DNA from: Gammaproteobacteria bacterium
GTDB lineage: Bacteria; Pseudomonadota; Gammaproteobacteria; SZUA-152
Length of the DNA: 64,000 nucleotides
Direction: 5' to 3'
NCBI GenBank assembly: GCA_029882975.1
Contig: JAOUJW010000005.1
Coordinates: 62,001 to 126,000, forward strand
Position numbers and translations under genes: made by a program. The notes beneath the pieces were generated by a model. That model was not told where the DNA came from. It ran no database searches and worked only from the letters and a program-made list of their open reading frames with translations. Position 1 is the stretch's first letter; every line of letters begins with the position of its first letter. Shown here in pieces: positions 1 to 64,000 of the stretch.

Positions 1-1547
1 TGTGCGGATAACTGAATGCGATAATCTCCCGCGGTGTTCGTGTTGAAAACGGTCTCTGCACCATTGCTGTCTTGAATTGTAGCGTTGGCACCTGAGGGTG
101 TAGACAATATGGTCCATTCAAGCTGGTCGACAGCGGAACCGTCGGTGGAGATGCTGCCACTCAGTAATTGGGTACTTGCCCATCCGGCGTCCAGTACGAT
201 AACCGCGGGCTGTGCTTCTGCTATGGAGACGGGCAGGACATCAAATACTTCGACACTAATCCTGTCCATGACTTCGTCATTGACGGTCAATGTTAAGGCA
301 TAGCTGCCGGAAACTGCCGGTGCGGTCCAAATCGTTGTCTCAGCACTTGTATTGTCAAACTGACCCGGCCCACTCCAACGGTATCTATTGGCTCCTATGC
401 TTGTGGAACCGGATACTCTGAGTTGATTGTTCGTGCCAATACGTTTTTCGCTGCTCCGTGCGATAGCAATGACCTGCTCCTTAACGGCTAAACGCACACA
501 ATCAGTGCTGCTGTTACTACTATTTTCTATTTCACCGGTTGCGCAAACCAGATAAGAGCCGATTTCCGGTTTAGAAAATGTGGCTGCACTGTTAATGCTG
601 CTGGTACCCAGCCACGTATACGCAAAGAACTGTGCAGGGTTGACACTGTTTATGGTGGATAGTTGCGCCAATTCTTGTGGAAATAACATGTATTTATCGG
701 CTTCCAGAACCAAAACCGGTTCGGTGTTCTCAACAATGGAACTGATATGGTTGAAGACACGGTCTCTGACTTCCGTAAATGTGTCGGGTTGGGTCAGAGC
801 CTGTTGAGTGTTTTTGCGAATGTAGGTAACCGCCGTGTTACTACCCTGATATTGTATGGCCAGTTTTGCCAGTTCTACTAAGGTTTGTTCATCCGCGAGA
901 CTCAAGTCATCAAGTTGATCCACCAGGATGTCGATTGTTTGTTGGGTTACAGTTTCTACAGAGTAGTTGTCGCTGTGACTGGTACCAAGTGCACGGTTTA
1001 AGGCCGGTGCATCTACTCCGGCAACGGCACCGGCCAACAAAGGAGTAATTAAATCGGTTCGGGTTTTAGGTATGTGATGATAGTTTTCCAGCGCAACCAC
1101 ACCGGCTTCGGAGACGGCATTTATATCTACGCCGGGATTGATTTGTCGTGCATTTAGCGAATCCAACCTGCGTTTGGATTTGAGTAGAACAAAGGTATCG
1201 GCAGCTCCCGGCGTAGCTGCGGAAACCACTCGATAGCTGTTGGCAAGCAATAGTAAATTACCCGAGGGCAGGGTATCTAGACGGAGTTCATATTCACCGT
1301 TATCATCAACCAGCACGCCTTTACAGTGATCGCCGGCTCGGGTTTGACCGGGATCCGGGCAATTCGTTGCAGCGTTGCTGGGTGTCAGAAGTTGGCCTGA
1401 CTGATCATAGACGTAAACAAATGTTTGTGCGAGTAAGGGTGAGCAGCTTAGTGAGGAAAGTAAAAATAATAGGTGAAGGGTATATTTTGTAATAGCGTGT
1501 TTTTTGTAGGAGCCGAGATTTAACAATATCACAACAATTTTCCTCAT
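1..1547 (-). CDS. Exported protein with PKD/Ig-like C-terminal region, partial
   Basis: Reading the minus strand from an ATG at 1547 gives about 515 codons with no stop up to the left edge, so the C-terminus lies outside the window. The N-terminus has a basic stretch, a hydrophobic run (LHLLFLLSSL) and an A-Q signal-peptidase-like site near residue 41, so export is likely. The next part resembles the N-terminal region of the Ig-repeat lipoprotein at 31172: a carboxypeptidase-regulatory-like beta fold with D-x-x-G-E-Y-E-L. The visible C-terminal third has PKD-like sequence (RYRWSGPG, SGSYALTLTVND, AGDYRIQLSA). The start overlaps the stop of a small lipoprotein gene, so the two are probably translated together. 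Function unknown; a surface or adhesion role is inference from the domain type. Confidence 0.75.
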   Translation of the reverse strand, partial: MRKIVVILLNLGSYKKHAITKYTLHLLFLLSSLSCSPLLAQTFVYVYDQSGQLLTPSNAATNCPDPGQTRAGDHCKGVLVDDNGEYELRLDTLPSGNLLLLANSYRVVSAATPGAADTFVLLKSKRRLDSLNARQINPGVDINAVSEAGVVALENYHHIPKTRTDLITPLLAGAVAGVDAPALNRALGTSHSDNYSVETVTQQTIDILVDQLDDLSLADEQTLVELAKLAIQYQGSNTAVTYIRKNTQQALTQPDTFTEVRDRVFNHISSIVENTEPVLVLEADKYMLFPQELAQLSTINSVNPAQFFAYTWLGTSSINSAATFSKPEIGSYLVCATGEIENSSNSSTDCVRLAVKEQVIAIARSSEKRIGTNNQLRVSGSTSIGANRYRWSGPGQFDNTSAETTIWTAPAVSGSYALTLTVNDEVMDRISVEVFDVLPVSIAEAQPAVIVLDAGWASTQLLSGSISTDGSAVDQLEWTILSTPSGANATIQDSNGAETVFNTNTAGDYRIQLSA

Positions 1548-1672
1548 GCCCTGCCTTTGATTACTGTTTCATTGGAGTTGCTATTTTCACTTGAATCACC
1601 GCTACAGGCGGTAATGTGAACGGTCGAAATCAACAGGCAGGCGATGGCCATGGTCTTAATCCAATTTCTCAT
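1544..1672 (-). CDS. Small predicted lipoprotein (42 aa)
   Basis: A 42-residue frame starts at an ATG preceded by a purine-rich AAAGAGAAAAG. It has a hydrophobic signal sequence ending in a lipobox, I-T-A-C with Cys at residue 23, followed by a short Ser/Asn/Glu-rich tail. The mature peptide would be about 20 residues. The stop codon overlaps the ATG of the following exported protein (ATGA), which implies translational coupling. I do not recognise a family. The clean lipobox and the overlap make it more than a chance frame. Confidence 0.6.
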   Translation of the reverse strand: MRNWIKTMAIACLLISTVHITACSGDSSENSNSNETVIKGRA

Positions 1673-1807
1673 CACTTTTCTCTTTCAGATAATTCACTCC
1701 TAACTGTGTCGTCCGTCACATTGTAAACGTTATGCAATACCGGGTTGACGAATGGGATATTACAAAAAAGCCACAATCTGAAAATTCTCAAAAGGTTTGA
1801 CGCAGTC

Positions 1808-1836
1808 TTGACATAGTGTATCTAGTACACTAATAT
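1808..1836 (+). promoter_or_regulatory. Sigma70-type promoter of the NAD salvage operon
   Basis: TTGACA at 1808-1813 and TAATAT at 1831-1836 are separated by exactly 17 bases, close to the housekeeping consensus. Transcription would start near 1843, giving a leader of about 80 bases before nadM. The leader contains a possible hairpin, 1876-1881 pairing with 1887-1892. Confidence 0.75.
1814..1832. promoter_or_regulatory. Inverted repeat between -35 and -10, candidate repressor operator
   Basis: TAGTGTA-TCTAG-TACACTA is a perfect 7-base inverted repeat with a 5-base spacer, filling the gap between the -35 and -10 boxes. A protein bound here would block RNA polymerase. NAD salvage operons are commonly repressed by Nudix-type NrtR or related NAD-sensing regulators that bind palindromes of about this size. 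The match to NrtR is inference: I cannot compare logos here, and no regulator gene is adjacent. Confidence 0.6.
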
Positions 1837-1921
1837 GAAGTGAGCTGAAGGGGTTCTTCGGCACAACCAACACCCGTTCGGATAGACCGGACGCGGTTTT
1901 ACCGGCAAGAGGGTTGCTGCC

Positions 1922-2977
1922 ATGAAAGATGTTAAAGCGTTTGATTTTCTAGTATTTATTGGTCGATTTCAGCCATTTCACCGAGGTCATTTAGCGGTCA
2001 TTCAAGAAGGTCTTAAACAATCGGAGCACCTTATCGTTTTGGTAGGTTCAGCCCACCAACCACGCAATTTTCGCAATCCCTGGACCGTTTCCGAGCGCGA
2101 AAATATGATTCGCAGTGCATTAAGCGATACAGAGTCCCAACGCGTTCATATCGTGCCCCTTATGGATGTGATGTATAACGATGAGTCTTGGGTTCGGAAC
2201 GTACAGGCTACTGTTAACGGATTAGTCACTGCTCATCACGGTCAACCGCACAGACCGGCGAAAGTTGGGCTTATTGGTCACAGCAAAGACCACACAGCTT
2301 ATTACCTGAATCTGTTTCCGCAATGGGGGGCGGTGCAGGTGGACAACTATCGTCAGATTAACGCCACAGCAATACGGAATGGTTTGTTCCAAACACAGCG
2401 AGAAGAGGAATTTTTTCAGAGTGCCGATGACCTATTACCTGCCGCAGTGGTGCAGGAATTGCGTAATTTCGTTGCAGCGCCTTTGTATCAGGAAATTCGG
2501 GATGAGCATGTTTTTGTGAATAATTATAAGTCTGCTTGGAACAATGCTCCGTATCCGCCCACTTTCGTTACCGTGGATGCAGTGGTTGTACAATCCGGCC
2601 ATGTATTGTTGGTGGAAAGAAAGGCCAGACCCGGTAAAGGACAGTTGGCATTACCCGGTGGTTTTGTAAACCAGACTGAAACTCTCGTCGCCGCTTGTTT
2701 GCGAGAATTGAAGGAAGAAACACGTTTAAAAATACCAACACCGGTTTTGAAAGGACATATCAAAACCCAAAAGGTTTTCGATGACCCTAACCGATCAACA
2801 CGTGGACGTACCTTTACCCATGCATTTTATATCGAGTTAGAGCCTAATAAAGATTTGCCCAAAGTAAAAGGAGGTGATGATTCCAAACACGCCATGTGGA
2901 TACCCCTGGCCGATCTTGATCCCGGCAGAATGTATGAGGATCATTATTTTATTATACAGGAGTTGACAGGGGTGTAG
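1922..2977 (+). CDS. nadM: Bifunctional NMN adenylyltransferase / Nudix hydrolase
   Basis: This 351-residue protein joins two enzymes. Residues about 9-180 form a nucleotidyltransferase with G-R-F-Q-P-F-H-R-G-H (the HxGH motif at 20-23) and the downstream S-E-R motif; it should make NAD from nicotinamide mononucleotide and ATP. Residues about 205-351 form a Nudix domain with the box G-x5-E-x7-R-E-L-x-E-E around 246-268, likely an ADP-ribose pyrophosphatase. The same fusion is known from Synechocystis and Francisella. The ATG has AAGAGGG eight bases upstream. nadV follows 68 bases after the stop, so NMN made by NadV can be used directly. Confidence 0.93.
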   Translation: MKDVKAFDFLVFIGRFQPFHRGHLAVIQEGLKQSEHLIVLVGSAHQPRNFRNPWTVSERENMIRSALSDTESQRVHIVPLMDVMYNDESWVRNVQATVNGLVTAHHGQPHRPAKVGLIGHSKDHTAYYLNLFPQWGAVQVDNYRQINATAIRNGLFQTQREEEFFQSADDLLPAAVVQELRNFVAAPLYQEIRDEHVFVNNYKSAWNNAPYPPTFVTVDAVVVQSGHVLLVERKARPGKGQLALPGGFVNQTETLVAACLRELKEETRLKIPTPVLKGHIKTQKVFDDPNRSTRGRTFTHAFYIELEPNKDLPKVKGGDDSKHAMWIPLADLDPGRMYEDHYFIIQELTGV

Positions 2978-2995
2978 GAAAAGTAAGGTTGATAA

Positions 2996-3020
2996 CGAAA
3001 ACGGGACAGACCCGATTTCG
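2996..3020 (+). other. Hairpin between nadM and nadV
   Basis: CGAAAACGGG at 2996-3005 and CCCGATTTCG at 3011-3020 pair over 10 positions with one A-A mismatch and a 5-base loop. It ends ten bases before the nadV ribosome binding site and has no U-run, so it is more likely an mRNA processing or translation-tuning element than a terminator. Confidence 0.45.
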
Positions 3021-3045
3021 ATACTGTGACAGGAGGGTTTCCGTC

Positions 3046-4419
3046 ATGAATACAAATATTATTTTGAACACCGACTCATATAAGGCCTCACACTATGTGC
3101 AGTACCCGCCGGGTACCGAATACATATCCAGTTATATTGAATCGCGTGGTGGCATATATTCAGAAACCGTATTCTTTGGTTTGCAGATGTTTATCAAAGA
3201 AACGCTTACTCGGCCCATTACATTGGCCGATATAGACGAAGCTGAAGCGATTTTTACCAACCACGGTTTACCTTTTAATAGGGAAGGTTGGGAGTATATT
3301 TTAACCGAATACAATGGATACCTGCCTATCGAGATCCAAGCGGTTCCGGAAGGTACTGTGGTACCTGTGCAAAACGTGTTGGTTCAAGTGGTCAATACGG
3401 ACCCTAGGTGTGCCTGGTTAAGCAGCTATATTGAAACTGCCTTATTGCGTGCGGTGTGGTATCCCACCACTGTTGCAAGTACCAGTCGGCAGGTTAAGCA
3501 AGTGATTAAGTCCTATTTGGAAAAAACTGCCGATAACCTGGATGGTTTGCCGTTCAAACTCCATGATTTTGGCGCGCGCGGTGCCAGTTCAAACGAATCG
3601 GCGGCTATAGGCGCTGCCGCACATTTGGTGAATTTTCTGGGTACAGACACGGTGTCCGGCGTACTTGCAGCTAAACGCTATTATAACGAACCTATGGCGG
3701 GTTACTCCATACCCGCCGCGGAACACAGCACCATGACAGCTTGGGGCAGGGATGGCGAAACTCTGGCTTATGCCAATATGCTGCGGCAATTTAGTGGAGA
3801 AAACCGTATGCTGGCGGTGGTGAGTGATTCCTACGATTTGTGGAACGCCATTGACAGCATTTGGGGTGATACATTGAAAGACTCTGTGATCAATTCCGGT
3901 GGGACTTTGGTAATTCGTCCGGACAGTGGTGACCCGACGGAGGTGGTGACACAAACAATAGAAAGGTTGATGAATAAATTTGGTTACGCTGTTAACCAAA
4001 AAGGGTACCGAGTGTTACCGCCATATCTTAGGGTCATCCAAGGTGACGGTGTCTCCTTGGGTAGTATTGAGACAATACTGGCAGCGATGAAACAGCGTAA
4101 ACAAAGTGCTGACAACATTGCTTTTGGGATGGGAGGGGGCTTGTTACAAAAAGTGGATCGAGACTCTCTGCGGTTTGCGATGAAAGCGTCCTCGATTCGA
4201 ATCAATGGTAAGTGGCGGGACGTGCACAAAGACCCGGTAACCGATCGCGGCAAGCGTTCTAAACGTGGACGATTGGCGCTTGTACGTGATAAAGAAACCT
4301 ATCTGACCATACCCGAGGTGAGTCTAAATGGTCGGGATAATTGTCTGGTCACAGTGTTTCGCAATGGGGATCTGTGCAGGCAATGGTCCTTGGCAGAAAT
4401 CCGGAATAGAGCGGTTTAA
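3046..4419 (+). CDS. nadV: Nicotinamide phosphoribosyltransferase
   Basis: This 457-residue enzyme converts nicotinamide and PRPP to NMN, the first step of the short salvage route completed by nadM. Family motifs are clear: SSYIESRGG near the N-terminus, HDFGARGASS around residue 172, the catalytic-histidine segment AAEHSTMTAWG near 226, VIRPDSGDP, IQGDG and FGMGGGLLQK. Length matches bacterial NadV and human NAMPT. The start is the ATG with AGGAGGG eight bases upstream; an in-frame TTG at 2989 has no such site. nadV also occurs on phages and plasmids, but here it sits in a stable-looking chromosomal operon. Confidence 0.96.
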   Translation: MNTNIILNTDSYKASHYVQYPPGTEYISSYIESRGGIYSETVFFGLQMFIKETLTRPITLADIDEAEAIFTNHGLPFNREGWEYILTEYNGYLPIEIQAVPEGTVVPVQNVLVQVVNTDPRCAWLSSYIETALLRAVWYPTTVASTSRQVKQVIKSYLEKTADNLDGLPFKLHDFGARGASSNESAAIGAAAHLVNFLGTDTVSGVLAAKRYYNEPMAGYSIPAAEHSTMTAWGRDGETLAYANMLRQFSGENRMLAVVSDSYDLWNAIDSIWGDTLKDSVINSGGTLVIRPDSGDPTEVVTQTIERLMNKFGYAVNQKGYRVLPPYLRVIQGDGVSLGSIETILAAMKQRKQSADNIAFGMGGGLLQKVDRDSLRFAMKASSIRINGKWRDVHKDPVTDRGKRSKRGRLALVRDKETYLTIPEVSLNGRDNCLVTVFRNGDLCRQWSLAEIRNRAV

Positions 4420-4453
4420 AACTCGTAGCGGTATTTCTAAAAAGTGAGAAACA

Positions 4454-4514
4454 AGAAACCCGTTGTTCGTCTTCGAAAACGCACTTTTCGAATATGTATT
4501 ACGGGTTTCTTTTT
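4454..4514 (+). terminator. Compound rho-independent terminator after nadV
   Basis: AGAAACCCGT (4454-4463) pairs perfectly with ACGGGTTTCT (4501-4510), followed by TTTT. Inside the loop TTCGAAAA (4472-4479) pairs perfectly with TTTTCGAA (4485-4492). The nested stems close off the nadM-nadV operon 35 bases after its stop and may also serve the convergent gene at 4555. Confidence 0.8.
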
Positions 4515-4554
4515 ACCAAAGCTTGTTAGGTAAATAGCGAACAGAGAAGTATAA

Positions 4555-4821
4555 TTACTTGTTATCTGTGTCCCCATTGTTTTGGCGCGCTTTTTCCTTC
4601 AGTGCCTGGCCTCCTTTTTCGAGTTTTTTGGCACCGGCCTCAATGGCCTCGCCGCTTTTTTCCATCAGTTTATCTCCGGTTTGTTTTATTTTATGCTGCA
4701 GTGAGTTGTCGGCAAAAGGATTGCTGAATATGGACTGGTCTTTTCCGATGTTGGTTCCAATCCATAAGCCTGTTGCAGTTCCTACCGCTAAACCGATGAA
4801 GAGCGTTTTGACTGGGTGCAT
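4555..4821 (-). CDS. YtxH-like small membrane-anchored protein
   Basis: 88 residues. One glycine-rich hydrophobic helix at about residues 5-25 (LFIGLAVGTATGLWIG) is followed by a charged amphipathic segment rich in K, E and A, the architecture of YtxH-domain proteins, often linked to envelope stress. The ATG has AGGA at a normal distance. It is monocistronic and converges on nadV. The biochemical role is unknown. Family assignment rests on architecture only. Confidence 0.6.
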   Translation of the reverse strand: MHPVKTLFIGLAVGTATGLWIGTNIGKDQSIFSNPFADNSLQHKIKQTGDKLMEKSGEAIEAGAKKLEKGGQALKEKARQNNGDTDNK

Positions 4822-5047
4822 TCGTTTTCCTGCTTTTGAAAATCTATCATGATACCAAAACCTAGTTTTACCCTGTGTAGAAAAGGTTTTTCTGTTTGGA
4901 GCGAGTCTACGATAAAATCGTAAGGGAGTCTAGAAGTACGCTAATTCCTTCTATTATAAACGCTGCTGTTTAATAATTGATCGCATGCTGAAAGCAAACT
5001 TAGCGTTGCATAAAGTATTCAGCAAAATGTTTATGCTGCAAATCAGT

Positions 5048-5077
5048 TTGCGTACCCGAGTCACTATGATCTAATAT
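5048..5077 (+). promoter_or_regulatory. Candidate promoter of the ATP-grasp/alpha-E operon
   Basis: TTGCGT at 5048-5053 and TAATAT at 5072-5077 with an 18-base spacer, about 40 bases before the GTG start. A small inverted repeat, GCAAA-TCAG-TTTGC (5038-5051), overlaps the -35 box. The rest of the 4822-5115 gap shows nothing else I can name. Confidence 0.45.
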
Positions 5078-5115
5078 GCATATATCTCCAGGGTTTCACC
5101 GCAAAAGGGTTGGCC

Positions 5116-6594
5116 GTGTCAAAGAAAGAATCTCTCCAGCGCAGTACCATTGATTGGGATCAGTACCGGTTCGACAACTATTACGATGAACTCCTTAGCT
5201 CGCCGGGACATCCCAGAATGGCCGCCCGGAAAATAATACGCTATTTGGGGAAAATCAGTGAGAAGCAGTTGGTTCAGCGTCAAACGGCTGCGGAACTGGC
5301 CATTCAGGAAATGGGGATCAGTTTTACCGTTTACAGTGAAGGGGAAAACATAGACCGGGCCTGGCCTATGGATGTCATACCACGAGTCATTGCACTGAAA
5401 GAGTGGCAGCGCCTGGAGAAGGGTTTGGTGCAACGCCTGACCGCACTCAATATGTTCATTAACGATGTCTACAATAAACAGAGTATCGTTAAGGATAAAG
5501 TGTTTCCCATCGAATTGATCCAAAGTTCCAAAGATTATTTACAGGTTTGCCATGGCATTAAGCCCCGTTATGGCGTGTGGGCCAATATTTGCGGCTCGGA
5601 TCTGGTCAGAGATAAAGACGGTACCGTTTATGTGCTGGAAGACAATTTGCGGGTACCTTCTGGTGTTTCCTATATGTTAGAAAATCGGGCGGTAAGTAAA
5701 CGAATTCTACCGCAAATGTTTCACAAACATAGAATTCTGCCGGTAGACGATTATCCCTCGCAGTTGTTCGAAATGCTTGCGTCTTTGTCACCGCGAAAGT
5801 CTCACAGCCCTGAGGTGGTGGTATTGACTCCGGGTATTTACAATTCCGCCTACTTTGAGCATGCCTATCTGGCTCAGGGGATGGGAGCGGAACTGGTGGA
5901 AGGCTCTGACTTGGTGGTGGCGGACGATGATTGCGTTTACATGAAAACCATAAAGGGATTGGAGCGAGTAGACGTGATTTACCGACGTATTAATGATGAC
6001 TTTCTCGACCCTGAGGCTTTTCGAAAAGATTCTTGCCTGGGTACGAAAGGATTGTTTCGGGCCTGGCGCGCCGGAAAGGTGGCGTTGGCCAACGCACCGG
6101 GTGCCGGTGTGGCGGACGATAAGGTGGTCTATACCTATGTTCCCAAGATGATTAAGTATTATTTGGACGAAGACCCTATAATCCCCAATGTACCTTCCTA
6201 CCTCTGTGTTGACGAAAGTGAACGCAAACACGTGCTTGCTAATCTGGAGAAGATGGTGGTCAAACCGGCCAATGAATCCGGTGGGTACGGTATGTTGGTG
6301 GGGCCGGCTGCCAGCAAGGCGGAGCAAAACCGCTTTGCTGCTTTAATTAACAAGCATCCACGTAACTATATGGCGCAACCCGCGTTGAGTTTGTCCACGG
6401 CACCCACTTTGTGTAATGGTAAAATTGAGCCCCGACATTTGGATCTGCGGCCTTTTATCCTGCAGGGACGCAAGCATTATGTGACCGCCGGCGGTCTTAC
6501 CCGGGTGGCCTTGCGTCAAGGTTCCCTGGTAGTCAATTCCTCCCAAGGGGGCGGCAGCAAGGATACCTGGGTAGTGGATACGGAGGTTAATTAG
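5116..6594 (+). CDS. Circularly permuted ATP-grasp ligase-like protein (COG2308)
   Basis: A 492-residue protein of the circularly permuted ATP-grasp type 2 family. Recognisable stretches are the N-terminal YYDEL and P-R region, CHGIKPRYGVWANICGSD, the segment around YVLEDNLRVPSGVSYMLENR, and the late block VVKPANESGGYGMLVGP, which looks like the ATP-binding loop. Such enzymes are predicted to form amide or peptide bonds; no substrate is known. The GTG start has AAAGGG six bases upstream; a TTG at 5110 lies inside that site. The alpha-E gene starts one base after the stop, an arrangement typical of this predicted peptide-synthesis operon. Confidence 0.9.
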   Translation: MSKKESLQRSTIDWDQYRFDNYYDELLSSPGHPRMAARKIIRYLGKISEKQLVQRQTAAELAIQEMGISFTVYSEGENIDRAWPMDVIPRVIALKEWQRLEKGLVQRLTALNMFINDVYNKQSIVKDKVFPIELIQSSKDYLQVCHGIKPRYGVWANICGSDLVRDKDGTVYVLEDNLRVPSGVSYMLENRAVSKRILPQMFHKHRILPVDDYPSQLFEMLASLSPRKSHSPEVVVLTPGIYNSAYFEHAYLAQGMGAELVEGSDLVVADDDCVYMKTIKGLERVDVIYRRINDDFLDPEAFRKDSCLGTKGLFRAWRAGKVALANAPGAGVADDKVVYTYVPKMIKYYLDEDPIIPNVPSYLCVDESERKHVLANLEKMVVKPANESGGYGMLVGPAASKAEQNRFAALINKHPRNYMAQPALSLSTAPTLCNGKIEPRHLDLRPFILQGRKHYVTAGGLTRVALRQGSLVVNSSQGGGSKDTWVVDTEVN

Positions 6595-6595
6595 A

Positions 6596-7531
6596 ATGTT
6601 ATCCCGTGTGGCCGAACGTTTGTACTGGTTTGCCCGTTATGTGGAACGTACTGAGAATACGGCACGACTTTTGTTAGTGCGTCATAATCTGATACTGGAT
6701 TTACCTACTTCAGTACAACCGGGTTGGGATCTGCTGATTGATGTTATGGGGGTGCGGGAGAGTATTGCCGGGGCCCAGGTCAAGTCCATTGAAAAAAACG
6801 TCGTATCTTTTGTTTTCGGTGACAGGGAAAACCCCAGTTCCATTATCAGTTCTCTGGCTGCTGCTAGAGAGAATATGCGCATCACCCGGGAGGTCATGCC
6901 CAGTGAAACCTGGGAACGCATTAACAGCCTATACTTAAGTGTGGCCCGACGCGGGAAAAAGAATCTACCACGAAACTCGCGACACAAAGTGCTGAATGAC
7001 ATAATACAACGATGCCAGCAAATAACAGGAATGTTGGCCGGTTGCATGAACCATGAGGACGCTTATCATTTTATTCGCATTGGTCGCAACCTGGAGCGTG
7101 GCGACATGAGTACAAGAATAATTGATGTGGGGTCGGCCCATCTACTGGGCGCCGATGACGAGGTTTTGCTCTATCGTAATGCCCTATGGGTCAGTGTATT
7201 GCAGTCCTTAAGTGCCTATCAAATGTACCGCTTGAACGTCAGACGAAAAGTACGTCCCGACGATGTGCTGGAATTCTTAATGCGCAACCCGGTATTCCCG
7301 CGTTCTCTCGGCCATACTTTGCAGGAAATCGAAGACAGCGTGTCGGCACTTCCACTCAACGTGGTACCTATCAAAGTGATCCGTTCAGTCAAACAGAAGC
7401 TTAAAAGTACTGAAGTGTCGGAACTAAGGGGAAATGCATTGCATGAATTTATTGATGAGCTTCAGTTACAATTGGGCAAAATTCACCATGCCATTGTCAG
7501 CACTTGGTTCCAGCCCCACAGTGTTTCATGA
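6596..7531 (+). CDS. Alpha-E domain protein (COG2307)
   Basis: 311 residues, all helical in appearance, with the family signature LSRVAERLYWFARYVERTENTARLL at the N-terminus. Alpha-E proteins nearly always accompany the circularly permuted ATP-grasp enzyme, sometimes fused to it, and are thought to be its partner or scaffold. The gene lies one base after the ATP-grasp stop, and its own stop overlaps the next ATG (ATGA). Biochemical function is not established for the family. Confidence 0.9.
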   Translation: MLSRVAERLYWFARYVERTENTARLLLVRHNLILDLPTSVQPGWDLLIDVMGVRESIAGAQVKSIEKNVVSFVFGDRENPSSIISSLAAARENMRITREVMPSETWERINSLYLSVARRGKKNLPRNSRHKVLNDIIQRCQQITGMLAGCMNHEDAYHFIRIGRNLERGDMSTRIIDVGSAHLLGADDEVLLYRNALWVSVLQSLSAYQMYRLNVRRKVRPDDVLEFLMRNPVFPRSLGHTLQEIEDSVSALPLNVVPIKVIRSVKQKLKSTEVSELRGNALHEFIDELQLQLGKIHHAIVSTWFQPHSVS

Positions 7532-8547
7532 AACGTTTTTTCTGCCAGTGTGGACAGGAAGTATTTTTCGATAGCCGCTACTGTCAGGCTTGTCAGCTTG
7601 CTGTAGGGTACGATCCCAATAAAGCCATGATACTCAGCCTGGAACCAGGAGGTGATAATACCTGGGTATCCACTTTGGACCGAACCCAATATCACTTGTG
7701 TGACAACGGGCGGCTCCATGGAGTTTGTAATGGTCTGATTGAAGCCGAAAATGCCTCATCGACAAACAAACTTTGTGTGGCCTGCAGTCTCAACCGCACC
7801 ATTCCTGACTTATCAAAAGAAGGTAATCTGTTTCATTGGAACTCTATTGAACAGGCCAAACGACGACTTATTTACGGGCTGCTGCAACTGGGCCTGCCTC
7901 TGAATGCCCCCGTTTCCGCTTACCCTATGGGACTGGCGTTTGATTTTCTTGAAGACCAGCGTAGCAATCCCAATATGCCGGAAGAGTTTGTTATCACCGG
8001 TCACAGAAATGGTGTAATTACCCTGAATATTCTGGAAGCCGATGAGGTGCAACGGGCTTGGCAAAAACAACTGAATTTTGAACGTTATCGTACGGTGTTA
8101 GGACATTTGCGACATGAAGCTGGGCATTACTATTTCGAGTTGCTGGTGGGGGATCAGCAAAACTTTGCTGCAGTTTTCGGCGACCCTCAGCTGCCTTATG
8201 AAAAAGCTCTACAAAACTATTACCAAAACGGTCCCCTAGACGGTTGGCAGCAAAGCTATATCAGTGCCTATGCCGGCGCCCATCCGCTGGAAGACTGGGC
8301 TGAATGCTTCGCCCATCTTTTGCACGTTTGCGATACCCTGGAGACAGCCATAGCGCGGGGTGTGCTACCCCCTGTGGAAGAACCCATGGATGTTGATACC
8401 TTGTTGTCAAGTTGGGATCGCTTAGCTGTGACGCTCAATGAATTGAATCGGAGTCTGGGGTTGGCGGATGCTTATCCATTCGTGGTTGCACCGACCATTG
8501 CTGAAAAATTTCGTTATATACACGGCCGTATTCGGCAAATTGTTTAA
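7528..8547 (+). CDS. Putative zinc-binding metallopeptidase (COG4307)
   Basis: 339 residues. The N-terminus carries a zinc ribbon (C-x-C early, then C-x-x-C around residues 16-19). Near residue 195 is H-E-A-G-H, the HExxH site of zinc metallopeptidases, and HPLEDWAECFAH further on could give the third metal ligand. This family is a regular member of ATP-grasp/alpha-E operons, where it is proposed to process or break down the peptide-like product. The start is the ATG overlapping the alpha-E stop. Catalytic residues are intact; the substrate is unknown. Confidence 0.88.
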   Translation: MKRFFCQCGQEVFFDSRYCQACQLAVGYDPNKAMILSLEPGGDNTWVSTLDRTQYHLCDNGRLHGVCNGLIEAENASSTNKLCVACSLNRTIPDLSKEGNLFHWNSIEQAKRRLIYGLLQLGLPLNAPVSAYPMGLAFDFLEDQRSNPNMPEEFVITGHRNGVITLNILEADEVQRAWQKQLNFERYRTVLGHLRHEAGHYYFELLVGDQQNFAAVFGDPQLPYEKALQNYYQNGPLDGWQQSYISAYAGAHPLEDWAECFAHLLHVCDTLETAIARGVLPPVEEPMDVDTLLSSWDRLAVTLNELNRSLGLADAYPFVVAPTIAEKFRYIHGRIRQIV

Positions 8548-8589
8548 ACTTCTATCCTTGCAAAGTCGTTCCTCGCAACTCACTTATAC

Positions 8590-11500
8590 TTATTGAGAGT
8601 GACGTCGATAGCGTAAATCCAGGGTGCAGGGGTAGTAAGGGTTGGGTAACTCTTCCTGCGGCAACATATTTCCGGCGCTATGACCATGATCCCAGAAGCG
8701 GGCAATGCGCCGGGCTTCAGCTTCATTGGCGTTAACCGGCAGGCTTTCATAGTTGCGGCCGCTGGGGTGGGCAACGTGATAAGTGCAGCCACCAATACTT
8801 TTACTATTCGCCAGGTCGACAATATCAATCACCAAAGGACCCTGAGCAGGCAGGCGGGGGTGTAAACCGAACGCCGGTTGCCAGGCCTTAAAGCGTATGC
8901 CTGCAACAAATTCACCTTCTGTCTCCGTGGGCTGAAGCGGAACACGTCTGCCGTTACAGGCAAGGCAGTAACGCTCTCGATTAAAACCGCTGACCTTTAC
9001 CTGCAGCCGTTCCACCGAAGAATCCACATAGCGTGCCGTTCCCTGAGTGGTCACCTCTTCACCCAACACATGCCAGGGCTCGATGGCGGCGCGCAATTCC
9101 AGTTCCATTCCCTGGCGTTGAATTCGGCCGTACGGGGGAAATCGAAATTCCAGAAAACTACCGAACCATTTCCGCTCAAAGACAAAACCAACCTGGGACA
9201 GATCCTCAAGGACACGTTGCAGGTCCAATTCATTATAGTGGGGTAGCATAAAACGGTCATGCAACGCATTACCCCAGCGGGCCGGACGGCCACGATAGGG
9301 GGAGTTCCAAAACATGGCCACCAGGGAACGCAGCAGCAACATTTGTAATGCGCTCATTTGCCAATGTGGCGGCATTTCAAAGGCGCGCAACTCCAACAGG
9401 CCCAAGCGGCCGGTGGGGCCGACAGGGTTATACAATTTGTCAATGCAAAATTCTGCCCTATGGGTATTACCGGTGATATCCACCAAAATGTTGCGAAACA
9501 ATCGATCCACCAGCCAGGGTTCAGGTGCTTCGCCGGGTGATAGTTGTTGTAATGCGATTTCCAGTTCGTATAGAGCATCTTCTCTGGCCTCATCGAGCCG
9601 GGGAGACTGGGAGGTGGGGCCAATAAACAGACCGGAAAATAAATAGGACAACACAGGATGGTGCTGCCAATACAATACCAGGCTGGCCAATAGATCCGGG
9701 CGCCGTAAAAAAGGACTGTCGGTGGGGGTAGATCCACCCAGGGTTATGTGGTTACCTCCACCTGTGCCTGTATGACGCCCATCAATCATAAACTTGTCCG
9801 TCCCCAGACGACACAAGCGTGCCTGTTGGTAAAGTTCGTGGGTATTGCTGACCAATTGGCGCCAACTATTGGCGGGGTGGATGTTCACTTCAATAACGCC
9901 GGGGTCCGGGGTGACGGACAGTTTTTGTAGGCGGTGATCGGTCGGGGGTTCGTAGCCTTCAAGGTCTATGGCAAGGGCGCATTCGCGTGCCGTCAGCTCC
10001 AGCGCAACAATCAATTCCTGCCAGTGTTCCAGGTGACTCAAAGGTGGCAGGAACACCCATAAGCGCCCCTGTCTTGCCTGCACGCATAAAGCCGTGTGTG
10101 GCACTTGCTGGCCTTTTTGATCATCTGTGTCGGTAGTGTCAGAAAGGGATTGTTGTTGTAAACCTTGAACCGCTGTCTGAGGTGGTTCAAATAAAGAGTA
10201 GCGTTGTGTAATCTCGCTTAAAGACGACAAAGGGGCGCGCGCCTCGGTGCTATCACGATCCGAGGTCTGGCGTTTCTCCTGTACATGCAACGGGAGTGAA
10301 TCCAAGGGTAGACGATAACCCATAGGGGAATCACCGGGGTGTAGAATAATTTTACCGCGGCGAAAGGACCAGGGTGCAGCATACCAGTGTTGTTTTACCT
10401 CAGACCAAGCCAATGGCAAGGTATAACCTGTGGCCTGATCCAAACCTTGATCTAATAAAGCACTAAAGCGCCGCCGTTCCAGAGGATCTTTTAAATCCAT
10501 TTTGCGCGGGTCAATATCCGATGGCAACGTGGCTTCGTAATGTAAATAATGCGCGGCATCTTCATAGGCCGGTGCTACTGCCGCTTCGTTTACGCGCAGT
10601 CGCCGTGCCAGTGCCTGAATGAATGTTCTGGCCTGTGCCAGCTTGTACCCAGGGGCAGCTTTGGGAGACAGCAGATTTTTATCCTGCCACAGCGCTTCAT
10701 GGTCTTTACGGAAAAAACAATTATAGGACCAGCGAGGCAGTTCCTCACCCGGATACCATTTGCCCTGACCATGGTGCAATAGGCCTTCCGGTGCAAAACT
10801 TTTTGTCAATTCGGTCAGCAATTCACGGGCTAAACCTTCTTTGTGTTGTCCCAGCGCGCGGGTGTTCCACTGCTCGCTGTCACGATCGTCTATAGACACA
10901 AAGGTCGGTTCGCCGCCTTGAGTCAGACGTACATCCTGTTTAAGCAGTTGTTCGTCGACCTGATCCCCCAGATTGAGTACCTCGTGCCATTGCTCATCTG
11001 AGAAGGGTTTGCTTACCCGTGGTGCTTCGTAAATTCGGGTGACACTATTTTCAAAATGAAATTCGGTCTCACAGGGGTCCGCCAAACCTGTGACAGGTGC
11101 GGCCGAGCTTGGTTCCGGCGTACAAGCCAGAGGAATATGTCCTTCGCCGGCAAACAAGCCTGACGTTGGGTCCAGCCCCAGCCAGCCGGCACCGGGCACA
11201 AAGACTTCGGTCCAAGCATGCAGGTCACTGAAGTCTTTGTCAGTACCCGAAGGACCATCGAGAGATTTCACATCAGGCTTTAACTGTACGAGATAACCTG
11301 AAACAAAGCGTGCTGCCAGGCCCAAGTGGCGTAAGATTTGAACCAACAACCAGGCACTGTCACGGCAGGATCCTGACTTTAGTTCCAGGGTTTGCTCGCA
11401 GCTTTGAATACCAGGGTCTAAACGCACGGTATAGTTAACCTGCTGTTGCAGTTTCTGGTTCAAATTAACCAAAAACTCCACAATGGCGGCCGGTTCACGT

Positions 11501-11904
11501 TTAATACCCGAAAGGTATTGACTTAGGAGCGGGCCCTTTTCCCTAATTTGTAAATAGGGCGCTAATTCTTCAGCCAGATCGTTGGTATAGTCAAAGGGCC
11601 ATTGTGCGGCGTATTCCTCTACAAAAAAATCAAACGGATTAATCACGGTCATTTCCGTGATAAGTTCCACATCGATCATCAGGTGGCGGATTTTCTCCGG
11701 GAACACACAGCGGGCAACAAAGTTACCGAAAGGGTCCTGTTGCCAGTTAAGAAAATGCTTCTCTGGAAAAATTTTCAGGCTGTAACTTTGGATAGGTGAA
11801 CGGCAATGAGCGGCGGGCCGCAGACGAATTAAATGCGGTGATAGCTGTACCGGTTTACTGTAGTCATATATCGTTTTATGGCGAACCGCTACCAGGATGG
11901 TCAT
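8590..11904 (-). CDS. Transglutaminase-like / DUF2126 fusion protein
   Basis: 1104 residues. The N-terminus matches the bacterial transglutaminase N-terminal domain. The core has the papain-like triad Cys180 (SGSCRDSAW), His229 (LHAWTEV) and Asp245 (GLDPTSG). The rest, from about residue 300, is DUF2126. No signal peptide, so likely cytoplasmic. It is expected to hydrolyse or transfer an amide bond. It lies 36 bases downstream of the Anbu protease gene in the same direction, and the pair converges on the ATP-grasp operon. This gene set is the classical Anbu neighbourhood. Confidence 0.92.
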   Translation of the reverse strand: MTILVAVRHKTIYDYSKPVQLSPHLIRLRPAAHCRSPIQSYSLKIFPEKHFLNWQQDPFGNFVARCVFPEKIRHLMIDVELITEMTVINPFDFFVEEYAAQWPFDYTNDLAEELAPYLQIREKGPLLSQYLSGIKREPAAIVEFLVNLNQKLQQQVNYTVRLDPGIQSCEQTLELKSGSCRDSAWLLVQILRHLGLAARFVSGYLVQLKPDVKSLDGPSGTDKDFSDLHAWTEVFVPGAGWLGLDPTSGLFAGEGHIPLACTPEPSSAAPVTGLADPCETEFHFENSVTRIYEAPRVSKPFSDEQWHEVLNLGDQVDEQLLKQDVRLTQGGEPTFVSIDDRDSEQWNTRALGQHKEGLARELLTELTKSFAPEGLLHHGQGKWYPGEELPRWSYNCFFRKDHEALWQDKNLLSPKAAPGYKLAQARTFIQALARRLRVNEAAVAPAYEDAAHYLHYEATLPSDIDPRKMDLKDPLERRRFSALLDQGLDQATGYTLPLAWSEVKQHWYAAPWSFRRGKIILHPGDSPMGYRLPLDSLPLHVQEKRQTSDRDSTEARAPLSSLSEITQRYSLFEPPQTAVQGLQQQSLSDTTDTDDQKGQQVPHTALCVQARQGRLWVFLPPLSHLEHWQELIVALELTARECALAIDLEGYEPPTDHRLQKLSVTPDPGVIEVNIHPANSWRQLVSNTHELYQQARLCRLGTDKFMIDGRHTGTGGGNHITLGGSTPTDSPFLRRPDLLASLVLYWQHHPVLSYLFSGLFIGPTSQSPRLDEAREDALYELEIALQQLSPGEAPEPWLVDRLFRNILVDITGNTHRAEFCIDKLYNPVGPTGRLGLLELRAFEMPPHWQMSALQMLLLRSLVAMFWNSPYRGRPARWGNALHDRFMLPHYNELDLQRVLEDLSQVGFVFERKWFGSFLEFRFPPYGRIQRQGMELELRAAIEPWHVLGEEVTTQGTARYVDSSVERLQVKVSGFNRERYCLACNGRRVPLQPTETEGEFVAGIRFKAWQPAFGLHPRLPAQGPLVIDIVDLANSKSIGGCTYHVAHPSGRNYESLPVNANEAEARRIARFWDHGHSAGNMLPQEELPNPYYPCTLDLRYRRHSQ

Positions 11905-11940
11905 ACAGTGGCGTTACACCGAGCGATAGCTAAAAAAGGT

Positions 11941-12720
11941 TTAATGTTCATCATTGCGTACCAACTGATGGACTTGGGCCCCTGTGGTACGTTTTTCCCA
12001 TTCCACCCGCGGTAATTCGGAAAAAGAGAGTTTTAGTGCTTCGTTCCACTTTTGCCGTATCTCCAGCAGGTACTCGTCATTCTCTTCAAGGCGCAGATAG
12101 TGATTGCTCTCAAAGGTATCCTTTTCGTAGACCAGCACTTCAATGGGAGGCCCTACAGTGGCGTTGGATTTGATGGTGGAATCCATGGAAACCAAAGCAC
12201 AACGAACGGCATCTTCCAACTCAGTTTCGCGGGTGAGAATGCGGTCCAATATGGGACGGCCGTATTTGCTTTCGCCAATCTGCAAAAACGGGGTTTCGTC
12301 CGAATCGGTAATAAAATTCCCGGCGGAATAAATCATGAAAATGGCTGGTGGTGCTCCCTTGATTTGACCACCTAGAATCAAAGACGCTGACGTATCTACT
12401 CCAGCCGCGGCGGTGGAAGCCTGAGCGGTTGCTTGTTCTTCTCGGCTGACCTTGGCCACATATTTCGCCACGTCCACCATGCGGACGCAGGTACTCAAAT
12501 TCACGGGCTCTGAATCTTCTAAGTCAGATTCTAAACGAGAAATTATGGACTGTGTTGTTGCCAGGTTGCCTGAGGTCAAAACCACAAACATGCGTTCCCG
12601 GTTGGGGGTGAATACATGCATTTTACTGTAGGATGACAGCATATCGGGCCCTGCATTGGTTCGAGAGTCCGAACAGAAAACCAGACCGTTGTCAGCGGCG
12701 ATGGCTACACAATAAGTCAT
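11941..12720 (-). CDS. Anbu (ancestral beta-subunit) proteasome-type protease
   Basis: 259 residues beginning MTYCVAIAADNGLVFCSDSRTNAG, the Anbu signature. Thr2 would be the N-terminal nucleophile once Met is removed. The family is related to HslV and the 20S proteasome beta subunit and forms rings or lock-washer assemblies. No dedicated ATPase is adjacent, as is usual for Anbu. AAGGA precedes the ATG. The link to ATP-grasp, alpha-E and transglutaminase genes suggests it works on the same unknown product; that is inference. Confidence 0.92.
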   Translation of the reverse strand: MTYCVAIAADNGLVFCSDSRTNAGPDMLSSYSKMHVFTPNRERMFVVLTSGNLATTQSIISRLESDLEDSEPVNLSTCVRMVDVAKYVAKVSREEQATAQASTAAAGVDTSASLILGGQIKGAPPAIFMIYSAGNFITDSDETPFLQIGESKYGRPILDRILTRETELEDAVRCALVSMDSTIKSNATVGPPIEVLVYEKDTFESNHYLRLEENDEYLLEIRQKWNEALKLSFSELPRVEWEKRTTGAQVHQLVRNDEH

Positions 12721-12990
12721 ACGATTAATCCTTGATAAAACAATATGTTACTGATGTTGGCCAGTTTGGCCATAGCCCAGTAATAGTGCATCCAAATGGT
12801 GTGGCGGTCAATGGATTTGTATCCAGGCATTTTATAAATGATAGTACGGCTATTGAACTTGTGTTCGGATATTTTCTGTATGAATTTTTAAACTTGTTGT
12901 TTTCACTTTTTGGTAATTATTACAAACTTACTCCATACTCAGTTTAACGCTCCTTGGAGCATATAACTACATAGGGATTGAGGATATTTT

Positions 12991-13833
12991 ATGAAACCTG
13001 AGCAAGCCCGCGATTGGCAGGAATTACTCCTGTCGACCTATGAACAATTGTTGAGTCAACTGATTGTGTACACGCCAAAGCTGCTGGGTGCATTTCTACT
13101 TTTATTCATTGGCGGTCTAATAGCTTATTTACTGTCGAAACTGGCTCGAACCGGTGTCAAATTACTGGAAAGTTTGCTGATTCGTCTGTTTCCCTCTTTT
13201 ATTGTCCGCTCGGACATTAAATACCGTCAGTCCTACGTTGAAGCAATATCCAAAATTGTATTTTGGTTTGTACTGCTGTTCTTTATTGCGGCCAGCGCCA
13301 ATAGCCTGGGCTTGGACATGGTGTCCAAATGGGTACAACAGTTACTGCTTTACCTTCCTCGATTAGTAGTAGGCTTGTTGATCATGATCGGCGGATACCT
13401 TATCAGCAATGCGATTAAGCTGATGGTTGCGTCCGCCGCCGAATCGGCGGGTATGAAGCAGGCCTTGTGGATCGGTAGAAGTGCTCAATTTGTGGTGTTT
13501 TTCACTGCCATTGTTATCGGCGTTGAACAATTGGGTATTAATATCCAATTCTTCACAGAGCTTTTCATAATCGTTTCAGCCATCCTGCTCAGTGGATTTT
13601 CATTGGCGTTTGCCTTTGGCGCAAAATATTTAGTCGCTAACATTATTGGAGCGCAGCAAGCCAACAAGCTGTTTCAATTAGGTGACGAAATTAAGATTGC
13701 CAATATAGAAGGGGTGCTTGTGGAAATCAAAGGTACCATGTTGGTAATTGAATCGCAGAATGAGCGCATTATGATCCCGGCGAGTCTAATTATGCAACGC
13801 ATAGGTCGTGTTAAATCGGGTTCTGCTAATTAG
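12991..13833 (+). CDS. Mechanosensitive channel-like membrane protein
   Basis: 280 residues with four or so hydrophobic helices: about 25-50, 90-110, 118-140 and 165-215. A helix ending LSGFSLAFAFGAKYLVANIIG is followed by a short beta segment (LGDEIKIANIEGVLVEIKGTMLVIES), like the TM-helix repeat and upper beta domain of small MscS-family channels. It is much shorter than MscK-type proteins and lacks the C-terminal alpha-beta cage. Probably an osmotic or ion channel in the inner membrane. GAGG precedes the ATG. The 270-base gap before it holds only a pair of TGGCCA boxes (12758-12763, 12767-12772). Confidence 0.75.
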   Translation: MKPEQARDWQELLLSTYEQLLSQLIVYTPKLLGAFLLLFIGGLIAYLLSKLARTGVKLLESLLIRLFPSFIVRSDIKYRQSYVEAISKIVFWFVLLFFIAASANSLGLDMVSKWVQQLLLYLPRLVVGLLIMIGGYLISNAIKLMVASAAESAGMKQALWIGRSAQFVVFFTAIVIGVEQLGINIQFFTELFIIVSAILLSGFSLAFAFGAKYLVANIIGAQQANKLFQLGDEIKIANIEGVLVEIKGTMLVIESQNERIMIPASLIMQRIGRVKSGSAN

Positions 13834-13934
13834 AATCTATCTCAAAATTTCTTTTATGCGTAGTTATTACCTTATTTAAATGTTCATTTACTATATGTAA
13901 ACTCCGCTTTTCCAAGACTAAGACCAGGATCAGT

Positions 13935-15671
13935 ATGTTTCGAATTAGAAAGATTTTTGACTCCACCCCTGTTGCCAATCAAGATGCAATTAAGCAGGTG
14001 AGAGCCATTATGACGCATCAGTTTCCACTCACCCGCAAAGAAGAGCTGCTAAAACTGTCCAAACAGCTTGACGATCCGCTTCAATACCGTTATCGCTCCA
14101 TTCTCTTCGTGGCTGAGAATGCACACGGTAAAGTTAAAGGTTTCGCCATGCTGTTGCATATGTCAGATTTGCACATTGGTTATCTGGAGTTGATTAGCGC
14201 CGCTCCCGGTACTACAGGAGGTGGTGTTGGCGGCATACTTTACGAGCGAGTTCAATTGGAATCTGTTCAACTAGGTTTAAAAGGTTTATTTTTTGAATGC
14301 AGTATTGATGACCCCGGCGTTGTATCTGATAGTACGATTTTAAAGCAGAATCAGCAACGGCTTCGGTTTTATGAGCGTTACAACGTGTTTCCTATAATAA
14401 ATAACATTTACAACGGGCCAGTATATGAAGGTGACGAGGATCTTTATTTCTTAATGTACGATGCTCTGGGTCGTGACCAACCGTTAAGATGTATTTTTCT
14501 GCGAAAAATTGTACGCGCGATATTGGATAGAAAATACGGTGCTTTACTTGACCCTCAGCACATTGACGCGGTGGCTAAGTCCTTTAGCGATGATCCTATA
14601 CAATTTCGCGCGCCGCGGTATATTAAGAAGACCAAGACGGTAGAAAAAAAAGCTGCGCCCAAACAACATCCACCTATCTCCCTGGTGGTAAATTCCGGTC
14701 ATGATATTCACCATGTGACTGACAAAGGTTACGTTGAAGCACCCGTCCGTATTCCGGTCATACTTAAAGAACTTTCCAAAACTCAATTATTCAACCAAAT
14801 AAAACCTAATTCTTTTCCATTAAAGTTCATAAAACAGGTGCATGATCGCCAATACGTGGATTACTTCCAGCGAACGTGTAAGCGCTTACCTGAAGGTAAA
14901 TCATTTTATCCTATCATTTTCCCGCTACGAAACTCGTTTCGTCCGCCTAAAGATCCAGAGCTACAGATCGGGTATTACTGCATGGACACCTTTACGCCTT
15001 TTAACAAAAACGCCTACCTGGCGGCGCGAGGCGCCGTGGATTGCGCCATGACTGGTGCTACGGTAATTCTCAATGGAGGTCAGATTGCTTATGCACTAGT
15101 GCGTCCCCCAGGACATCATGCCGAACGCCGTGCTTTTGGCGGGTTCTGTTACTTTAATTCCAGTGCCATTGCTGCCAACTATCTCAGTCACTACGGCCGG
15201 GTAGCTGTACTGGATGTAGACTTTCATCATGGCAACGGAACCGAGGATATTTTCTATAAACGAGCTGATGTGTTGACCGTATCCATTCACGGACATCCAG
15301 ATTTCGCTTATCCGCATTTTTCCGGTTTTGCAGACGAGAAAGGGGAAGGAGATGGTTTGGGATACAATATAAATTATCCCTTGCCGGCGCACATAACCGT
15401 TGAACGCTACCATCGTACATTAGAGCAGGCGTTAAAGAATATAAAGAGATTCGGGGCTGAGTACTTGGTGGTGGCCCTCGGTTTGGATACCGCTAAATCA
15501 GATCCGACCGGGACTTGGCAACTGCAAGCAAAGGATTACCATGAAAACGGCCGAAAGATTGGCGCTCTGAAATTACCGACACTTATAGTGCAAGAAGGCG
15601 GTTATTTAACACGTACGTTGGGGCGAAATGCACGTCATTTTTTTGAAGGTTTGTGGCAGGGGTTTAGATAG
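13935..15671 (+). CDS. GNAT acetyltransferase - histone deacetylase-family fusion
   Basis: 578 residues. Residues 1 to about 200 look like a GNAT fold: FAMLLHM-like beta strand, GGGVGGILYERVQ in the acetyl-CoA position, and RFYERYNVFP near its end. Residues about 245-578 are a zinc deacetylase: RPPGHHAERRAFGGFCYFNSSAIAA with the His pair, VLDVDFHHGNGTEDIF with the metal-binding Asp and His, and a Gly-rich QEGGYL end. Both modules look intact. The deacetylase half is nearest the acetylpolyamine / acetoin-utilisation branch. The protein may add and remove acetyl groups on one amine substrate, which is inference. AGGA precedes the ATG. Confidence 0.85.
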   Translation: MFRIRKIFDSTPVANQDAIKQVRAIMTHQFPLTRKEELLKLSKQLDDPLQYRYRSILFVAENAHGKVKGFAMLLHMSDLHIGYLELISAAPGTTGGGVGGILYERVQLESVQLGLKGLFFECSIDDPGVVSDSTILKQNQQRLRFYERYNVFPIINNIYNGPVYEGDEDLYFLMYDALGRDQPLRCIFLRKIVRAILDRKYGALLDPQHIDAVAKSFSDDPIQFRAPRYIKKTKTVEKKAAPKQHPPISLVVNSGHDIHHVTDKGYVEAPVRIPVILKELSKTQLFNQIKPNSFPLKFIKQVHDRQYVDYFQRTCKRLPEGKSFYPIIFPLRNSFRPPKDPELQIGYYCMDTFTPFNKNAYLAARGAVDCAMTGATVILNGGQIAYALVRPPGHHAERRAFGGFCYFNSSAIAANYLSHYGRVAVLDVDFHHGNGTEDIFYKRADVLTVSIHGHPDFAYPHFSGFADEKGEGDGLGYNINYPLPAHITVERYHRTLEQALKNIKRFGAEYLVVALGLDTAKSDPTGTWQLQAKDYHENGRKIGALKLPTLIVQEGGYLTRTLGRNARHFFEGLWQGFR

Positions 15672-15792
15672 TTCCACATAGATAAGGGCTGAACATGGAA
15701 TATGTCATTGACAAGCAGACTAGCACCAGGGAATGGTATCCAACAAATAGTAAAGTAGTATTAGGCAGAGTAAGGAAAAATAGGAAATTACT

Positions 15793-16608
15793 ATGTCAGA
15801 GATAGTTTATCAGTTTGCTTTTAGCTTTCTCAAACAAGAAGCAAAAGCCGCCGCGCGTCTGCTGGAAGAACTTGAACCCAAAGATACAGCCCGGTTTCTT
15901 TCTAATGCACCACTGTCCCAGGTGGTTGCTGTTTTAAAAGAAATGCAGCCATCAGCGTGTGCGGAAATCCTGCTGGCCACCGATCTAAGTACCGCCGTCA
16001 TATGGTTAAGTGAGATGGCGAATAATCAGTTATGTGCCATTTTGCGTCATATGGAAAAGTCCAGATTAGATGAAATTCTGAGTCAACTTCACGTAAAACG
16101 ACGCACGGCCTGTCAGTTGTTATTGTCGTACAGCAATGAGATGGTGGGTGCTTGGATAGAAATTCATGTTCCTGTGTTTCCCGGTGATATGTCGGTAGAA
16201 GATGCGATTAAACGATTAAAACGTAAAAATTATAAAGAAGATCGAATTATTCTCGTTGTTGATGATCAGCATCGTCCAACAGGTTCTTTGTCGGTAACAG
16301 AGTTATTGCGCAGCCCTCAAACAGCGACCGTTGAGAGCATTTCTGAAAAGAATGTTGGTGTGATATTAGGGCGTATGGCTTTAACAACCGCTATTAATCA
16401 TACGCTCTGGATGGAGCATGATATTGCCGCCGTTGTGAATCGGCGCAGAGAATTTATAGGTGTAATCTGGTATAGCCGGATTCGACGGATTCTGTCAGTA
16501 CAAACGCAGGTGCGGGAACCGGCTGGAGGCATGGCCTTGGATTTCTTTCAAGCTTATGGAGAAAGTATGCAAGGCTTATTTGAAGCGGTCCGGGAAAGTA
16601 TCGATTAA
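15793..16608 (+). CDS. Soluble MgtE-like protein (MgtE N and CBS domains, no channel)
   Basis: 271 residues. The first 130 look like the superhelical MgtE N domain (LLEELEPKDTARFLSN, VAVLKEMQPSACAEILL). A CBS pair follows (about 140-250), with the linker motif MSVEDAIKRLKRKN. There are no transmembrane helices, so it lacks the Mg channel domain. A complete MgtE gene begins 48 bases after the stop. It could bind Mg or nucleotide and modulate the neighbouring transporter; that is inference. Confidence 0.75.
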   Translation: MSEIVYQFAFSFLKQEAKAAARLLEELEPKDTARFLSNAPLSQVVAVLKEMQPSACAEILLATDLSTAVIWLSEMANNQLCAILRHMEKSRLDEILSQLHVKRRTACQLLLSYSNEMVGAWIEIHVPVFPGDMSVEDAIKRLKRKNYKEDRIILVVDDQHRPTGSLSVTELLRSPQTATVESISEKNVGVILGRMALTTAINHTLWMEHDIAAVVNRRREFIGVIWYSRIRRILSVQTQVREPAGGMALDFFQAYGESMQGLFEAVRESID

Positions 16609-16656
16609 AGTGTGGTATTCACGAACACAAGCAAGCAATCGTAAACTGGAGAGTCA

Positions 16657-17988
16657 ATGACGACGACAGCCCATCTAAAAGAAACAGCACAACTTCTTAC
16701 CAATACTTACTTGATTCAGTATCCTGTAAAAGCAGCCAGAGAAATTGCCAAAACACCCATGCAAGACGCGGCAAACTTTCTATCCGGACTGCCTACTCAT
16801 GTATTGGTTTCCTTGTTTTCCTACATTCCAGCGGGCCTTAGTGAGAAACTCTTGCAAGACTGGCCGCATGACAAAGCAGTAGATTTGTTGGTAAAACTGG
16901 ACGTACATATGGCAGCAACATTACTGGCTCGGCTTGAATCGGAGTTGCAAAACGCCCTACTGCAGAAGCTGGCAGCCGAACACAAGCTTATATACGATGA
17001 ATTTATCGATATCCTGGATTATCCGGATGATACGGCAGGTCGAATAATGGATACCAAAATTCAGATATTTGATAACACGCTAACTGTCGAAGAGGTTCTC
17101 AATCAGATTAGAATGCGCCATCCTGAAAAAATGGACGCCTTTTTCCTACGCAACAAAAGCAATCAGTTGGTGGGTACAGTGGATATCGGTGCTTTGATCC
17201 TAGCTAAACCGAACCAAAAAGTAAATCGGCTTATCAAGCCTATCTCGCACTTTCTATATGCGCTGGACCCGAAAGACGAGGTGATTGAAAAGTTCGAAGG
17301 GTTAAAAGTGGCGTTATTACCCGTACTGGATGTCAACGATACTTTGGTTGGCGTCATTCGGGACTCAGACATCTATCAACAGACCAAAGAAGACTTGGCC
17401 TCAGAAATGGCAGTAATGGTGGGCGCGAGTAAAGACGAACGTGCGTTATCCAGTAGCTGGTTTGCATTTCGCCAACGCATGCCTTGGTTGCAGATCAACT
17501 TACTAACTGCGTTCGCTGCAGCTGCTGTGGTCGGTGCGTTTGAAGGTATGATCGCTAAGTTTACCGCGCTGGCTATCTTATTACCGGTAGCAGCGGGGCA
17601 GAGTGGAAACGCGGGGGCGCAAGCACTTGCCGTAACGATGCGCGGACTCACGCTAAAAGAAATAACAACGCGTCATTGGTGGCAAGTATTAAAAAAGGAA
17701 GGGATGGTTGGATTCTTGAATGGCGTGGCTATCGCTATTACCTGCTCAATCGGGGTTTGGATTTGGAGTCGATCGATTGGGTTGTCATTAGTAATGGCAC
17801 TATCAATGATCGCATCGCTTATTATTGCCTGTGCTTCGGGGGCATTGGTGCCGGTTTTATTAAAGAAGTTTGGGCTTGATCCTGCGCAGTCGTCTTCTAT
17901 TGTACTAACCACTGTGACAGATATCGCCGGATTTGCATCATTTTTAGGTATTGCCACTTTGTTATCAAGCATGTTGCCAACAGGATAA
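16657..17988 (+). CDS. mgtE: MgtE-family magnesium transporter
   Basis: 443 residues, the usual MgtE length. Order: N domain (about 1-130), CBS pair (135-250), connecting helix (MVGASKDE, FAFRQRMPWLQINLL), then five membrane helices with the family pore motif LPVAAGQSGNAGAQALAVTMRG. It should let Mg2+ into the cell down its electrochemical gradient with cytosolic Mg sensing by the CBS domains. GGAGAG lies just before the ATG. A short MgtE-like gene precedes it. Confidence 0.92.
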   Translation: MTTTAHLKETAQLLTNTYLIQYPVKAAREIAKTPMQDAANFLSGLPTHVLVSLFSYIPAGLSEKLLQDWPHDKAVDLLVKLDVHMAATLLARLESELQNALLQKLAAEHKLIYDEFIDILDYPDDTAGRIMDTKIQIFDNTLTVEEVLNQIRMRHPEKMDAFFLRNKSNQLVGTVDIGALILAKPNQKVNRLIKPISHFLYALDPKDEVIEKFEGLKVALLPVLDVNDTLVGVIRDSDIYQQTKEDLASEMAVMVGASKDERALSSSWFAFRQRMPWLQINLLTAFAAAAVVGAFEGMIAKFTALAILLPVAAGQSGNAGAQALAVTMRGLTLKEITTRHWWQVLKKEGMVGFLNGVAIAITCSIGVWIWSRSIGLSLVMALSMIASLIIACASGALVPVLLKKFGLDPAQSSSIVLTTVTDIAGFASFLGIATLLSSMLPTG

Positions 17989-18006
17989 TAGAATTGTGTT
18001 AAACTA

Positions 18007-18037
18007 GTGCCAGATTTTCTAAATCTGCATTTTGCAC
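18007..18037 (+). terminator. Weak intrinsic terminator after mgtE
   Basis: CAGATTT (18011-18017) and AAATCTG (18021-18027) form a perfect 7-base stem with a TCT loop, flanked by GTGC and GCAC that may extend the pairing. The U-run is short (CATTTTG). Confidence 0.4.
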
Positions 18038-18107
18038 ACACGTCAACTCTGCTATCTAACGAGCATCTGATACAAGGTCGAGTAGTAGAATTAACCAGGA
18101 TAATAGT

Positions 18108-19025
18108 ATGAAAATCGGAATACTTTCCAGAAATCGTAAGCTATATTCCACCCGCCGCCTGGTCGAAGCGGCTCAGGAGCGGAATCATGAAGTGAGAGTC
18201 GTAGACGTGCTTAAATGTTTCATGAATATTACAGCAAACGATCCGAATGTCTTCTATCAAAGCAAAGGCGAAAATGTAGAGGAACTGGAGTTTGATGCGG
18301 TCATTCCGCGCATTGGTGCCAGCGTTACGACTTACGGATGCGCTGTGCTCAGACAATTCGAAGTGGCTCATGTATATTCCATCAATGAGTCTATCGCCAT
18401 AACACGATCCAGGGACAAATTGCGCGCCCATCAATTGTTAGCGCGAAAGGGCATAGGTCAGCCGGTAACAAGTTATGCTAACTCCGCAAAAGCGACCAAC
18501 AGTCTCATCGAATCCGTCGGTGGCGCGCCGTTGATTGTCAAACTCACCCAAAGTACTCAAGGCAATGGAGTCCTGTTGGCAGAAACCAAAAAAGCGGCAG
18601 AAGCGCTGATCAATGCGTTCCGCGGTATAGGTACGGATTTCTTAGTTCAGGAGTTCATCAAAGAAGCAGGTGGCTCCGATATACGCTGTTTTGTTGTAGG
18701 TGATAAAGTCATTGCTGCGATGCAACGAAAAGCTGCGAAAGGAGAGTATCGTTCCAATTTACACCGGGGCGGCAGCGCTGAAGTGGTAAAATTACAAACG
18801 GCAGAAAGGCGACTTGCCATCAATGCGGCTCGCGTCATGGGGCTCGATCTAGCCGGTGTCGATATTTTACGTTCAGCCCACGGTCCGCTGGTTATCGAAG
18901 TAAACTCTTCACCTGGGTTGGAAGGGATAGAAAATGCGACAGGCATTGATGTTGCCGGCAAAATAATAGAGTATATCGAGAACGACTCTAAGTCCGGGCC
19001 AAACAAACCCAAAGGTAAAGGGTAA
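18108..19025 (+). CDS. RimK-type ATP-grasp amino acid ligase
   Basis: 305 residues with the RimK/LysX arrangement: N-terminal [18 protein letters not shown], a central [19 protein letters not shown], the ATP-grasp core [16 protein letters not shown] and [28 protein letters not shown], and the metal-binding end [27 protein letters not shown]. coli RimK adds glutamates to ribosomal protein S6. Here the neighbours are a 7TM transglutaminase-like protein and a RimB-like retropepsin, a context seen for RimK paralogues, so the substrate may not be S6. AGGA precedes the ATG. No signal peptide; cytoplasmic. Confidence 0.9.
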
Positions 19026-19043
19026 ACTGACGACGCAGTTTAC
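19022..19043. terminator. Shared hairpin over two convergent stop codons
   Basis: GTAAACTG (19022-19029) and CAGTTTAC (19036-19043) pair perfectly around a 6-base loop. The stem contains the TAA of the RimK gene and, on the other strand, the stop of the 7TM gene. It probably ends both transcripts, although neither side has a strong U-run. Confidence 0.5.
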
Positions 19044-20671
19044 TCGGTTTCGGAGGGTTCTTTTTCTTTACTTTTGGCACTATTGGACTTTTCTTTGGTT
19101 GGTTCGCGCAATAATTGGAAAGCAGGCTTGTCAATAATGGTTGTAGATGAATAGCTGGATATGATAAGCACAAGTGCTAATGTGAAAAAGTGAATTTCAG
19201 GATTAACCAGAACAAGCTGTTTTAACCAGTCGATTTGGAATAGTAGAAAACAGAAAAACGCAACCACAGCAGTCCAGGCAGCACGATAAACAGTTACCGT
19301 CATACCACGCTCTTCTTGAGTTGCATATATTCGGTCTACTAAAGTAACAAGAATCACGATGGGTAGTAATACCGCATTAGCCGCAGGATTCATATTCAAA
19401 TAGTCCATGAGAGATATCGCAAAAGCCATACTCATCGCTACCAATGTGAAAATAATGACTAGCCTTGGTATTCGGGTAAAACCTTCTGCGATCAGGCTGC
19501 GCCCCCCCAAACCAATAATGCCTACTGTAGTTAAGATGACGGCAACTGTGATCCAGTCAGCATAGTATATCGATAGAGCCAGAAGTGAAGCACTGAAAGT
19601 GCCGAATGTTTTGACACCAACGATTTGTCTAAATATTTGTGTGATGAGCGCACACAGTGGAAGAATGAGCAATATGGCTAATAGTTGTTGTGTTGCAACA
19701 GCAAGACGGGTCAAGTCTATTACCCGTAGAAATTGAATATTGTCGCCAAACGTACCGGATGAGGATGGCATCAACTCAACATCAATTGTTGTTTCGATAG
19801 GCGTCGGATCTTCGAAATAACTTACTGTATCGCGATCAAATGCAAAAGCAATATAATTCGGCGGAAGTTCCAAGGTATAACCGTGTTCCAGGTCATAGGG
19901 CTGCCATTGACCATCAGAATACAGTTCTGCCCAGTATAGGAGTTCCGAATCAATGGCTTCTTGTAGCTCAATCCCTGTGACCAAGCGAGCGGGAATCTTA
20001 CTGGCACGCGCCAAGGCAACAAACGCCATGGTTTTGGCCAAGGCATTGCCCCTTCGCAGTTTTAGTGTAGTTGGCACATCCTGATAGGCTAATTTAGGAT
20101 CTAAAACGATATGCTTATACACATATCTGTATATTTCTTGCTCAAGTGCGGCTAGGTCCGTAACACGTTCCCTTAATGTAGAAAGAACCTCGGAAAATGC
20201 GGTATCGAATAAGTTCATACCGTTTATGTCTCTGAGGTATAATTCTCTTTGCTGTACAGTCAACCCCTTTCTTGGTTGGTGTTTGCTAAACCAACGTTTT
20301 TGATTACCGGCATGAATAACGAATTCTATATTTAACTCTTGTTTACCTGTCTTATCTGCAATAGCCCTGATTTCGTTTGTGTAATTCTGAACGATATGCT
20401 CAATACTAATATTTGGGTGAGATATGGCTTGACTCATTATTTTAATGAAAGGGGATTCCTTTAGTAGTGCTATATGAAAATAGCTTGGATCTTTAGCGGC
20501 ATTGAATTCTGTTGAAATGATAATTTTCCAGATCAAATCGCCGGTAGGTACGGCGGTGTCCTGTGTGGAAAAATTGCGAATGACCATAATGCTTAATCCA
20601 AATAGGACTAAAATAGTAGCGATTATGAGCGTAAATTTATGACTAAATCGATTTTTTGACGTTTTATTCAT
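19040..20671 (-). CDS. 7TM protein with inactive transglutaminase-like domain
   Basis: 543 residues. One membrane helix at about 12-32 anchors an extracytoplasmic region up to about 310, containing a transglutaminase-like segment (RRGNALAKTMAFVALARASKIPARLVTGIEL, then WAELYSDGQWQPYDLEHGY). The usual catalytic Cys before the AxR helix is not visible (Gly-Asn instead), which fits the family name of inactive transglutaminase. From about 320 seven hydrophobic helices follow, then a charged tail (TKEKSNSAKSKEKEPSETE). The protein sits between RimK and retropepsin genes, a known gene trio. It may sense or bind the RimK-linked product at the membrane. Confidence 0.85.
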   Translation of the reverse strand: MNKTSKNRFSHKFTLIIATILVLFGLSIMVIRNFSTQDTAVPTGDLIWKIIISTEFNAAKDPSYFHIALLKESPFIKIMSQAISHPNISIEHIVQNYTNEIRAIADKTGKQELNIEFVIHAGNQKRWFSKHQPRKGLTVQQRELYLRDINGMNLFDTAFSEVLSTLRERVTDLAALEQEIYRYVYKHIVLDPKLAYQDVPTTLKLRRGNALAKTMAFVALARASKIPARLVTGIELQEAIDSELLYWAELYSDGQWQPYDLEHGYTLELPPNYIAFAFDRDTVSYFEDPTPIETTIDVELMPSSSGTFGDNIQFLRVIDLTRLAVATQQLLAILLILPLCALITQIFRQIVGVKTFGTFSASLLALSIYYADWITVAVILTTVGIIGLGGRSLIAEGFTRIPRLVIIFTLVAMSMAFAISLMDYLNMNPAANAVLLPIVILVTLVDRIYATQEERGMTVTVYRAAWTAVVAFFCFLLFQIDWLKQLVLVNPEIHFFTLALVLIISSYSSTTIIDKPAFQLLREPTKEKSNSAKSKEKEPSETE

Positions 20672-20791
20672 GCCATATTAGATGCATAATGTTAGTAGCA
20701 TGGAGTGAATTGATTAAATAACATACAGCCCATGTGCTCCCATAAATTATACAAGACCGTATCGAAACACATGTATATATTTTTATGCAAA

Positions 20792-21289
20792 ATGATGGCG
20801 AAGTCGAAAACATTGGTTTTTGTACTGCTATTGTCATCAGTCACACCAGTCCATGCGAATAGTAAACAAATCAGTGGCTGGATCGAGCACATAGCGATAA
20901 CCCAGAAGAATTTTATTTTAACTGCAAAAATAGACAGTGGCGCAATACACTCATCCATTCATTCAGAGAGTTATCAGATTTTTAAAAAAAATGGAGTGGA
21001 GTGGGTTCGTTTTTCCTTAAATAATAAAAGTGGCGGAACCATGGTTATTGAAGAACCGTTGTACCGTATGACGAATGTGAAATTGAGAGAAAACGAATCC
21101 AGTCAAAAACGTCCTGTGGTCAAGTTGGGAATATGCCTAGGTAATATATACAAGGTTGTAGAAGTGAATATCGTGAATCGGGCTAAATTTAATTATCCAG
21201 TGCTAATAGGTCGAAGTTTTCTGGCCGGCCAATATTTGGTTGACGTTGAATTGAAGCACCTTACGAAACCATCTTGTCACACAAAATGA
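20792..21289 (+). CDS. RimB/retropepsin-like aspartic protease (COG4067)
   Basis: 165 residues from the chosen ATG. MMAKSKTLVFVLLLSSVTPVHA forms a signal peptide, so it acts in the periplasm. Residues after it match the family: TAKIDSGAIHSSIHS with the D-S-G catalytic triad, and YPVLIGRSFLAG near the end. The upstream in-frame ATGs at 20732 and 20771 would bury the signal sequence; none of the starts has a clear ribosome binding site. It is divergent from the 7TM gene. These proteins are often called ATP-dependent zinc proteases, but the fold is a retropepsin. RimB proteins trim glutamates added by RimK; a similar editing role is inferred. Confidence 0.8.
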   Translation: MMAKSKTLVFVLLLSSVTPVHANSKQISGWIEHIAITQKNFILTAKIDSGAIHSSIHSESYQIFKKNGVEWVRFSLNNKSGGTMVIEEPLYRMTNVKLRENESSQKRPVVKLGICLGNIYKVVEVNIVNRAKFNYPVLIGRSFLAGQYLVDVELKHLTKPSCHTK

Positions 21290-21356
21290 ATACTGATGAG
21301 GAGCCAAGGTTCGTCACGTGAAACTCCAAGACTCACGGACGGAGGAGAGGAAGCAA

Positions 21357-21383
21357 ATGTCGATGTATATGTTTGTAACTTGA
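21357..21383 (+). other. Eight-codon ORF behind a strong ribosome binding site
   Basis: GGAGGAGAGGAA (21341-21352) is followed four bases later by ATG and a frame of eight codons (MSMYMFVT) ending in TGA. It may be a leader peptide or chance. It lies 90 bases before the binding-protein-like gene, which itself has no ribosome binding site. Confidence 0.25.
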
Positions 21384-21421
21384 TTTGGGGTACATAACCA
21401 AGGTGTGCGGTTTCCAGAAGG

Positions 21422-21435
21422 GTCATTGCAATGAC
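21422..21435. promoter_or_regulatory. Perfect 14-base palindrome, candidate operator, at a possible promoter
   Basis: GTCATTGCAATGAC is a perfect palindrome. TTGCAG (21436-21441) and TATTCT (21459-21464) follow with a 17-base spacer. Transcription would start at about the ATG of the next gene (21473), suggesting a leaderless mRNA. Confidence 0.4.
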
Positions 21436-21472
21436 TTGCAGTGGTTTAGCTTAGATTGTATTCTGTTTCGCT

Positions 21473-22381
21473 ATGGATGATCACAGTATAACCTTGGATT
21501 GGCCCTTTGAATCGGCAAGGTCGCTTGACCCACAGCAGCGCTGGTTTCAATCAGAATCCAATCTTTGTCTGGATTTTCACGGCGATCCCTGCCGAGCCGG
21601 GTTGGCGGTGTTTTCGGATGGCAATCATCACATGGCGCTTGAGGAAACCCTACAGACCTTCCTGTCCTACCAACCTGATCTGGAGGATATTTTCTACGCG
21701 ACGACCCCGCCCGGCGTTTTGGTGGAGCTGATGCAACATGGCAGGTTGCATCTTGGTAATTTAACCTTGTCACGTCAACCGGATGTGTTTATTGGCCCCG
21801 ACAACATCTTGTCTAAAATGGCGGAGGAAGGGCGAGTGCACTCGCCAAAGCTGTTTATGCGCAGCCGCTGTAATGTGATGCTGGTACGCAAAGGTAACCC
21901 GCGCAAGATAAGCGGCATTCATGACTTACTGCGCAGTGATGTGCGGGTGTTTATATCCAACCCGAAAACGGAGAAAGCGAGTTATCAAGTTTATTCTGAG
22001 ACCGTGCTTAATCTAGCGGTGGAACAGGGTGATTCCCATCAATTTGAAAAGCTGTTCGCCAATGAACTGAATAATATGGTGTATGGCCAACGCATTCATC
22101 ATCGCGAATTGCCACAGGCGCTTGCCGCTAACAGGGCTGACGTCGCGGTGTTGTACTATCACCTGGCGCTGCGTTACACCCGTATTTTCCCCGATCTATT
22201 TGAGATACTGCCCTTGGGTGGAACCTCTGACGCGCCTGCTGCCACGGCGGCTCATCACCTGACGGACTATCATGTAGCAGTGGTGAACCCCGACAATCCC
22301 TTTGTGGAAGCTTTAATGGTACATCTATTTTCCGATCAGACCACAGAAATCTATTCACGTCACGGTCTGGATCGTCCCTAA
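21473..22381 (+). CDS. Substrate-binding-like protein without signal peptide
   Basis: 302 residues resembling the type 2 periplasmic binding fold of molybdate or tungstate binding proteins: VFSDGNHHMALEETLQTF near the start, PDVFIGPDNILSKMAEEG, LFMRSRCNVMLVRKGNPRKISGIHDLLRSDVRVFISNPKTEKASY, and LAANRADVAVLYYHLALRY. There is no signal peptide or lipobox, so as written it is cytoplasmic. No transporter permease or ATPase gene lies beside it. No ribosome binding site precedes the ATG. It could be a cytoplasmic ligand sensor, or the true start may lie elsewhere. Confidence 0.65.
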   Translation: MDDHSITLDWPFESARSLDPQQRWFQSESNLCLDFHGDPCRAGLAVFSDGNHHMALEETLQTFLSYQPDLEDIFYATTPPGVLVELMQHGRLHLGNLTLSRQPDVFIGPDNILSKMAEEGRVHSPKLFMRSRCNVMLVRKGNPRKISGIHDLLRSDVRVFISNPKTEKASYQVYSETVLNLAVEQGDSHQFEKLFANELNNMVYGQRIHHRELPQALAANRADVAVLYYHLALRYTRIFPDLFEILPLGGTSDAPAATAAHHLTDYHVAVVNPDNPFVEALMVHLFSDQTTEIYSRHGLDRP

Positions 22382-22416
22382 TAGCTGTGGCTCAGAAAGG
22401 GTCCTGGTACAGAAAG

Positions 22417-22438
22417 AACCCCGGCGCAGGCCGAGGTT
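22417..22438. terminator. Bidirectional terminator between convergent genes
   Basis: AACCCCGGC (22417-22425) and GCCGAGGTT (22430-22438) form a 9-pair stem with a GCAG loop and one wobble pair. On the plus strand it is followed by GTGACCATTTTT and on the minus strand by CTTTCTGT, so it can serve both convergent genes. Confidence 0.6.
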
Positions 22439-22459
22439 GTGACCATTTTTAACCTACTA

Positions 22460-24850
22460 CTACTTTTTAAAGTTGATGAATAGGGCAGAGGTCCAGACTT
22501 TGGCATCATCTCCCTGATGCGCCACCATATAGACGGGCCGGTGACCGTGTGGGCCATTGTTGGGGCTGACTTCAAAGTTGCCGGTGACCTCACGCGGTGG
22601 TGCACTGTCACTGATTCGATCCATGGCCAGAAACATGTCAACACCCGGCAGTGGTTTTTTCAGGCTGGCCGCTTCCAATAATTCCTTACCGGTAAATTCC
22701 CAAGTAAAAGTTGGGCAGTGGATAAAGGGGTTGCCTTTTAAAGGGTCACCGACTTTCACATAACCGTCGATAGTACCCTCGATTTTAAAGTGAGCAGTCT
22801 CAATATTGGTGACGTCCAGTTCAATGGCGTCTACATCGCCGTAGGTATCACTTTTAAATCCCACAGTGGTGGCATTTTCACGCCAACAGGTTTCTTCCAG
22901 GTGCTCAAAACCAAGACCAATGAATTCATTGATGATGCCATTGGTGATAGTGATTTTGCCTTTCCAGACCGCCCAACGATAACGGTCTTTGATACGTGCG
23001 CCCCCCCAGCGGAAACGGATCATGCGATCTGAGTAACCCAGTTCTTCCTGTAAGTTACGTCGCCAGATTTCGCCGGTATGATCATAGGCTATCAATTTAT
23101 CCCAACCTCGATCACCAAGAAAACGGTAGTTCACCTGTGCTGCACCCTTGTGTTCAAACTCATCTCCCATTAGATATTCGCCGCAGGTAATCACACCAAA
23201 GGTACGTTCACCGGTAGAGGCAAAGGTATGGCGTTGACGCAGGGCGACGCCTATGTCCTTGCGTGTTAAAGCCGGTGAAATCACACCGGATATGCCACCC
23301 TTGGTGCCAAACACAGCGGTACCGGGTACACCACCCCCGCAACGACCGCGGTGTTCATCACCGGCCATACTGGCACCGATCTTGTAACCGCGCTCCATGG
23401 CCTCCTGGTAGAGCCAACCGAAGTGCCCCCAAGAGGAACCAATCTCTATCAGTTTTTCCAGTTCGGGATGATGCCAGTCAAGAATACAACGCCGTCCACC
23501 CACATGTGGTGTTAACAAGTGCCCTTCAGGATTATCAATATAGGCGGCCCAGAGTTCTTCCAATGGCCATGCGCCGGGAATGGCTTCAGTGGTACCGGAG
23601 TCTTCGTTCCAGTCAACGGAGCGTACGTGAGTGCCGTCTTTTAGAAAGGGGAATTCAGGTTCATCGTCGTGCAGGAAGATTACGTTGTGATCTCCTCCGG
23701 CACAGGAACTGCCGCACCATTCTGTTCCGGGGTAGGCGATAAACTCACCATCTTTGCATATTTGCCGGATGAGTTTCACGGTTTCCTGCCAGCGTTCTGT
23801 GGTAATGTTGAAGTCATTATGAGCAAAGGCCAGCACATCAAGTCCCGTAACATCACGGCCATAAGTCAGGTTGTATTCGGTTGAATTAGTACCAATGGTG
23901 TCATTGGAGTGCACATGCAGATCAGTATAGAAGATGCGTGGAAAGGCCAGATCCTTGTCGATGGTAACATAAAAGGTTTGATCCTTAACCGCACTATGTT
24001 CTGCCATGCTTGCGGTTATTACCAATTCGCCGGCCTTGTCGGTTGGAACATCGTCAAGTAAAGAAACACACCAGCCGGATTGTGGCATCGTGATGTCTTT
24101 CTTATAACATTCTTTGCCATTCAGGCTCGCTGTCACATGTACTTTTTCCGGCTGGTTCCAGCAGGTGTTACCCCATTCATCCTCTGCACGCACACGTAGG
24201 GGTAACTTCTCACCTTGTTTCACCACACGTGAACCGGCCCATTGCAATAAGGCCGGTGCACCGGGTTTGATGTTAACAACCAGATCGGGTTCTACCGCCG
24301 CAAAGCGAGATGTGCCCAGTGGGTCCACATAACAGCGAAATTTGAAGTCCTGCTCGGTAAAGGTCTGTACCCGTGTACCGGGCCCGCCAAAGCGACGGTC
24401 ACCCATACGAATCACAATTTGATCGCCCGCTTTTAGATAACCATCAAAGGTATCCACAATAATGGCCTTCTGAAAAGGACGCTCATGACCTTTCTGATCA
24501 AAACGGACTGACAGTTTCTGTACGGATGCCGGGCTTTGTCCTTCTAAGGTTGGACAGGCGTGATATTCAGCTGAGACATAATTGGCAGCCTTTGGATCAG
24601 TAGTCTGGAACAGTTCCCAGTCAGAATAAAAACGGAAGGTGGCCTTAAACCAGGAACCGTCTGCCATGCCAGATTGCCCCAGGGTGTAAACAATCACCAC
24701 TTCTTGCCATGAACCTGCGACAATTTCTTCTATATTACATGTCACACTGCCCAGAAAGGACATATCCTTGGTTTTTTGGTACAAACCGGGCGGAGCGGTA
24801 TAGGTGTTGCCCAGTTTCTTCTTTAATTCGGCATCTGTCATTTTTTTCAT
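22460..24850 (-). CDS. DUF3604 (PHP-like) protein
   Basis: 796 residues. The first 300 look like beta-sandwich modules (DQIVIRMGDRRFGGPGTRVQ; LLQWAGSRVVKQGEKLPLRVRAEDEWGN). The second half is DUF3604: FYTDLHVHSNDTIGTNS with the H-x-H metal motif of PHP phosphoesterases, AYPGTEWCGSSCAGGDHNVIF, GDEHRGRCGGG and RHTFASTGER. No signal peptide. It is the last gene of the tctCBA operon, 66 bases after tctA, with AAGAGG before the ATG. DUF3604 genes commonly accompany transporters or sulfatases; a hydrolase acting on the imported compound is inference. Confidence 0.82.
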   Translation of the reverse strand: MKKMTDAELKKKLGNTYTAPPGLYQKTKDMSFLGSVTCNIEEIVAGSWQEVVIVYTLGQSGMADGSWFKATFRFYSDWELFQTTDPKAANYVSAEYHACPTLEGQSPASVQKLSVRFDQKGHERPFQKAIIVDTFDGYLKAGDQIVIRMGDRRFGGPGTRVQTFTEQDFKFRCYVDPLGTSRFAAVEPDLVVNIKPGAPALLQWAGSRVVKQGEKLPLRVRAEDEWGNTCWNQPEKVHVTASLNGKECYKKDITMPQSGWCVSLLDDVPTDKAGELVITASMAEHSAVKDQTFYVTIDKDLAFPRIFYTDLHVHSNDTIGTNSTEYNLTYGRDVTGLDVLAFAHNDFNITTERWQETVKLIRQICKDGEFIAYPGTEWCGSSCAGGDHNVIFLHDDEPEFPFLKDGTHVRSVDWNEDSGTTEAIPGAWPLEELWAAYIDNPEGHLLTPHVGGRRCILDWHHPELEKLIEIGSSWGHFGWLYQEAMERGYKIGASMAGDEHRGRCGGGVPGTAVFGTKGGISGVISPALTRKDIGVALRQRHTFASTGERTFGVITCGEYLMGDEFEHKGAAQVNYRFLGDRGWDKLIAYDHTGEIWRRNLQEELGYSDRMIRFRWGGARIKDRYRWAVWKGKITITNGIINEFIGLGFEHLEETCWRENATTVGFKSDTYGDVDAIELDVTNIETAHFKIEGTIDGYVKVGDPLKGNPFIHCPTFTWEFTGKELLEAASLKKPLPGVDMFLAMDRISDSAPPREVTGNFEVSPNNGPHGHRPVYMVAHQGDDAKVWTSALFINFKK

Positions 24851-24916
24851 CGTTACATAACCTCTTTTCTTAAACTCTAATCGTGGCGTCGAAATTCTTT
24901 AAAAAACCTGCATTCA

Positions 24917-26458
24917 CTATCCGTTTTTTGCCTGTTCAAGAGCGGCGGCTTTTTCAACTTTTTTCTTGCGTTTGGCGTTAATACTGATCCAGAAGGTCCG
25001 GGCAATAACAAAAAAGGTCAGCGCCATCAAAATCATGGCCAATGGGCGTGTAAAAAACATATAGGCATCGTGCTCAGAGAGAATCACGACCTGCTGTAAC
25101 TTACGTTCCCATTCCGGGGCAAGGATGAATCCAATCAACAATGCGACGTAGGAATAATCGAATTTCCGCATAAAATAGCCGATAAACCCAAAGGCCAGCA
25201 TTACGCCAACATCAAACATGGATGACTTACCCAGATAGGCCCCCATGATGCAGGTAAAAATGACAATCGGATACAAAATGAGTGCGGGAATATCCACGGC
25301 TTTACAAAAAAGACGTAAACCGACACGACCGATAATGAGCAGGAACAGACTGGCCAGCACCAAACTGCCGTAGATGCCATACATCAATTGCGCGTTTTCT
25401 TTGAATAATAATGGGCTGGGCTGCATGCCATGGATCATAAAGGCACCCATTAACATTGCTGCCGCAAGGTTACCCGGTATTCCCAATACGAACAAAGGAA
25501 TCAAACTGGATGCGACAACGGAGCTGTTGGCTGATTCGGATGCGGCAATGCCCTCCAGACGACCTTTTCCAAACTCGTCTTTATGTTTTGAACGTTTCAT
25601 TGCCTGATCATAGGACATAAACGACGCAACCGGCGCGCCCAGCCCCGGCATTGCACCCACGCCAACACCGATAAAGGTACCGCGTAGCAGCGTTCTGGTG
25701 TTGCCTAAAAATTCCTTGAGAGAAATGAATCGATCTTCAAACTTGGTAGAAAAGACATTGGCTGACTGCACAACATCACCTTTACCTGCAAACTTTTCCA
25801 GTTGAATTAAAATCTCTGAAAAGGCCAGAAGGCCTATGGCCACTGGAATCAAGGATAGACCACTACCTAACTGATACACATCAAATGTGAGCCTGGGTAA
25901 TGCGGTAACCGGTTCAGTACCAATTAATCCCAGTAAAATACCAAACGATGCGGCAATCAAGCCGCGACCTATAGAATTGGTCCCAATCCCTGCGATCACG
26001 GTGAGCGCAAGTGAAATAAGTGCGAAAATTTCTGCCGGCCCCATGTATAAAGCTACCTTTGCCAATGGAGCCGCTACCAGTATCAAAATAATGGTCGATA
26101 TAAAGTCGCCGGCTACCGAACTGTAGAGGGCCATGCGTAAGGCTTTTTCACCCTTACCTTGCTGTGTCAGTGGATAGCCATCCCACGAGGTAGCCGCAGC
26201 CTCGGGTGTGCCCGGTGTTCGCAGTAATACTGCTGAAATCGCACCACCATAGAACGCACCCTTGTTCAAACCTACCAGAAATCCAATGGCAGTCAGTGGT
26301 GTCATGTAATAGGTAATAGGGATAAACAGGGCAATGGCCATGGGGCCGTTAATACCCGGGATGGCCCCAACTAACACACCAATCGCCACCCCAACAAAGA
26401 CAAACATAAGACTGGCCGGTTGTAAAGAATCCAGCAATCCCGCTAATATCATTTCCAT
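24917..26458 (-). CDS. tctA: Tripartite tricarboxylate transporter, large membrane subunit TctA
   Basis: 513 residues with about twelve membrane helices and TctA hallmarks: FVGVAIGVLVGAIPGINGPMAIALFIP at the N-terminus, GLNKGAFYGGAISAVLLRTPGTPEAAATSWDGYPL, and the matching half GVGVGAMPGLGAPVASFMSYDQAMKRSKHKDEFGKG with SANSSVVASSLIPLFVLGIPG. It is the cation-coupled permease for the substrate delivered by TctC. The gene follows tctB by 29 bases. The ligand of this copy is not identifiable from sequence. Confidence 0.95.
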   Translation of the reverse strand: MEMILAGLLDSLQPASLMFVFVGVAIGVLVGAIPGINGPMAIALFIPITYYMTPLTAIGFLVGLNKGAFYGGAISAVLLRTPGTPEAAATSWDGYPLTQQGKGEKALRMALYSSVAGDFISTIILILVAAPLAKVALYMGPAEIFALISLALTVIAGIGTNSIGRGLIAASFGILLGLIGTEPVTALPRLTFDVYQLGSGLSLIPVAIGLLAFSEILIQLEKFAGKGDVVQSANVFSTKFEDRFISLKEFLGNTRTLLRGTFIGVGVGAMPGLGAPVASFMSYDQAMKRSKHKDEFGKGRLEGIAASESANSSVVASSLIPLFVLGIPGNLAAAMLMGAFMIHGMQPSPLLFKENAQLMYGIYGSLVLASLFLLIIGRVGLRLFCKAVDIPALILYPIVIFTCIMGAYLGKSSMFDVGVMLAFGFIGYFMRKFDYSYVALLIGFILAPEWERKLQQVVILSEHDAYMFFTRPLAMILMALTFFVIARTFWISINAKRKKKVEKAAALEQAKNG

Positions 26459-26487
26459 AGGTTGTTAACTTCCACCTGTTGTTTTAA

Positions 26488-27006
26488 TTATTCGAAAAGC
26501 TGTGGTCCCGGAATCGGTACACCAAATCCATACCGCATCGTAATGTAGAGTGCCGCCATTAAAATAAATGCAAGCAGAGTGACTTGCAACCAGCGGCGAC
26601 TTCCAAGTAAATACTGCAATAGTAGCAAATATGCGAACGACGCGATAACGTAGCCAACATACTCAATTGCTACTACAAACAGAATGCTGGGAATCATTAC
26701 CATACTCAAATAGCGCAGCTTGATTCGACCAATCTGAGTAAAACCTCCGCCATCGCTTAAATCTTCTGGAAATTCACATTCCTCTGTTGGGAGTGGTTTT
26801 TTGAAATAATGCGCGGTTAGGATTATAGTGAGGGACAGACATGCCATAAATAGCATAATACTAACGACCACGTTTGGCACTAAAGAAGATGAAGCGCCGT
26901 AACCCGGGTACTCTGGTGTTTGATTAGGTATACCCCAGGCAAGCATAAAAACACTAAACCCGATTATAACCAAATAAGCAATCGAGTCTCTTTTTATTCT
27001 TGTCAC
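26488..27006 (-). CDS. tctB: Tripartite tricarboxylate transporter, small membrane subunit TctB
   Basis: 172 residues with four predicted membrane helices (about 9-25, 45-65, 100-135 and 140-158), as in TctB. The start is GTG with AGAGGA eight bases upstream. It lies between tctC and tctA, separated from tctC by a strong hairpin. Confidence 0.88.
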   Translation of the reverse strand: MTRIKRDSIAYLVIIGFSVFMLAWGIPNQTPEYPGYGASSSLVPNVVVSIMLFMACLSLTIILTAHYFKKPLPTEECEFPEDLSDGGGFTQIGRIKLRYLSMVMIPSILFVVAIEYVGYVIASFAYLLLLQYLLGSRRWLQVTLLAFILMAALYITMRYGFGVPIPGPQLFE

Positions 27007-27050
27007 AACTACATTCCTCTACAACAGATACTCTTAAAACCGTTTAACGA

Positions 27051-27085
27051 CAATCGCCAGACAGTTAAACCTTGTCTGGCGATTG
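27051..27085 (-). other. 13-base-pair intercistronic hairpin between tctC and tctB
   Basis: CAATCGCCAGACA (27051-27063) and TGTCTGGCGATTG (27073-27085) pair perfectly around a 9-base loop. It follows the tctC stop by 26 bases and has no U-run. In other uptake operons such hairpins protect the binding-protein message so that it is made in excess over the permease. That role is inferred here. Confidence 0.7.
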
Positions 27086-27111
27086 CAAAGGGCGTTGAAA
27101 AGCACTAATTA

Positions 27112-28053
27112 CTATTTCATTTTCGCTTGATGAGCGAATGTTTTATCCAGATCTTTCACAGTTTTATCGGCGTGGGCTTCACCCCATTTAACAGGACGCA
27201 TTTTCAAATTGTCGGTAATAAATGTTTGTGTTTCTTTATCATTCGCCAGTTGGTCTGCGGCCGACAGTAGCTTGGATTTGGCTTCCTTGCTGATCCCTTT
27301 AGGGGCAACCAGGGCGACAATCATCTCCACTTGCTCATCGTAGCCCTGTTCACGCAATGTAGGTACATCGGGTATTGGTGGTAAGCGTTCACCCAGGGCG
27401 GCTGCAATTAATTTTATCGTACCGGCCTCAACATGTTTGTACAAAATAGCGCCGACATAGCCCACGTCCACATGATCCCCGGTGACCGCCTGAATCACTG
27501 AAGGACCGCCTTTCGACGGCAGTAATGCTAACTGTACGCCTTCTTTCTTGGCCATACGAACGATTGCATCTTTATCATCCGCCCCATGGAACATAGCGCG
27601 CATTTTACCGTTGTTGTTTTTCTTGGCCCAGTCAAAGGCTTCCTTCAGGGTTTTCCACGGCTTATCCGCTTTAGAGATGAAACCACTGGAGTTCAATGCA
27701 ATCAACGTTAGAAAATCAAAATCCTTTGGCGCATAGCTTAACTTGGCATGATGCGGTGCATAAGTATAAGCCGTCAGAGAAGTTACCCCGACTGAGTACC
27801 CATCCGCTTTGGCTCTGCTTAACTCGGTGGCCATAACAGTACCATGAGACCCGGTTACATTTTTCACATTAATCGGCTGGCCCAGTATTTTACTCATTCT
27901 TTGTCCCAGTCCACGTGTCAGACGGTCAATCTGCGCACCCGGTTGGGTCATAGTCATGAAAGTAATGGGTCGAGTGGGGTAGTCTTTTGCGCTAATGTTG
28001 GTGGTGGCCATTACCATCACCAGGCCAATAATGAGGTACAAAGTTTTTCTCAT
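27112..28053 (-). CDS. tctC: Tripartite tricarboxylate transporter binding protein TctC (Bug family)
   Basis: 313 residues. MRKTLYLIIGLVMVMATTNISA is a signal peptide, so the protein is periplasmic. The mature part follows the Bug pattern: YPTRPITFMTMTQPGAQIDRLTRGLGQRMSKILGQPINVKNVTGSHGTVMATELSRAKADGYSVG, then DVGYVGAILYKHVEAGTIKLIAA and PDVPTLREQGYD. It captures a carboxylate or related ligand for TctAB. GGAG precedes the ATG. It is the first gene of the operon. Confidence 0.93.
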   Translation of the reverse strand: MRKTLYLIIGLVMVMATTNISAKDYPTRPITFMTMTQPGAQIDRLTRGLGQRMSKILGQPINVKNVTGSHGTVMATELSRAKADGYSVGVTSLTAYTYAPHHAKLSYAPKDFDFLTLIALNSSGFISKADKPWKTLKEAFDWAKKNNNGKMRAMFHGADDKDAIVRMAKKEGVQLALLPSKGGPSVIQAVTGDHVDVGYVGAILYKHVEAGTIKLIAAALGERLPPIPDVPTLREQGYDEQVEMIVALVAPKGISKEAKSKLLSAADQLANDKETQTFITDNLKMRPVKWGEAHADKTVKDLDKTFAHQAKMK

Positions 28054-28521
28054 TTAGTTCTCCATTTAGATTATTTTCCGGTGTTTTAAATTCCGGAACG
28101 GGAATTATTCTTCGCTTTACAAACGTAAATCGGGTTAGATTTATTGGTCTCCCTCAATAAAATCTGCACTTTAGAACGTGGATATTAACTGTATTGTTGC
28201 AATGTCATAATTTTTCATTTTTATCGTGTTTGTTAGAACAATATGACAAAGTGGAAAATATGTTAAATACCACCCCCTTATTTAATGAATATTTGTTATG
28301 CTGTCTGTCGCCCAGGCGACAAACTCATTAAAGTTATCCATAATAAATTAAGTTAATTATAAAAAGCTAAATAACTAAACTGGCGAGATTTAAGAGGGTG
28401 TTTAACTTGGGTAGGGTGGAACAGCCTGCGTAGGTGATTGGTCGTAAGGTTGAGTGAGGAACTTTTGCTCAGATGATGACTGACGCTCATGTGGGACTGG
28501 AACAACGGCGCAACAATACAA
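28054..28521. other. Intergenic region upstream of tctC, no gene seen
   Basis: 468 AT-rich bases between tctC and the end of the rhodanese gene, including the tctC promoter region. It holds TTGTTAGAACAA (28230-28241), a GntR-like dyad, and the GC palindrome listed separately. A 75-codon frame across 28353-28580 overlaps the rhodanese gene out of frame and is not credible. Confidence 0.5.
28306..28321. promoter_or_regulatory. TGTCGCC-CA-GGCGACA inverted repeat
   Basis: Perfect 7-base arms with a 2-base centre, standing out as GC-rich in an AT-rich gap about 250 bases upstream of tctC and 200 bases past the rhodanese stop. Candidate operator. It is too tight a loop for a hairpin terminator and has no U-run. 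Confidence 0.35.
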
Positions 28522-29415
28522 TCAATGCCCATGATGCTTCGATACACTATTATCCTTGCTTTTGGCCTGATTATGATCACCGTTTTCCATCGCAGGAACT
28601 AATCGGCGACGGTCCCAATCACCTTTGTGCATATTTCTAACCATTTGTTGGTAGCCTAGTGCACCACTGTCGAGAAAGTAATATTCTTTAATACCCAGGT
28701 CCTCAAGAGCGTACTGCAGCCAGCGAGTCTGGTGACCTTCATTGTCATAGACCAGCAGGGGCTTGCCTGAGGCCTTGGCCTGAACTAAGAACGCGCGTAT
28801 TTCCTTCTCTCTATTGATGTCTACCCACTCTTCATGGCCGAAAAATATACCCACACCTTCGCGTTCTACACCTGCACGTACATCAAGAAGCAATGCATCC
28901 TTATTGATATATTTTTCAAACGCCATAGGTTTGACTACACGGGATTGGAAGTCGGTTTCTGAAATAAGGTCAGTGGATTTGACCGGTGATTTACCACGTA
29001 ATGTAGCTAAGTCCGGGTAAGCATTTAGCCAGGCAAGCATGCCACTTTTTAAGGCATAGGTTTTTTTCACTTGGTACCTGGTTTTGGCTTTGTGGGCTGC
29101 ATTGTAGGAATCCGTACAGCTCGAATCGCCACAGTAAAACACGATCGCTTTGTCTGATTTGGCAGTTAGAGCGCGAATCTTTTTTCCAAATCGCCAGTTA
29201 ATAACCGGGATATTGATCGCGCCCTTAATATGTAACAACTGATATTCCAATGGTGAGCGTACATCGACAACAACAACTTCATTCAACCGTTTGGCAAGTT
29301 GGTTGACAGACAATGTCTGGACATCGCCATAAGCACCTAAATTGGCGAGGGTGGGAGCTGTATACATGAATAGTGCAGCTCCTGCGAGTTTAGCCCACAG
29401 TGTGTTCTTCGCCAC
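28522..29415 (-). CDS. Exported double-rhodanese protein
   Basis: 297 residues. The N-terminal MAKNTLWAKLAGAALFMYTAPTLA is a signal peptide, so it is periplasmic. Two rhodanese-like domains follow, about 32-135 (VVVDVRSPLEYQLLHIKGAINIP, with active Cys in VFYCGDSSC) and about 165-265 (LLLDVRAGVEREGV). In the second, the loop reads VYDNEGHQT, with no Cys, so only the first can carry a persulfide. The GTG start has AGGAG at normal distance. Sulfur transfer or sulfur relay is likely; the partner is unknown. The tail is His/Ser rich. Confidence 0.85.
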   Translation of the reverse strand: MAKNTLWAKLAGAALFMYTAPTLANLGAYGDVQTLSVNQLAKRLNEVVVVDVRSPLEYQLLHIKGAINIPVINWRFGKKIRALTAKSDKAIVFYCGDSSCTDSYNAAHKAKTRYQVKKTYALKSGMLAWLNAYPDLATLRGKSPVKSTDLISETDFQSRVVKPMAFEKYINKDALLLDVRAGVEREGVGIFFGHEEWVDINREKEIRAFLVQAKASGKPLLVYDNEGHQTRWLQYALEDLGIKEYYFLDSGALGYQQMVRNMHKGDWDRRRLVPAMENGDHNQAKSKDNSVSKHHGH

Positions 29416-29655
29416 TTTATACTCCTATTTCTATTGTGATTAGTTGTCCCGTGAACGAAAATGCCAGTTCATTTCCGGTTGGTCCTTTTTGAGCTTTACG
29501 CCCGTTTTAAGAAAAACTTAAGAAAAAACGTTAGGATTTATTCCATACGTGGACAAGGCTTATTAAAAAATAGAAGGCATATTCTCAGGCATTTGTGTGA
29601 ACAAGTGCTAAGGGGAGCGGTGACTAAGCTGGGTCAAAGTGCAGGGCAATAACTA

Positions 29656-30255
29656 TCAATTAACCGCTTCCCCAACCGGCTGCCGACTTTTTTTGGTAGG
29701 CCTGGAAATTTCCTGGCGTTCCAGATGCATAATGCAACTGTCAGCGCCATCGAGCATGCATTGAGTCTCAGTGATAGTGATTTTTTCGTGAAAATGATCA
29801 CCAAGGCCACGTACTATTCCCTTGACCACGTGACATAACTTTCGATGGGATTGGTACTGCAACAACATCAATCCCTCAGCGTCACGATTGGTGATAAGTT
29901 TAGGAGGTTTTCGATTTGGATTGTGCCGGTTGATTGCGTGATGAATGCAACCGCCGGCGTTCTCTATTACTTCAAACGACCGCCAGCGGTCGTTATTAAT
30001 ATACATATGATAAAAACTCAACAGGCGTGTCGCCAGGAATGCCCCAAAGTCTTCCAACACGGCACTTAAGGGCAGGCGCAAAGTATTTGCCGCAGTAACG
30101 GCCAATGCAACAATTTCACGATCGGGGTATTCAATACTGGGAAAGTAAATTTTGTATTCTTTGTGATTGGCCTTGAGCAGTGCATTCCAAGTCTCCCTGC
30201 CTCCATGGCGTTCCTCTACGTACTCCCGCAAAAAATCAAATATCATACCGTACAT
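29656..30255 (-). CDS. H-NOX (haem nitric oxide/oxygen binding) protein
   Basis: 199 residues matching the H-NOX domain throughout: MYGMIFDFLREYVEERHGG at the start, proximal His105 in CIHHAIN, and the porphyrin clamp Y134-x-S136-x-R138. The spacing from His105 to Tyr134 equals that in the Thermoanaerobacter protein. Cys141, Cys166 and Cys174 may form the metal or thiol site described for some bacterial H-NOX proteins. It should bind NO through haem iron. H-NOX genes usually sit next to a histidine kinase or diguanylate cyclase; none is adjacent here. GGGGGAAGG precedes the ATG. An AT-rich dyad (30306-30327) lies upstream. Confidence 0.88.
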   Translation of the reverse strand: MYGMIFDFLREYVEERHGGRETWNALLKANHKEYKIYFPSIEYPDREIVALAVTAANTLRLPLSAVLEDFGAFLATRLLSFYHMYINNDRWRSFEVIENAGGCIHHAINRHNPNRKPPKLITNRDAEGLMLLQYQSHRKLCHVVKGIVRGLGDHFHEKITITETQCMLDGADSCIMHLERQEISRPTKKSRQPVGEAVN

Positions 30256-30612
30256 GGAAAACCTTCCCCCTTTTTTAAAATAATTCTCTCAGGAAAGAAA
30301 TTATGAATGTAGTATATCATATACATTAAATGAGAAATTAGAAATTGCTTTGATTTATAAACGTTTTATTGACCTGGAACACCATCTCAAGCGAATATCT
30401 GCTATTAAACATATAAATGTATGATATTTGTACAGACAAAAGAAAGCCGGGCAGTCGATAGGTTGCCGGGCTCTGTTGGCTCTGAATATCAGTCCTGACC
30501 AACCAACATCCGGGTTTCACGAACCTATTGTAAAATAGTCAAGCGCGAATCGCGTGGCAGGAATTACAAACGCGTGTACAGGATCTATATGCGCAGTGAA
30601 GCTAAATAAACG

Positions 30613-30642
30613 CGGTAGAGGAATAATTCTATTACTCTACCG
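30613..30642. other. Strong hairpin without U-run
   Basis: CGGTAGAG (30613-30620) and CTCTACCG (30635-30642) pair perfectly, with an inner AATA/TATT stem and an ATTC loop separated by a G-A mismatch. No U-run follows on the plus strand. Confidence 0.5.
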
Positions 30643-30922
30643 TCAGGACCTTTAACGATGATTTTAATTGGGGGTAGGGGATGGAGCCTAAAATTTAAGT
30701 TGGTACTATCGGTACTAAATAGTGTGGGGGATGGCAAAAAGTCGCACAAGACCAACGACGCTGTTAGAGCTGTGTTGTTATAGGATGATGCCCATATTCT
30801 GATTGACTAATGTAGACTAAAAGGTACACTCTTTGTTATCGTGGATACCGCTTCCGGACACGACTCGGTAAAATACTGATAGTGTCGGCTGAGTGAATCC
30901 GACAAAGCTAAGTTAGGATTTA

Positions 30923-30982
30923 CATAGTTTCGATTTGCATAGTTTCGATTTGCATAGTTTCGATTTGCATAGTTTCGCATTT
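30923..30982 (+). repeat. Tandem repeat, 15-base unit, about four copies
   Basis: CATAGTTTCGATTTG repeats perfectly three times (30923-30967), followed by a fourth copy diverging after ten bases. It lies about 190 bases upstream of the Ig-repeat lipoprotein start. Copy number of such a repeat may vary and could alter spacing in the promoter. Confidence 0.9.
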
Positions 30983-31171
30983 CGCCGACCCGGTGGAAAA
31001 TATCAGCATAAGGGCGGGTCGATTGTTGGGTTGAATTCGTCGTAACATAATTCGTCTAAAAAAAGTATTTCACCTATTTTTATTTTTGGGGATTCTAATG
31101 ATGTTTGATTGCCATGTGTGTTTTGTAATGACGCAATCTGTTGCGTGTGTTCTGGAGCAGGGGGTAATGGA

Positions 31172-33742
31172 ATGCTAAAACATATATTGATTCTTATGGC
31201 ATCTATTTTAACATTGACGGCGTGTGCCGGCAAAAACGATCCCCAGATCGATCCCGAGCCACAGGGCGAACCCGAACCTATACCGGTTGTTACGACTACG
31301 ATTAACGGTGCCACCTTTCCGGCTCTTAGAAATGGTTTGATAAGTGCATACGCCTTTGGTTCAGGCGCTCGCGGTGCACCCCTGGCAACAGGTCAGACCA
31401 ACCAATTGGGTGAATACACATTAACGGATGTTCCCAGCGATCAATTGATGTTGGTGTGTGTCGTTGGCGATTCCGACAGCACTAGTATCCGTTATACAGA
31501 GATCGCTTCCGGGCGCATTGTGTCCCTGACTGCCGAAGACGAAGTGTGTGTTGTGGATAATTTAGTGGGCCCGGATCCACATACCATGGTGATCAGCTAT
31601 TACACCCATCTGTCGTATGCCCGTGCCTTGTATTTGATCGCAACGGGTATGTCGCCTGGTGACGCGGTGGGGCAAGGGAATCTGCGTGTACGTGAGATTC
31701 TAAATTTCAACGCAGTGACCACCTTACCTGTCAATATTCGGGATTCGAACAATGCCACAACCGAGGTGAGTGACGCCTATTTGTATAGTATGGCATTGGC
31801 GGCCATATCTCAGTACACCGTCGCGATCAGCGAATCGAATCAAGAAGATCCTGTGCATCAAATGTACAACACTTTATCCTATACACAAACGGCGTTTGCG
31901 GATGTGCTCTACGATGGTGAACTTAATGGGCAAGGGGAGTCGGGGGTGTTGAATTTTGGGCAGGTGGCCATAAACACCGATACCTACCGCCATTTGATTG
32001 CCTCCAATCTGTTTGTTTTTGCTGCTTCGAATTCTAATTACTCAGGACTGGACGGTGTGGATTTGCGCGCTTTCGGTTTGCGATTAAACGACTCGGCCAA
32101 TGATTTATTTGGGGGCGCGCCGCTCGTTAGCCTGGATACGACAGCGCCGATTATTACCAACGTATCTATTACCAACAATCAAACCGTGTCACAGTCGCTG
32201 GTGATTAGTGCCGATGTGACCGATATATTTGTGTTGCAATCGGTCGAGTTTTCTTTGGACGGAGGTGTTTTGCAGACATTTAATCCAGCGGAGCCGCCGT
32301 TTTCGTATTCTTTGGATACCACACAATATGCCGAAGGCGACCACAGCATTGTGATTCAGGCGACCAACCAATTCAACGGTGTCAATACACAGAGCTTTAC
32401 GTTGACGTTTAATAATGAAGACACGGTAGTGACGAACATACAGCCGTCGGAAGGCGCACATGTGCGTGGTTCGTTTTCTCTGACCGCCGCGGCTTCCGAT
32501 CCACTCGGCGTCAATCAAGTGGACATTTTGATGGATGGTTTGTTTAGATCCACGGTTGCAATTCCGACGACGCCATCGGTTCAGATTGATAGCACGACTT
32601 TAACGGATGCAGTGCACACATTCACTTTTCGGGTGACCAACGGTTTGGGGTTTGTGACGGATCATTCCGTGAGCTACACCGTCGACAACACCTTACCCAC
32701 GGCTCAATTTAACAATGTGGTAGCCGATGCCATTTTGATGGGAACCGAGGAAATTCTGTTTTCGGTTAGTGATGCCAATTTAAGTACTGCCGGATTGAGA
32801 CTGGATGGCTCGGTGTTGTCAAACTACACCCAATTTACCGAACCCATGCCTGCGTACGCCTTAGATACGACACAGTATGCGGATGCTACCCACACGCTCG
32901 CACTGACCGCCACGGACCAGGCGGGCAACAATCAAATTACGTCTCTAGAAGTGGTGATTGATAATAATCCGCCTTCGGTTGCGATCACGTCGCCGGCGAA
33001 CGCCAGTGTAATGACTTCAAATTTTACCGTGCTTGCGGACATAAGCGATGCCGTGGGTGTGACATCGGTCGAATACCGGCTAGACTCCACTGTGTTGGCC
33101 TCCAGTGCCGTAAATCTATCTCAATATGCTGAAGGTGATCACACGCTGACGGTAACGGCGACGGACCAAGCCGGTCACCAGGGTTCCGATAGTGTGGCGG
33201 TGGTTTTTGACACCACGGTACCGACTGTAACGATTACCAATCCCACCAACGCTAGTACCCAGATCAGTGATTTTACCCTGAGCGCCGATGTGAGCGATGC
33301 TCGTGGAATCGCCGGCGTAGCGTATTATGCGGATGACATCCTGTTGGCCTCACCAGACATTAGCATTGCCAGCTACAGTGACGGCAATCACGTATTTAGG
33401 GTGCAAGCCACTGATAATTCCGGATTGCAAAACAGTGATTCTGTCACCGTGTTTATCGATAATACCGAACCGTCGGTTGAAATTACAAACCCGCTGCCGG
33501 GGGATAACATTAACGGACCATTTTGTATCGAGGCCAATGTGTCGGATTTATCGGGTATTCAAAATGTAGAGTTTCTGATTGGCGACGCACACTTGGCTTA
33601 TCCCTCAAATGTTACGGCGCCAATCCAATGTTTCACAAGCACAGATTTTGCCAATGGCCAAAACATATTCGCCGTTAAGGCGTGGGACAATTCCGGTTTG
33701 GTTAGTACGAAATCGGTTAGTGTCAACATTGTTGGGAATTAG
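31172..33742 (+). CDS. Lipoprotein with bacterial Ig-like repeats
   Basis: 856 residues. MLKHILILMASILTLTAC is a lipoprotein signal with lipobox L-T-A-C and Cys18, so it is membrane-anchored. A linker rich in E and P follows, then a carboxypeptidase-regulatory-like module (about 40-140) and a helical region to about 320. From there about six Ig-like repeats of some 80 residues run to the end, each with DTTxPxxxxTxP, DVSDxxGI and YxDGxH-type positions (bacterial Ig, Big_9-like). Typical of surface or adhesion proteins. The start is the ATG at 31172 behind GGGGGTAATGG; an earlier ATG at 31109 lacks a signal peptide. Confidence 0.8.
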   Translation: MLKHILILMASILTLTACAGKNDPQIDPEPQGEPEPIPVVTTTINGATFPALRNGLISAYAFGSGARGAPLATGQTNQLGEYTLTDVPSDQLMLVCVVGDSDSTSIRYTEIASGRIVSLTAEDEVCVVDNLVGPDPHTMVISYYTHLSYARALYLIATGMSPGDAVGQGNLRVREILNFNAVTTLPVNIRDSNNATTEVSDAYLYSMALAAISQYTVAISESNQEDPVHQMYNTLSYTQTAFADVLYDGELNGQGESGVLNFGQVAINTDTYRHLIASNLFVFAASNSNYSGLDGVDLRAFGLRLNDSANDLFGGAPLVSLDTTAPIITNVSITNNQTVSQSLVISADVTDIFVLQSVEFSLDGGVLQTFNPAEPPFSYSLDTTQYAEGDHSIVIQATNQFNGVNTQSFTLTFNNEDTVVTNIQPSEGAHVRGSFSLTAAASDPLGVNQVDILMDGLFRSTVAIPTTPSVQIDSTTLTDAVHTFTFRVTNGLGFVTDHSVSYTVDNTLPTAQFNNVVADAILMGTEEILFSVSDANLSTAGLRLDGSVLSNYTQFTEPMPAYALDTTQYADATHTLALTATDQAGNNQITSLEVVIDNNPPSVAITSPANASVMTSNFTVLADISDAVGVTSVEYRLDSTVLASSAVNLSQYAEGDHTLTVTATDQAGHQGSDSVAVVFDTTVPTVTITNPTNASTQISDFTLSADVSDARGIAGVAYYADDILLASPDISIASYSDGNHVFRVQATDNSGLQNSDSVTVFIDNTEPSVEITNPLPGDNINGPFCIEANVSDLSGIQNVEFLIGDAHLAYPSNVTAPIQCFTSTDFANGQNIFAVKAWDNSGLVSTKSVSVNIVGN

Positions 33743-34048
33743 AACACTTCAATGGACATTAGAGGGAAGAAATGCCGATATTTGTTAGAATCTGCGCGAA
33801 TATCGCGTTCACAGGAAACACATCCATATATGCGCATAATATATATTATGTTAAATAACAAAAATGTTGCCGGGAATGAGCAATGCTGCCGTAGCTTGTC
33901 CGTGTAATTTGAATCCTTAATTAGAAAGATACGCAGAACTATTATTTCGCCAAGTGGTATCTAAATACACCAAATTGCTTTTATTATGAAAATAAGACAG
34001 GTACAAATAATTATACCTGTCTTATCGGTCCACCTTAAACCCCGAGTA
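33743..34048. other. Intergenic region between convergent genes, no gene seen
   Basis: 306 AT-rich bases. It includes a 16-base palindrome, CATAATATATATTATG (33835-33850), and the terminator listed next. Confidence 0.5.
33992..34025 (-). terminator. Intrinsic terminator of the CDGSH gene
   Basis: ATAAGACAGGTA (33992-34003) and TACCTGTCTTAT (34014-34025) form a perfect 12-base stem with a 10-base loop, 24 bases past the CDGSH stop on the minus strand, followed by TTTCATAATAAAA. Confidence 0.7.
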
Positions 34049-34285
34049 TTATTTGCTGTGGCTCCCATCACAAAAGGGTTGCTTACCTGTTTTTTTACAG
34101 CCGCATAAATAGACTGTATCGGATTTTTCCGCAGTAAACGCCGTTGGTTCAAACCCTGTTTCCTTATGTGAGCCGTCACAAAAAGGCTGATTTTTACTTC
34201 GCCCGCAGCTGCACCAGTAGTAGGTTTTACCTTCCTCTACATCGACGGCATAAGGTCCGTTTTGTGGGCTTAATGGTTCTGACAT
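34049..34285 (-). CDS. Tandem CDGSH iron-sulfur protein
   Basis: 78 residues with two complete CDGSH sites: C-S-C-x-x-S-x3-P-F-C-D-G-S-H near 25-40 and C-G-C-x6-P-F-C-D-G-S-H near 61-76. Each 3Cys-1His set should hold a 2Fe-2S cluster. Function is probably electron transfer or redox sensing. AAGGAGAG precedes the ATG. It is divergent from a LysR gene, 138 bases away, so it may be a target of that regulator. Confidence 0.92.
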   Translation of the reverse strand: MSEPLSPQNGPYAVDVEEGKTYYWCSCGRSKNQPFCDGSHKETGFEPTAFTAEKSDTVYLCGCKKTGKQPFCDGSHSK

Positions 34286-34423
34286 TGTTCTCTCCTTTTC
34301 AAGTTATCTTCTACACTAAATTCTCTGCATGCCGGTTAAATGGAGTATGACCGTTGCGAAACAAATGATAAATACTTACACTGTGAACTAATTGTTGAAA
34401 AACCAGAAACAATAGAGGAGCTA

Positions 34424-35344
34424 ATGGATCGTTTAGAGAATATGAACACCTTTGTTCGGGTGGTGGAGACCGGGAGTATCAGTGGTGCGGCCGAACGCCT
34501 GGGCGTGACAAAGTCAGCGGTCAGCCGACGCTTGAAAGAACTCGAGGAGCACCTCGGGGTCGAGCTGTTTCATCGCACTACTCGTCGAATGAACCTTACG
34601 GAAACCGGGCGCATGTTTTATCATCAGTCCATTCGTATTCTCGAAGATGTGCTCGAGGCAGAAATTGCCACATCACAAGCGCATGGTACTTTGAAAGGCA
34701 GTTTGAAGGTCGCCTTACCGTCCACCTTTGGTCTTATGCACATAGGCCCTGCAATTAAAGAGTTTTTACTCGATCATCCGCAAATTGAATTTGAATTGGA
34801 TTTTAATGATCGCGAAGTGGATTTAATGCAGGAAGGTTTCGACCTGGCCATTCGTATTGCCGGTCTCCCCGACTCAAGTTTGATCGCGCGTCGGCTTGCT
34901 TCAATTCAGATTGTGATGTGCGCGAGCCCGGCCTACCTGGAGCGCATGGGTTCCCCACAAACACCAAATGAATTAGTCGATCACCAATGTCTTGTTTACA
35001 GTCTGTTACACGATTTCGAACACTGGCATTTAACGGATAGCAATGGAACGGTAATCAACGTCAAAATACACCCTTACTTAAAGGCAAGTACGGGTGAGTT
35101 TCTCAGGGATGCGGCGGTGGACGGCTTGGGTATTGTTATTGTGCCAACGTTTATTGCCTATAAAGAGATTGAACGAGGAACTTTGGTGCCGTTACTCAGA
35201 GACTACACACCACCACAGCTTGATGCATTTGCGATATACCCGCAAACACGTTATTTATCGAAACGAGTCAGGACTTTTATAGACTTTCTTGTGAAACGTT
35301 TTGAAGGAACGCCCTATTGGGATCAATGTATGCAGCGCGACTAG
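34424..35344 (+). CDS. LysR-family transcriptional regulator
   Basis: 306 residues. The winged helix-turn-helix is at 8-66 (FVRVVETGSISGAAERLGVTKSAVSRRLKELEEHLGVELFHRTTRRMNLTETG). The effector domain follows, with LKVALPSTFGLMHIGPAIKEFL and DLAIRIAGLPDSSLIARRLA, as in the CrgA/DmlR-like branch. The start is the ATG at 34424 with GAGGAG four bases before it; a further upstream in-frame ATG adds 28 unusual residues. It probably controls the divergent CDGSH gene and itself. Effector unknown. Confidence 0.9.
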   Translation: MDRLENMNTFVRVVETGSISGAAERLGVTKSAVSRRLKELEEHLGVELFHRTTRRMNLTETGRMFYHQSIRILEDVLEAEIATSQAHGTLKGSLKVALPSTFGLMHIGPAIKEFLLDHPQIEFELDFNDREVDLMQEGFDLAIRIAGLPDSSLIARRLASIQIVMCASPAYLERMGSPQTPNELVDHQCLVYSLLHDFEHWHLTDSNGTVINVKIHPYLKASTGEFLRDAAVDGLGIVIVPTFIAYKEIERGTLVPLLRDYTPPQLDAFAIYPQTRYLSKRVRTFIDFLVKRFEGTPYWDQCMQRD

Positions 35345-35645
35345 AAAGGATTGCAAAATGGCCAAAATATTTCTTAAGGCAAATCTGCCAATATAAGCAA
35401 CAATAGTGAAAATTTGAAATGACTAATAGCTTGCACAATGTAATGTATATTTCGTAAAGTCAGATCCACCTCTCCCCTGTTTTATAAAGATTTGTTAAAT
35501 CTACTTAGCTATGAAGTAAATAATGCCGATAGGTGTGATGTAGACAGTGAGTTTTCATTTTAAAATGTTACATAAGTGTTAAGTGAAGATTCAAAATGGA
35601 TGGTTATTGTTGGTAAATTTACCGGGATGTATTTTGGGATAAATA
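35345..35645. other. Intergenic region upstream of the response regulator, no gene seen
   Basis: 301 AT-rich bases. A 12-base palindrome, CATTTTAAAATG (35556-35567), lies about 80 bases before the response regulator start. I see no clear promoter or RNA. Confidence 0.4.
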
Positions 35646-36017
35646 ATGAAACACATATTGTCTGCTGACGACGACATTACAAACAGAATGATTATTGAAG
35701 AAATACTTGACGAAGAATACGTGGTCACGAGCGTAGAAAACGGTCAGGAATGCCTGAAAAGTATCGAAGAAAAACTACCGGATCTGGTTCTACTGGATGT
35801 CTCAATGCCAATTATGGATGGAATTGAGGTATGTAAGAAGTTACGTAGTAACAAAAAAACTGAAAACCTTCCCATCATTATGCTGTCAGGCTTCGCGGCT
35901 AATGATAATGTGGCAAAAGGATTTTCTGTTGGTGCAAACGAGTATATTACGAAACCGTTCGAACCTTCTGTGCTACGGCAAACAATATCACGCCTGTTAG
36001 CTAATCCCAGCGACTAG
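35646..36017 (+). CDS. Single-domain response regulator
   Basis: 123 residues, a receiver domain only. Acidic pair Asp9/Asp10, phospho-acceptor Asp51 (LVLLDVSMP), Ser81 (MLSG) and Lys103 (TKPF) are all present, so phosphorylation should work. There is no output domain. No kinase is adjacent. Possible partners within the window are the hybrid kinase at 39502 and the CheA at 57274, whose operon lacks cheY. Confidence 0.9.
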   Translation: MKHILSADDDITNRMIIEEILDEEYVVTSVENGQECLKSIEEKLPDLVLLDVSMPIMDGIEVCKKLRSNKKTENLPIIMLSGFAANDNVAKGFSVGANEYITKPFEPSVLRQTISRLLANPSD

Positions 36018-36140
36018 AAATGCCAATATAGATTTTTCCTGACAGTAGAAGTTGACACTGCTTTGGGCAGCGATTCCTACCGAAAATTCAATTAAAAGGG
36101 AGGCGTCAGTATAGGTACCAAGTACGATGCTATTAGATAA

Positions 36141-37898
36141 TTACTGGATTAACTCGTAAGCACCGTAGTCAATGGAAACACCAGAAGGACGGGCTTGACC
36201 TGTAAAGTCTTTTCGTATATCAATGCCGTATAGAGACTGAAAAATTTCATATACATCAATTGCTCGACTGGAAGTCGGGTCTTGTGCCGGGGAGCCTTGC
36301 GACAGACGCAAGTTCGGCGGTGTTGCGTCCGGATCTTGGAATAATGGATCAGCATTTAAGCACTCATTAACGCATTGCCCTGTATCAGCTATGAAACTAT
36401 CAATGTTGTCGTAATACTTGTTCGAATCCCACCGAAACCTCGCAATTCCACTTGGATTGTAAAACAGCAAATTATCTAACTGTGCTGCACCGCTTCGACC
36501 GCCGAGAAAAGCACTTACAAAATAGTCGCTATCATCTATACCGGATATAATATTACCGGAAATAGTCGCCGGTCCATCGAAAACCAAGCTGATTCCTCCG
36601 CGGGTATTATAAATAGTATTGTCCGCTATAAATCTTTGCATAACTCCACCCCAAAGCGAGATTCCAACACCGGGACGCCAAAAGATATTGGGGTCATAAG
36701 CATAGCCGGGTTCCGGGTGAATGTTGTGAATCAAATTACCGACTATGTATGCTCTATTTTGCTCAAATCCGGGAGATGTATCGGATTGGCGAATTCCAAA
36801 ATTAGAATCGGACAAGTTGTTAAAAATAATCCAGAGGTTATTCGGTCCGTATTGATATCCGATACCATCGCCCATCCCTCCTCCATACTGGCGATGACTG
36901 TGAGACATATTTTGAGACATAATCACATCACTGGATTGTTTTGACCAAAATCCCGCTTGACGATTTTCATACGCCAGATTTTTTCCAATGTAAATATGGT
37001 GCAAATACTGATAGCTGTTGGGCCAGTTTCCGGCAACCACCTGAACACCATTTCCACTGATATGATAGAACGTGTTATTAAGAATCCAAACATTGAACTC
37101 CTCAGTAGAGGCGTTACGTCCGGCTACATTTGGGGCAATACCGTGAAAGTCTTCGTCCAATGCATTTTGCCAAACTCCCAGTTCTCGGAATACATTATTG
37201 TATATAAACACATCATGAATCGTTCCTCCCGTATTGGGCGTGATTCCTATGCCTGAGGTGTGGCTTACGTAACGGCGATTTTGGATATAAGAGTCCCGAA
37301 TAGTGACGTGATGGCTGTTCATGCCAATGATAGCGATCGCACCACCGTCTCCGCCGTTGAAGTCCAGGTGTTCCATAAAAAGATAAGTCGCATCTTCAAC
37401 GGTAAACTGCCCGGTTATCGTCGGCAAATTGTCCCTATTTTCTCCCTTGAGCCAGCACGGTGCTTGGGCCGTACACTGAAACCTCAGTCGGTATCTATCA
37501 ACAAAACCGCTGCCACCCAATTCAATATAACTGCCTGCTGTAATTGGGTTGGGTGGAAAACTGGTCCTCGGCAAATTAGGGGTGCCATATGGGTTGTTGC
37601 TATCTGTTGCAGCTGCATGGCTCGGGTCAATAAAATAGTAACTCTCTGTTGCCTCGTTGGGCCAACCGGCAGGTCGGGAGGGGCTGGGTTCCTTGATGGG
37701 GTCTATACTCCAATCAACAGGGGGTATCCCGATCGGATAGACGTATTCCCCGTTTCCTCCAACTTCTGTAGTACATTCCGGGTTCACCACAGTACCTACA
37801 TTGTTGCACGAAGAATCTGTTGTCGGAGAATGGTTACTATTACTACTGCAAGAGAGTGCCAATAGGCAGAAAATTGCGCTGGTAATATAAGCTTTCAT
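36141..37898 (-). CDS. Right-handed beta-helix lipoprotein-like protein
   Basis: 585 residues from the chosen ATG. MKAYITSAIFCLLALSC resembles a lipoprotein signal, although the lipobox A-L-S-C is imperfect. The body (about 150-520) has repeated short beta-helix turns with N-N-x-F/I and HHVTIRDSYIQN, as in parallel beta-helix repeat proteins. Such folds usually bind or cleave polysaccharides or serve as surface proteins; no catalytic signature is visible. AGGA lies twelve bases before the ATG. An earlier in-frame ATG at 37958 has a charged, non-signal extension. Confidence 0.7.
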   Translation of the reverse strand: MKAYITSAIFCLLALSCSSNSNHSPTTDSSCNNVGTVVNPECTTEVGGNGEYVYPIGIPPVDWSIDPIKEPSPSRPAGWPNEATESYYFIDPSHAAATDSNNPYGTPNLPRTSFPPNPITAGSYIELGGSGFVDRYRLRFQCTAQAPCWLKGENRDNLPTITGQFTVEDATYLFMEHLDFNGGDGGAIAIIGMNSHHVTIRDSYIQNRRYVSHTSGIGITPNTGGTIHDVFIYNNVFRELGVWQNALDEDFHGIAPNVAGRNASTEEFNVWILNNTFYHISGNGVQVVAGNWPNSYQYLHHIYIGKNLAYENRQAGFWSKQSSDVIMSQNMSHSHRQYGGGMGDGIGYQYGPNNLWIIFNNLSDSNFGIRQSDTSPGFEQNRAYIVGNLIHNIHPEPGYAYDPNIFWRPGVGISLWGGVMQRFIADNTIYNTRGGISLVFDGPATISGNIISGIDDSDYFVSAFLGGRSGAAQLDNLLFYNPSGIARFRWDSNKYYDNIDSFIADTGQCVNECLNADPLFQDPDATPPNLRLSQGSPAQDPTSSRAIDVYEIFQSLYGIDIRKDFTGQARPSGVSIDYGAYELIQ

Positions 37899-38028
37899 TT
37901 TCTTTATCCTATGGTTCCGAGTGTGATAGCTGCATTGCCGATCAGTGAAGTTATGCAATACCGCTTATGTGGATTTTACCCTCAAAATAATACCATAATC
38001 AATGTTCTTAAGTGTTTTCTCAGGGGCA

Positions 38029-39288
38029 TCACTTACGGTCCAAACCCGTACAATTAGCATAGTAACTCACCGTTGCCGGCCAATCAGAAAATATACCTCG
38101 AATTCCTACTTTTTTTGTCAGCACGTCCAGAACCGCAAGACTGTCTCCATCTGTACTGATGGCATCGTTAATAGATTGATAAAACCACCCTCCTCCATGG
38201 TTCAATGAACCGGATCGTTCCAATACCCAAGGTATGATGTCCAAGCCGGCTTTTTTTGCTTCCAGTGCGTACGTGGACGGAACAATTTGTTTGTTGCCGT
38301 CTAATGTTAAAAGCATCCATAAAGGTGGAGCAATAATATGCACTCCAGACGCGGCTATTTCGACCATGCGTGGTTTCCATGTTGTTGCATCGTTACTATT
38401 GAATGTCGCTTGCAAAAAACGGCCGTCCAGAAATACCACTTGTTTAGCATAGTCCGGCTCGGCCTTTAGCCAATATTGTATATCTTCGCTGAAGAAGGAT
38501 TGCAGGTAGACCCTATCAGGACTAACACCGGCCATTTTATATTCGGTGACCAGTTTTTGGGCATAGGCTTCTTTCGTGAAACCATCGAAAGGCATATCCA
38601 CTTCAGGATGTTTCAGTTCAGGGATCATTTTTACGTCCAAAGATTTGAATAACTCAATGCTTTCTCGATGTGACATCAAAGTAGCTGTACCCGTATATTG
38701 AACAGGGGCTTGAGGGTCGCCTTTCAAATACTCACGAACTGTTTTTGCTTGAGGATTGGAATGATCCATCTTTCCTTGTAGAGATTTAAACTCTGCCAGC
38801 GTCAGCTCACTGGTGCAACATTTTGCGTCCGCGGGGCTTAACAATTTTCCGGAGGCATCAAAAGCAGCCGGTGTAAATTCTTGCCGGCATTTTTTAGCTA
38901 AAGGTGTGGCCAAAATGTTGGTAGTCGTGTGCAAATCACATTGTGAGTGGCGACAAACCAGTTCTTTGTCTCTAGTAAAAGTGACGTCGCACTCTATGAT
39001 TCCAGCTCCCATTGTTGTCGCTGCCAAATACGATTCACGAGTGTGTTCAGGTATTCCCATCGGGGCACCTCGATGAGAAATGGAGAACTCTGTTTTTTTT
39101 AGTACCTCCTCCAGTTGTTCACCACAGTTCTGCATTCTGTTGTGTAGTTCACCGGGTTTCATTTGAGACACCAGGTATTTCGGTCTGGAAATCCACCAAT
39201 CTGAATCTTGACTCAAATTATTCACGCTGGAACAGGCTATCAAAGTGGTTGTAGCTGCCAAAGAAAGAACCGGCTTATATGCTTTCAT
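38029..39288 (-). CDS. Glycerophosphodiester phosphodiesterase-like lipoprotein
   Basis: 419 residues. The N-terminal MKAYKPVLSLAATTTLIAC has a lipobox L-I-A-C with Cys19. The catalytic region has ISHRGAPMGIPEHTRESYLAATTMGAGIIECDVTFTRDKELVCRHSQC, that is the H-R-G, E-x-T, E-x-D and H residues of the family, plus VKMIPELKHPE later. It should hydrolyse glycerophosphodiesters at the envelope. A Cys-rich insertion (CQVCC-like, around 150-170) is unusual. It is the first of two minus-strand lipoprotein genes. Confidence 0.85.
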   Translation of the reverse strand: MKAYKPVLSLAATTTLIACSSVNNLSQDSDWWISRPKYLVSQMKPGELHNRMQNCGEQLEEVLKKTEFSISHRGAPMGIPEHTRESYLAATTMGAGIIECDVTFTRDKELVCRHSQCDLHTTTNILATPLAKKCRQEFTPAAFDASGKLLSPADAKCCTSELTLAEFKSLQGKMDHSNPQAKTVREYLKGDPQAPVQYTGTATLMSHRESIELFKSLDVKMIPELKHPEVDMPFDGFTKEAYAQKLVTEYKMAGVSPDRVYLQSFFSEDIQYWLKAEPDYAKQVVFLDGRFLQATFNSNDATTWKPRMVEIAASGVHIIAPPLWMLLTLDGNKQIVPSTYALEAKKAGLDIIPWVLERSGSLNHGGGWFYQSINDAISTDGDSLAVLDVLTKKVGIRGIFSDWPATVSYYANCTGLDRK

Positions 39289-39360
39289 GCAGAGTCCTGT
39301 AACCTAGCTATCAGACCCTGATATTAAACCCGATTAACTCCCAAGGTCTATACTGCTTTT

Positions 39361-39374
39361 ATTGTCTAGACAAT
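39361..39374. promoter_or_regulatory. Perfect palindrome ATTGTCTAGACAAT
   Basis: A 14-base palindrome about 73-86 bases upstream of the glycerophosphodiesterase start. Candidate operator of that gene. Confidence 0.4.
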
Positions 39375-39426
39375 TTTCGGTAAGGGTTGATACCGGGGTT
39401 TTGTGGTTGAAATTAAATCTGGATTG

Positions 39427-39454
39427 AAAAAGTCTGTTAGATGAATTACAGACT
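39427..39454 (-). terminator. Intrinsic terminator of the hybrid kinase gene
   Basis: On the minus strand AGTCTGT and ACAGACT (39448-39454 and 39431-39437) pair perfectly around a 10-base loop and are followed by TTTTC, 47 bases after the kinase stop. Confidence 0.7.
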
Positions 39455-39501
39455 GTCCTCTGGAACAGAGAGCAAGGATAGGAGCGCATTGAAGATATAA
39501 A

Positions 39502-42213
39502 TTATGCTACGTGATCTTGGTCTCCGAACATTTCGTTGAGAATCGCGAGTAACTGGTTCATTTTGACCGGTTTGCTGAGGTAGTGTTTAAAACCGGCTTT
39601 CAAACCTCTTTCTACGTCCGCCGGCATTGCATCAGCGGACAGAGCAATTACGGGAATTTCGCAAGTAGTTTCATCTTCCTGCAATTCTTTAAGGATGTCA
39701 TAACCGCTCCTGCCGGGAAGGTGTATGTCCAAAATTATAACATCGGGATTTTCCTCTCTGACCCGCTTTAACCCGTCGTCAGCATTGACTGCGGATATTA
39801 TCCGAATGTTGCTCTTTTTCTTAAAAATAGCTTCTACTACTTTCAAATTGGCTATATTGTCTTCAACATACAAAATAGTTTTTGCACCGGGTAATAATCG
39901 AGTTGTAGATTTTTCCTGTTGTTGAGTTTCAAGTATTTGATCATCTGCCGGAAGTTCTACATAAAAAGAGGACCCATGACTGATCTTGGATTCAACGCCA
40001 ATCGTGCCGTCCATTATTTCCACAAGTTGTTTACTGAGAGCCATTCCTATCCCTGTGCCGTCTATGCCGCTATGTTCCGCGCCCAGGCGATTGAAAGGGG
40101 TGAACATCTCCTTGAGTTTATCTTCTGCAATACCAATGCCTGTGTCGGATACGGTTATTCGAACATTATTTTTGGGAGTAATTTTAGCGGCTACTTTAAT
40201 TGACCCTCCAAGTTTGTTGTATTTGGCTGCATTGGACAAGAGGTTTATAAGGATCTGATTCAAGCGAGTTGAATCCGCTTTCACAAAGATATCCGAATCC
40301 ACGGCAAGCTTTACTGTGATTTGTTTTTCTCCGATCAGAGGCTGAACAATTGTCAGCGCTTCTTGAACAGACTTAAGCAGAACGACAGATTCTACATTTG
40401 CAGTGAGTGTCCCGGCTTCAATTCGGGACAGATCCAGCAATTCCGTAATCAATACCAGCAGATGTTCTCCTGCATTGTAGATTTCTTCAATATAGGAAAT
40501 ATGTTCCTGTTCCAAATCGTCAGCGATCAAAACCTGGGAAAAGCCCAGTATTGCGTTTAGTGGAGTTCTAAGTTCGTGAGACATTCGAGAAAGGAATTCG
40601 TTTTTCGCCTGACTGGCTTTTTCAGCAATGTCTCTAGCTTCCTCCAAATCCGCAGTACGCACCTTTACTTCGTGTTCCAGGTGATTTTGATAGCGGGCAA
40701 GTTCTTGCTCAGCCTGTTTTTTGTCTGTTATGTCTCTTTGTATGGCGAGCCATACTTCACCATGTATTGGGTGAGTGAATGTGGAAACAGAGGTGGATAC
40801 CCAGAGTATATTTCCTCTTCTTGTACTGTTTTTTACCTCTCCGGTCCATTGGCCTTTTTGCTTCAGGTCACTTTGCATCAGGCGGGCTTCCTGTTTTAAA
40901 ACGCTGAATTTGAAAAAATCCATACCCACCATTTCACCTGGCTCATAACCATACATTCTTTCTGCGCCGGCGTTGGTGTATAAAACTCGGTTATCGTCAG
41001 AGTTAACCAGAAAGACCGCTTCTGTCATTTGCTCCAACATTCTGGCCTGCAGCCTGATGTCGTCTTCCACGGTGGCCTGATGGCTAATACGCTGGTGATT
41101 ATAGCGTTCAGGTATATGCGGCTCAATTAAACCGAATTTTTCAATGAGTTTGAAATGGCCCTCTCTGTCACACCGCGATAAAAATGTATTGACGCGGGCA
41201 TGGTGATGGACAGGATTCATTTGTACCATCCCCTGAGGGGCAGCAACGCGAATGTGTTTCAGGGCTTCAACCAAGTCTTCGGGGTTTAAACTACCAGCCA
41301 TATTGGCGGCTTTTGCGAACGCTTTCACGCAAACATAGGTGCCCTCACCAAAATTGGTGAGAATACCATTTCCACCAGGCCAGATTCCGTCAACATGAGG
41401 TAGTTTTTCCAGGCGTTTAAGATAGTCTTGGTTTTCGGCAGTATCCACCGTCATAAAATAAGTATTAGTGGAATAAAATCCCTCACGAACCTCAGGGCTT
41501 AGTATGCTGGCCATCATTTCATCGTAATGCCCCATAACCACTGCTATTTTTTCCTTCAACCCTCGTTGAGTAAAACGGGTTAACAATTCCACCTGGTCAG
41601 AACCGGCAAAATAGGGTACAAAAACATCGGGTTGGGTAGCTTCCACATGATCTAAGAGGGACTCAATATCCGCCGGAGAGACACCTATGGGTAAATATTC
41701 TTCACCCACGATTTCACCCTTGGCGTGATGCAATGCTAATTTGCCGGCATCAATGGAACCTCTTGGCCACTCGTAGTTATTACCCGCAAAAAACATTTTG
41801 GGTCCAAAATGCTCGCGCATATAGGGAATCATTTTATGTATCTGCTGATTGGGTAAGGCGGCAAAATGGAAAAAATATCGGCTTAAAATGCTGCCCTCGT
41901 AGAAGGAGAAATTCAGTAGCGGTGTTTTCTGTGGTTCGGCTACCCGGTAGGCCACAGCAATACGAGAATTTGATAACAAATTGCCTATAATTGCGCTGCA
42001 CTGTTTGTCCACCAGTTTCGTCGCGGCTTTCACAGCGCTTTCCGGCAGGCTGCCGTCATCTTCTACTAACAGTTCCAGGGGTTTACCCAATACACCACCC
42101 GCCTCATTTACTTCCTGACAGGCCACCAGCCCCGCATTGTGAATTTCGGATCCGTAGATTTCCACAAGTCCGGTCAATGGGGGCATTAATCCGAGCTTTA
42201 CTGTTTTACTCAT
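39502..42213 (-). CDS. Hybrid histidine kinase with cytoplasmic amide/urea-type binding domain
   Basis: 903 residues from the chosen ATG. Residues about 1-370 form a type 1 periplasmic-binding-protein domain of the AmiC/urea/short-chain amide type (VKLGLMPPLTGLVEIYGSEIHNAGLVACQEVNEAGGVLGKPLELLVEDDGS). There is no signal peptide and no membrane helix, so it is cytoplasmic. Then PAS (about 395-500), a coiled coil, HisKA (SHELRTPLNAILGFSQ), HATPase (LLSNAAKYN, DTGIGI) and a C-terminal receiver (VIILDIHLP, LSADAM, SKPV). It should autophosphorylate in response to a small amide-like ligand. The upstream in-frame start at 42246 is less likely; AGGA precedes the chosen ATG. Confidence 0.9.
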   Translation of the reverse strand: MSKTVKLGLMPPLTGLVEIYGSEIHNAGLVACQEVNEAGGVLGKPLELLVEDDGSLPESAVKAATKLVDKQCSAIIGNLLSNSRIAVAYRVAEPQKTPLLNFSFYEGSILSRYFFHFAALPNQQIHKMIPYMREHFGPKMFFAGNNYEWPRGSIDAGKLALHHAKGEIVGEEYLPIGVSPADIESLLDHVEATQPDVFVPYFAGSDQVELLTRFTQRGLKEKIAVVMGHYDEMMASILSPEVREGFYSTNTYFMTVDTAENQDYLKRLEKLPHVDGIWPGGNGILTNFGEGTYVCVKAFAKAANMAGSLNPEDLVEALKHIRVAAPQGMVQMNPVHHHARVNTFLSRCDREGHFKLIEKFGLIEPHIPERYNHQRISHQATVEDDIRLQARMLEQMTEAVFLVNSDDNRVLYTNAGAERMYGYEPGEMVGMDFFKFSVLKQEARLMQSDLKQKGQWTGEVKNSTRRGNILWVSTSVSTFTHPIHGEVWLAIQRDITDKKQAEQELARYQNHLEHEVKVRTADLEEARDIAEKASQAKNEFLSRMSHELRTPLNAILGFSQVLIADDLEQEHISYIEEIYNAGEHLLVLITELLDLSRIEAGTLTANVESVVLLKSVQEALTIVQPLIGEKQITVKLAVDSDIFVKADSTRLNQILINLLSNAAKYNKLGGSIKVAAKITPKNNVRITVSDTGIGIAEDKLKEMFTPFNRLGAEHSGIDGTGIGMALSKQLVEIMDGTIGVESKISHGSSFYVELPADDQILETQQQEKSTTRLLPGAKTILYVEDNIANLKVVEAIFKKKSNIRIISAVNADDGLKRVREENPDVIILDIHLPGRSGYDILKELQEDETTCEIPVIALSADAMPADVERGLKAGFKHYLSKPVKMNQLLAILNEMFGDQDHVA

Positions 42214-42398
42214 AGTGTATCCTGTGTCTATGTGAGGTCCGTGCACCGAAAAAAGTTTTGTGCTGATTCTTTTAACGGTACATAGTAGCTAGATACTAAG
42301 TGGAAAAATGTTAAATATTAATTACATTTTACAAGTTTTACCTGGAATTAACTTTGTGTAGTGTGTCACATTTTCGATATTTATTAGATACAAACAAT

Positions 42399-42417
42399 GC
42401 GCACTCTTTTGGTGCGC
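42399..42417 (-). terminator. GC-rich hairpin after the 42456-42884 gene
   Basis: GCGCAC (42399-42404) and GTGCGC (42412-42417) pair perfectly around a 7-base loop; on the minus strand ATTGTTTGT follows. Probable end of the operon of the 42-50 kb genes, though the U-run is imperfect. Confidence 0.45.
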
Positions 42418-42455
42418 GGCTCATTATTTAATTAGCTGCCCTGGGAGGAAACTGC

Positions 42456-42884
42456 TTACTTTCTTTCAGACTGGTTACATAAAAAAGGTAATAACTGATC
42501 AATTTGAGGTGATTTGAGTTTTTTCCATCTTGGCGATACATACGCCTGTCCGTCCCACTTCAGGGTCACCAGATGCAGTTCATCGCTACGCGGAGCGTAA
42601 ATTAAGTTGTGTTTCTGTGCCAATTGCTGTTTGAAAAGAGATGGGTTTATTTCACCATTATGTTCCACTACCACTACTTTATCAGGCGATAGTGTTTTGT
42701 AGCGCTCCAAGTATATTTCTGTGGCCAGCTGGGGTATCGCATCGGTAACACTGGTAGCGTCACCCAAATCCGAAAATAAGAGTACAACTTTGTCAGGCAG
42801 TTCTAAAATGGTTAAGCCACATTCTTTGTTTTCAATACCTTGTCCTTTAAAACGATAAATCTCGCTCTGTACCTGTGCTGTCAT
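42456..42884 (-). CDS. Uncharacterised protein at the end of the VWA/MoxR operon
   Basis: 142 residues, no signal peptide or membrane helix, not recognised by me. It shows TILELPDKVVLLFSDLGDATSVTDAIPQLATEIYLERY and VVVVEHNGEINPSLFKQQLAQ, alternating beta-alpha in look, and ends in QLLPFLCNQ. Spacing to the VWA gene upstream is 30 bases, same strand, and a candidate terminator follows it, so it is likely co-transcribed as the sixth gene. Whether it belongs to the conserved system is unknown. Confidence 0.65.
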   Translation of the reverse strand: MTAQVQSEIYRFKGQGIENKECGLTILELPDKVVLLFSDLGDATSVTDAIPQLATEIYLERYKTLSPDKVVVVEHNGEINPSLFKQQLAQKHNLIYAPRSDELHLVTLKWDGQAYVSPRWKKLKSPQIDQLLPFLCNQSERK

Positions 42885-42914
42885 TTTTAACTCACTTTTT
42901 GGTATATGGGCGTG

Positions 42915-44105
42915 TTAACTTCTTGCGCTCTCTTCACGCGTTAGCACTATGCCCTCTGATGCAGCCCACTCGTGCATGTCTCTTTTGGAAATGGCTGCAG
43001 CCATCAGATCCGGAAACTTATCCGGGGTGCAGGCAAAGGTGGGTATGCCCATGTTTGAAAACACTGCCGCCATGCTGTGATCGTAAAAGGAAGCACCGTC
43101 ATCGCTTAATGCTAAAAGGGTAATGACCTGTACACCGGCCAGCACCAGATTGGAGACGCGTTGAACCATTTCCTTGGCATTTCCCCCCTCGTATAAATCG
43201 CTGATAAGAATAAAAATAGTATCATCGGGGCGTTGAACCAACCCCTGGCTGTAAGCAATAGCACGATTGATATCCGTACCGCCACCCAGTTGTACCCCGA
43301 ATAACAAATCCACCGGGTCATCGTGCAGCTCTTCACTTAGGTCAACAACGGCTGTATCAAACACCACCATACTGGTGCTCAGCGCCGGCATAGACGCCAT
43401 GACTGCAGCAAATATACCGGAATACACAACGGAAGTAGCCATGGAGCCGCTTTGGTCTATACACAGCACCACATCCTTAAGAGATGATCGCTTTCGGCCA
43501 AAACCAATCTTAATCTCAGGAACAATGGTTTTATAATCCGGTAAATAATTCTTAATATTAGCACGTATAGTTCGGTGCCAGTCGATCTCCTTTAACCTCG
43601 GTCGGCGATTACGAATGGAACGGTTCAAGGCCCCGTTGACTGCAGTTTGCATTGGTTGTTGCAAACGTTGCAAAAGTTCGTCAACCACCTTGGTGACCAC
43701 TTGGCGCGCAGTATCTTTGGTTTTGGCGGGTATGACATTTTTCAGTGAAATTAAGGTGGCGACCAAGTGCACGTCCGCTTCCACGGCTTCCAGAATTTCC
43801 GGCTCCAACAGTAGCTGATCCAAGCCCAATCGCTCAATGGCGTCCTGCTGCATCACTCGAACCACTGACGAGGGAAAAAATTGGCGGATATCACCCAACC
43901 AGCGGGCGACACTGGGTGCAGAGGCTCCTAAACCTCCACGCCCACGCTTACCCATACCTCCTCCGTCACTGTCCTCTCCGCCATACACGGCACGAAGACA
44001 GCGATCCATAGCCAAATCATCACCCTGCAGGGCATTTGCCATTGCTCCGGACTCACCCTCGCCTAAGATTAGGCGCCAGCGGCGTTCCCGTTCAGCCTGA
44101 TCCAT
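42915..44105 (-). CDS. VWA-domain protein of the SWIM-DUF5691-MoxR-DUF5682 set
   Basis: 396 residues. A helical N-terminal half (about 1-200) precedes a VWA domain with an intact metal site: VLCIDQSGSM (D-x-S-x-S), LGGGTDINRAI and LISDLYEGG. VWA domains paired with MoxR ATPases are known to act as adaptors presenting targets to the AAA+ ring. The ATG at 44105 has GGAGG six bases upstream; the TTG at 44111 lies within that region. The start overlaps the DUF5682 stop by 14 bases. No membrane helix. Confidence 0.88.
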   Translation of the reverse strand: MDQAERERRWRLILGEGESGAMANALQGDDLAMDRCLRAVYGGEDSDGGGMGKRGRGGLGASAPSVARWLGDIRQFFPSSVVRVMQQDAIERLGLDQLLLEPEILEAVEADVHLVATLISLKNVIPAKTKDTARQVVTKVVDELLQRLQQPMQTAVNGALNRSIRNRRPRLKEIDWHRTIRANIKNYLPDYKTIVPEIKIGFGRKRSSLKDVVLCIDQSGSMATSVVYSGIFAAVMASMPALSTSMVVFDTAVVDLSEELHDDPVDLLFGVQLGGGTDINRAIAYSQGLVQRPDDTIFILISDLYEGGNAKEMVQRVSNLVLAGVQVITLLALSDDGASFYDHSMAAVFSNMGIPTFACTPDKFPDLMAAAISKRDMHEWAASEGIVLTREESARS

Positions 44106-46410
44106 GGTCAACCTCCAATCCCAGCAGTCGGCTTACCGTGGGGAGTACTTGCCGGGCTCGTTGATGATCGAAATCGCTTTGCGGCAAGGTGCCAGGCAGG
44201 GACGCTTTTTGGTGTTTCACCCGTTCTCCAATTTGACGTCTTTCGGGCATATCAAAACTGGAAAAAGTTCGTCGCAATACCGGTAGCATATTGATAAAAG
44301 CTTCGCTTGGGAGCTGGGAAATCCATTGATCCAGGATCTCCCAAAGGCTTTGATCGTATATAAGCAGCTGACCACTTCCACGTAAAAATCCATCTGCCCA
44401 GGCTGCGGCTTGCCCCGGATCATTTGCGACAGACAAGGCTAATCCGAATTGTCGTGCCGCCTCCGTATCATCAATGGCTCCGGCATTCAGTAATAATTGA
44501 CAGCAGCGACCGGTAAGAAGGGCGTGGATGTCTTCCCGGTCTAACATCGAGATGAGAGTATGGTGCCAACTCTCGGTAAACTCTATGTTGTCCAATAGTG
44601 CTACCGCTGTTTGTACTCCTTGGATCAACTGGTGCAGGTGTTCTGCGGCTTCTTCATTAAGAGAAACACAGGAGTTGGGCAAACCGATGCACACGCGGGT
44701 GATCATTCCCGCCACCACGGTTTGTACAGTGTCTAAGGATGTTTTGCGCACATCGCCGTAACGCAGCAAATGGGCCAGGTTAGGTAAAGCAGCCATTAAA
44801 TGTAATACATCCGCGGCGCGCGCCGCTTCGGCTTGCAGGGTTTGCATCAGGACATCCACAGCTGTATCTAAGTCGGCGAACAGGGCATCCTGGGCAAGTG
44901 CTGCCAGTTCTTCCAGAGACTGATCGTTAGCTCTGGCAATTGTGGCACCATTGGCTGCAGCTTTAATGGTGTTCCCCCAACGTCCGGCCTCGATGAGTTT
45001 GATTTCAAATTCGGGTTTCCACTGAATGCGCCAACTTTCCTTAAAAGTCCCTTTACCGCGGGCTTCATTCCCCCCTTCACCCCAATGACAACCCAGCAAG
45101 CGTAGTTGTCGTAACAGATAACTGCGTTGCAAATCATTGGGTTTGCGCAAATCAAGAATCAGTTCGATATCAGCTGCGCTGGGTTTTAGACGCAGACTTT
45201 TTTGTAGTTTTGCCAAATCCTGTTGTAAGGGCGTCAGGGGGGTATCTTCCGGTACTAACCCCAAGCGCTCTCCTATAATGAGTTTTTGCTGTAACAGGCG
45301 CATTGGTAAGGCATCACCAAACAACATAACCGTTTGTATAGCTTCATTGAGTTCATCTAATCCTACTATAGGTCTGCCGCGCATGGCTGTAAGGGCATCA
45401 GCCAAACGCACCGACTCAATAATGTGAGCTGAGGAAATGTCCAACCCCTCTTCACGGAAAACTCTAGCTGCCAGCGTCAGCCAGTGTAAGGCGATTTTGT
45501 TTTCATGGTTCCATAAATGATGGTACCAGCCGGGTGAATGTATGCCGGCACCATAACCGCCGGCGTAGCTGAGTCGGCCATAACTCCAAGGTATCCAGGT
45601 CGCATTGGTTTTGATTTTGGGCAGGTTTTTTAATATTTGATTGTCTTGTTTTACCGGAGGAAGTTCCTTTAAGGCTGGAACATGCCAAGCCCCACACACG
45701 ACAGCGATATTCTGAAAACCTTCTTTTTGAGTGGCGCGAAGTGTCTTACGCATATGCGCTTCGCGTAATTGTTCTATGAATTCGTCATGTTCATCGGTTG
45801 TGTTGTTCGTTACCGGCTCTTTGCTAATTTCTTCGCGTAATGCCGTCATCGCTTCAGCAATACCTAAAAACACGTTATCACTGTTGCGACGCTCTTCAAC
45901 CATGTGTTCCCACCAGCGTTCGCTGTCTTCATAACCGGCTGCCTGGGCCAACAAACGCAATGGATCTCTGCGAAGCTGTTGCATCAATCTGGGATCTTCG
46001 AGCTTCGTGTCCTCGTCATTCTCTTCGTTGTCCTCTTCACTGTCCACTTCGCCGATCACCTGAGCCTGAAGTTTGGCCTCCTGCGTCTGATCCAGGGCTA
46101 AGCGAAAACTAATGGGTAAGTCCATAAATCGCACAGGTACGTTTTGATCCAAAGCATATTGTAAAGCCTGCCATTCCGGGGAAAATTGGGCAAAGGGATA
46201 GTAAACCGCTTGATCCGGTTGTTCCGGTGCATAAACCAGGATGGCCACCGGTGTTTGCATTTGCTCGTGTTTACATAAGGGTATGATGGAATCCGCTTCG
46301 GGGGGGCCTTCGATCAGCAGCACATCCGGCTGCATAGCGTCCAGAGCCACTTTTAAGCTGCGCGCAGACCCCGGACCGTGGTGTCGTATACCAAATATTT
46401 GTACGGTCAT
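44092..46410 (-). CDS. DUF5682 protein with TraB/TIKI-like N-terminal domain
   Basis: 772 residues. The N-terminus has FGIRHHGPGSARSL (H10-H11) and PDVLLIEGPPEA (Glu34), and near residue 240 VVCGAWHVPAL. These resemble the conserved residues of the TraB/TIKI/ChaN/erythromycin-esterase superfamily, which includes hydrolases and proteases. An acidic, low-complexity stretch lies at about 121-138. The remaining 500 residues are helical with HEAT-like looks. No signal peptide, so cytoplasmic. The start ATG overlaps the MoxR stop by one base. The superfamily link is my reading of motifs; activity untested. Confidence 0.8.
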   Translation of the reverse strand: MTVQIFGIRHHGPGSARSLKVALDAMQPDVLLIEGPPEADSIIPLCKHEQMQTPVAILVYAPEQPDQAVYYPFAQFSPEWQALQYALDQNVPVRFMDLPISFRLALDQTQEAKLQAQVIGEVDSEEDNEENDEDTKLEDPRLMQQLRRDPLRLLAQAAGYEDSERWWEHMVEERRNSDNVFLGIAEAMTALREEISKEPVTNNTTDEHDEFIEQLREAHMRKTLRATQKEGFQNIAVVCGAWHVPALKELPPVKQDNQILKNLPKIKTNATWIPWSYGRLSYAGGYGAGIHSPGWYHHLWNHENKIALHWLTLAARVFREEGLDISSAHIIESVRLADALTAMRGRPIVGLDELNEAIQTVMLFGDALPMRLLQQKLIIGERLGLVPEDTPLTPLQQDLAKLQKSLRLKPSAADIELILDLRKPNDLQRSYLLRQLRLLGCHWGEGGNEARGKGTFKESWRIQWKPEFEIKLIEAGRWGNTIKAAANGATIARANDQSLEELAALAQDALFADLDTAVDVLMQTLQAEAARAADVLHLMAALPNLAHLLRYGDVRKTSLDTVQTVVAGMITRVCIGLPNSCVSLNEEAAEHLHQLIQGVQTAVALLDNIEFTESWHHTLISMLDREDIHALLTGRCCQLLLNAGAIDDTEAARQFGLALSVANDPGQAAAWADGFLRGSGQLLIYDQSLWEILDQWISQLPSEAFINMLPVLRRTFSSFDMPERRQIGERVKHQKASLPGTLPQSDFDHQRARQVLPTVSRLLGLEVDHGSG

Positions 46411-47504
46411 CAGATGATTTCGCGGCAAGCTCGGTACAGATCTTTCCAGTCTTTCCGTTCTTTAATAACGGTTTCCATATATTCTTTCCATACGACGGAA
46501 TCTTGTACCGGGTCTTTGACAACGGCCCCAACCAGGCTGGATGCCATATCGGTGGCGGTTAAGGAACCGTCGCCAAAGTGAGCCGCCAATGCCAGCCCAC
46601 TGCCAACGACCGAAATTGCTTCCGCTGTACTTAAGGTGCCGGACGGGCTTTTCACTTTGATCTTGCCATCCCAGGTAACCCCATCACGCAATTCGCGGAA
46701 CATAATCACCACGCGGCGGATTTCCTCCAGTGCGGGTTTTTCAGCGGGTAACTCCAACGCTCTACCCAGTTTTTCTACACGCTGTTCCACAATTTGCACT
46801 TCTTCTTCTATAGACGAAGGCACAGGTAAAATCACGGTATTGAAACGCCGTTTTAAAGCGCTGGATAAATCATTTACGCCCTTGTCGCGGTTATTGGCGG
46901 TGGCTATAATATTGAACCCTTTTCTAGCCTGGCGTTCGGTGTTGAGTTCAGGTATCGGTAATGTTTTTTCGGATAAGATTGTAATCAATGTGTCCTGCAC
47001 ATCTGCAGGTACTCGGGTTAATTCTTCCACACGGGCAATCTTACCTTCACTGATGGCGTGCATAATAGGACTGGGCACTAAAGCCGATTCACTGGGACCT
47101 TCGGCAATGAGCTTGGCGTAGTTCCAATTGTAACGAAACGCTTCCTCCCCTACCCCGGCGGTGCCCTGAACGATAAAAGTGGACGATCCGCAAATTGCAG
47201 CCGCCAGATGTTCCGATACCCAGGATTTCGCCGTACCAGGTAAACCGTACAGCAACAAAGCTCGATCAGTGGCCAACGTTGAAATAGCAATTTCGATTAA
47301 TCGTGGATTACCGATATACTTTGCGCTGATTTCCATGCCATTGTTCAGTTTTCCACCGAGAATATAGGTTCGTACCGCACCGGGCGATAAGGACCAATTG
47401 GGGGGCCGGGCTTGGTCATCTGCCGCAGACAAGGCTTCCATTTCATGGGCAAACTCTTCTTCGGCATGTTGGCGTAAGACGGCAGTGTTTGGGGTCTGGC
47501 TCAC
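46410..47504 (-). CDS. MoxR-type AAA+ ATPase
   Basis: 364 residues. Walker A is GLPGTAKS (87-94); the Walker B position reads IARVEE (Glu159-Glu160), with the Asp replaced by Glu; sensor 1 is TANN (201-204) and the arginine-finger region ALKRRF (215-220). It should act as a ring ATPase together with the VWA protein two genes downstream. The GTG start has AGAGG seven bases upstream. The stop overlaps the DUF5682 ATG (TGATG). Gap to DUF5691 is 18 bases. Confidence 0.9.
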   Translation of the reverse strand: MSQTPNTAVLRQHAEEEFAHEMEALSAADDQARPPNWSLSPGAVRTYILGGKLNNGMEISAKYIGNPRLIEIAISTLATDRALLLYGLPGTAKSWVSEHLAAAICGSSTFIVQGTAGVGEEAFRYNWNYAKLIAEGPSESALVPSPIMHAISEGKIARVEELTRVPADVQDTLITILSEKTLPIPELNTERQARKGFNIIATANNRDKGVNDLSSALKRRFNTVILPVPSSIEEEVQIVEQRVEKLGRALELPAEKPALEEIRRVVIMFRELRDGVTWDGKIKVKSPSGTLSTAEAISVVGSGLALAAHFGDGSLTATDMASSLVGAVVKDPVQDSVVWKEYMETVIKERKDWKDLYRACREII

Positions 47505-47522
47505 GGCTCACCTCTTTAGTGT

Positions 47523-49103
47523 TTAATGCGTTTTTGACGTGGGATTAATAATTTCTTGTAACATGGTGTTTCGAAACAACAAAGTATCCAGTGTTTCCTG
47601 TAATGGTTCCTGGTACAAACCCTCATTTTCCAGCGGTTTCCTCAGCTGTGTATGAAAGTACTCCAGGCTGTCCAAATGCAAATACAAAGCGGTAATATTT
47701 AATAAGGTACTGATATAATAGTAGCGCTGGTTCAACCCGGAGAACGCGCCGGCCCATGCATCCACCACTGCTTTGGAGAAGGACAAGCTCCACGGATACT
47801 TGAGGTGTTCCAGTAAATTCAGTTTTTCCACCAATGCTTTGGCGTTACTGGTGCCGCTAAGCAGCTCGAGTACCACCTGCTCGCGTTGGTCGGGGACGAG
47901 AATTTTCCACAACTCGGTGTCCATAGGTTCCTGTTTAAGCCAGACTTGAGCAAACTCAGAATCGTTGTGTCTTAGTACGGCACTATACAGCCCCTGTTGC
48001 AGTGGTTGTTCCCACTCGTGCTTTCTAATAATGTCCGCAATTTCTCCGGGATTGAGTTGCCACAAATGACACCAGTGTCCGGGTGGCACCAGGGCCAGAC
48101 TTTGTTCTAACCACCAGGCTTTTTGGCCTTTTCCCTTCGGTGCGGTTTCAATAATCCCGTCTTTCTGCCATTCGTTGTCCCACTGTTCCGGAAGTTCCAC
48201 GGCTAAGCTGCCCTTTTTCGTGCGATTAAGTTTGCTTTTACCATTTGGCGTAAACTGCAACCATTGTTTGAGTCGCTTCAGGGTCCGCTGTGAAAATTGC
48301 GAATCCGGTAATTGTGCCAGCAAACTCGCAGCTGTAAGACGAACTTCTTTACTTTTGTCCTGCAAGCAGGTCTCCAGAAAGGCTTCGTCCTGTTTATTCA
48401 AAGCGATTTCCAGGCAGTTAAGAAGTGCCACACGGTCTTTGGCGGACTCTTGCTTCCAGGTGTCTTGAAGGAGCTGCATTGCTTGTTTATTGTCGATTTT
48501 TCGCAGTTGTCGTAAATAGACACGGCGATCCTGGGTATTGCCCAATTCCCAATCAGTTGTTTTGAGTTCTCCATCTTGTTTAGAGGGCATGTCCTGTAAC
48601 AATTCCTGCCATTGTGGGTGCTGTGCCGCGAGCCACTCCCCCCTTTCTCCTGCCACAGCAAGTATGGGCCTGCGCAGGGGTTTTTTGCGCAATGCTAAAT
48701 CCAAAAGCCTGGGTAGCAATAAATGGGGTAAACGTAAAGACTGCCGTTCCACGGCATCGAGCCACTCCGGTAACAGGGCTAGATTGTCACGGTCGCGTAT
48801 AATTTGTTGTAAGTGGTTTTGGGACAGTGTTGTAACAGTCGGTTGAGTATTAGCGGGGCAAGGTACAATAGTTTCGTCGCTTTGATCTGCCTTGATTCCT
48901 GCGTGATAATAAACACCTACCAGCGCTGCTGTGGATAGAAATGCGGCTTCGCGGTTACCGTCCTGCGGAATTTGACCAGTGGGGTAAATCTGTCGGATCA
49001 AAGGACCAAGGTTTTCATCCTTTAGCAGGACCTGAAGCCCGGTATCGGTTTGTCGTTCGGTACCCAGTAGGGCCACTTTTATGAGCTCTTGCCAGATTTG
49101 CAT
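47523..49103 (-). CDS. DUF5691 helical repeat protein
   Basis: 526 residues, no signal peptide or membrane helix. Mostly helices with HEAT-like stretches such as MQLLQDTWKQESAKDRVALLNCLEIALNKQDEAFLETCLQDKSKEVRLTAASLLAQLPDS. It begins LIKVALLGTERQTDTG, the characteristic start of DUF5691. Likely a scaffold or target-binding partner of the MoxR/VWA pair. It starts four bases after the SWIM gene stop. Confidence 0.8.
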   Translation of the reverse strand: MQIWQELIKVALLGTERQTDTGLQVLLKDENLGPLIRQIYPTGQIPQDGNREAAFLSTAALVGVYYHAGIKADQSDETIVPCPANTQPTVTTLSQNHLQQIIRDRDNLALLPEWLDAVERQSLRLPHLLLPRLLDLALRKKPLRRPILAVAGERGEWLAAQHPQWQELLQDMPSKQDGELKTTDWELGNTQDRRVYLRQLRKIDNKQAMQLLQDTWKQESAKDRVALLNCLEIALNKQDEAFLETCLQDKSKEVRLTAASLLAQLPDSQFSQRTLKRLKQWLQFTPNGKSKLNRTKKGSLAVELPEQWDNEWQKDGIIETAPKGKGQKAWWLEQSLALVPPGHWCHLWQLNPGEIADIIRKHEWEQPLQQGLYSAVLRHNDSEFAQVWLKQEPMDTELWKILVPDQREQVVLELLSGTSNAKALVEKLNLLEHLKYPWSLSFSKAVVDAWAGAFSGLNQRYYYISTLLNITALYLHLDSLEYFHTQLRKPLENEGLYQEPLQETLDTLLFRNTMLQEIINPTSKTH

Positions 49104-49107
49104 AAGT

Positions 49108-50481
49108 TTAAGCCATCATTTCCAATTGCAGACCGACAAGGTTATGTGCTTCCTGGTGATTATATACAGTCAGTGGTTTGAAACGTCCTAAATCCCATTC
49201 CCCAAATATATCTACGGGAAAACCACCACTAATAGACAATAAGGTCCAACCCAATGAGTTAAGCAGTTGCAATTCCAACACTCGGTTTTGTGTGTCTTGT
49301 ATATACCAGTGGTCTCCACGTCGATAAGGTACCACCTGAGATAAAGCCATGGGAAAGGCATATAACCAGGGATATTCAGCCAAAGCCCGGGTATATTGTT
49401 GTAAGGCGGTGTCGATTGAGATAAATGCAGTCGGGGCATTCGGAGTTTGCTGCTTTAGCGGAGATTGTAATTGATCGGGTTCTTTGAGCACTGCTCTCAA
49501 GGGCCAACTGCCCGGATAGTAAATCAGCTCTCCTTCAAAACATTGACCAACACCGGGACGTATAGGCAACACCTGATTAGCTACCGCGAAATCCAACAGC
49601 ATGGCATAGCGACTGCTGTTTTGACCCAGTAACCAAGTACGCTGAATCTGCAACTGGGATTCCAGTTCAGTGACTTGGCTCATAACCCACCAGCTATCCG
49701 AAGTTACCGGGTGGTTCATCAACTCCTCTTTGTTATGAGTATAACCCAGGAGCGAATCCACATCGGCTTTCTCATTGTCGCACAACAGCTCCTTGTTTTT
49801 ATATGCGTTGATAAGTAAGTGCATCTTTGCCAACTGAAACAATAAAGGTTCTTGCCAATGATCCACTTGATAACGTAGATCGGCCCCCCTTTGAATCCAG
49901 CGCGACAATCCCGGCGCCTGGGCATCCACCATACGGGCTGCCATTTTTCGCCAGTGATCACCGGAATCATCTTGCCGGGCCAAACCATGGCGCGCCTGGT
50001 CCTGTATCCACTGTGAGAGGTCTTCTAATCCGGTTGCGACTTTTTGTTCCCTGGATTCACTGCGTTTTTGTTTGGCTTTTTCTCGGCGCCTTAAGGTGGC
50101 CTCATCAGCGGGGCTCTCTTGTTTTGGGTTTGCTTTTCGAGTTGCACGCTGTTCTCTTTTCTCCAGCCAATCGCTAACCCAGTCCGGTGCTTGAGCCTGT
50201 CCCATAGCAGTGGATTCTTCAGCGAACACATAGGCCAGACCCAAGGCGTGTTTACAGGGAAATTTACGGCTGGGGCAGGAACATTTGAAAGCCGGACCGG
50301 TCATTTCTATACAGGTCTGATAGGGTTTGGAACCGCTACCTTTGAATTCACCCCACAGGGCCTTTTCGGTTTTCCCCAATGTCTGCCATTTGGAGGCACG
50401 CCCCAGTTTCTGCCCGGCTTTTACAGAAGCCGTATCCGGAGCCATGCTGGTGACTTGATCAGATGTCCAAGTGATTGGCAT
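49108..50481 (-). CDS. SWIM zinc finger protein
   Basis: 457 residues. The SWIM motif C-x-C-x6-C-x-H is at residues 67-78 (KCSCPSRKFPCKHAL), followed by a Lys/Arg/Glu-rich linker (about 110-155) and a long domain without recognisable motif. SWIM domains bind DNA or proteins, so this may be the recognition subunit. It is the first gene of the five-gene minus-strand set, four bases before DUF5691. No regulatory gene is adjacent. Confidence 0.85.
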   Translation of the reverse strand: MPITWTSDQVTSMAPDTASVKAGQKLGRASKWQTLGKTEKALWGEFKGSGSKPYQTCIEMTGPAFKCSCPSRKFPCKHALGLAYVFAEESTAMGQAQAPDWVSDWLEKREQRATRKANPKQESPADEATLRRREKAKQKRSESREQKVATGLEDLSQWIQDQARHGLARQDDSGDHWRKMAARMVDAQAPGLSRWIQRGADLRYQVDHWQEPLLFQLAKMHLLINAYKNKELLCDNEKADVDSLLGYTHNKEELMNHPVTSDSWWVMSQVTELESQLQIQRTWLLGQNSSRYAMLLDFAVANQVLPIRPGVGQCFEGELIYYPGSWPLRAVLKEPDQLQSPLKQQTPNAPTAFISIDTALQQYTRALAEYPWLYAFPMALSQVVPYRRGDHWYIQDTQNRVLELQLLNSLGWTLLSISGGFPVDIFGEWDLGRFKPLTVYNHQEAHNLVGLQLEMMA

Positions 50482-50504
50482 ATCAAAATAGTAGTCGTTA
50501 CTCT

Positions 50505-50651
50505 TTGTTTTTAAAAGGCATACTATTAATTGCTGGTCTGCTTGTGTGCGGTATGATTGTTATCGGCAACAATCCGGGCAAATTGATGTTTGGATTCAAT
50601 TTTTTTAATCCCAATGGTTATACCACTACCAAAGTGCGAAATTTGACATAA
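50505..50651 (+). CDS. Possible small membrane protein (48 aa)
   Basis: Plus-strand frame between the SWIM start and the EAL-HDOD stop. A hydrophobic stretch KGILLIAGLLVCGMIVIG is followed by NNPGKLMFGFNFFNPNGYTT and a basic end. TTG start, no ribosome binding site, so the start is uncertain; an in-frame TTG at 50475 would add ten residues. It could be spurious. Confidence 0.3.
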   Translation: MFLKGILLIAGLLVCGMIVIGNNPGKLMFGFNFFNPNGYTTTKVRNLT

Positions 50652-50656
50652 ATTAT

Positions 50657-51886
50657 TTACAAGCTGCTTAATGACTCAGCAAAACTATTGGCTTCCCATT
50701 GAGCCCGTTGCAGTTGCTCGTTACTTAGACCCAGTACATCGTCGGTATCACCGGATTCCAATTTTCTTGCGACATCAAGGTAGTGCCAATAGGGTCCCCT
50801 TTGGTTTAACAAAGCTTCCCGAATGGGCTCGGGCACCACGAGATCGTGCAAAATCCGTGGCATATCATTTCCCAGCAACGCATCCAAATAGGAAAACGTA
50901 CCCAATAGAAACAATTCGTTGGAATGTTTAAAATTGTTTTGTTTCCCAAGCAGTTCCATTAAACGTCCTCGATACACAGCAGAGTTCAACAACGTTCTCG
51001 ACCACTTGTTATTTTGCTCGTTGGAGGTGAACAACAATATGGCTAACCATCTGTAAAGTTGCTCTCTTCCCAATAAATTGATAGCGCCGCTTATAGTGGT
51101 GATTTCCTTGCTGCGGCGTAGGCCTGCCGAGTTTACTAGTTTAAGTAGCTTGAATGATAAAGGTACGTCATGGGTTATGCTTTGAGCTAAGTCGCTACTT
51201 TCAGTATCCGACATAATTTGATTCATGACGTTAAGAATAGCCAGTTCGTTGCCGGGAATGTCAGTTTGCGACATGATTTTGGGTTTACCAAAAAAATACC
51301 CTTGGAACAAATTAAATCCCAGTGCCATCAGCAATTCATATTGTTCCACGTTTTCTACTTTTTCAGCCAACAATGTTTTATTGGCCCTCTTGGCAAATCC
51401 AACGTGTTCTACTAAAGATGCATCGTCATGCATTTGCACGTCAATTTTTATTATATCCGCAAATTCCACCAACTTAGCGCTTTCGGTAGTGTAAATGTAA
51501 TCGTCCAATGCAAATTTGTAATTTTTTTCTCTCAGATGTGTTAAGCTGTCTAACAGCTCACTTCCCGGTGTCACAGTCTCCAATATTTCCAATACCACTT
51601 TATCGTGTGGCAAAATCTCCACGAGATCGCTTTTCAATAAATGTTCATCAAAATTAATAAACGCCATTTTGTTTCCCAATACATTTGCGTATCCCATATT
51701 GAGAAATACATTTGCCATGACTTGAAGTGTTGCTATCTTAGGATCATCAAATTCCGCCTTGTTTTTATGTATGCTGTTACGAAATACCAGTTCGTACCCT
51801 ACTATACGACAATTGCGATCAACGATGGGTTGTCTGGCAAGGTATACTTTTAGTGACGCATCGTCTGTTTTTGCTTGTGGAATCAT
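50657..51886 (-). CDS. EAL-HDOD (YuxH-type) signalling protein
   Basis: 409 residues. Residues about 10-205 are an EAL-like domain starting YLARQPIVDRNCRIVGYELVFRNS, in which the E-A-L motif is replaced by YELV, so phosphodiesterase activity is probably lost. Residues about 205-400 are an HDOD domain (LNVMNQIMSD, SFKLLKLVNSAGLRRS, ISGAINLLGREQLYRWL). Such proteins act as regulators in c-di-GMP or motility circuits. It is the last gene of the chemotaxis operon, five bases after cheB. Confidence 0.88.
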   Translation of the reverse strand: MIPQAKTDDASLKVYLARQPIVDRNCRIVGYELVFRNSIHKNKAEFDDPKIATLQVMANVFLNMGYANVLGNKMAFINFDEHLLKSDLVEILPHDKVVLEILETVTPGSELLDSLTHLREKNYKFALDDYIYTTESAKLVEFADIIKIDVQMHDDASLVEHVGFAKRANKTLLAEKVENVEQYELLMALGFNLFQGYFFGKPKIMSQTDIPGNELAILNVMNQIMSDTESSDLAQSITHDVPLSFKLLKLVNSAGLRRSKEITTISGAINLLGREQLYRWLAILLFTSNEQNNKWSRTLLNSAVYRGRLMELLGKQNNFKHSNELFLLGTFSYLDALLGNDMPRILHDLVVPEPIREALLNQRGPYWHYLDVARKLESGDTDDVLGLSNEQLQRAQWEANSFAESLSSL

Positions 51887-51890
51887 GGTT

Positions 51891-52976
51891 TTATCCTAGT
51901 TTGTATTTGCAAATATAGTTAACGATGGCCTCTGGTATACGCCGTAAGGATATGCTCTCACATACCGCGCCCAGATTAACCGCTTCTTTAGGCATTCCAT
52001 ACACAACACAGGAATCTTTGTCTTGTGCGAGAGTGTGGGCGCCACTATTTTTCATTTCCAACAGTCCTTTTGCTCCATCATCACCCATACCGGTCATAAT
52101 AATACCCAGGGCGTTTTTTCCTGCACTAGCGGCAGCGGAGCGAAACAATACGTCAACTGATGGTCTGTGGCGATTGACCAAAGGACCATCAATAATTTCG
52201 ATAAAGTATCGCGTTCCGTTGCGTTTCAACATCATGTGTTTTCCGCCGGGTGCGATAAGTGCCTTGCCGGGTGTCACCACTTCTAAGTTCTCGGCTTCTT
52301 TCACTTCTATTTCACATAGACCATTCAATCGAGTAGCAAACGCACGAGTAAATTTTTCCGGCATATGTTGCACAATAACGATTCCGGGTGACATGGATGG
52401 CAACGAGCTGAGAATCTCTTCCAGAGCTTGAGTACCGCCAGTGGAGGTTCCGATTGCGACAACGCAATCTGTTTTTACTTTGGTATTTAGTGCCACTGGT
52501 GGAATTACGGTATCAACCGAATGCTTAGCAGGTACAGGTCTATCTATAGGTATTACATTAGGTTTTAATTGTTTAATATTGGCTTGTGCTGCAGATTTTA
52601 TCGCCTGTAAAAATAGGGTTCGTTCTTCACGAAAGTAAGTACTCAAAGATACTTTGGGCTTTGCTATAATATCAACGGCACCGGATGCTAAGGCTTGCAT
52701 TGTTATGTCTGCCCCTTGTTGTGTCATTGAAGAGCATATGACAACCGGGGTAGGCCTTTCTGACATTATTTTTTTTAAGAAGGTGATGCCGTCCATTCGA
52801 GGCATTTCAATATCCAGCAAAATGACGTCGGGCCACGCCTTTTCCATATGTTTCATGGCAAATATAGGATCTGAAGCTTTGGCGATGACATCAATGGAAG
52901 GGTCTGCATCCAGTATCTCAGATACTACCTTGCGAACCACAGCAGAATCATCCACAACCAGTACTTTAATGGTCAT
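51891..52976 (-). CDS. cheB: Chemotaxis glutamate methylesterase / response regulator
   Basis: 361 residues. Receiver domain with Asp9/Asp10, phospho-acceptor Asp55 and the usual MP motif, then the methylesterase domain with Ser in GTSTGG, His in VQHMPEKF and Asp in GMGDDGAKG. It removes methyl groups from receptor glutamates when phosphorylated by CheA. The ATG overlaps the cheR stop by one base. Confidence 0.96.
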   Translation of the reverse strand: MTIKVLVVDDSAVVRKVVSEILDADPSIDVIAKASDPIFAMKHMEKAWPDVILLDIEMPRMDGITFLKKIMSERPTPVVICSSMTQQGADITMQALASGAVDIIAKPKVSLSTYFREERTLFLQAIKSAAQANIKQLKPNVIPIDRPVPAKHSVDTVIPPVALNTKVKTDCVVAIGTSTGGTQALEEILSSLPSMSPGIVIVQHMPEKFTRAFATRLNGLCEIEVKEAENLEVVTPGKALIAPGGKHMMLKRNGTRYFIEIIDGPLVNRHRPSVDVLFRSAAASAGKNALGIIMTGMGDDGAKGLLEMKNSGAHTLAQDKDSCVVYGMPKEAVNLGAVCESISLRRIPEAIVNYICKYKLG

Positions 52977-53812
52977 CAGTATCCCCGTCCATTTTGATAT
53001 ATGGATGGAATCAGTGGCTTTAGTGATTTACTAATCCCATGTAAGGATTCTGAATGTCCTACGACAAAATATCCGCCTTCAATCAGATGTTTCTCAAGTT
53101 GATGTATCACTCTCACTCGTGTTTCCTCAGCGAAATATATCAAGACATTACGCAGGAAAATGATGTGGAACTTACCTATGTCCGGTAAAGGTTTGGTTAG
53201 GTTAATAGTTCTAAATGTCATATTGGATAATCGGTCTTTATCCATAAGTAGTTGACCCGATTGAGACCGAACACCTTTTAGGCAATACCTTTGCAAGTAG
53301 TGCTTTGGGATTCGTTGATTGTTATCCAGCGGATACAACCCTCTCTCGGCTGTTTCCAGCATCTGTCGACTGACATCAGAGGCCAGAATTTCCCAACGCG
53401 TATCGTTGAATACGCTATCCAATAACATAGCCAATGAATATGCTTCTTCACCGCTGGAACAGGCGGCGCTCCATACTCTAACCCTTGGATGCCGTTTAAG
53501 TCCAGGTAGAACACTGGTTTCCAGAACTTCAAAATGCTTTGGTTCCCGAAAAAAACAGGTTTCATTGGTGGTTAACAAATCTATAACAACCTGCTCTTCA
53601 CTGGCATGTCCCTGTTTTAGGTATTTGATATAATCTGAATAGCTGTTCATTTGAAGTTGATTTAGACGCTTGTTTAGCCTTCCGGACACCATAGCTTGTT
53701 TGTTTTCCGCCAGTGCAATACCTACCTGTTTCCCAATGAATTCCTTGAAGAAACAATACTCCTTTTCGTTCATTGGATGTGCGGTATAGCTATTGGAATC
53801 GCTGGTAGTCAT
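52976..53812 (-). CDS. cheR: Chemotaxis protein methyltransferase
   Basis: 278 residues. N-terminal CheR domain (FFKEFIGKQVGIALAENKQAMVSGRLNKRL) and SAM-binding domain with VWSAACSSGEEAYSLAMLL, ILASDVSRQMLETAERGLY and IIFLRNVLIYF. It methylates receptor glutamates with S-adenosylmethionine, opposing CheB. It ends overlapping cheB. Confidence 0.96.
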   Translation of the reverse strand: MTTSDSNSYTAHPMNEKEYCFFKEFIGKQVGIALAENKQAMVSGRLNKRLNQLQMNSYSDYIKYLKQGHASEEQVVIDLLTTNETCFFREPKHFEVLETSVLPGLKRHPRVRVWSAACSSGEEAYSLAMLLDSVFNDTRWEILASDVSRQMLETAERGLYPLDNNQRIPKHYLQRYCLKGVRSQSGQLLMDKDRLSNMTFRTINLTKPLPDIGKFHIIFLRNVLIYFAEETRVRVIHQLEKHLIEGGYFVVGHSESLHGISKSLKPLIPSIYQNGRGY

Positions 53813-53819
53813 AAGTTAT

Positions 53820-54350
53820 TCAATCGAATGCCAACATGGATAGTTCGTCGACATTCAGCGCTTCATAGATGTTAATCAAAGTAGCGAAACCCTGGTCAAC
53901 TCTACCCATTCCTTGAATATATTTTACTGAAATGCTTGCCCCAAATGCCGGGGCCGGTTTTATATCCTGGGGGTTCACTGACAAAACTTCATTCACGGAA
54001 TCTACAATAAATCCAACATCCAATTTGTCATCTTCTTGCTTGATTTCGACAACAACAATACAGGTTCTGGGTCCAATGGTCTCAGGTGACTTATGGAATC
54101 GAGATGCCAAATCAATGACGGGTACCACATTCCCGCGAAGATTAATCACACCCCTGATGTAATCGGGAACCATCGGTACACGTGCAACGTTTATGTATTC
54201 GATTATTTCCTTGATATGCAGTATTTCAACTCCAAACTGTTCCTTTCCAAGTAAAAATAACAAATACTGAGTATTCCGTTCCAATACTTCTGATTCTCCG
54301 GAATGTTTTACATCAGTGTATAGCCTATGATTGTCCATGCTGTTTACCAT
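53820..54350 (-). CDS. cheW: CheW-type coupling protein
   Basis: 176 residues with the CheW fold: FLLGKEQFGVEILHIKEIIEYINVARVPMVPDYIRGVINLRGNVVPVIDLASRF, GFIVDSVNEVLSV and a final VDQGFATLINIYEAL. It links receptor to CheA. One of two CheW genes in the operon, 17 bases after the other. Confidence 0.93.
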   Translation of the reverse strand: MVNSMDNHRLYTDVKHSGESEVLERNTQYLLFLLGKEQFGVEILHIKEIIEYINVARVPMVPDYIRGVINLRGNVVPVIDLASRFHKSPETIGPRTCIVVVEIKQEDDKLDVGFIVDSVNEVLSVNPQDIKPAPAFGASISVKYIQGMGRVDQGFATLINIYEALNVDELSMLAFD

Positions 54351-54366
54351 AAAACTTTCGTGCCCC

Positions 54367-54927
54367 TCATGACACCTTGCGTTCTAAGTTCTCAGAGAAA
54401 CTGTAGTCCGAAACATTTTCGTTTAAGCCGGTGTAAAATTCACGAATATCTTCCATCGATATAATAGTGTCAACATTTAGCAGCATTACCAGTTCGTTTT
54501 TTACCCTGCCAATCCCTTCGATGAATTCATTAATAAATTTTCCTCCAAAATCGGGAACCGGATCGGTACAGTCACTATTTATATCGGTTACTTCAGACAC
54601 GGAATCTGCAATCAGCCCGGTGCAGATAGTCTTGTTCCCCGCAGGAACTTCAACTATCAAAAAACAGGTGCGTTTTCCTAATGTAGAATGTTTTAACCCG
54701 ATTCGGGCTGACAAGTCCAATATTGGGATAACTGAGCCTCTTAGGTTGAGGGCCCCCCAGACAAATTGCGGCATCATGGGGATAGGGGTGATTTCTGAAT
54801 ATTCTGCTATTTCCCGAATGTATTCTATAGGTACTGCAAACTTTCTATCGTCCAGATAGAAACACAGAAACTTTTTCTGGAAAATAGTAGTGGTGTTGGC
54901 TTGATTTCTCTGGTTCATTAATATCAC
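54367..54927 (-). CDS. CheW-type coupling protein, second copy
   Basis: 186 residues (183 if the ATG at 54918 is used; GTG at 54927 directly follows the receptor stop). CheW core: LCFYLDDRKFAVPIEYIREIAEYSEITPIPMMPQFVWGALNLRGSVIPILDLSARIG and LIADSVSEVTDI. It differs clearly from its neighbour and may couple a different receptor or modulate array composition. Confidence 0.9.
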   Translation of the reverse strand: MILMNQRNQANTTTIFQKKFLCFYLDDRKFAVPIEYIREIAEYSEITPIPMMPQFVWGALNLRGSVIPILDLSARIGLKHSTLGKRTCFLIVEVPAGNKTICTGLIADSVSEVTDINSDCTDPVPDFGGKFINEFIEGIGRVKNELVMLLNVDTIISMEDIREFYTGLNENVSDYSFSENLERKVS

Positions 54928-57261
54928 TTAGTTGCCGGTTTTGACATCACTGAATGGCTCAAAGTCACTCAGATCAATCGCCGAAGTTGCCGCATCGGTT
55001 CCGTGATTACCAAATATTTTCACCACATCCGGTATGTATAATTCTTCGGTGCTTTCCCCTAATTTAAAATATCCGATAGATGTTTTTAAATTCGAGGCGT
55101 GATTATGCAAGGAATTGGCTGTTTCCGCGAGTTGGTCTGACGCCATAGCCGTACTTTGTGCAATATCGTCAAGTTGTTCTATGGCAGTGCTGACTTGTTG
55201 TACCCCAGTGGCCTGTTCTTCTGACGCAGCACTGATTTCCATGACAAGATCCGCTGTTTTTTGAATATTGGGTACCATTTGATGTAACAGCAGTCCGGCG
55301 CGATCCGCTATTTTTAAGCTGTTTGACGCTTCGCTACTTATTTCCTTTGCGGACTGTTGACTTCGTTCAGCCAATTTTCTAACCTCGTCTGCAACCACCG
55401 CAAACCCCTTTCCATGATCTCCGGCTCTAGCCGCTTCTATTGCTGCGTTCAGGGCTAAGAGGTTGGTTTTATAAGCGATATCTTCTATTAGCGATATTTT
55501 TTCAGCGATAAGCCGCATGGCGACAACGGTGTCGTTAACCACCTCACCACTTTCAGATGCCTCCACGGATGCATTAATGGCTATAGATTCCGTTTGTTTG
55601 GCGTTTTCTGCATTTTGGTTGATCGATGCGTTCATCTCTTCCATGGATGCGCTGGTCTCCTGAACGCTAACCGCTTGTTTTGTTGATCCTGCATTGAGAA
55701 ACTGGGCAGCCGATTGAACCTGATTGGCGATACCGCTAATCAACTCCACATAGTTATTGACGTCTAACAATACCATTTGGATTTTTTCAACAAATCCGTT
55801 TACAGCGCGCGCCGTATCACCTATTTCGTCATTACTTTGTATGGGAATACGAAAAGTTAGATCGCCTTCTCCACGCCTTAAATTATTGACCGCGTTAACC
55901 ATATCATTTAGCGGTCTCGTTATGCTAAACCGGCTGAAGAAAGTGGCAAATGCGATGGTCCCGGCCAGAACAACCAGTGTACCAACGATAAGGATGTACC
56001 TGAGAAAATATACGTCAGCGAAGGCTTCGTCCACGTCCATTTCACTCAATACCGCCCATTTGAATTCATCAATAGTTATCGGGCTATAGGACGACAAAAC
56101 CTGATTACCTAAGTATCCTCGAATTATTTCCGTTTTGTTGTTACCCCGAAGCGCCGCTTCGGTAGCATCGGTACGTACTTTTTGTATACCAATTGCACTG
56201 CCTACGCGGTCTATTTCATTAGCGTCAATTGTCGGGTCATAATTCGTTAGTCTATTTATGTAGTTGGATTTGTTTACATGTAAGGGCCTGGGATCGCTCC
56301 TAAGGGTGAAATCATTTGCGACTATATAGGATTGTCCACTATGGCCAAGCCCGATGGTTTCCCCTTTGTCACGATAGTGCATTATGTCGTTAATTTTGTT
56401 GGTTGGTATCTGAAACACCAATGTACCAATGTTTTTTCCGTTTCTGACTATGGGAGTTCCAACAAAAGCAGCAGGTGCATCATAGGAAGGATGATATGGA
56501 GAAAACTCTGATAATTTCGACAAATCAGAGTTGAAAGAAGATTGCACGGCAGAAAATACAGAAGCCAGACTGGAGTTTCTACTTATATTTGAACCTACAG
56601 AGGAAGCAAAATCGATTTCTTTGTATACGGAATACAAAATGTCTCCGGTTGATGAATCGATGATAAACAAGTCATAGTATCCGAATTTCGCCAGGTATTT
56701 TACAAAGATTGGGTGATATTTCGCATGTACACTGCTGTAAACACTGCCATCTCCGGCGTCCACCAATAACTGCTTTTTGCCTACCGGATATGGGTTGCCG
56801 GCCAGGTACAAGTCTTGAAGATATCTGGCCCTGTGGGTGCCGGGTAGATATTGATCCAAGAGAATATTTTGTTGACTGTTTTGCCCAAGTCGGGGAACAA
56901 ATTCATTCCTATAATAGTTCATTAGTCGCTGGTCTGTTTCGCTGGAATAGGATAAAGATTGCGAATTATCCAAGGCACGGAACGCTGCCGAAAATTCCTC
57001 GGCAGCCTCAATGATCGTCAGACTTTTTGATTCAGAAACAATGTGATTTTTTATTGTTTCCACATAATCTACCAGGGCTGACGCGGTGTTGTCCCTAATC
57101 GCAGTTAATTTTTCAAATTGTGTACGCTGCAATGCGTTTGCGGATACAATATAACTGACTAAAGATACGGTGAGTATGGAGATAACACACACCGCTATAA
57201 AAGACAGGGTAACTTTTGTTCCAAGATTGAGTCTGGATCCACTTTTTTCAATTGTTTCCAT
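54928..57261 (-). CDS. Methyl-accepting chemotaxis receptor
   Basis: 777 residues. A membrane helix near 17-40 and a second near 415-440 flank a large periplasmic sensory region, probably a double Cache domain (YSETDQRLMNYY, GTLVFQIPTNKIND, SPITIDEFKWAVLSEMD). Then HAMP (RPLNDMVNAVNNLRRGEGDLTFRIP) and the signalling tip EDIAYKTNLLALNAAIEAARAGDHGKGFAVVADEVRKLAERSQ. It ends without an obvious CheR tether pentapeptide. Ligand unknown. It lies between cheA and the cheW genes. Confidence 0.95.
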   Translation of the reverse strand: METIEKSGSRLNLGTKVTLSFIAVCVISILTVSLVSYIVSANALQRTQFEKLTAIRDNTASALVDYVETIKNHIVSESKSLTIIEAAEEFSAAFRALDNSQSLSYSSETDQRLMNYYRNEFVPRLGQNSQQNILLDQYLPGTHRARYLQDLYLAGNPYPVGKKQLLVDAGDGSVYSSVHAKYHPIFVKYLAKFGYYDLFIIDSSTGDILYSVYKEIDFASSVGSNISRNSSLASVFSAVQSSFNSDLSKLSEFSPYHPSYDAPAAFVGTPIVRNGKNIGTLVFQIPTNKINDIMHYRDKGETIGLGHSGQSYIVANDFTLRSDPRPLHVNKSNYINRLTNYDPTIDANEIDRVGSAIGIQKVRTDATEAALRGNNKTEIIRGYLGNQVLSSYSPITIDEFKWAVLSEMDVDEAFADVYFLRYILIVGTLVVLAGTIAFATFFSRFSITRPLNDMVNAVNNLRRGEGDLTFRIPIQSNDEIGDTARAVNGFVEKIQMVLLDVNNYVELISGIANQVQSAAQFLNAGSTKQAVSVQETSASMEEMNASINQNAENAKQTESIAINASVEASESGEVVNDTVVAMRLIAEKISLIEDIAYKTNLLALNAAIEAARAGDHGKGFAVVADEVRKLAERSQQSAKEISSEASNSLKIADRAGLLLHQMVPNIQKTADLVMEISAASEEQATGVQQVSTAIEQLDDIAQSTAMASDQLAETANSLHNHASNLKTSIGYFKLGESTEELYIPDVVKIFGNHGTDAATSAIDLSDFEPFSDVKTGN

Positions 57262-57273
57262 TATTAATACCAG

Positions 57274-59460
57274 TTAATGTAATGTTCCGTTAGTTGGCGC
57301 TAACGGATAATCATTGCTACCTGCCACATTATCCGTAACTTTGGACAATAGAGCCGGTATGTCCAATATTACAGCAACTTCGCCTGTACCCAGTATGGTT
57401 GCCCCACTCACGCCCTTTAGGTGGTTAAAGATTTTCCCCAATGGCTTGATGACGGTCTGAAATTCTCCCAATAACTTTTCCACAATTATTCCGGCTTTCA
57501 CGCTACCAAACTGTATTACAACAATATTGCTTCTACTGTTGGTGTCTGTGGGTATTTTCATTTGTTTTCCAAGATCAAACAAAGGCAATACATCACCTCG
57601 AAGATTGATATAAGAAGGCAATTCTTTATGGATTGCATCCGATTCAATGCATTCGTTAATTAGATCCAGCGGAATGACGAAGGATGAGTCACCAACGCTA
57701 ACAAGAAACCCATCGATAATAGCCAGGGTAAGGGGCAATCGTATGCGTGTGATGCTACCGGTACCGGGGTAGCTATCGATATCAACACTCCCGCGCAGGG
57801 ATTCAATATTCTTTCTTACTACATCCATGCCCACACCCCTGCCGGAAAAGTGGGTGACTTCGTCAACAGTGGAGAAGCCAGGTTCAAACACTAAGTTATA
57901 AATCTCAGAATCGCTTAATATATGTGTATGAGACACCAATCCTTGATTCATAGCCTTTTCCAATATTTTTGTCTTATCCAGACCGCGACCGTCATCGCTA
58001 ACCTCAATAACGATGCTACCCGCTTCATGATAGGCTGTTAAACGGATTATTCCGGTCTCTGATTTTCCCAATCTTATGCGTTCTTCCTTGCTTTCCAATC
58101 CATGGTCTATGGAGTTCCTTATGAGGTGAATCAGGGGATCGGATATCCTTTCTATAACGGTTTTATCTAACTCCGTATCCCCTCCGTATATTTCAAGCTT
58201 GATTGTTTTCCCCAACTCCTGGCTGACGTCCCTTACGATTCTATGATAGCGATTGAATGTTTCACCAACCTGAACCATTCTAAGATTGAGGGCATTGTCC
58301 CTAATTTCTTCCAATAGTCTGGATAGAACAGACATGGATTCGGTTAATCTATCATTGTTTAACGCTTGGGCAATCAAATTGGTACTGGCACCAGCGATAA
58401 CCATTTCTCCTACCAAGTTAATCAGTTGGTCCAATTTGTCCGCGTCAACCCGCAGGCTTTTAGACTTAGGATTATTACTATTAGTACTATGAGGAGGTTT
58501 AGACGATTGAGGACCTTTCGTTACCGGCTTTCTCACAGGGGCCATGACTGTGCTTTCTATTTGGTGGTCCTCTACAGCTTCATTTAGTGATACCGACCGG
58601 GCGACAGGCTCTACCATGTGTTCGCCAATGTGCTCATGCAGTACCCCCAGATGCACCATTATGGTTTCTATATTCGGTGTTTCCCTTCGCAATTCTTCAA
58701 TGAGATCTTTAAAGTCTGATTGAGTGGCATTAGGAGGTAGGATGCGTAATTGACAATCATTCCTGACAAACAAAAATACCTGTTCAATTTCTTCTTGCGT
58801 AACCGCAGTCTGAAAGACGATTTCCAATCCGGTATAACAAGAAAGGACATCCATATGCTCCAATTCGCCCTCGTAATGTAGAATACTTGAAATTCCAACG
58901 ATGTCACCAATTCGGTGCATATACCGCAGAAATGACAAAGGGTCCATTCCATTTTGTAGGACCTCGGTGGAAAATCTCAATGAAATGTACCAAATTCTGT
59001 TCTCTTGAACACACTCCTTAGCTCGGGTAACTTCTTGTAGTGAGTCCTCATGTGTAAAAGTAGCGTCAATTCCCGCATATTCGCTTAGAGCAAAAGACAG
59101 ATCTCTCCCACTCTGCATTAATTCTTCGGATACTGGTTCCTTGTTTCCGATATTGACGATTAGATTCCAGAGGTGATCTTTGCTTTTCAGCATCAATGCG
59201 GACAACTTCGCGTCCATAGCCAATTCATGATTCCGAATTAGATCAAACACATTTTCCAATACGTGAGTAAAGGTCTCAGTCTCTGTGAAACCAAAAATCC
59301 CACTGGCACCCTTTATGGTGTGGGCTACCCGAAAAATGGATGCGATTAAATCAGAGTCATTGGGGCTGTTTTCTAGTTGCAACAGAGCATCCTCCATGTC
59401 CTGCAGGAGTTCCTTGGATTCATTAATATAGGCCTGTAGCCCTGACTCTTCCGGTTCCAT
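57274..59460 (-). CDS. cheA: Chemotaxis histidine kinase CheA
   Basis: 728 residues. Hpt domain with phospho-accepting His47 (RVAHTIKGASG), a central region (about 120-260), dimerisation and ATPase domains (IHLIRNSIDHGLES, VSDDGRGLD, GRGVGMDVVRKNIESLRG) and the CheW-like C-terminal domain (IDGFLVSVGDSSFVIPLDLINECIES). It should phosphorylate CheB and a CheY. No CheY is encoded in this operon. Confidence 0.96.
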   Translation of the reverse strand: MEPEESGLQAYINESKELLQDMEDALLQLENSPNDSDLIASIFRVAHTIKGASGIFGFTETETFTHVLENVFDLIRNHELAMDAKLSALMLKSKDHLWNLIVNIGNKEPVSEELMQSGRDLSFALSEYAGIDATFTHEDSLQEVTRAKECVQENRIWYISLRFSTEVLQNGMDPLSFLRYMHRIGDIVGISSILHYEGELEHMDVLSCYTGLEIVFQTAVTQEEIEQVFLFVRNDCQLRILPPNATQSDFKDLIEELRRETPNIETIMVHLGVLHEHIGEHMVEPVARSVSLNEAVEDHQIESTVMAPVRKPVTKGPQSSKPPHSTNSNNPKSKSLRVDADKLDQLINLVGEMVIAGASTNLIAQALNNDRLTESMSVLSRLLEEIRDNALNLRMVQVGETFNRYHRIVRDVSQELGKTIKLEIYGGDTELDKTVIERISDPLIHLIRNSIDHGLESKEERIRLGKSETGIIRLTAYHEAGSIVIEVSDDGRGLDKTKILEKAMNQGLVSHTHILSDSEIYNLVFEPGFSTVDEVTHFSGRGVGMDVVRKNIESLRGSVDIDSYPGTGSITRIRLPLTLAIIDGFLVSVGDSSFVIPLDLINECIESDAIHKELPSYINLRGDVLPLFDLGKQMKIPTDTNSRSNIVVIQFGSVKAGIIVEKLLGEFQTVIKPLGKIFNHLKGVSGATILGTGEVAVILDIPALLSKVTDNVAGSNDYPLAPTNGTLH

Positions 59461-59480
59461 CTAATGTCCGTCGCTGTTAG

Positions 59481-59780
59481 CTATGCAAGCCAATCCTGCG
59501 TACCGTGCAATTTGTAAAGTTTGAATGCTTCCAATGTCGCTGCGCTATGATTCACTACGTTTAATTGTATACCCTGCTTAGCAAGATCCTTGTGCGCAAC
59601 ACGTAATATCTGAATTCCAGCCGTATCCAAATCACTTACCTTGGACAAATCCAATTCTAAAGAAACGAGGTTTTTGAAATGTTTCAACAAAGCAGTCTTA
59701 AACTCGTTTGCTGTGTAAATAGTTAGCTCTCCCGATATCTCCAGTTGTTTGTTTTTACCTCTTTTTAATACTTTGATCAT
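59481..59780 (-). CDS. STAS-domain protein
   Basis: 99 residues. LEISGELTIYTANEFKTALLKHF and LDLSKVSDLDTAGIQILRVAHKDLAK match the STAS anti-sigma-factor antagonist fold, with Thr where phosphorylation normally occurs in DLDTAG. The ATG at 59780 is preferred over GTG at 59789. It is the first gene of the chemotaxis operon. STAS-only proteins occur in some chemotaxis clusters of unknown output. It may regulate or replace a usual component. Confidence 0.85.
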   Translation of the reverse strand: MIKVLKRGKNKQLEISGELTIYTANEFKTALLKHFKNLVSLELDLSKVSDLDTAGIQILRVAHKDLAKQGIQLNVVNHSAATLEAFKLYKLHGTQDWLA

Positions 59781-59868
59781 ATCGAGCACCCATTCACACG
59801 CTGTCGTGGCAAACCGTTTTTAGAACATTATTGGTTGTGAACTTAAAGAACGTACAAACTCATAAATT

Positions 59869-59895
59869 TCTTCGGCATTCGTTAAACAGTGCTTA
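59869..59895 (-). promoter_or_regulatory. Possible sigma28 (FliA) promoter of the che operon
   Basis: Minus strand TAAGCACT, 11 bases, GCCGAAGA. The -10 part agrees with GCCGATAA at six of eight positions; the -35 part agrees with TAAAGTTT at only four. The 11-base spacing is exact. Weak but in the right place. Confidence 0.35.
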
Positions 59896-59934
59896 ACCTT
59901 TCATTGTAAAAACTGTGATAATTCCTTGTTTATT

Positions 59935-59952
59935 ATTATGTGATCACATAAT
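59935..59952. promoter_or_regulatory. Perfect 18-base palindrome upstream of the che operon
   Basis: ATTATGTGATCACATAAT is a perfect palindrome about 155 bases before the STAS start. It contains TGTGATCACA, without the six-base spacer required for CRP, so a different regulator is more likely. Confidence 0.55.
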
Positions 59953-60103
59953 GGTGTCACTGAGTTTTACATATATATAAACTTTGTGAATCAGATTTTA
60001 CATACCATGGAATACGGTGTTCTTAGAAAACAGTATTGGCAAAGACAGTTTAGACAAATACTATGAGGATGGCGTGAAAGCCGGTACCGAGATCAGAATT
60101 GCA

Positions 60104-60781
60104 TTAGCGGGGATGGGGTGCATTATCTAATGATTCTACTAAAGGAACAAATGCAACATCCAAAACCGGATCGACGGTTGTATGGTTGCACGTATCCTTG
60201 ATGACTAACATCAACTTCTGTGGCGTATGGGGCAATCCAATGGGAATCACCATGCGACCCCCAGGTTCCAATTGTTGCAGAAGTTTTTCGGGTAAGCGCG
60301 TGGCTGCGGCTGTAACGATAATACCACCATAAGGTCCATTGTCTTCCCAGCCGTCGTATCCATTACCACAACGAAATTCAATGTTATCGTAACCCATTTT
60401 TTGTAATCTTTTTACCGCTGAATGATGCAAAGCGTCCAATCGTTCTACTGTATAAACCGTTTTCGCCAGTTCAGCGAGGATCGCCGTCTGGTAACCCGAA
60501 CCGGTACCAATCTCCAGGACAATAGAACAATCATCCAGATCGAGTAAATCCGTCATCAGCGCAACCATATAGGGTTGAGAAATGGTCTGACCATGGCCGA
60601 TAGAAAGGGGTGCGTTATCCAGAGCAAAACTGTGTAGCTCTAGCGGTACAAACCGTTTTCTATCCACTGAGCGAATCGCCTGCAAGACATCGTCGCTAAA
60701 CTTTGCCCTACCAGTAAAACGCGCAGTGTATTTCGCCTCTAGTTCGATTTCTTCGATAAGAGATTGAATCGTTTTAACCAT
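60104..60781 (-). CDS. pcm: Protein-L-isoaspartate O-methyltransferase
   Basis: 225 residues. Family signatures: RKRFVP, APLSIGHGQTISQPYMVALMTDLLDL, VLEIGTGSGYQTAILAELAKTVYTVER (SAM binding), GNGYDGW and GGRMVIPIG. It methylates isoaspartyl residues in damaged proteins to start their repair. It is downstream of the UbiB-like gene by 36 bases. Not beside surE or rpoS as in E. coli. Confidence 0.95.
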   Translation of the reverse strand: MVKTIQSLIEEIELEAKYTARFTGRAKFSDDVLQAIRSVDRKRFVPLELHSFALDNAPLSIGHGQTISQPYMVALMTDLLDLDDCSIVLEIGTGSGYQTAILAELAKTVYTVERLDALHHSAVKRLQKMGYDNIEFRCGNGYDGWEDNGPYGGIIVTAAATRLPEKLLQQLEPGGRMVIPIGLPHTPQKLMLVIKDTCNHTTVDPVLDVAFVPLVESLDNAPHPR

Positions 60782-60817
60782 GGTACAGATTCACCTTTTA
60801 TCGTTATATAAACCTGT

Positions 60818-62527
60818 TTAGCGAGTTCCTCGTCCGCTACGCCATATGGAGAATAGCAACCACACACCACCAATTCCTGAAAACAGAAACCCGAGAAATC
60901 CGAATAGGGGTAAGCCAAACATGGTAGGACCACCTTCCACTGTCATGACGATGGATGTGCCTATAATCAGAGCCGAGGTGACCAGGCCAATGGTCAGTCG
61001 ATTGGCCGCCTTATCCAACTCCCGGCCGAACTGCTCCAAACGGGTAATATCCACGTGAACTTGCAACGCTCCTTTACGTGCAGATTGCAACAATCGACGT
61101 AAATCTCGGGGTAAATCTCCGAGTAGATCCGCAATATTATTTATATGTCGCCAGGTACGTTTTGCCAATTGCTCCGGTTTATACCGCGACAACATCTCGC
61201 TTCGTATAAAGGGCATGGCTTCGGATACCATATCGAAATCCGGGTCCAATTGTCGCCCCAAGCCTTCCAGGGTGATAAACACTTTGAGCAACAATGCCAG
61301 ATCAGCAGGCATAGTTAAGGCATGCTCACGCATAATGACCGTAAGATCAGTCAACATTGTCGCCAGATTAAGTTCCTTTAGCGCCACACTGTGGTAGTTG
61401 TCCATGAAATTGTCTATTTCCATGGCCAAACTCTCGGTATTCACGGATTTACTCGAATCAATGTCGTTTTCACTGTCATCTGACCAGCACTGAATGACAT
61501 CCACAACCAGTGCTGTATCTTTACTGATTAGACCACGCACCAGGTCTATCACTTGTTCCTTTCGCCTTTCCGATAGGCGTCCCACCATGCCGGTGTCTAT
61601 AAAGACAATACAGTTTTCCGGCACGTAGAAAATATTGCCGGGATGAGGGTCGGCGTGAAAAAATCCGTGCTTGAGTACCATGTTTAGAACCGCGGCGGCA
61701 CCGCGTTGGGCTAACAGCTGCCGATCAAAACCGGCTTTTTGTAGGGAGTGTAGATCACGCCCGGGAATTCCGCGTATGCGCTCTTGAACATTGACACGCT
61801 CCCCGGTCCAATCCCAAAAAACCTTGGGTAGCGATATGTGTGGATCTTGCGAAAATATCTCAGCTAAGCGTTCGGCATTGCGGCATTCCACTGCAAGATC
61901 CAACTCACGTCGCAAAGATAATTTCACTTGTCGTATTACCTCAACCGGGTGGAACCGTCTCGCTTCGGGTATTTCTTTTTCCAATAACTCTGCTAACTTG
62001 CTTAACAAGCGCAAATCCGCTTCGACTATTGCGCGTATTCCCGGTCGGCGAATTTTAAGTACCACATCCTCGCCACCGGGTAATTGTGCTTCATATACCT
62101 GGGCGATAGAACCGGCGGCCAAAGCCTCAGTATTGAGGTTTGTAAAAATGTTTTCGGGTTTATCCCCCAGGTCTTCTTCGATTTGGGGGCGGATTAGCTC
62201 GAAATCCTGTGCCGGTACCGTATCTTGTAGTTTTTCAAACTCCCGGATCCAGTCCTGAGGAAAAATATCTACCCGAGTAGCTAATATCTGCCCCATTTTG
62301 ATAAATGTAGGTCCCATTTCTTCACAGGCATGGCGAATCCTTTCCGCTGAGTGCATGCGGGCAATATTTTCCGCGTCTTTCCAACGCAGAACTTTACCTG
62401 CCTGTTCCAACATACGCCCCATCCCCAGTCTTTGCACAACATCCCCGAATCCATATCGGATAAGTACCGAAGCGATTTCGTGCAAGCGACCTATATCTCG
62501 AGCGACTTTTAGCGTTTCCCACAACAT
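60818..62527 (-). CDS. ABC1/UbiB-family atypical kinase
   Basis: 569 residues. Family motifs: FIKMGQILATRVDIFPQDWIREFEKLQDTVP (KxGQ), AAGSIAQVYEAQLPGGEDVVLKIRRPG, LDLAVECRNAERL, FFHADPHPGNIFYVPENCIVFIDTGMVGRL (catalytic loop and metal-binding Asp). Two C-terminal membrane helices end the protein, as in UbiB. UbiB assists ubiquinone synthesis in the inner membrane. This copy is not beside ubiE or ubiJ, so it may be a paralogue. It precedes pcm and follows a phasin-like gene. Confidence 0.92.
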   Translation of the reverse strand: MLWETLKVARDIGRLHEIASVLIRYGFGDVVQRLGMGRMLEQAGKVLRWKDAENIARMHSAERIRHACEEMGPTFIKMGQILATRVDIFPQDWIREFEKLQDTVPAQDFELIRPQIEEDLGDKPENIFTNLNTEALAAGSIAQVYEAQLPGGEDVVLKIRRPGIRAIVEADLRLLSKLAELLEKEIPEARRFHPVEVIRQVKLSLRRELDLAVECRNAERLAEIFSQDPHISLPKVFWDWTGERVNVQERIRGIPGRDLHSLQKAGFDRQLLAQRGAAAVLNMVLKHGFFHADPHPGNIFYVPENCIVFIDTGMVGRLSERRKEQVIDLVRGLISKDTALVVDVIQCWSDDSENDIDSSKSVNTESLAMEIDNFMDNYHSVALKELNLATMLTDLTVIMREHALTMPADLALLLKVFITLEGLGRQLDPDFDMVSEAMPFIRSEMLSRYKPEQLAKRTWRHINNIADLLGDLPRDLRRLLQSARKGALQVHVDITRLEQFGRELDKAANRLTIGLVTSALIIGTSIVMTVEGGPTMFGLPLFGFLGFLFSGIGGVWLLFSIWRSGRGTR

Positions 62528-62548
62528 AGCGGAATATCAGTGCCCAGG

Positions 62549-63199
62549 TCAGGACTTTGGTTGATCGTCGTTGGATTTCAATTTATCCGATAGTGCTTGT
62601 AGAAAACCGCTGGCTGCCTGGGCCACGTCTGCTGAAAAGGATTTGGCTGCGTCACTTACTGCAGTGACTCCGGCTTCACTGACATTGAGAATTTTTTGTT
62701 TAAGCTCAGCAATGTCGTCACTGGTTCGTTTCCCCACTGCGGTTCCCGTATTTTTTGCATGAGTTGCCAAGTCCTGAATGGTTTCTTGTAATAACGATTT
62801 ACCCGTTTTGGCGGCCTCCTCCAGTGTCTCTATAAACATTTCCTCAAGACTGTGTAATTGATCCAGTGTGTGTTTAAAATCTTCTTCTTTATAGTCCTTT
62901 ACCCGGGCTACGGTTTCCTCTATAGCCAACTTGGTGGCCTGAGCGCTTTTTTCCAAAGCCGCATCCAAGCCTGCAGCCACATCGTCCATGGATTTCTTAA
63001 CGTCAGCGGTATCAACATCCAAACCGGTTTTTGCACCATCCACCACCGCCTTGGCTACAGCTTTGACTCTGTCCATATCCAGGGTGCGGTTGCTTAAAGC
63101 TTCCAGGGTAATATCCCGGATTTCATCTCGAACGTTCCCGCCTTTTTTCACTGCCTCTTCTGCGGCGGCTTTTACGGATTCGGTGTTTTCATCATTCAT
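62549..63199 (-). CDS. Phasin-like helical protein (DUF6781-type)
   Basis: 216 residues, almost wholly amphipathic helix, with many A, K, E, D and T. It starts ENTESVKAAAEEAVKKGG and repeats AKAVVDGAKTGLD, DDVAAGLDAALEKSAQATKLAIEE and LEEMFIETLEEAAKTGKSLLQETIQDLATHAKNTG. No signal peptide or membrane helix. It resembles phasins, which coat polyhydroxyalkanoate granules. The family call is tentative. It precedes the UbiB-like gene by 21 bases. Confidence 0.6.
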   Translation of the reverse strand: MNDENTESVKAAAEEAVKKGGNVRDEIRDITLEALSNRTLDMDRVKAVAKAVVDGAKTGLDVDTADVKKSMDDVAAGLDAALEKSAQATKLAIEETVARVKDYKEEDFKHTLDQLHSLEEMFIETLEEAAKTGKSLLQETIQDLATHAKNTGTAVGKRTSDDIAELKQKILNVSEAGVTAVSDAAKSFSADVAQAASGFLQALSDKLKSNDDQPKS

Positions 63200-63268
63200 A
63201 ACAACTCCTTACAAGGCCCGTTTTTTCTGTTCTTCATGTCAATTCTAGTCTTTCTATTACCATATGCA

Positions 63269-64000
63269 TTATTTCAGCGAAGAAAAAGCTTTTTTTGTCG
63301 AGGTATAGCCTAACTGGATCAATTCGTTTGCGCGGTCAAATTCGTAAAATGAACAGGTATTGGCGGGAATGGTGACAGTAATATCCGGTGTGTACGCTGC
63401 TAATTGCAACCGGGTGATTCTTGCCTGCATAGTTTCCATGGAGCGGAGCATAATTCCATAAAACGACAAACTGGTGTCTGAACGGGCAATACCAACTGAT
63501 GTTTTGGGCCAGAATTGACGGACGAATTCCTGATATCCGTTTCTGCTTTCGTTGATCGCAGGTGTAATGTGTCGGTGGTACCTGCCGTTCAAGTCCACCG
63601 CCACCGTTAAGTCGGTAGTATCTTTGAGCGTAGGCGCTATTGGCACCGGGTTTACCAAGCTACCATCCAGGAATTGTTGGCCCAAATAGTTATGTGGTGC
63701 AAATATCGTGGGGATAGAGATGGATGCTCGAATGGCATCAAACAACGGTCCGCTATTTAACCAAACTTCCTTTTGTGATTGCAGATTTGTCGCAACCGCA
63801 GTGAACGATAAGGGTAAAGATTCTATGTTTCGATCCCCGATCATTTCTTTGAGCAAGCTAATTATCTTTTCCCCCTTGAAGAGACCCTGTCGCCGAAATG
63901 ACAAGTCGAGTAATCGCAGAATGTCGATTTTTTCAAGGTTGGTGACCCATTGAGCATAGACATCCAGCGCTCCGGCCGCGTAAATCCCTCCTACAAGAGC
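63269..64000 (-). CDS. Patatin-like phospholipase, N-terminus beyond the right edge
   Basis: The frame is open to the window end, giving at least 243 codons; a TTG at 63904 is an internal codon. At the edge the sequence reads ALVGGIYAAGALDVYAQWV, which is the end of the G-x-S-x-G-A-L motif, so the catalytic Ser lies just outside the window. The partner Asp is in FLDGSLVNPVPI (D-G-S). DLTVAVDLNGRY and FYEFDRANELIQLGYTSTKKA follow, as in RssA-type patatins. It lies upstream of the phasin-like gene. Probable lipid acyl hydrolase; substrate unknown. Confidence 0.85.
   Translation of the reverse strand, partial: ALVGGIYAAGALDVYAQWVTNLEKIDILRLLDLSFRRQGLFKGEKIISLLKEMIGDRNIESLPLSFTAVATNLQSQKEVWLNSGPLFDAIRASISIPTIFAPHNYLGQQFLDGSLVNPVPIAPTLKDTTDLTVAVDLNGRYHRHITPAINESRNGYQEFVRQFWPKTSVGIARSDTSLSFYGIMLRSMETMQARITRLQLAAYTPDITVTIPANTCSFYEFDRANELIQLGYTSTKKAFSSLK

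Follow-up and report, generated by a model that had tools for sequence, protein, structure and literature searches.

A stretch of 64,000 nucleotides of contig JAOUJW010000005.1 from Gammaproteobacteria bacterium (GCA_029882975.1, positions 62,001-126,000; hereafter the window) carries a run of genes for a SWIM zinc-finger protein, a DUF5691 protein, a MoxR-type ATPase, a DUF5682 protein and a VWA protein. Do these genes form a unit, and what might such a unit do? The literature searched contained no paper on DUF5682 by name and no experiment on the layout SWIM-DUF5691-MoxR-DUF5682-VWA.

A conserved five-gene unit

The five genes are densely packed, all on the minus strand, and are followed by a sixth:

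42456..42884: sixth gene, 142 aa; no Pfam match
42915..44105, minus strand: VWA (CoxE-like) protein, YehP homologue, 396 aa; Pfam VWA_CoxE 2e-48
44092..46410, minus strand: DUF5682 protein, YehM homologue, 772 aa; Pfam DUF5682 2.4e-271
46410..47504, minus strand: MoxR-type AAA+ ATPase, YehL-like, 364 aa, GTG start; Pfam AAA_5 1.8e-35
47523..49103, minus strand: DUF5691 protein, 526 aa; Pfam DUF5691 8e-129
49108..50481, minus strand: SWIM zinc-finger protein, 457 aa; Pfam SWIM 4.7e-5, above cut-off

Open reading frames and junctions were checked on the sequence. SWIM and DUF5691 are separated by a 4-base gap and DUF5691 and MoxR by an 18-base gap, while MoxR and DUF5682 overlap by 1 base (TGATG) and DUF5682 and VWA by 14 bases, exactly as an earlier note on this DNA had read them. 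That note had also placed the sixth gene behind the five; it lies 30 bases beyond the VWA gene. It has no counterpart at the other loci compared or in the 24 relatives searched, so the set ends at position 42915; seen in this genome only, the gene was ruled out as a member. None of the five proteins contains a strongly hydrophobic stretch (the top 19-residue mean is 1.83, at about residues 231-249 of the VWA protein), and all five therefore look cytosolic. Upstream of the SWIM gene, in the intergenic gap, lies a divergent 58-aa ORF with a TTG start and a hydrophobic stretch (50475-50651, plus strand), which had no match in the 24 related genomes searched.

Profile-based synteny analysis covered 40 loci, 23 of which hold all five genes. 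The order SWIM-DUF5691-MoxR-DUF5682-VWA occurs in five phyla (Pseudomonadota, Planctomycetota, Bacteroidota, Deinococcota and Actinomycetota), and its carriers include a Bacteroidota plasmid (Hymenobacter), a Deinococcota plasmid and an Actinomycetota replicon. As the earlier note had stated, this gene order exists in other bacteria, and it is widespread; the genes are not scattered in relatives, the order being kept in the 23 five-gene loci. One exception is a MAG scaffold with Ns (L020), on which DUF5682-VWA lies behind unrelated genes. In a profile search of 398 Pseudomonadota genomes, DUF5682 was present in 14 and DUF5691 above cut-off in 7, all of them within the 14 DUF5682 carriers (P about 1e-11) and exactly those with the high-scoring form of DUF5682. 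Given this nesting and the order in the 23 loci, the grouping is not due to chance. The pairwise divergences of the five proteins are correlated at 0.81-0.95, a level reached in 0 of 500 shuffles and to which shared ancestry of the hosts contributes. The five genes are a conserved unit, both in their order and in their co-inheritance.

Phyla are intermixed within the DUF5691-layout group of the DUF5682 and MoxR trees, and DUF5682 is missing from a congener and almost throughout the family, a pattern consistent with the set having been transferred, or lost repeatedly, as a whole. An empty-site test did not show a clean empty site, as the flanking kinase is too common and the EAL/HDOD gene is just 42% alike in the congener. 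Another genome of the same family contains only a DUF5682 fragment with an internal stop (L067, G399:C212:8931-9596), likely a decayed copy. On a Methylosinus plasmid (L061, 11220-12388) the VWA gene is split across several frames, and the set there is probably broken.

Kinship with E. coli yehLMPQ

The window MoxR protein aligns with YehL of E. coli across its full length (38% identity, 8.7e-74), the VWA protein with YehP (33% identity, 4e-70) and DUF5682, again at full length, with YehM (23.5% identity, 9e-36). The SWIM protein matches the YehQ family over 137 C-terminal columns outside the finger (hhalign E 5e-5, probability 66%), and the finger itself is present in both. MoxR, DUF5682 and VWA are adjacent and in the same order in the window set and in the yehLMPQ operon. 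Judged by these comparisons, the five-gene set and E. coli K-12 yehLMPQ are sister forms, with MoxR corresponding to YehL, DUF5682 to YehM, VWA to YehP and SWIM, more loosely, to YehQ. The earlier note had missed this kinship with an operon whose MoxR protein represents a named subfamily: YehL is one of seven, in a classification cited in PMC3893208. Of these seven it was the sole subfamily compared; the window MoxR is homologous to it over the full length and likewise shares its operon with a VWA gene. The papers found on the YehL subfamily contain no description of the DUF5691 layout.

The two layouts differ in several respects. In E. coli (yehL-yehM-yehP-yehQ, with molR/yehH and yehI) the SWIM gene lies at the opposite end, as the last gene, and DUF4132/WGR (MolR-like) proteins occur where the window set has DUF5691; the window set contains no DUF4132/MolR-like gene. 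In E. coli-like loci a DUF4132 protein, sometimes together with WGR, stands ahead of MoxR or, in L063 and L064, between DUF5682 and VWA. In the DUF5682 and MoxR trees each layout forms a single, fully supported group, the E. coli layout being a separate branch, and one genome (G196) has both. Homology between DUF5691 and DUF4132 was considered and rejected: although they share the slot, their profile comparison was not significant. The Fusobacterium locus L059 reads SWIM, an unnamed 637-aa protein (5938-7851, no Pfam family), MoxR, DUF5682 and VWA. Since a third, unnamed protein stands here in the slot of DUF5691/DUF4132, this second slot is exchangeable.

The MoxR-DUF5682-VWA genes of an unverified faecal 'Bacteriophage sp.' contig, possibly bacterial, group with the Fusobacterium form (L062, 253-4879). 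On a conjugative E. coli IncF plasmid (L060, 1-18892) a chromosome-like stretch spanning yehI to mlrA adjoins IS26. An Iodobacter plasmid (L065, 1297-18743) has an E. coli-like layout in which the SWIM protein is split in two, with a type I restriction system next to it. The genome-reduced E. coli DGF-298 has no yehI-yehQ (PMC10652928), which makes the E. coli form dispensable.

Motifs and predicted folds of the subunits

In the MoxR protein, whose nearest solved structures are midasins, Walker A (GxPGTAKS), E160-E161 and the sensor and arginine residues (N204, R219-R220) are conserved across 40 sequences. The Walker B motif of AAA+ proteins usually contains Asp-Glu; at this position the MoxR protein (46410-47504) has an invariant Glu-Glu, in both layouts. 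The MIDAS motif of the VWA protein (DxSxS / T / D) is intact, with D217, S219, S221 and D303 in 38/38 sequences and T277 in 37/38. The MoxR-VWA pair recognized in the earlier note thus retains both its ATPase and its MIDAS motifs. CoxE is the VWA partner of CoxD, and we know of no DUF5682 or SWIM partner for either RavA-ViaA or CoxD-CoxE. These pairs join an AAA+ ATPase to a VWA partner, as does the window set (for RavA-ViaA and CoxD, PMC3893208), but they represent MoxR subfamilies other than that of the window set. Some MoxR-VWA pairs are known to serve as chaperones (PMC3893208, PMC7159879).

The SWIM finger (CxCx6CxH, residues 67-78) has C67, C69, C76 and H78 invariant in 24 sequences. DUF5691 gave weak HEAT matches in Pfam, and its structural model is a mostly helical solenoid (mean pLDDT 81) with weak best fold matches, largely to HEAT/ARM-type helical repeats; we propose that it may act as a HEAT-like scaffold or recruitment subunit. 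In Hymenobacter, SWIM and DUF5691 are fused into one protein of 1009 aa (L055). This one fusion and the correlated divergence weakly favour the earlier suggestion that the two proteins act together.

The structural model of DUF5682 (pLDDT 72.8, middling) predicts an N-terminal alpha/beta domain (about residues 1-275) followed by a helical C-terminal part. R9, H10, E34, E79, D97, R216, E217, G240 and H243 are invariant in 41 DUF5682 sequences from both layouts; among those that align with residues of TraB or ChaN are:

46381..46383, minus strand: DUF5682 His10, first GxxH; invariant in 41, aligned with the TraB/ChaN motif His
46309..46311, minus strand: DUF5682 Glu34; invariant in 41, aligned with the TraB/ChaN Glu
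45763..45765, minus strand: DUF5682 Arg216; invariant in 41, aligned with the TraB arginine in the profile comparison
45682..45684, minus strand: DUF5682 His243, second GxxH; invariant in 41, aligned with the TraB/ChaN GxxH

Among 24 profile pairings, DUF5682 against TraB/PrgY/GumN (P 5e-4) and against ChaN (1.7e-3) were the top two, and both align the segment R216-H243; a joint alignment with TraB and ChaN lines up H10, E34, G240 and H243. The comparison with Ere carries no information, its profile probably being built on misread frames (in L118 the segment used does not agree with the listed Ere ORF). The spacing of the H/E/R/H residues is near that of H3902, E3930, R4001 and H4030 in RRSP (PMC6254334).

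At the structural level, VIA-align placed residues 1-255 of the DUF5682 model on a subunit of Tetrahymena complex IV (Z 9.3-9.6, ~190 residues, rmsd 5.4-5.7). This complex is reported to contain a TraB-family protein (PMC10060162), which is taken to be the matched chain; searches of solved-structure sequences with a TraB protein and with a TraB profile found no TraB relative, so the name of the chain rests on that paper and on inference. The top viral fold match of DUF5682 was also a TraB family protein (E 8.9e-3). A Foldseek search of the PDB gave no match below 0.001 and was dominated by helical repeats, and the DUF5682 sequence found nothing of value among solved-structure sequences. With no match reaching Foldseek E 0.001, the likeness of the predicted N-terminal domain to the TIKI/TraB fold is supported, not proven. 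The TraB/TIKI likeness put forward earlier is supported as a resemblance, on the GxxH, E, R, GxxH pattern together with the structure matches, and a mismatch to the TIKI fold, which would have spoken against it, did not emerge.

Members of the TIKI superfamily (TraB/PrgY/GumN, ChaN, Ere, RRSP) have an alpha/beta domain with GxxH, E, R and GxxH placed similarly to those of DUF5682. Unlike them, DUF5682 has a large helical C-terminal part and belongs to a MoxR-VWA operon; unlike RRSP, it lacks a counterpart to the second Glu in the 2His/2Glu set, and its hydrolase activity is putative.

A putative remodelling machine and its alternatives

We give a probability of about one half to the reading that the five genes encode a cytosolic, ATP-driven machine of the YehL class, which remodels a client and cleaves or hydrolyses it through the TIKI-type domain of DUF5682, in what is likely an accessory role, non-essential and serving stress response or quality control. 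The architecture and conservation are observed, whereas the client, the reaction and the order of action are inferred. SWIM, through its zinc finger, and DUF5691, as a HEAT-like scaffold whose place DUF4132/WGR takes in the E. coli form, would jointly hold a client protein or complex. Remodelling of the held client would fall to the MoxR ring acting with the VWA adaptor; MoxR-VWA pairs are thought to bind peptide via VWA and then, hydrolysing ATP, to remodel the bound complex (PMC7159879). Cleavage or hydrolysis of the client would follow, through the TIKI-type domain. That DUF5691 occurs exclusively alongside one form of DUF5682 supports a single machine. In D. radiodurans an operon with a DUF4132 gene rises upon loss of DdrO (PMC8533742), which would hint at stress control if that operon is of the present kind. 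A bolder and rather doubtful extension is that these systems represent a new class of ATP-fuelled regulated hydrolases, in which a MoxR-VWA motor feeds a TIKI-type peptidase while SWIM and an interchangeable subunit (DUF5691, WGR/DUF4132 or unnamed) choose the clients. Its logic would be similar to that of Clp/Lon, but built from unrelated parts.

The main rival is metal or cofactor insertion, with MoxR and the CoxE-like VWA protein loading a cofactor into an enzyme, a ChaN-like DUF5682 carrying or handling it, and DUF5691 or DUF4132 docking the client. The VWA protein falls in Pfam VWA_CoxE, CoxD and NorQ are MoxR relatives that serve metalloenzymes (PMC3893208), and DUF5682 resembles the haem-binding ChaN in both profile comparison and joint alignment. 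The gene molR, beside yehLMPQ, is named for molybdate use, as cited in PMC4245954 and PMC8533742. However, the MolR-like gene is missing from the DUF5691 layout, the flanking genes sampled included no recurrent cofactor enzyme, and moeA/moeB stayed level when DUF4132/WGR genes of D. radiodurans went up (PMC8533742), and we regard this explanation as unlikely, if the best of the alternatives.

Slightly less probable is an anti-phage or conflict system; here the sensing of an invader would lead the MoxR-VWA pair to arm a DUF5682 hydrolase. The patchy distribution of the set, the mixing of phyla in its trees, its absence from a congener and its plasmid copies are all compatible with such a role, as are scattered defence neighbours (a type I methylase in L021, PDC-S28 in L023 and the type I restriction-modification system adjoining the E. 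coli-like, type B set of L065), although this census had no background set and its counts are descriptive only. Conflict functions have been proposed for analogous MoxR-vWA ternary systems, whose operons likewise combine MoxR and VWA with additional subunits (PMC7159879); that paper does not mention SWIM, YehL, TraB or WGR. Against this, PADLOC found no match for SWIM, DUF5691, DUF5682 or VWA and, for MoxR, a weak ATPase-loop match alone (IetA, 0.0017 over 28 residues). A Pfam scan of the set detected no VMAP, iSTAND, FtsH or beta-propeller domain and no fused effector, with bpMoxR below cut-off (22.1 vs 27 bits). Variable effector or toxin modules are absent from the set, the genes flanking it belong most often to metabolic or regulatory families, the viral contigs searched contained no relatives, and in E. 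coli K-12 the operon has a chromosomal place among ordinary genes. The novel defence system envisaged in the earlier note was accordingly not borne out.

It is least probable that DUF5682 is a catalytically inert subunit with a TIKI fold, serving as scaffold or ligand binder in a machine that merely assembles or disassembles a complex: the missing RRSP-type second Glu, the long helical C-terminal part suggestive of binding and the example of PMT, which retains the fold without the motif (PMC6254334), would suit it, but strict invariance of H10, E34, R216 and H243 across layouts ~23% identical is unusual for a dead site.

The five-gene set is a real, conserved system and adds a variant to the YehL class, which is known but unstudied. 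Two families without a name of their own, DUF5682 and DUF5691, are hereby tied to an unstudied operon of E. coli K-12, and DUF5682 gains a probable fold, a new assignment, along with four testable residues. The proposed targeting slot is exchangeable against a fixed MoxR-DUF5682-VWA core. The set thereby becomes accessible to experiments by gene deletion in a laboratory strain and, if the regulated-hydrolase reading is true, a form of this machine exists in E. coli K-12.
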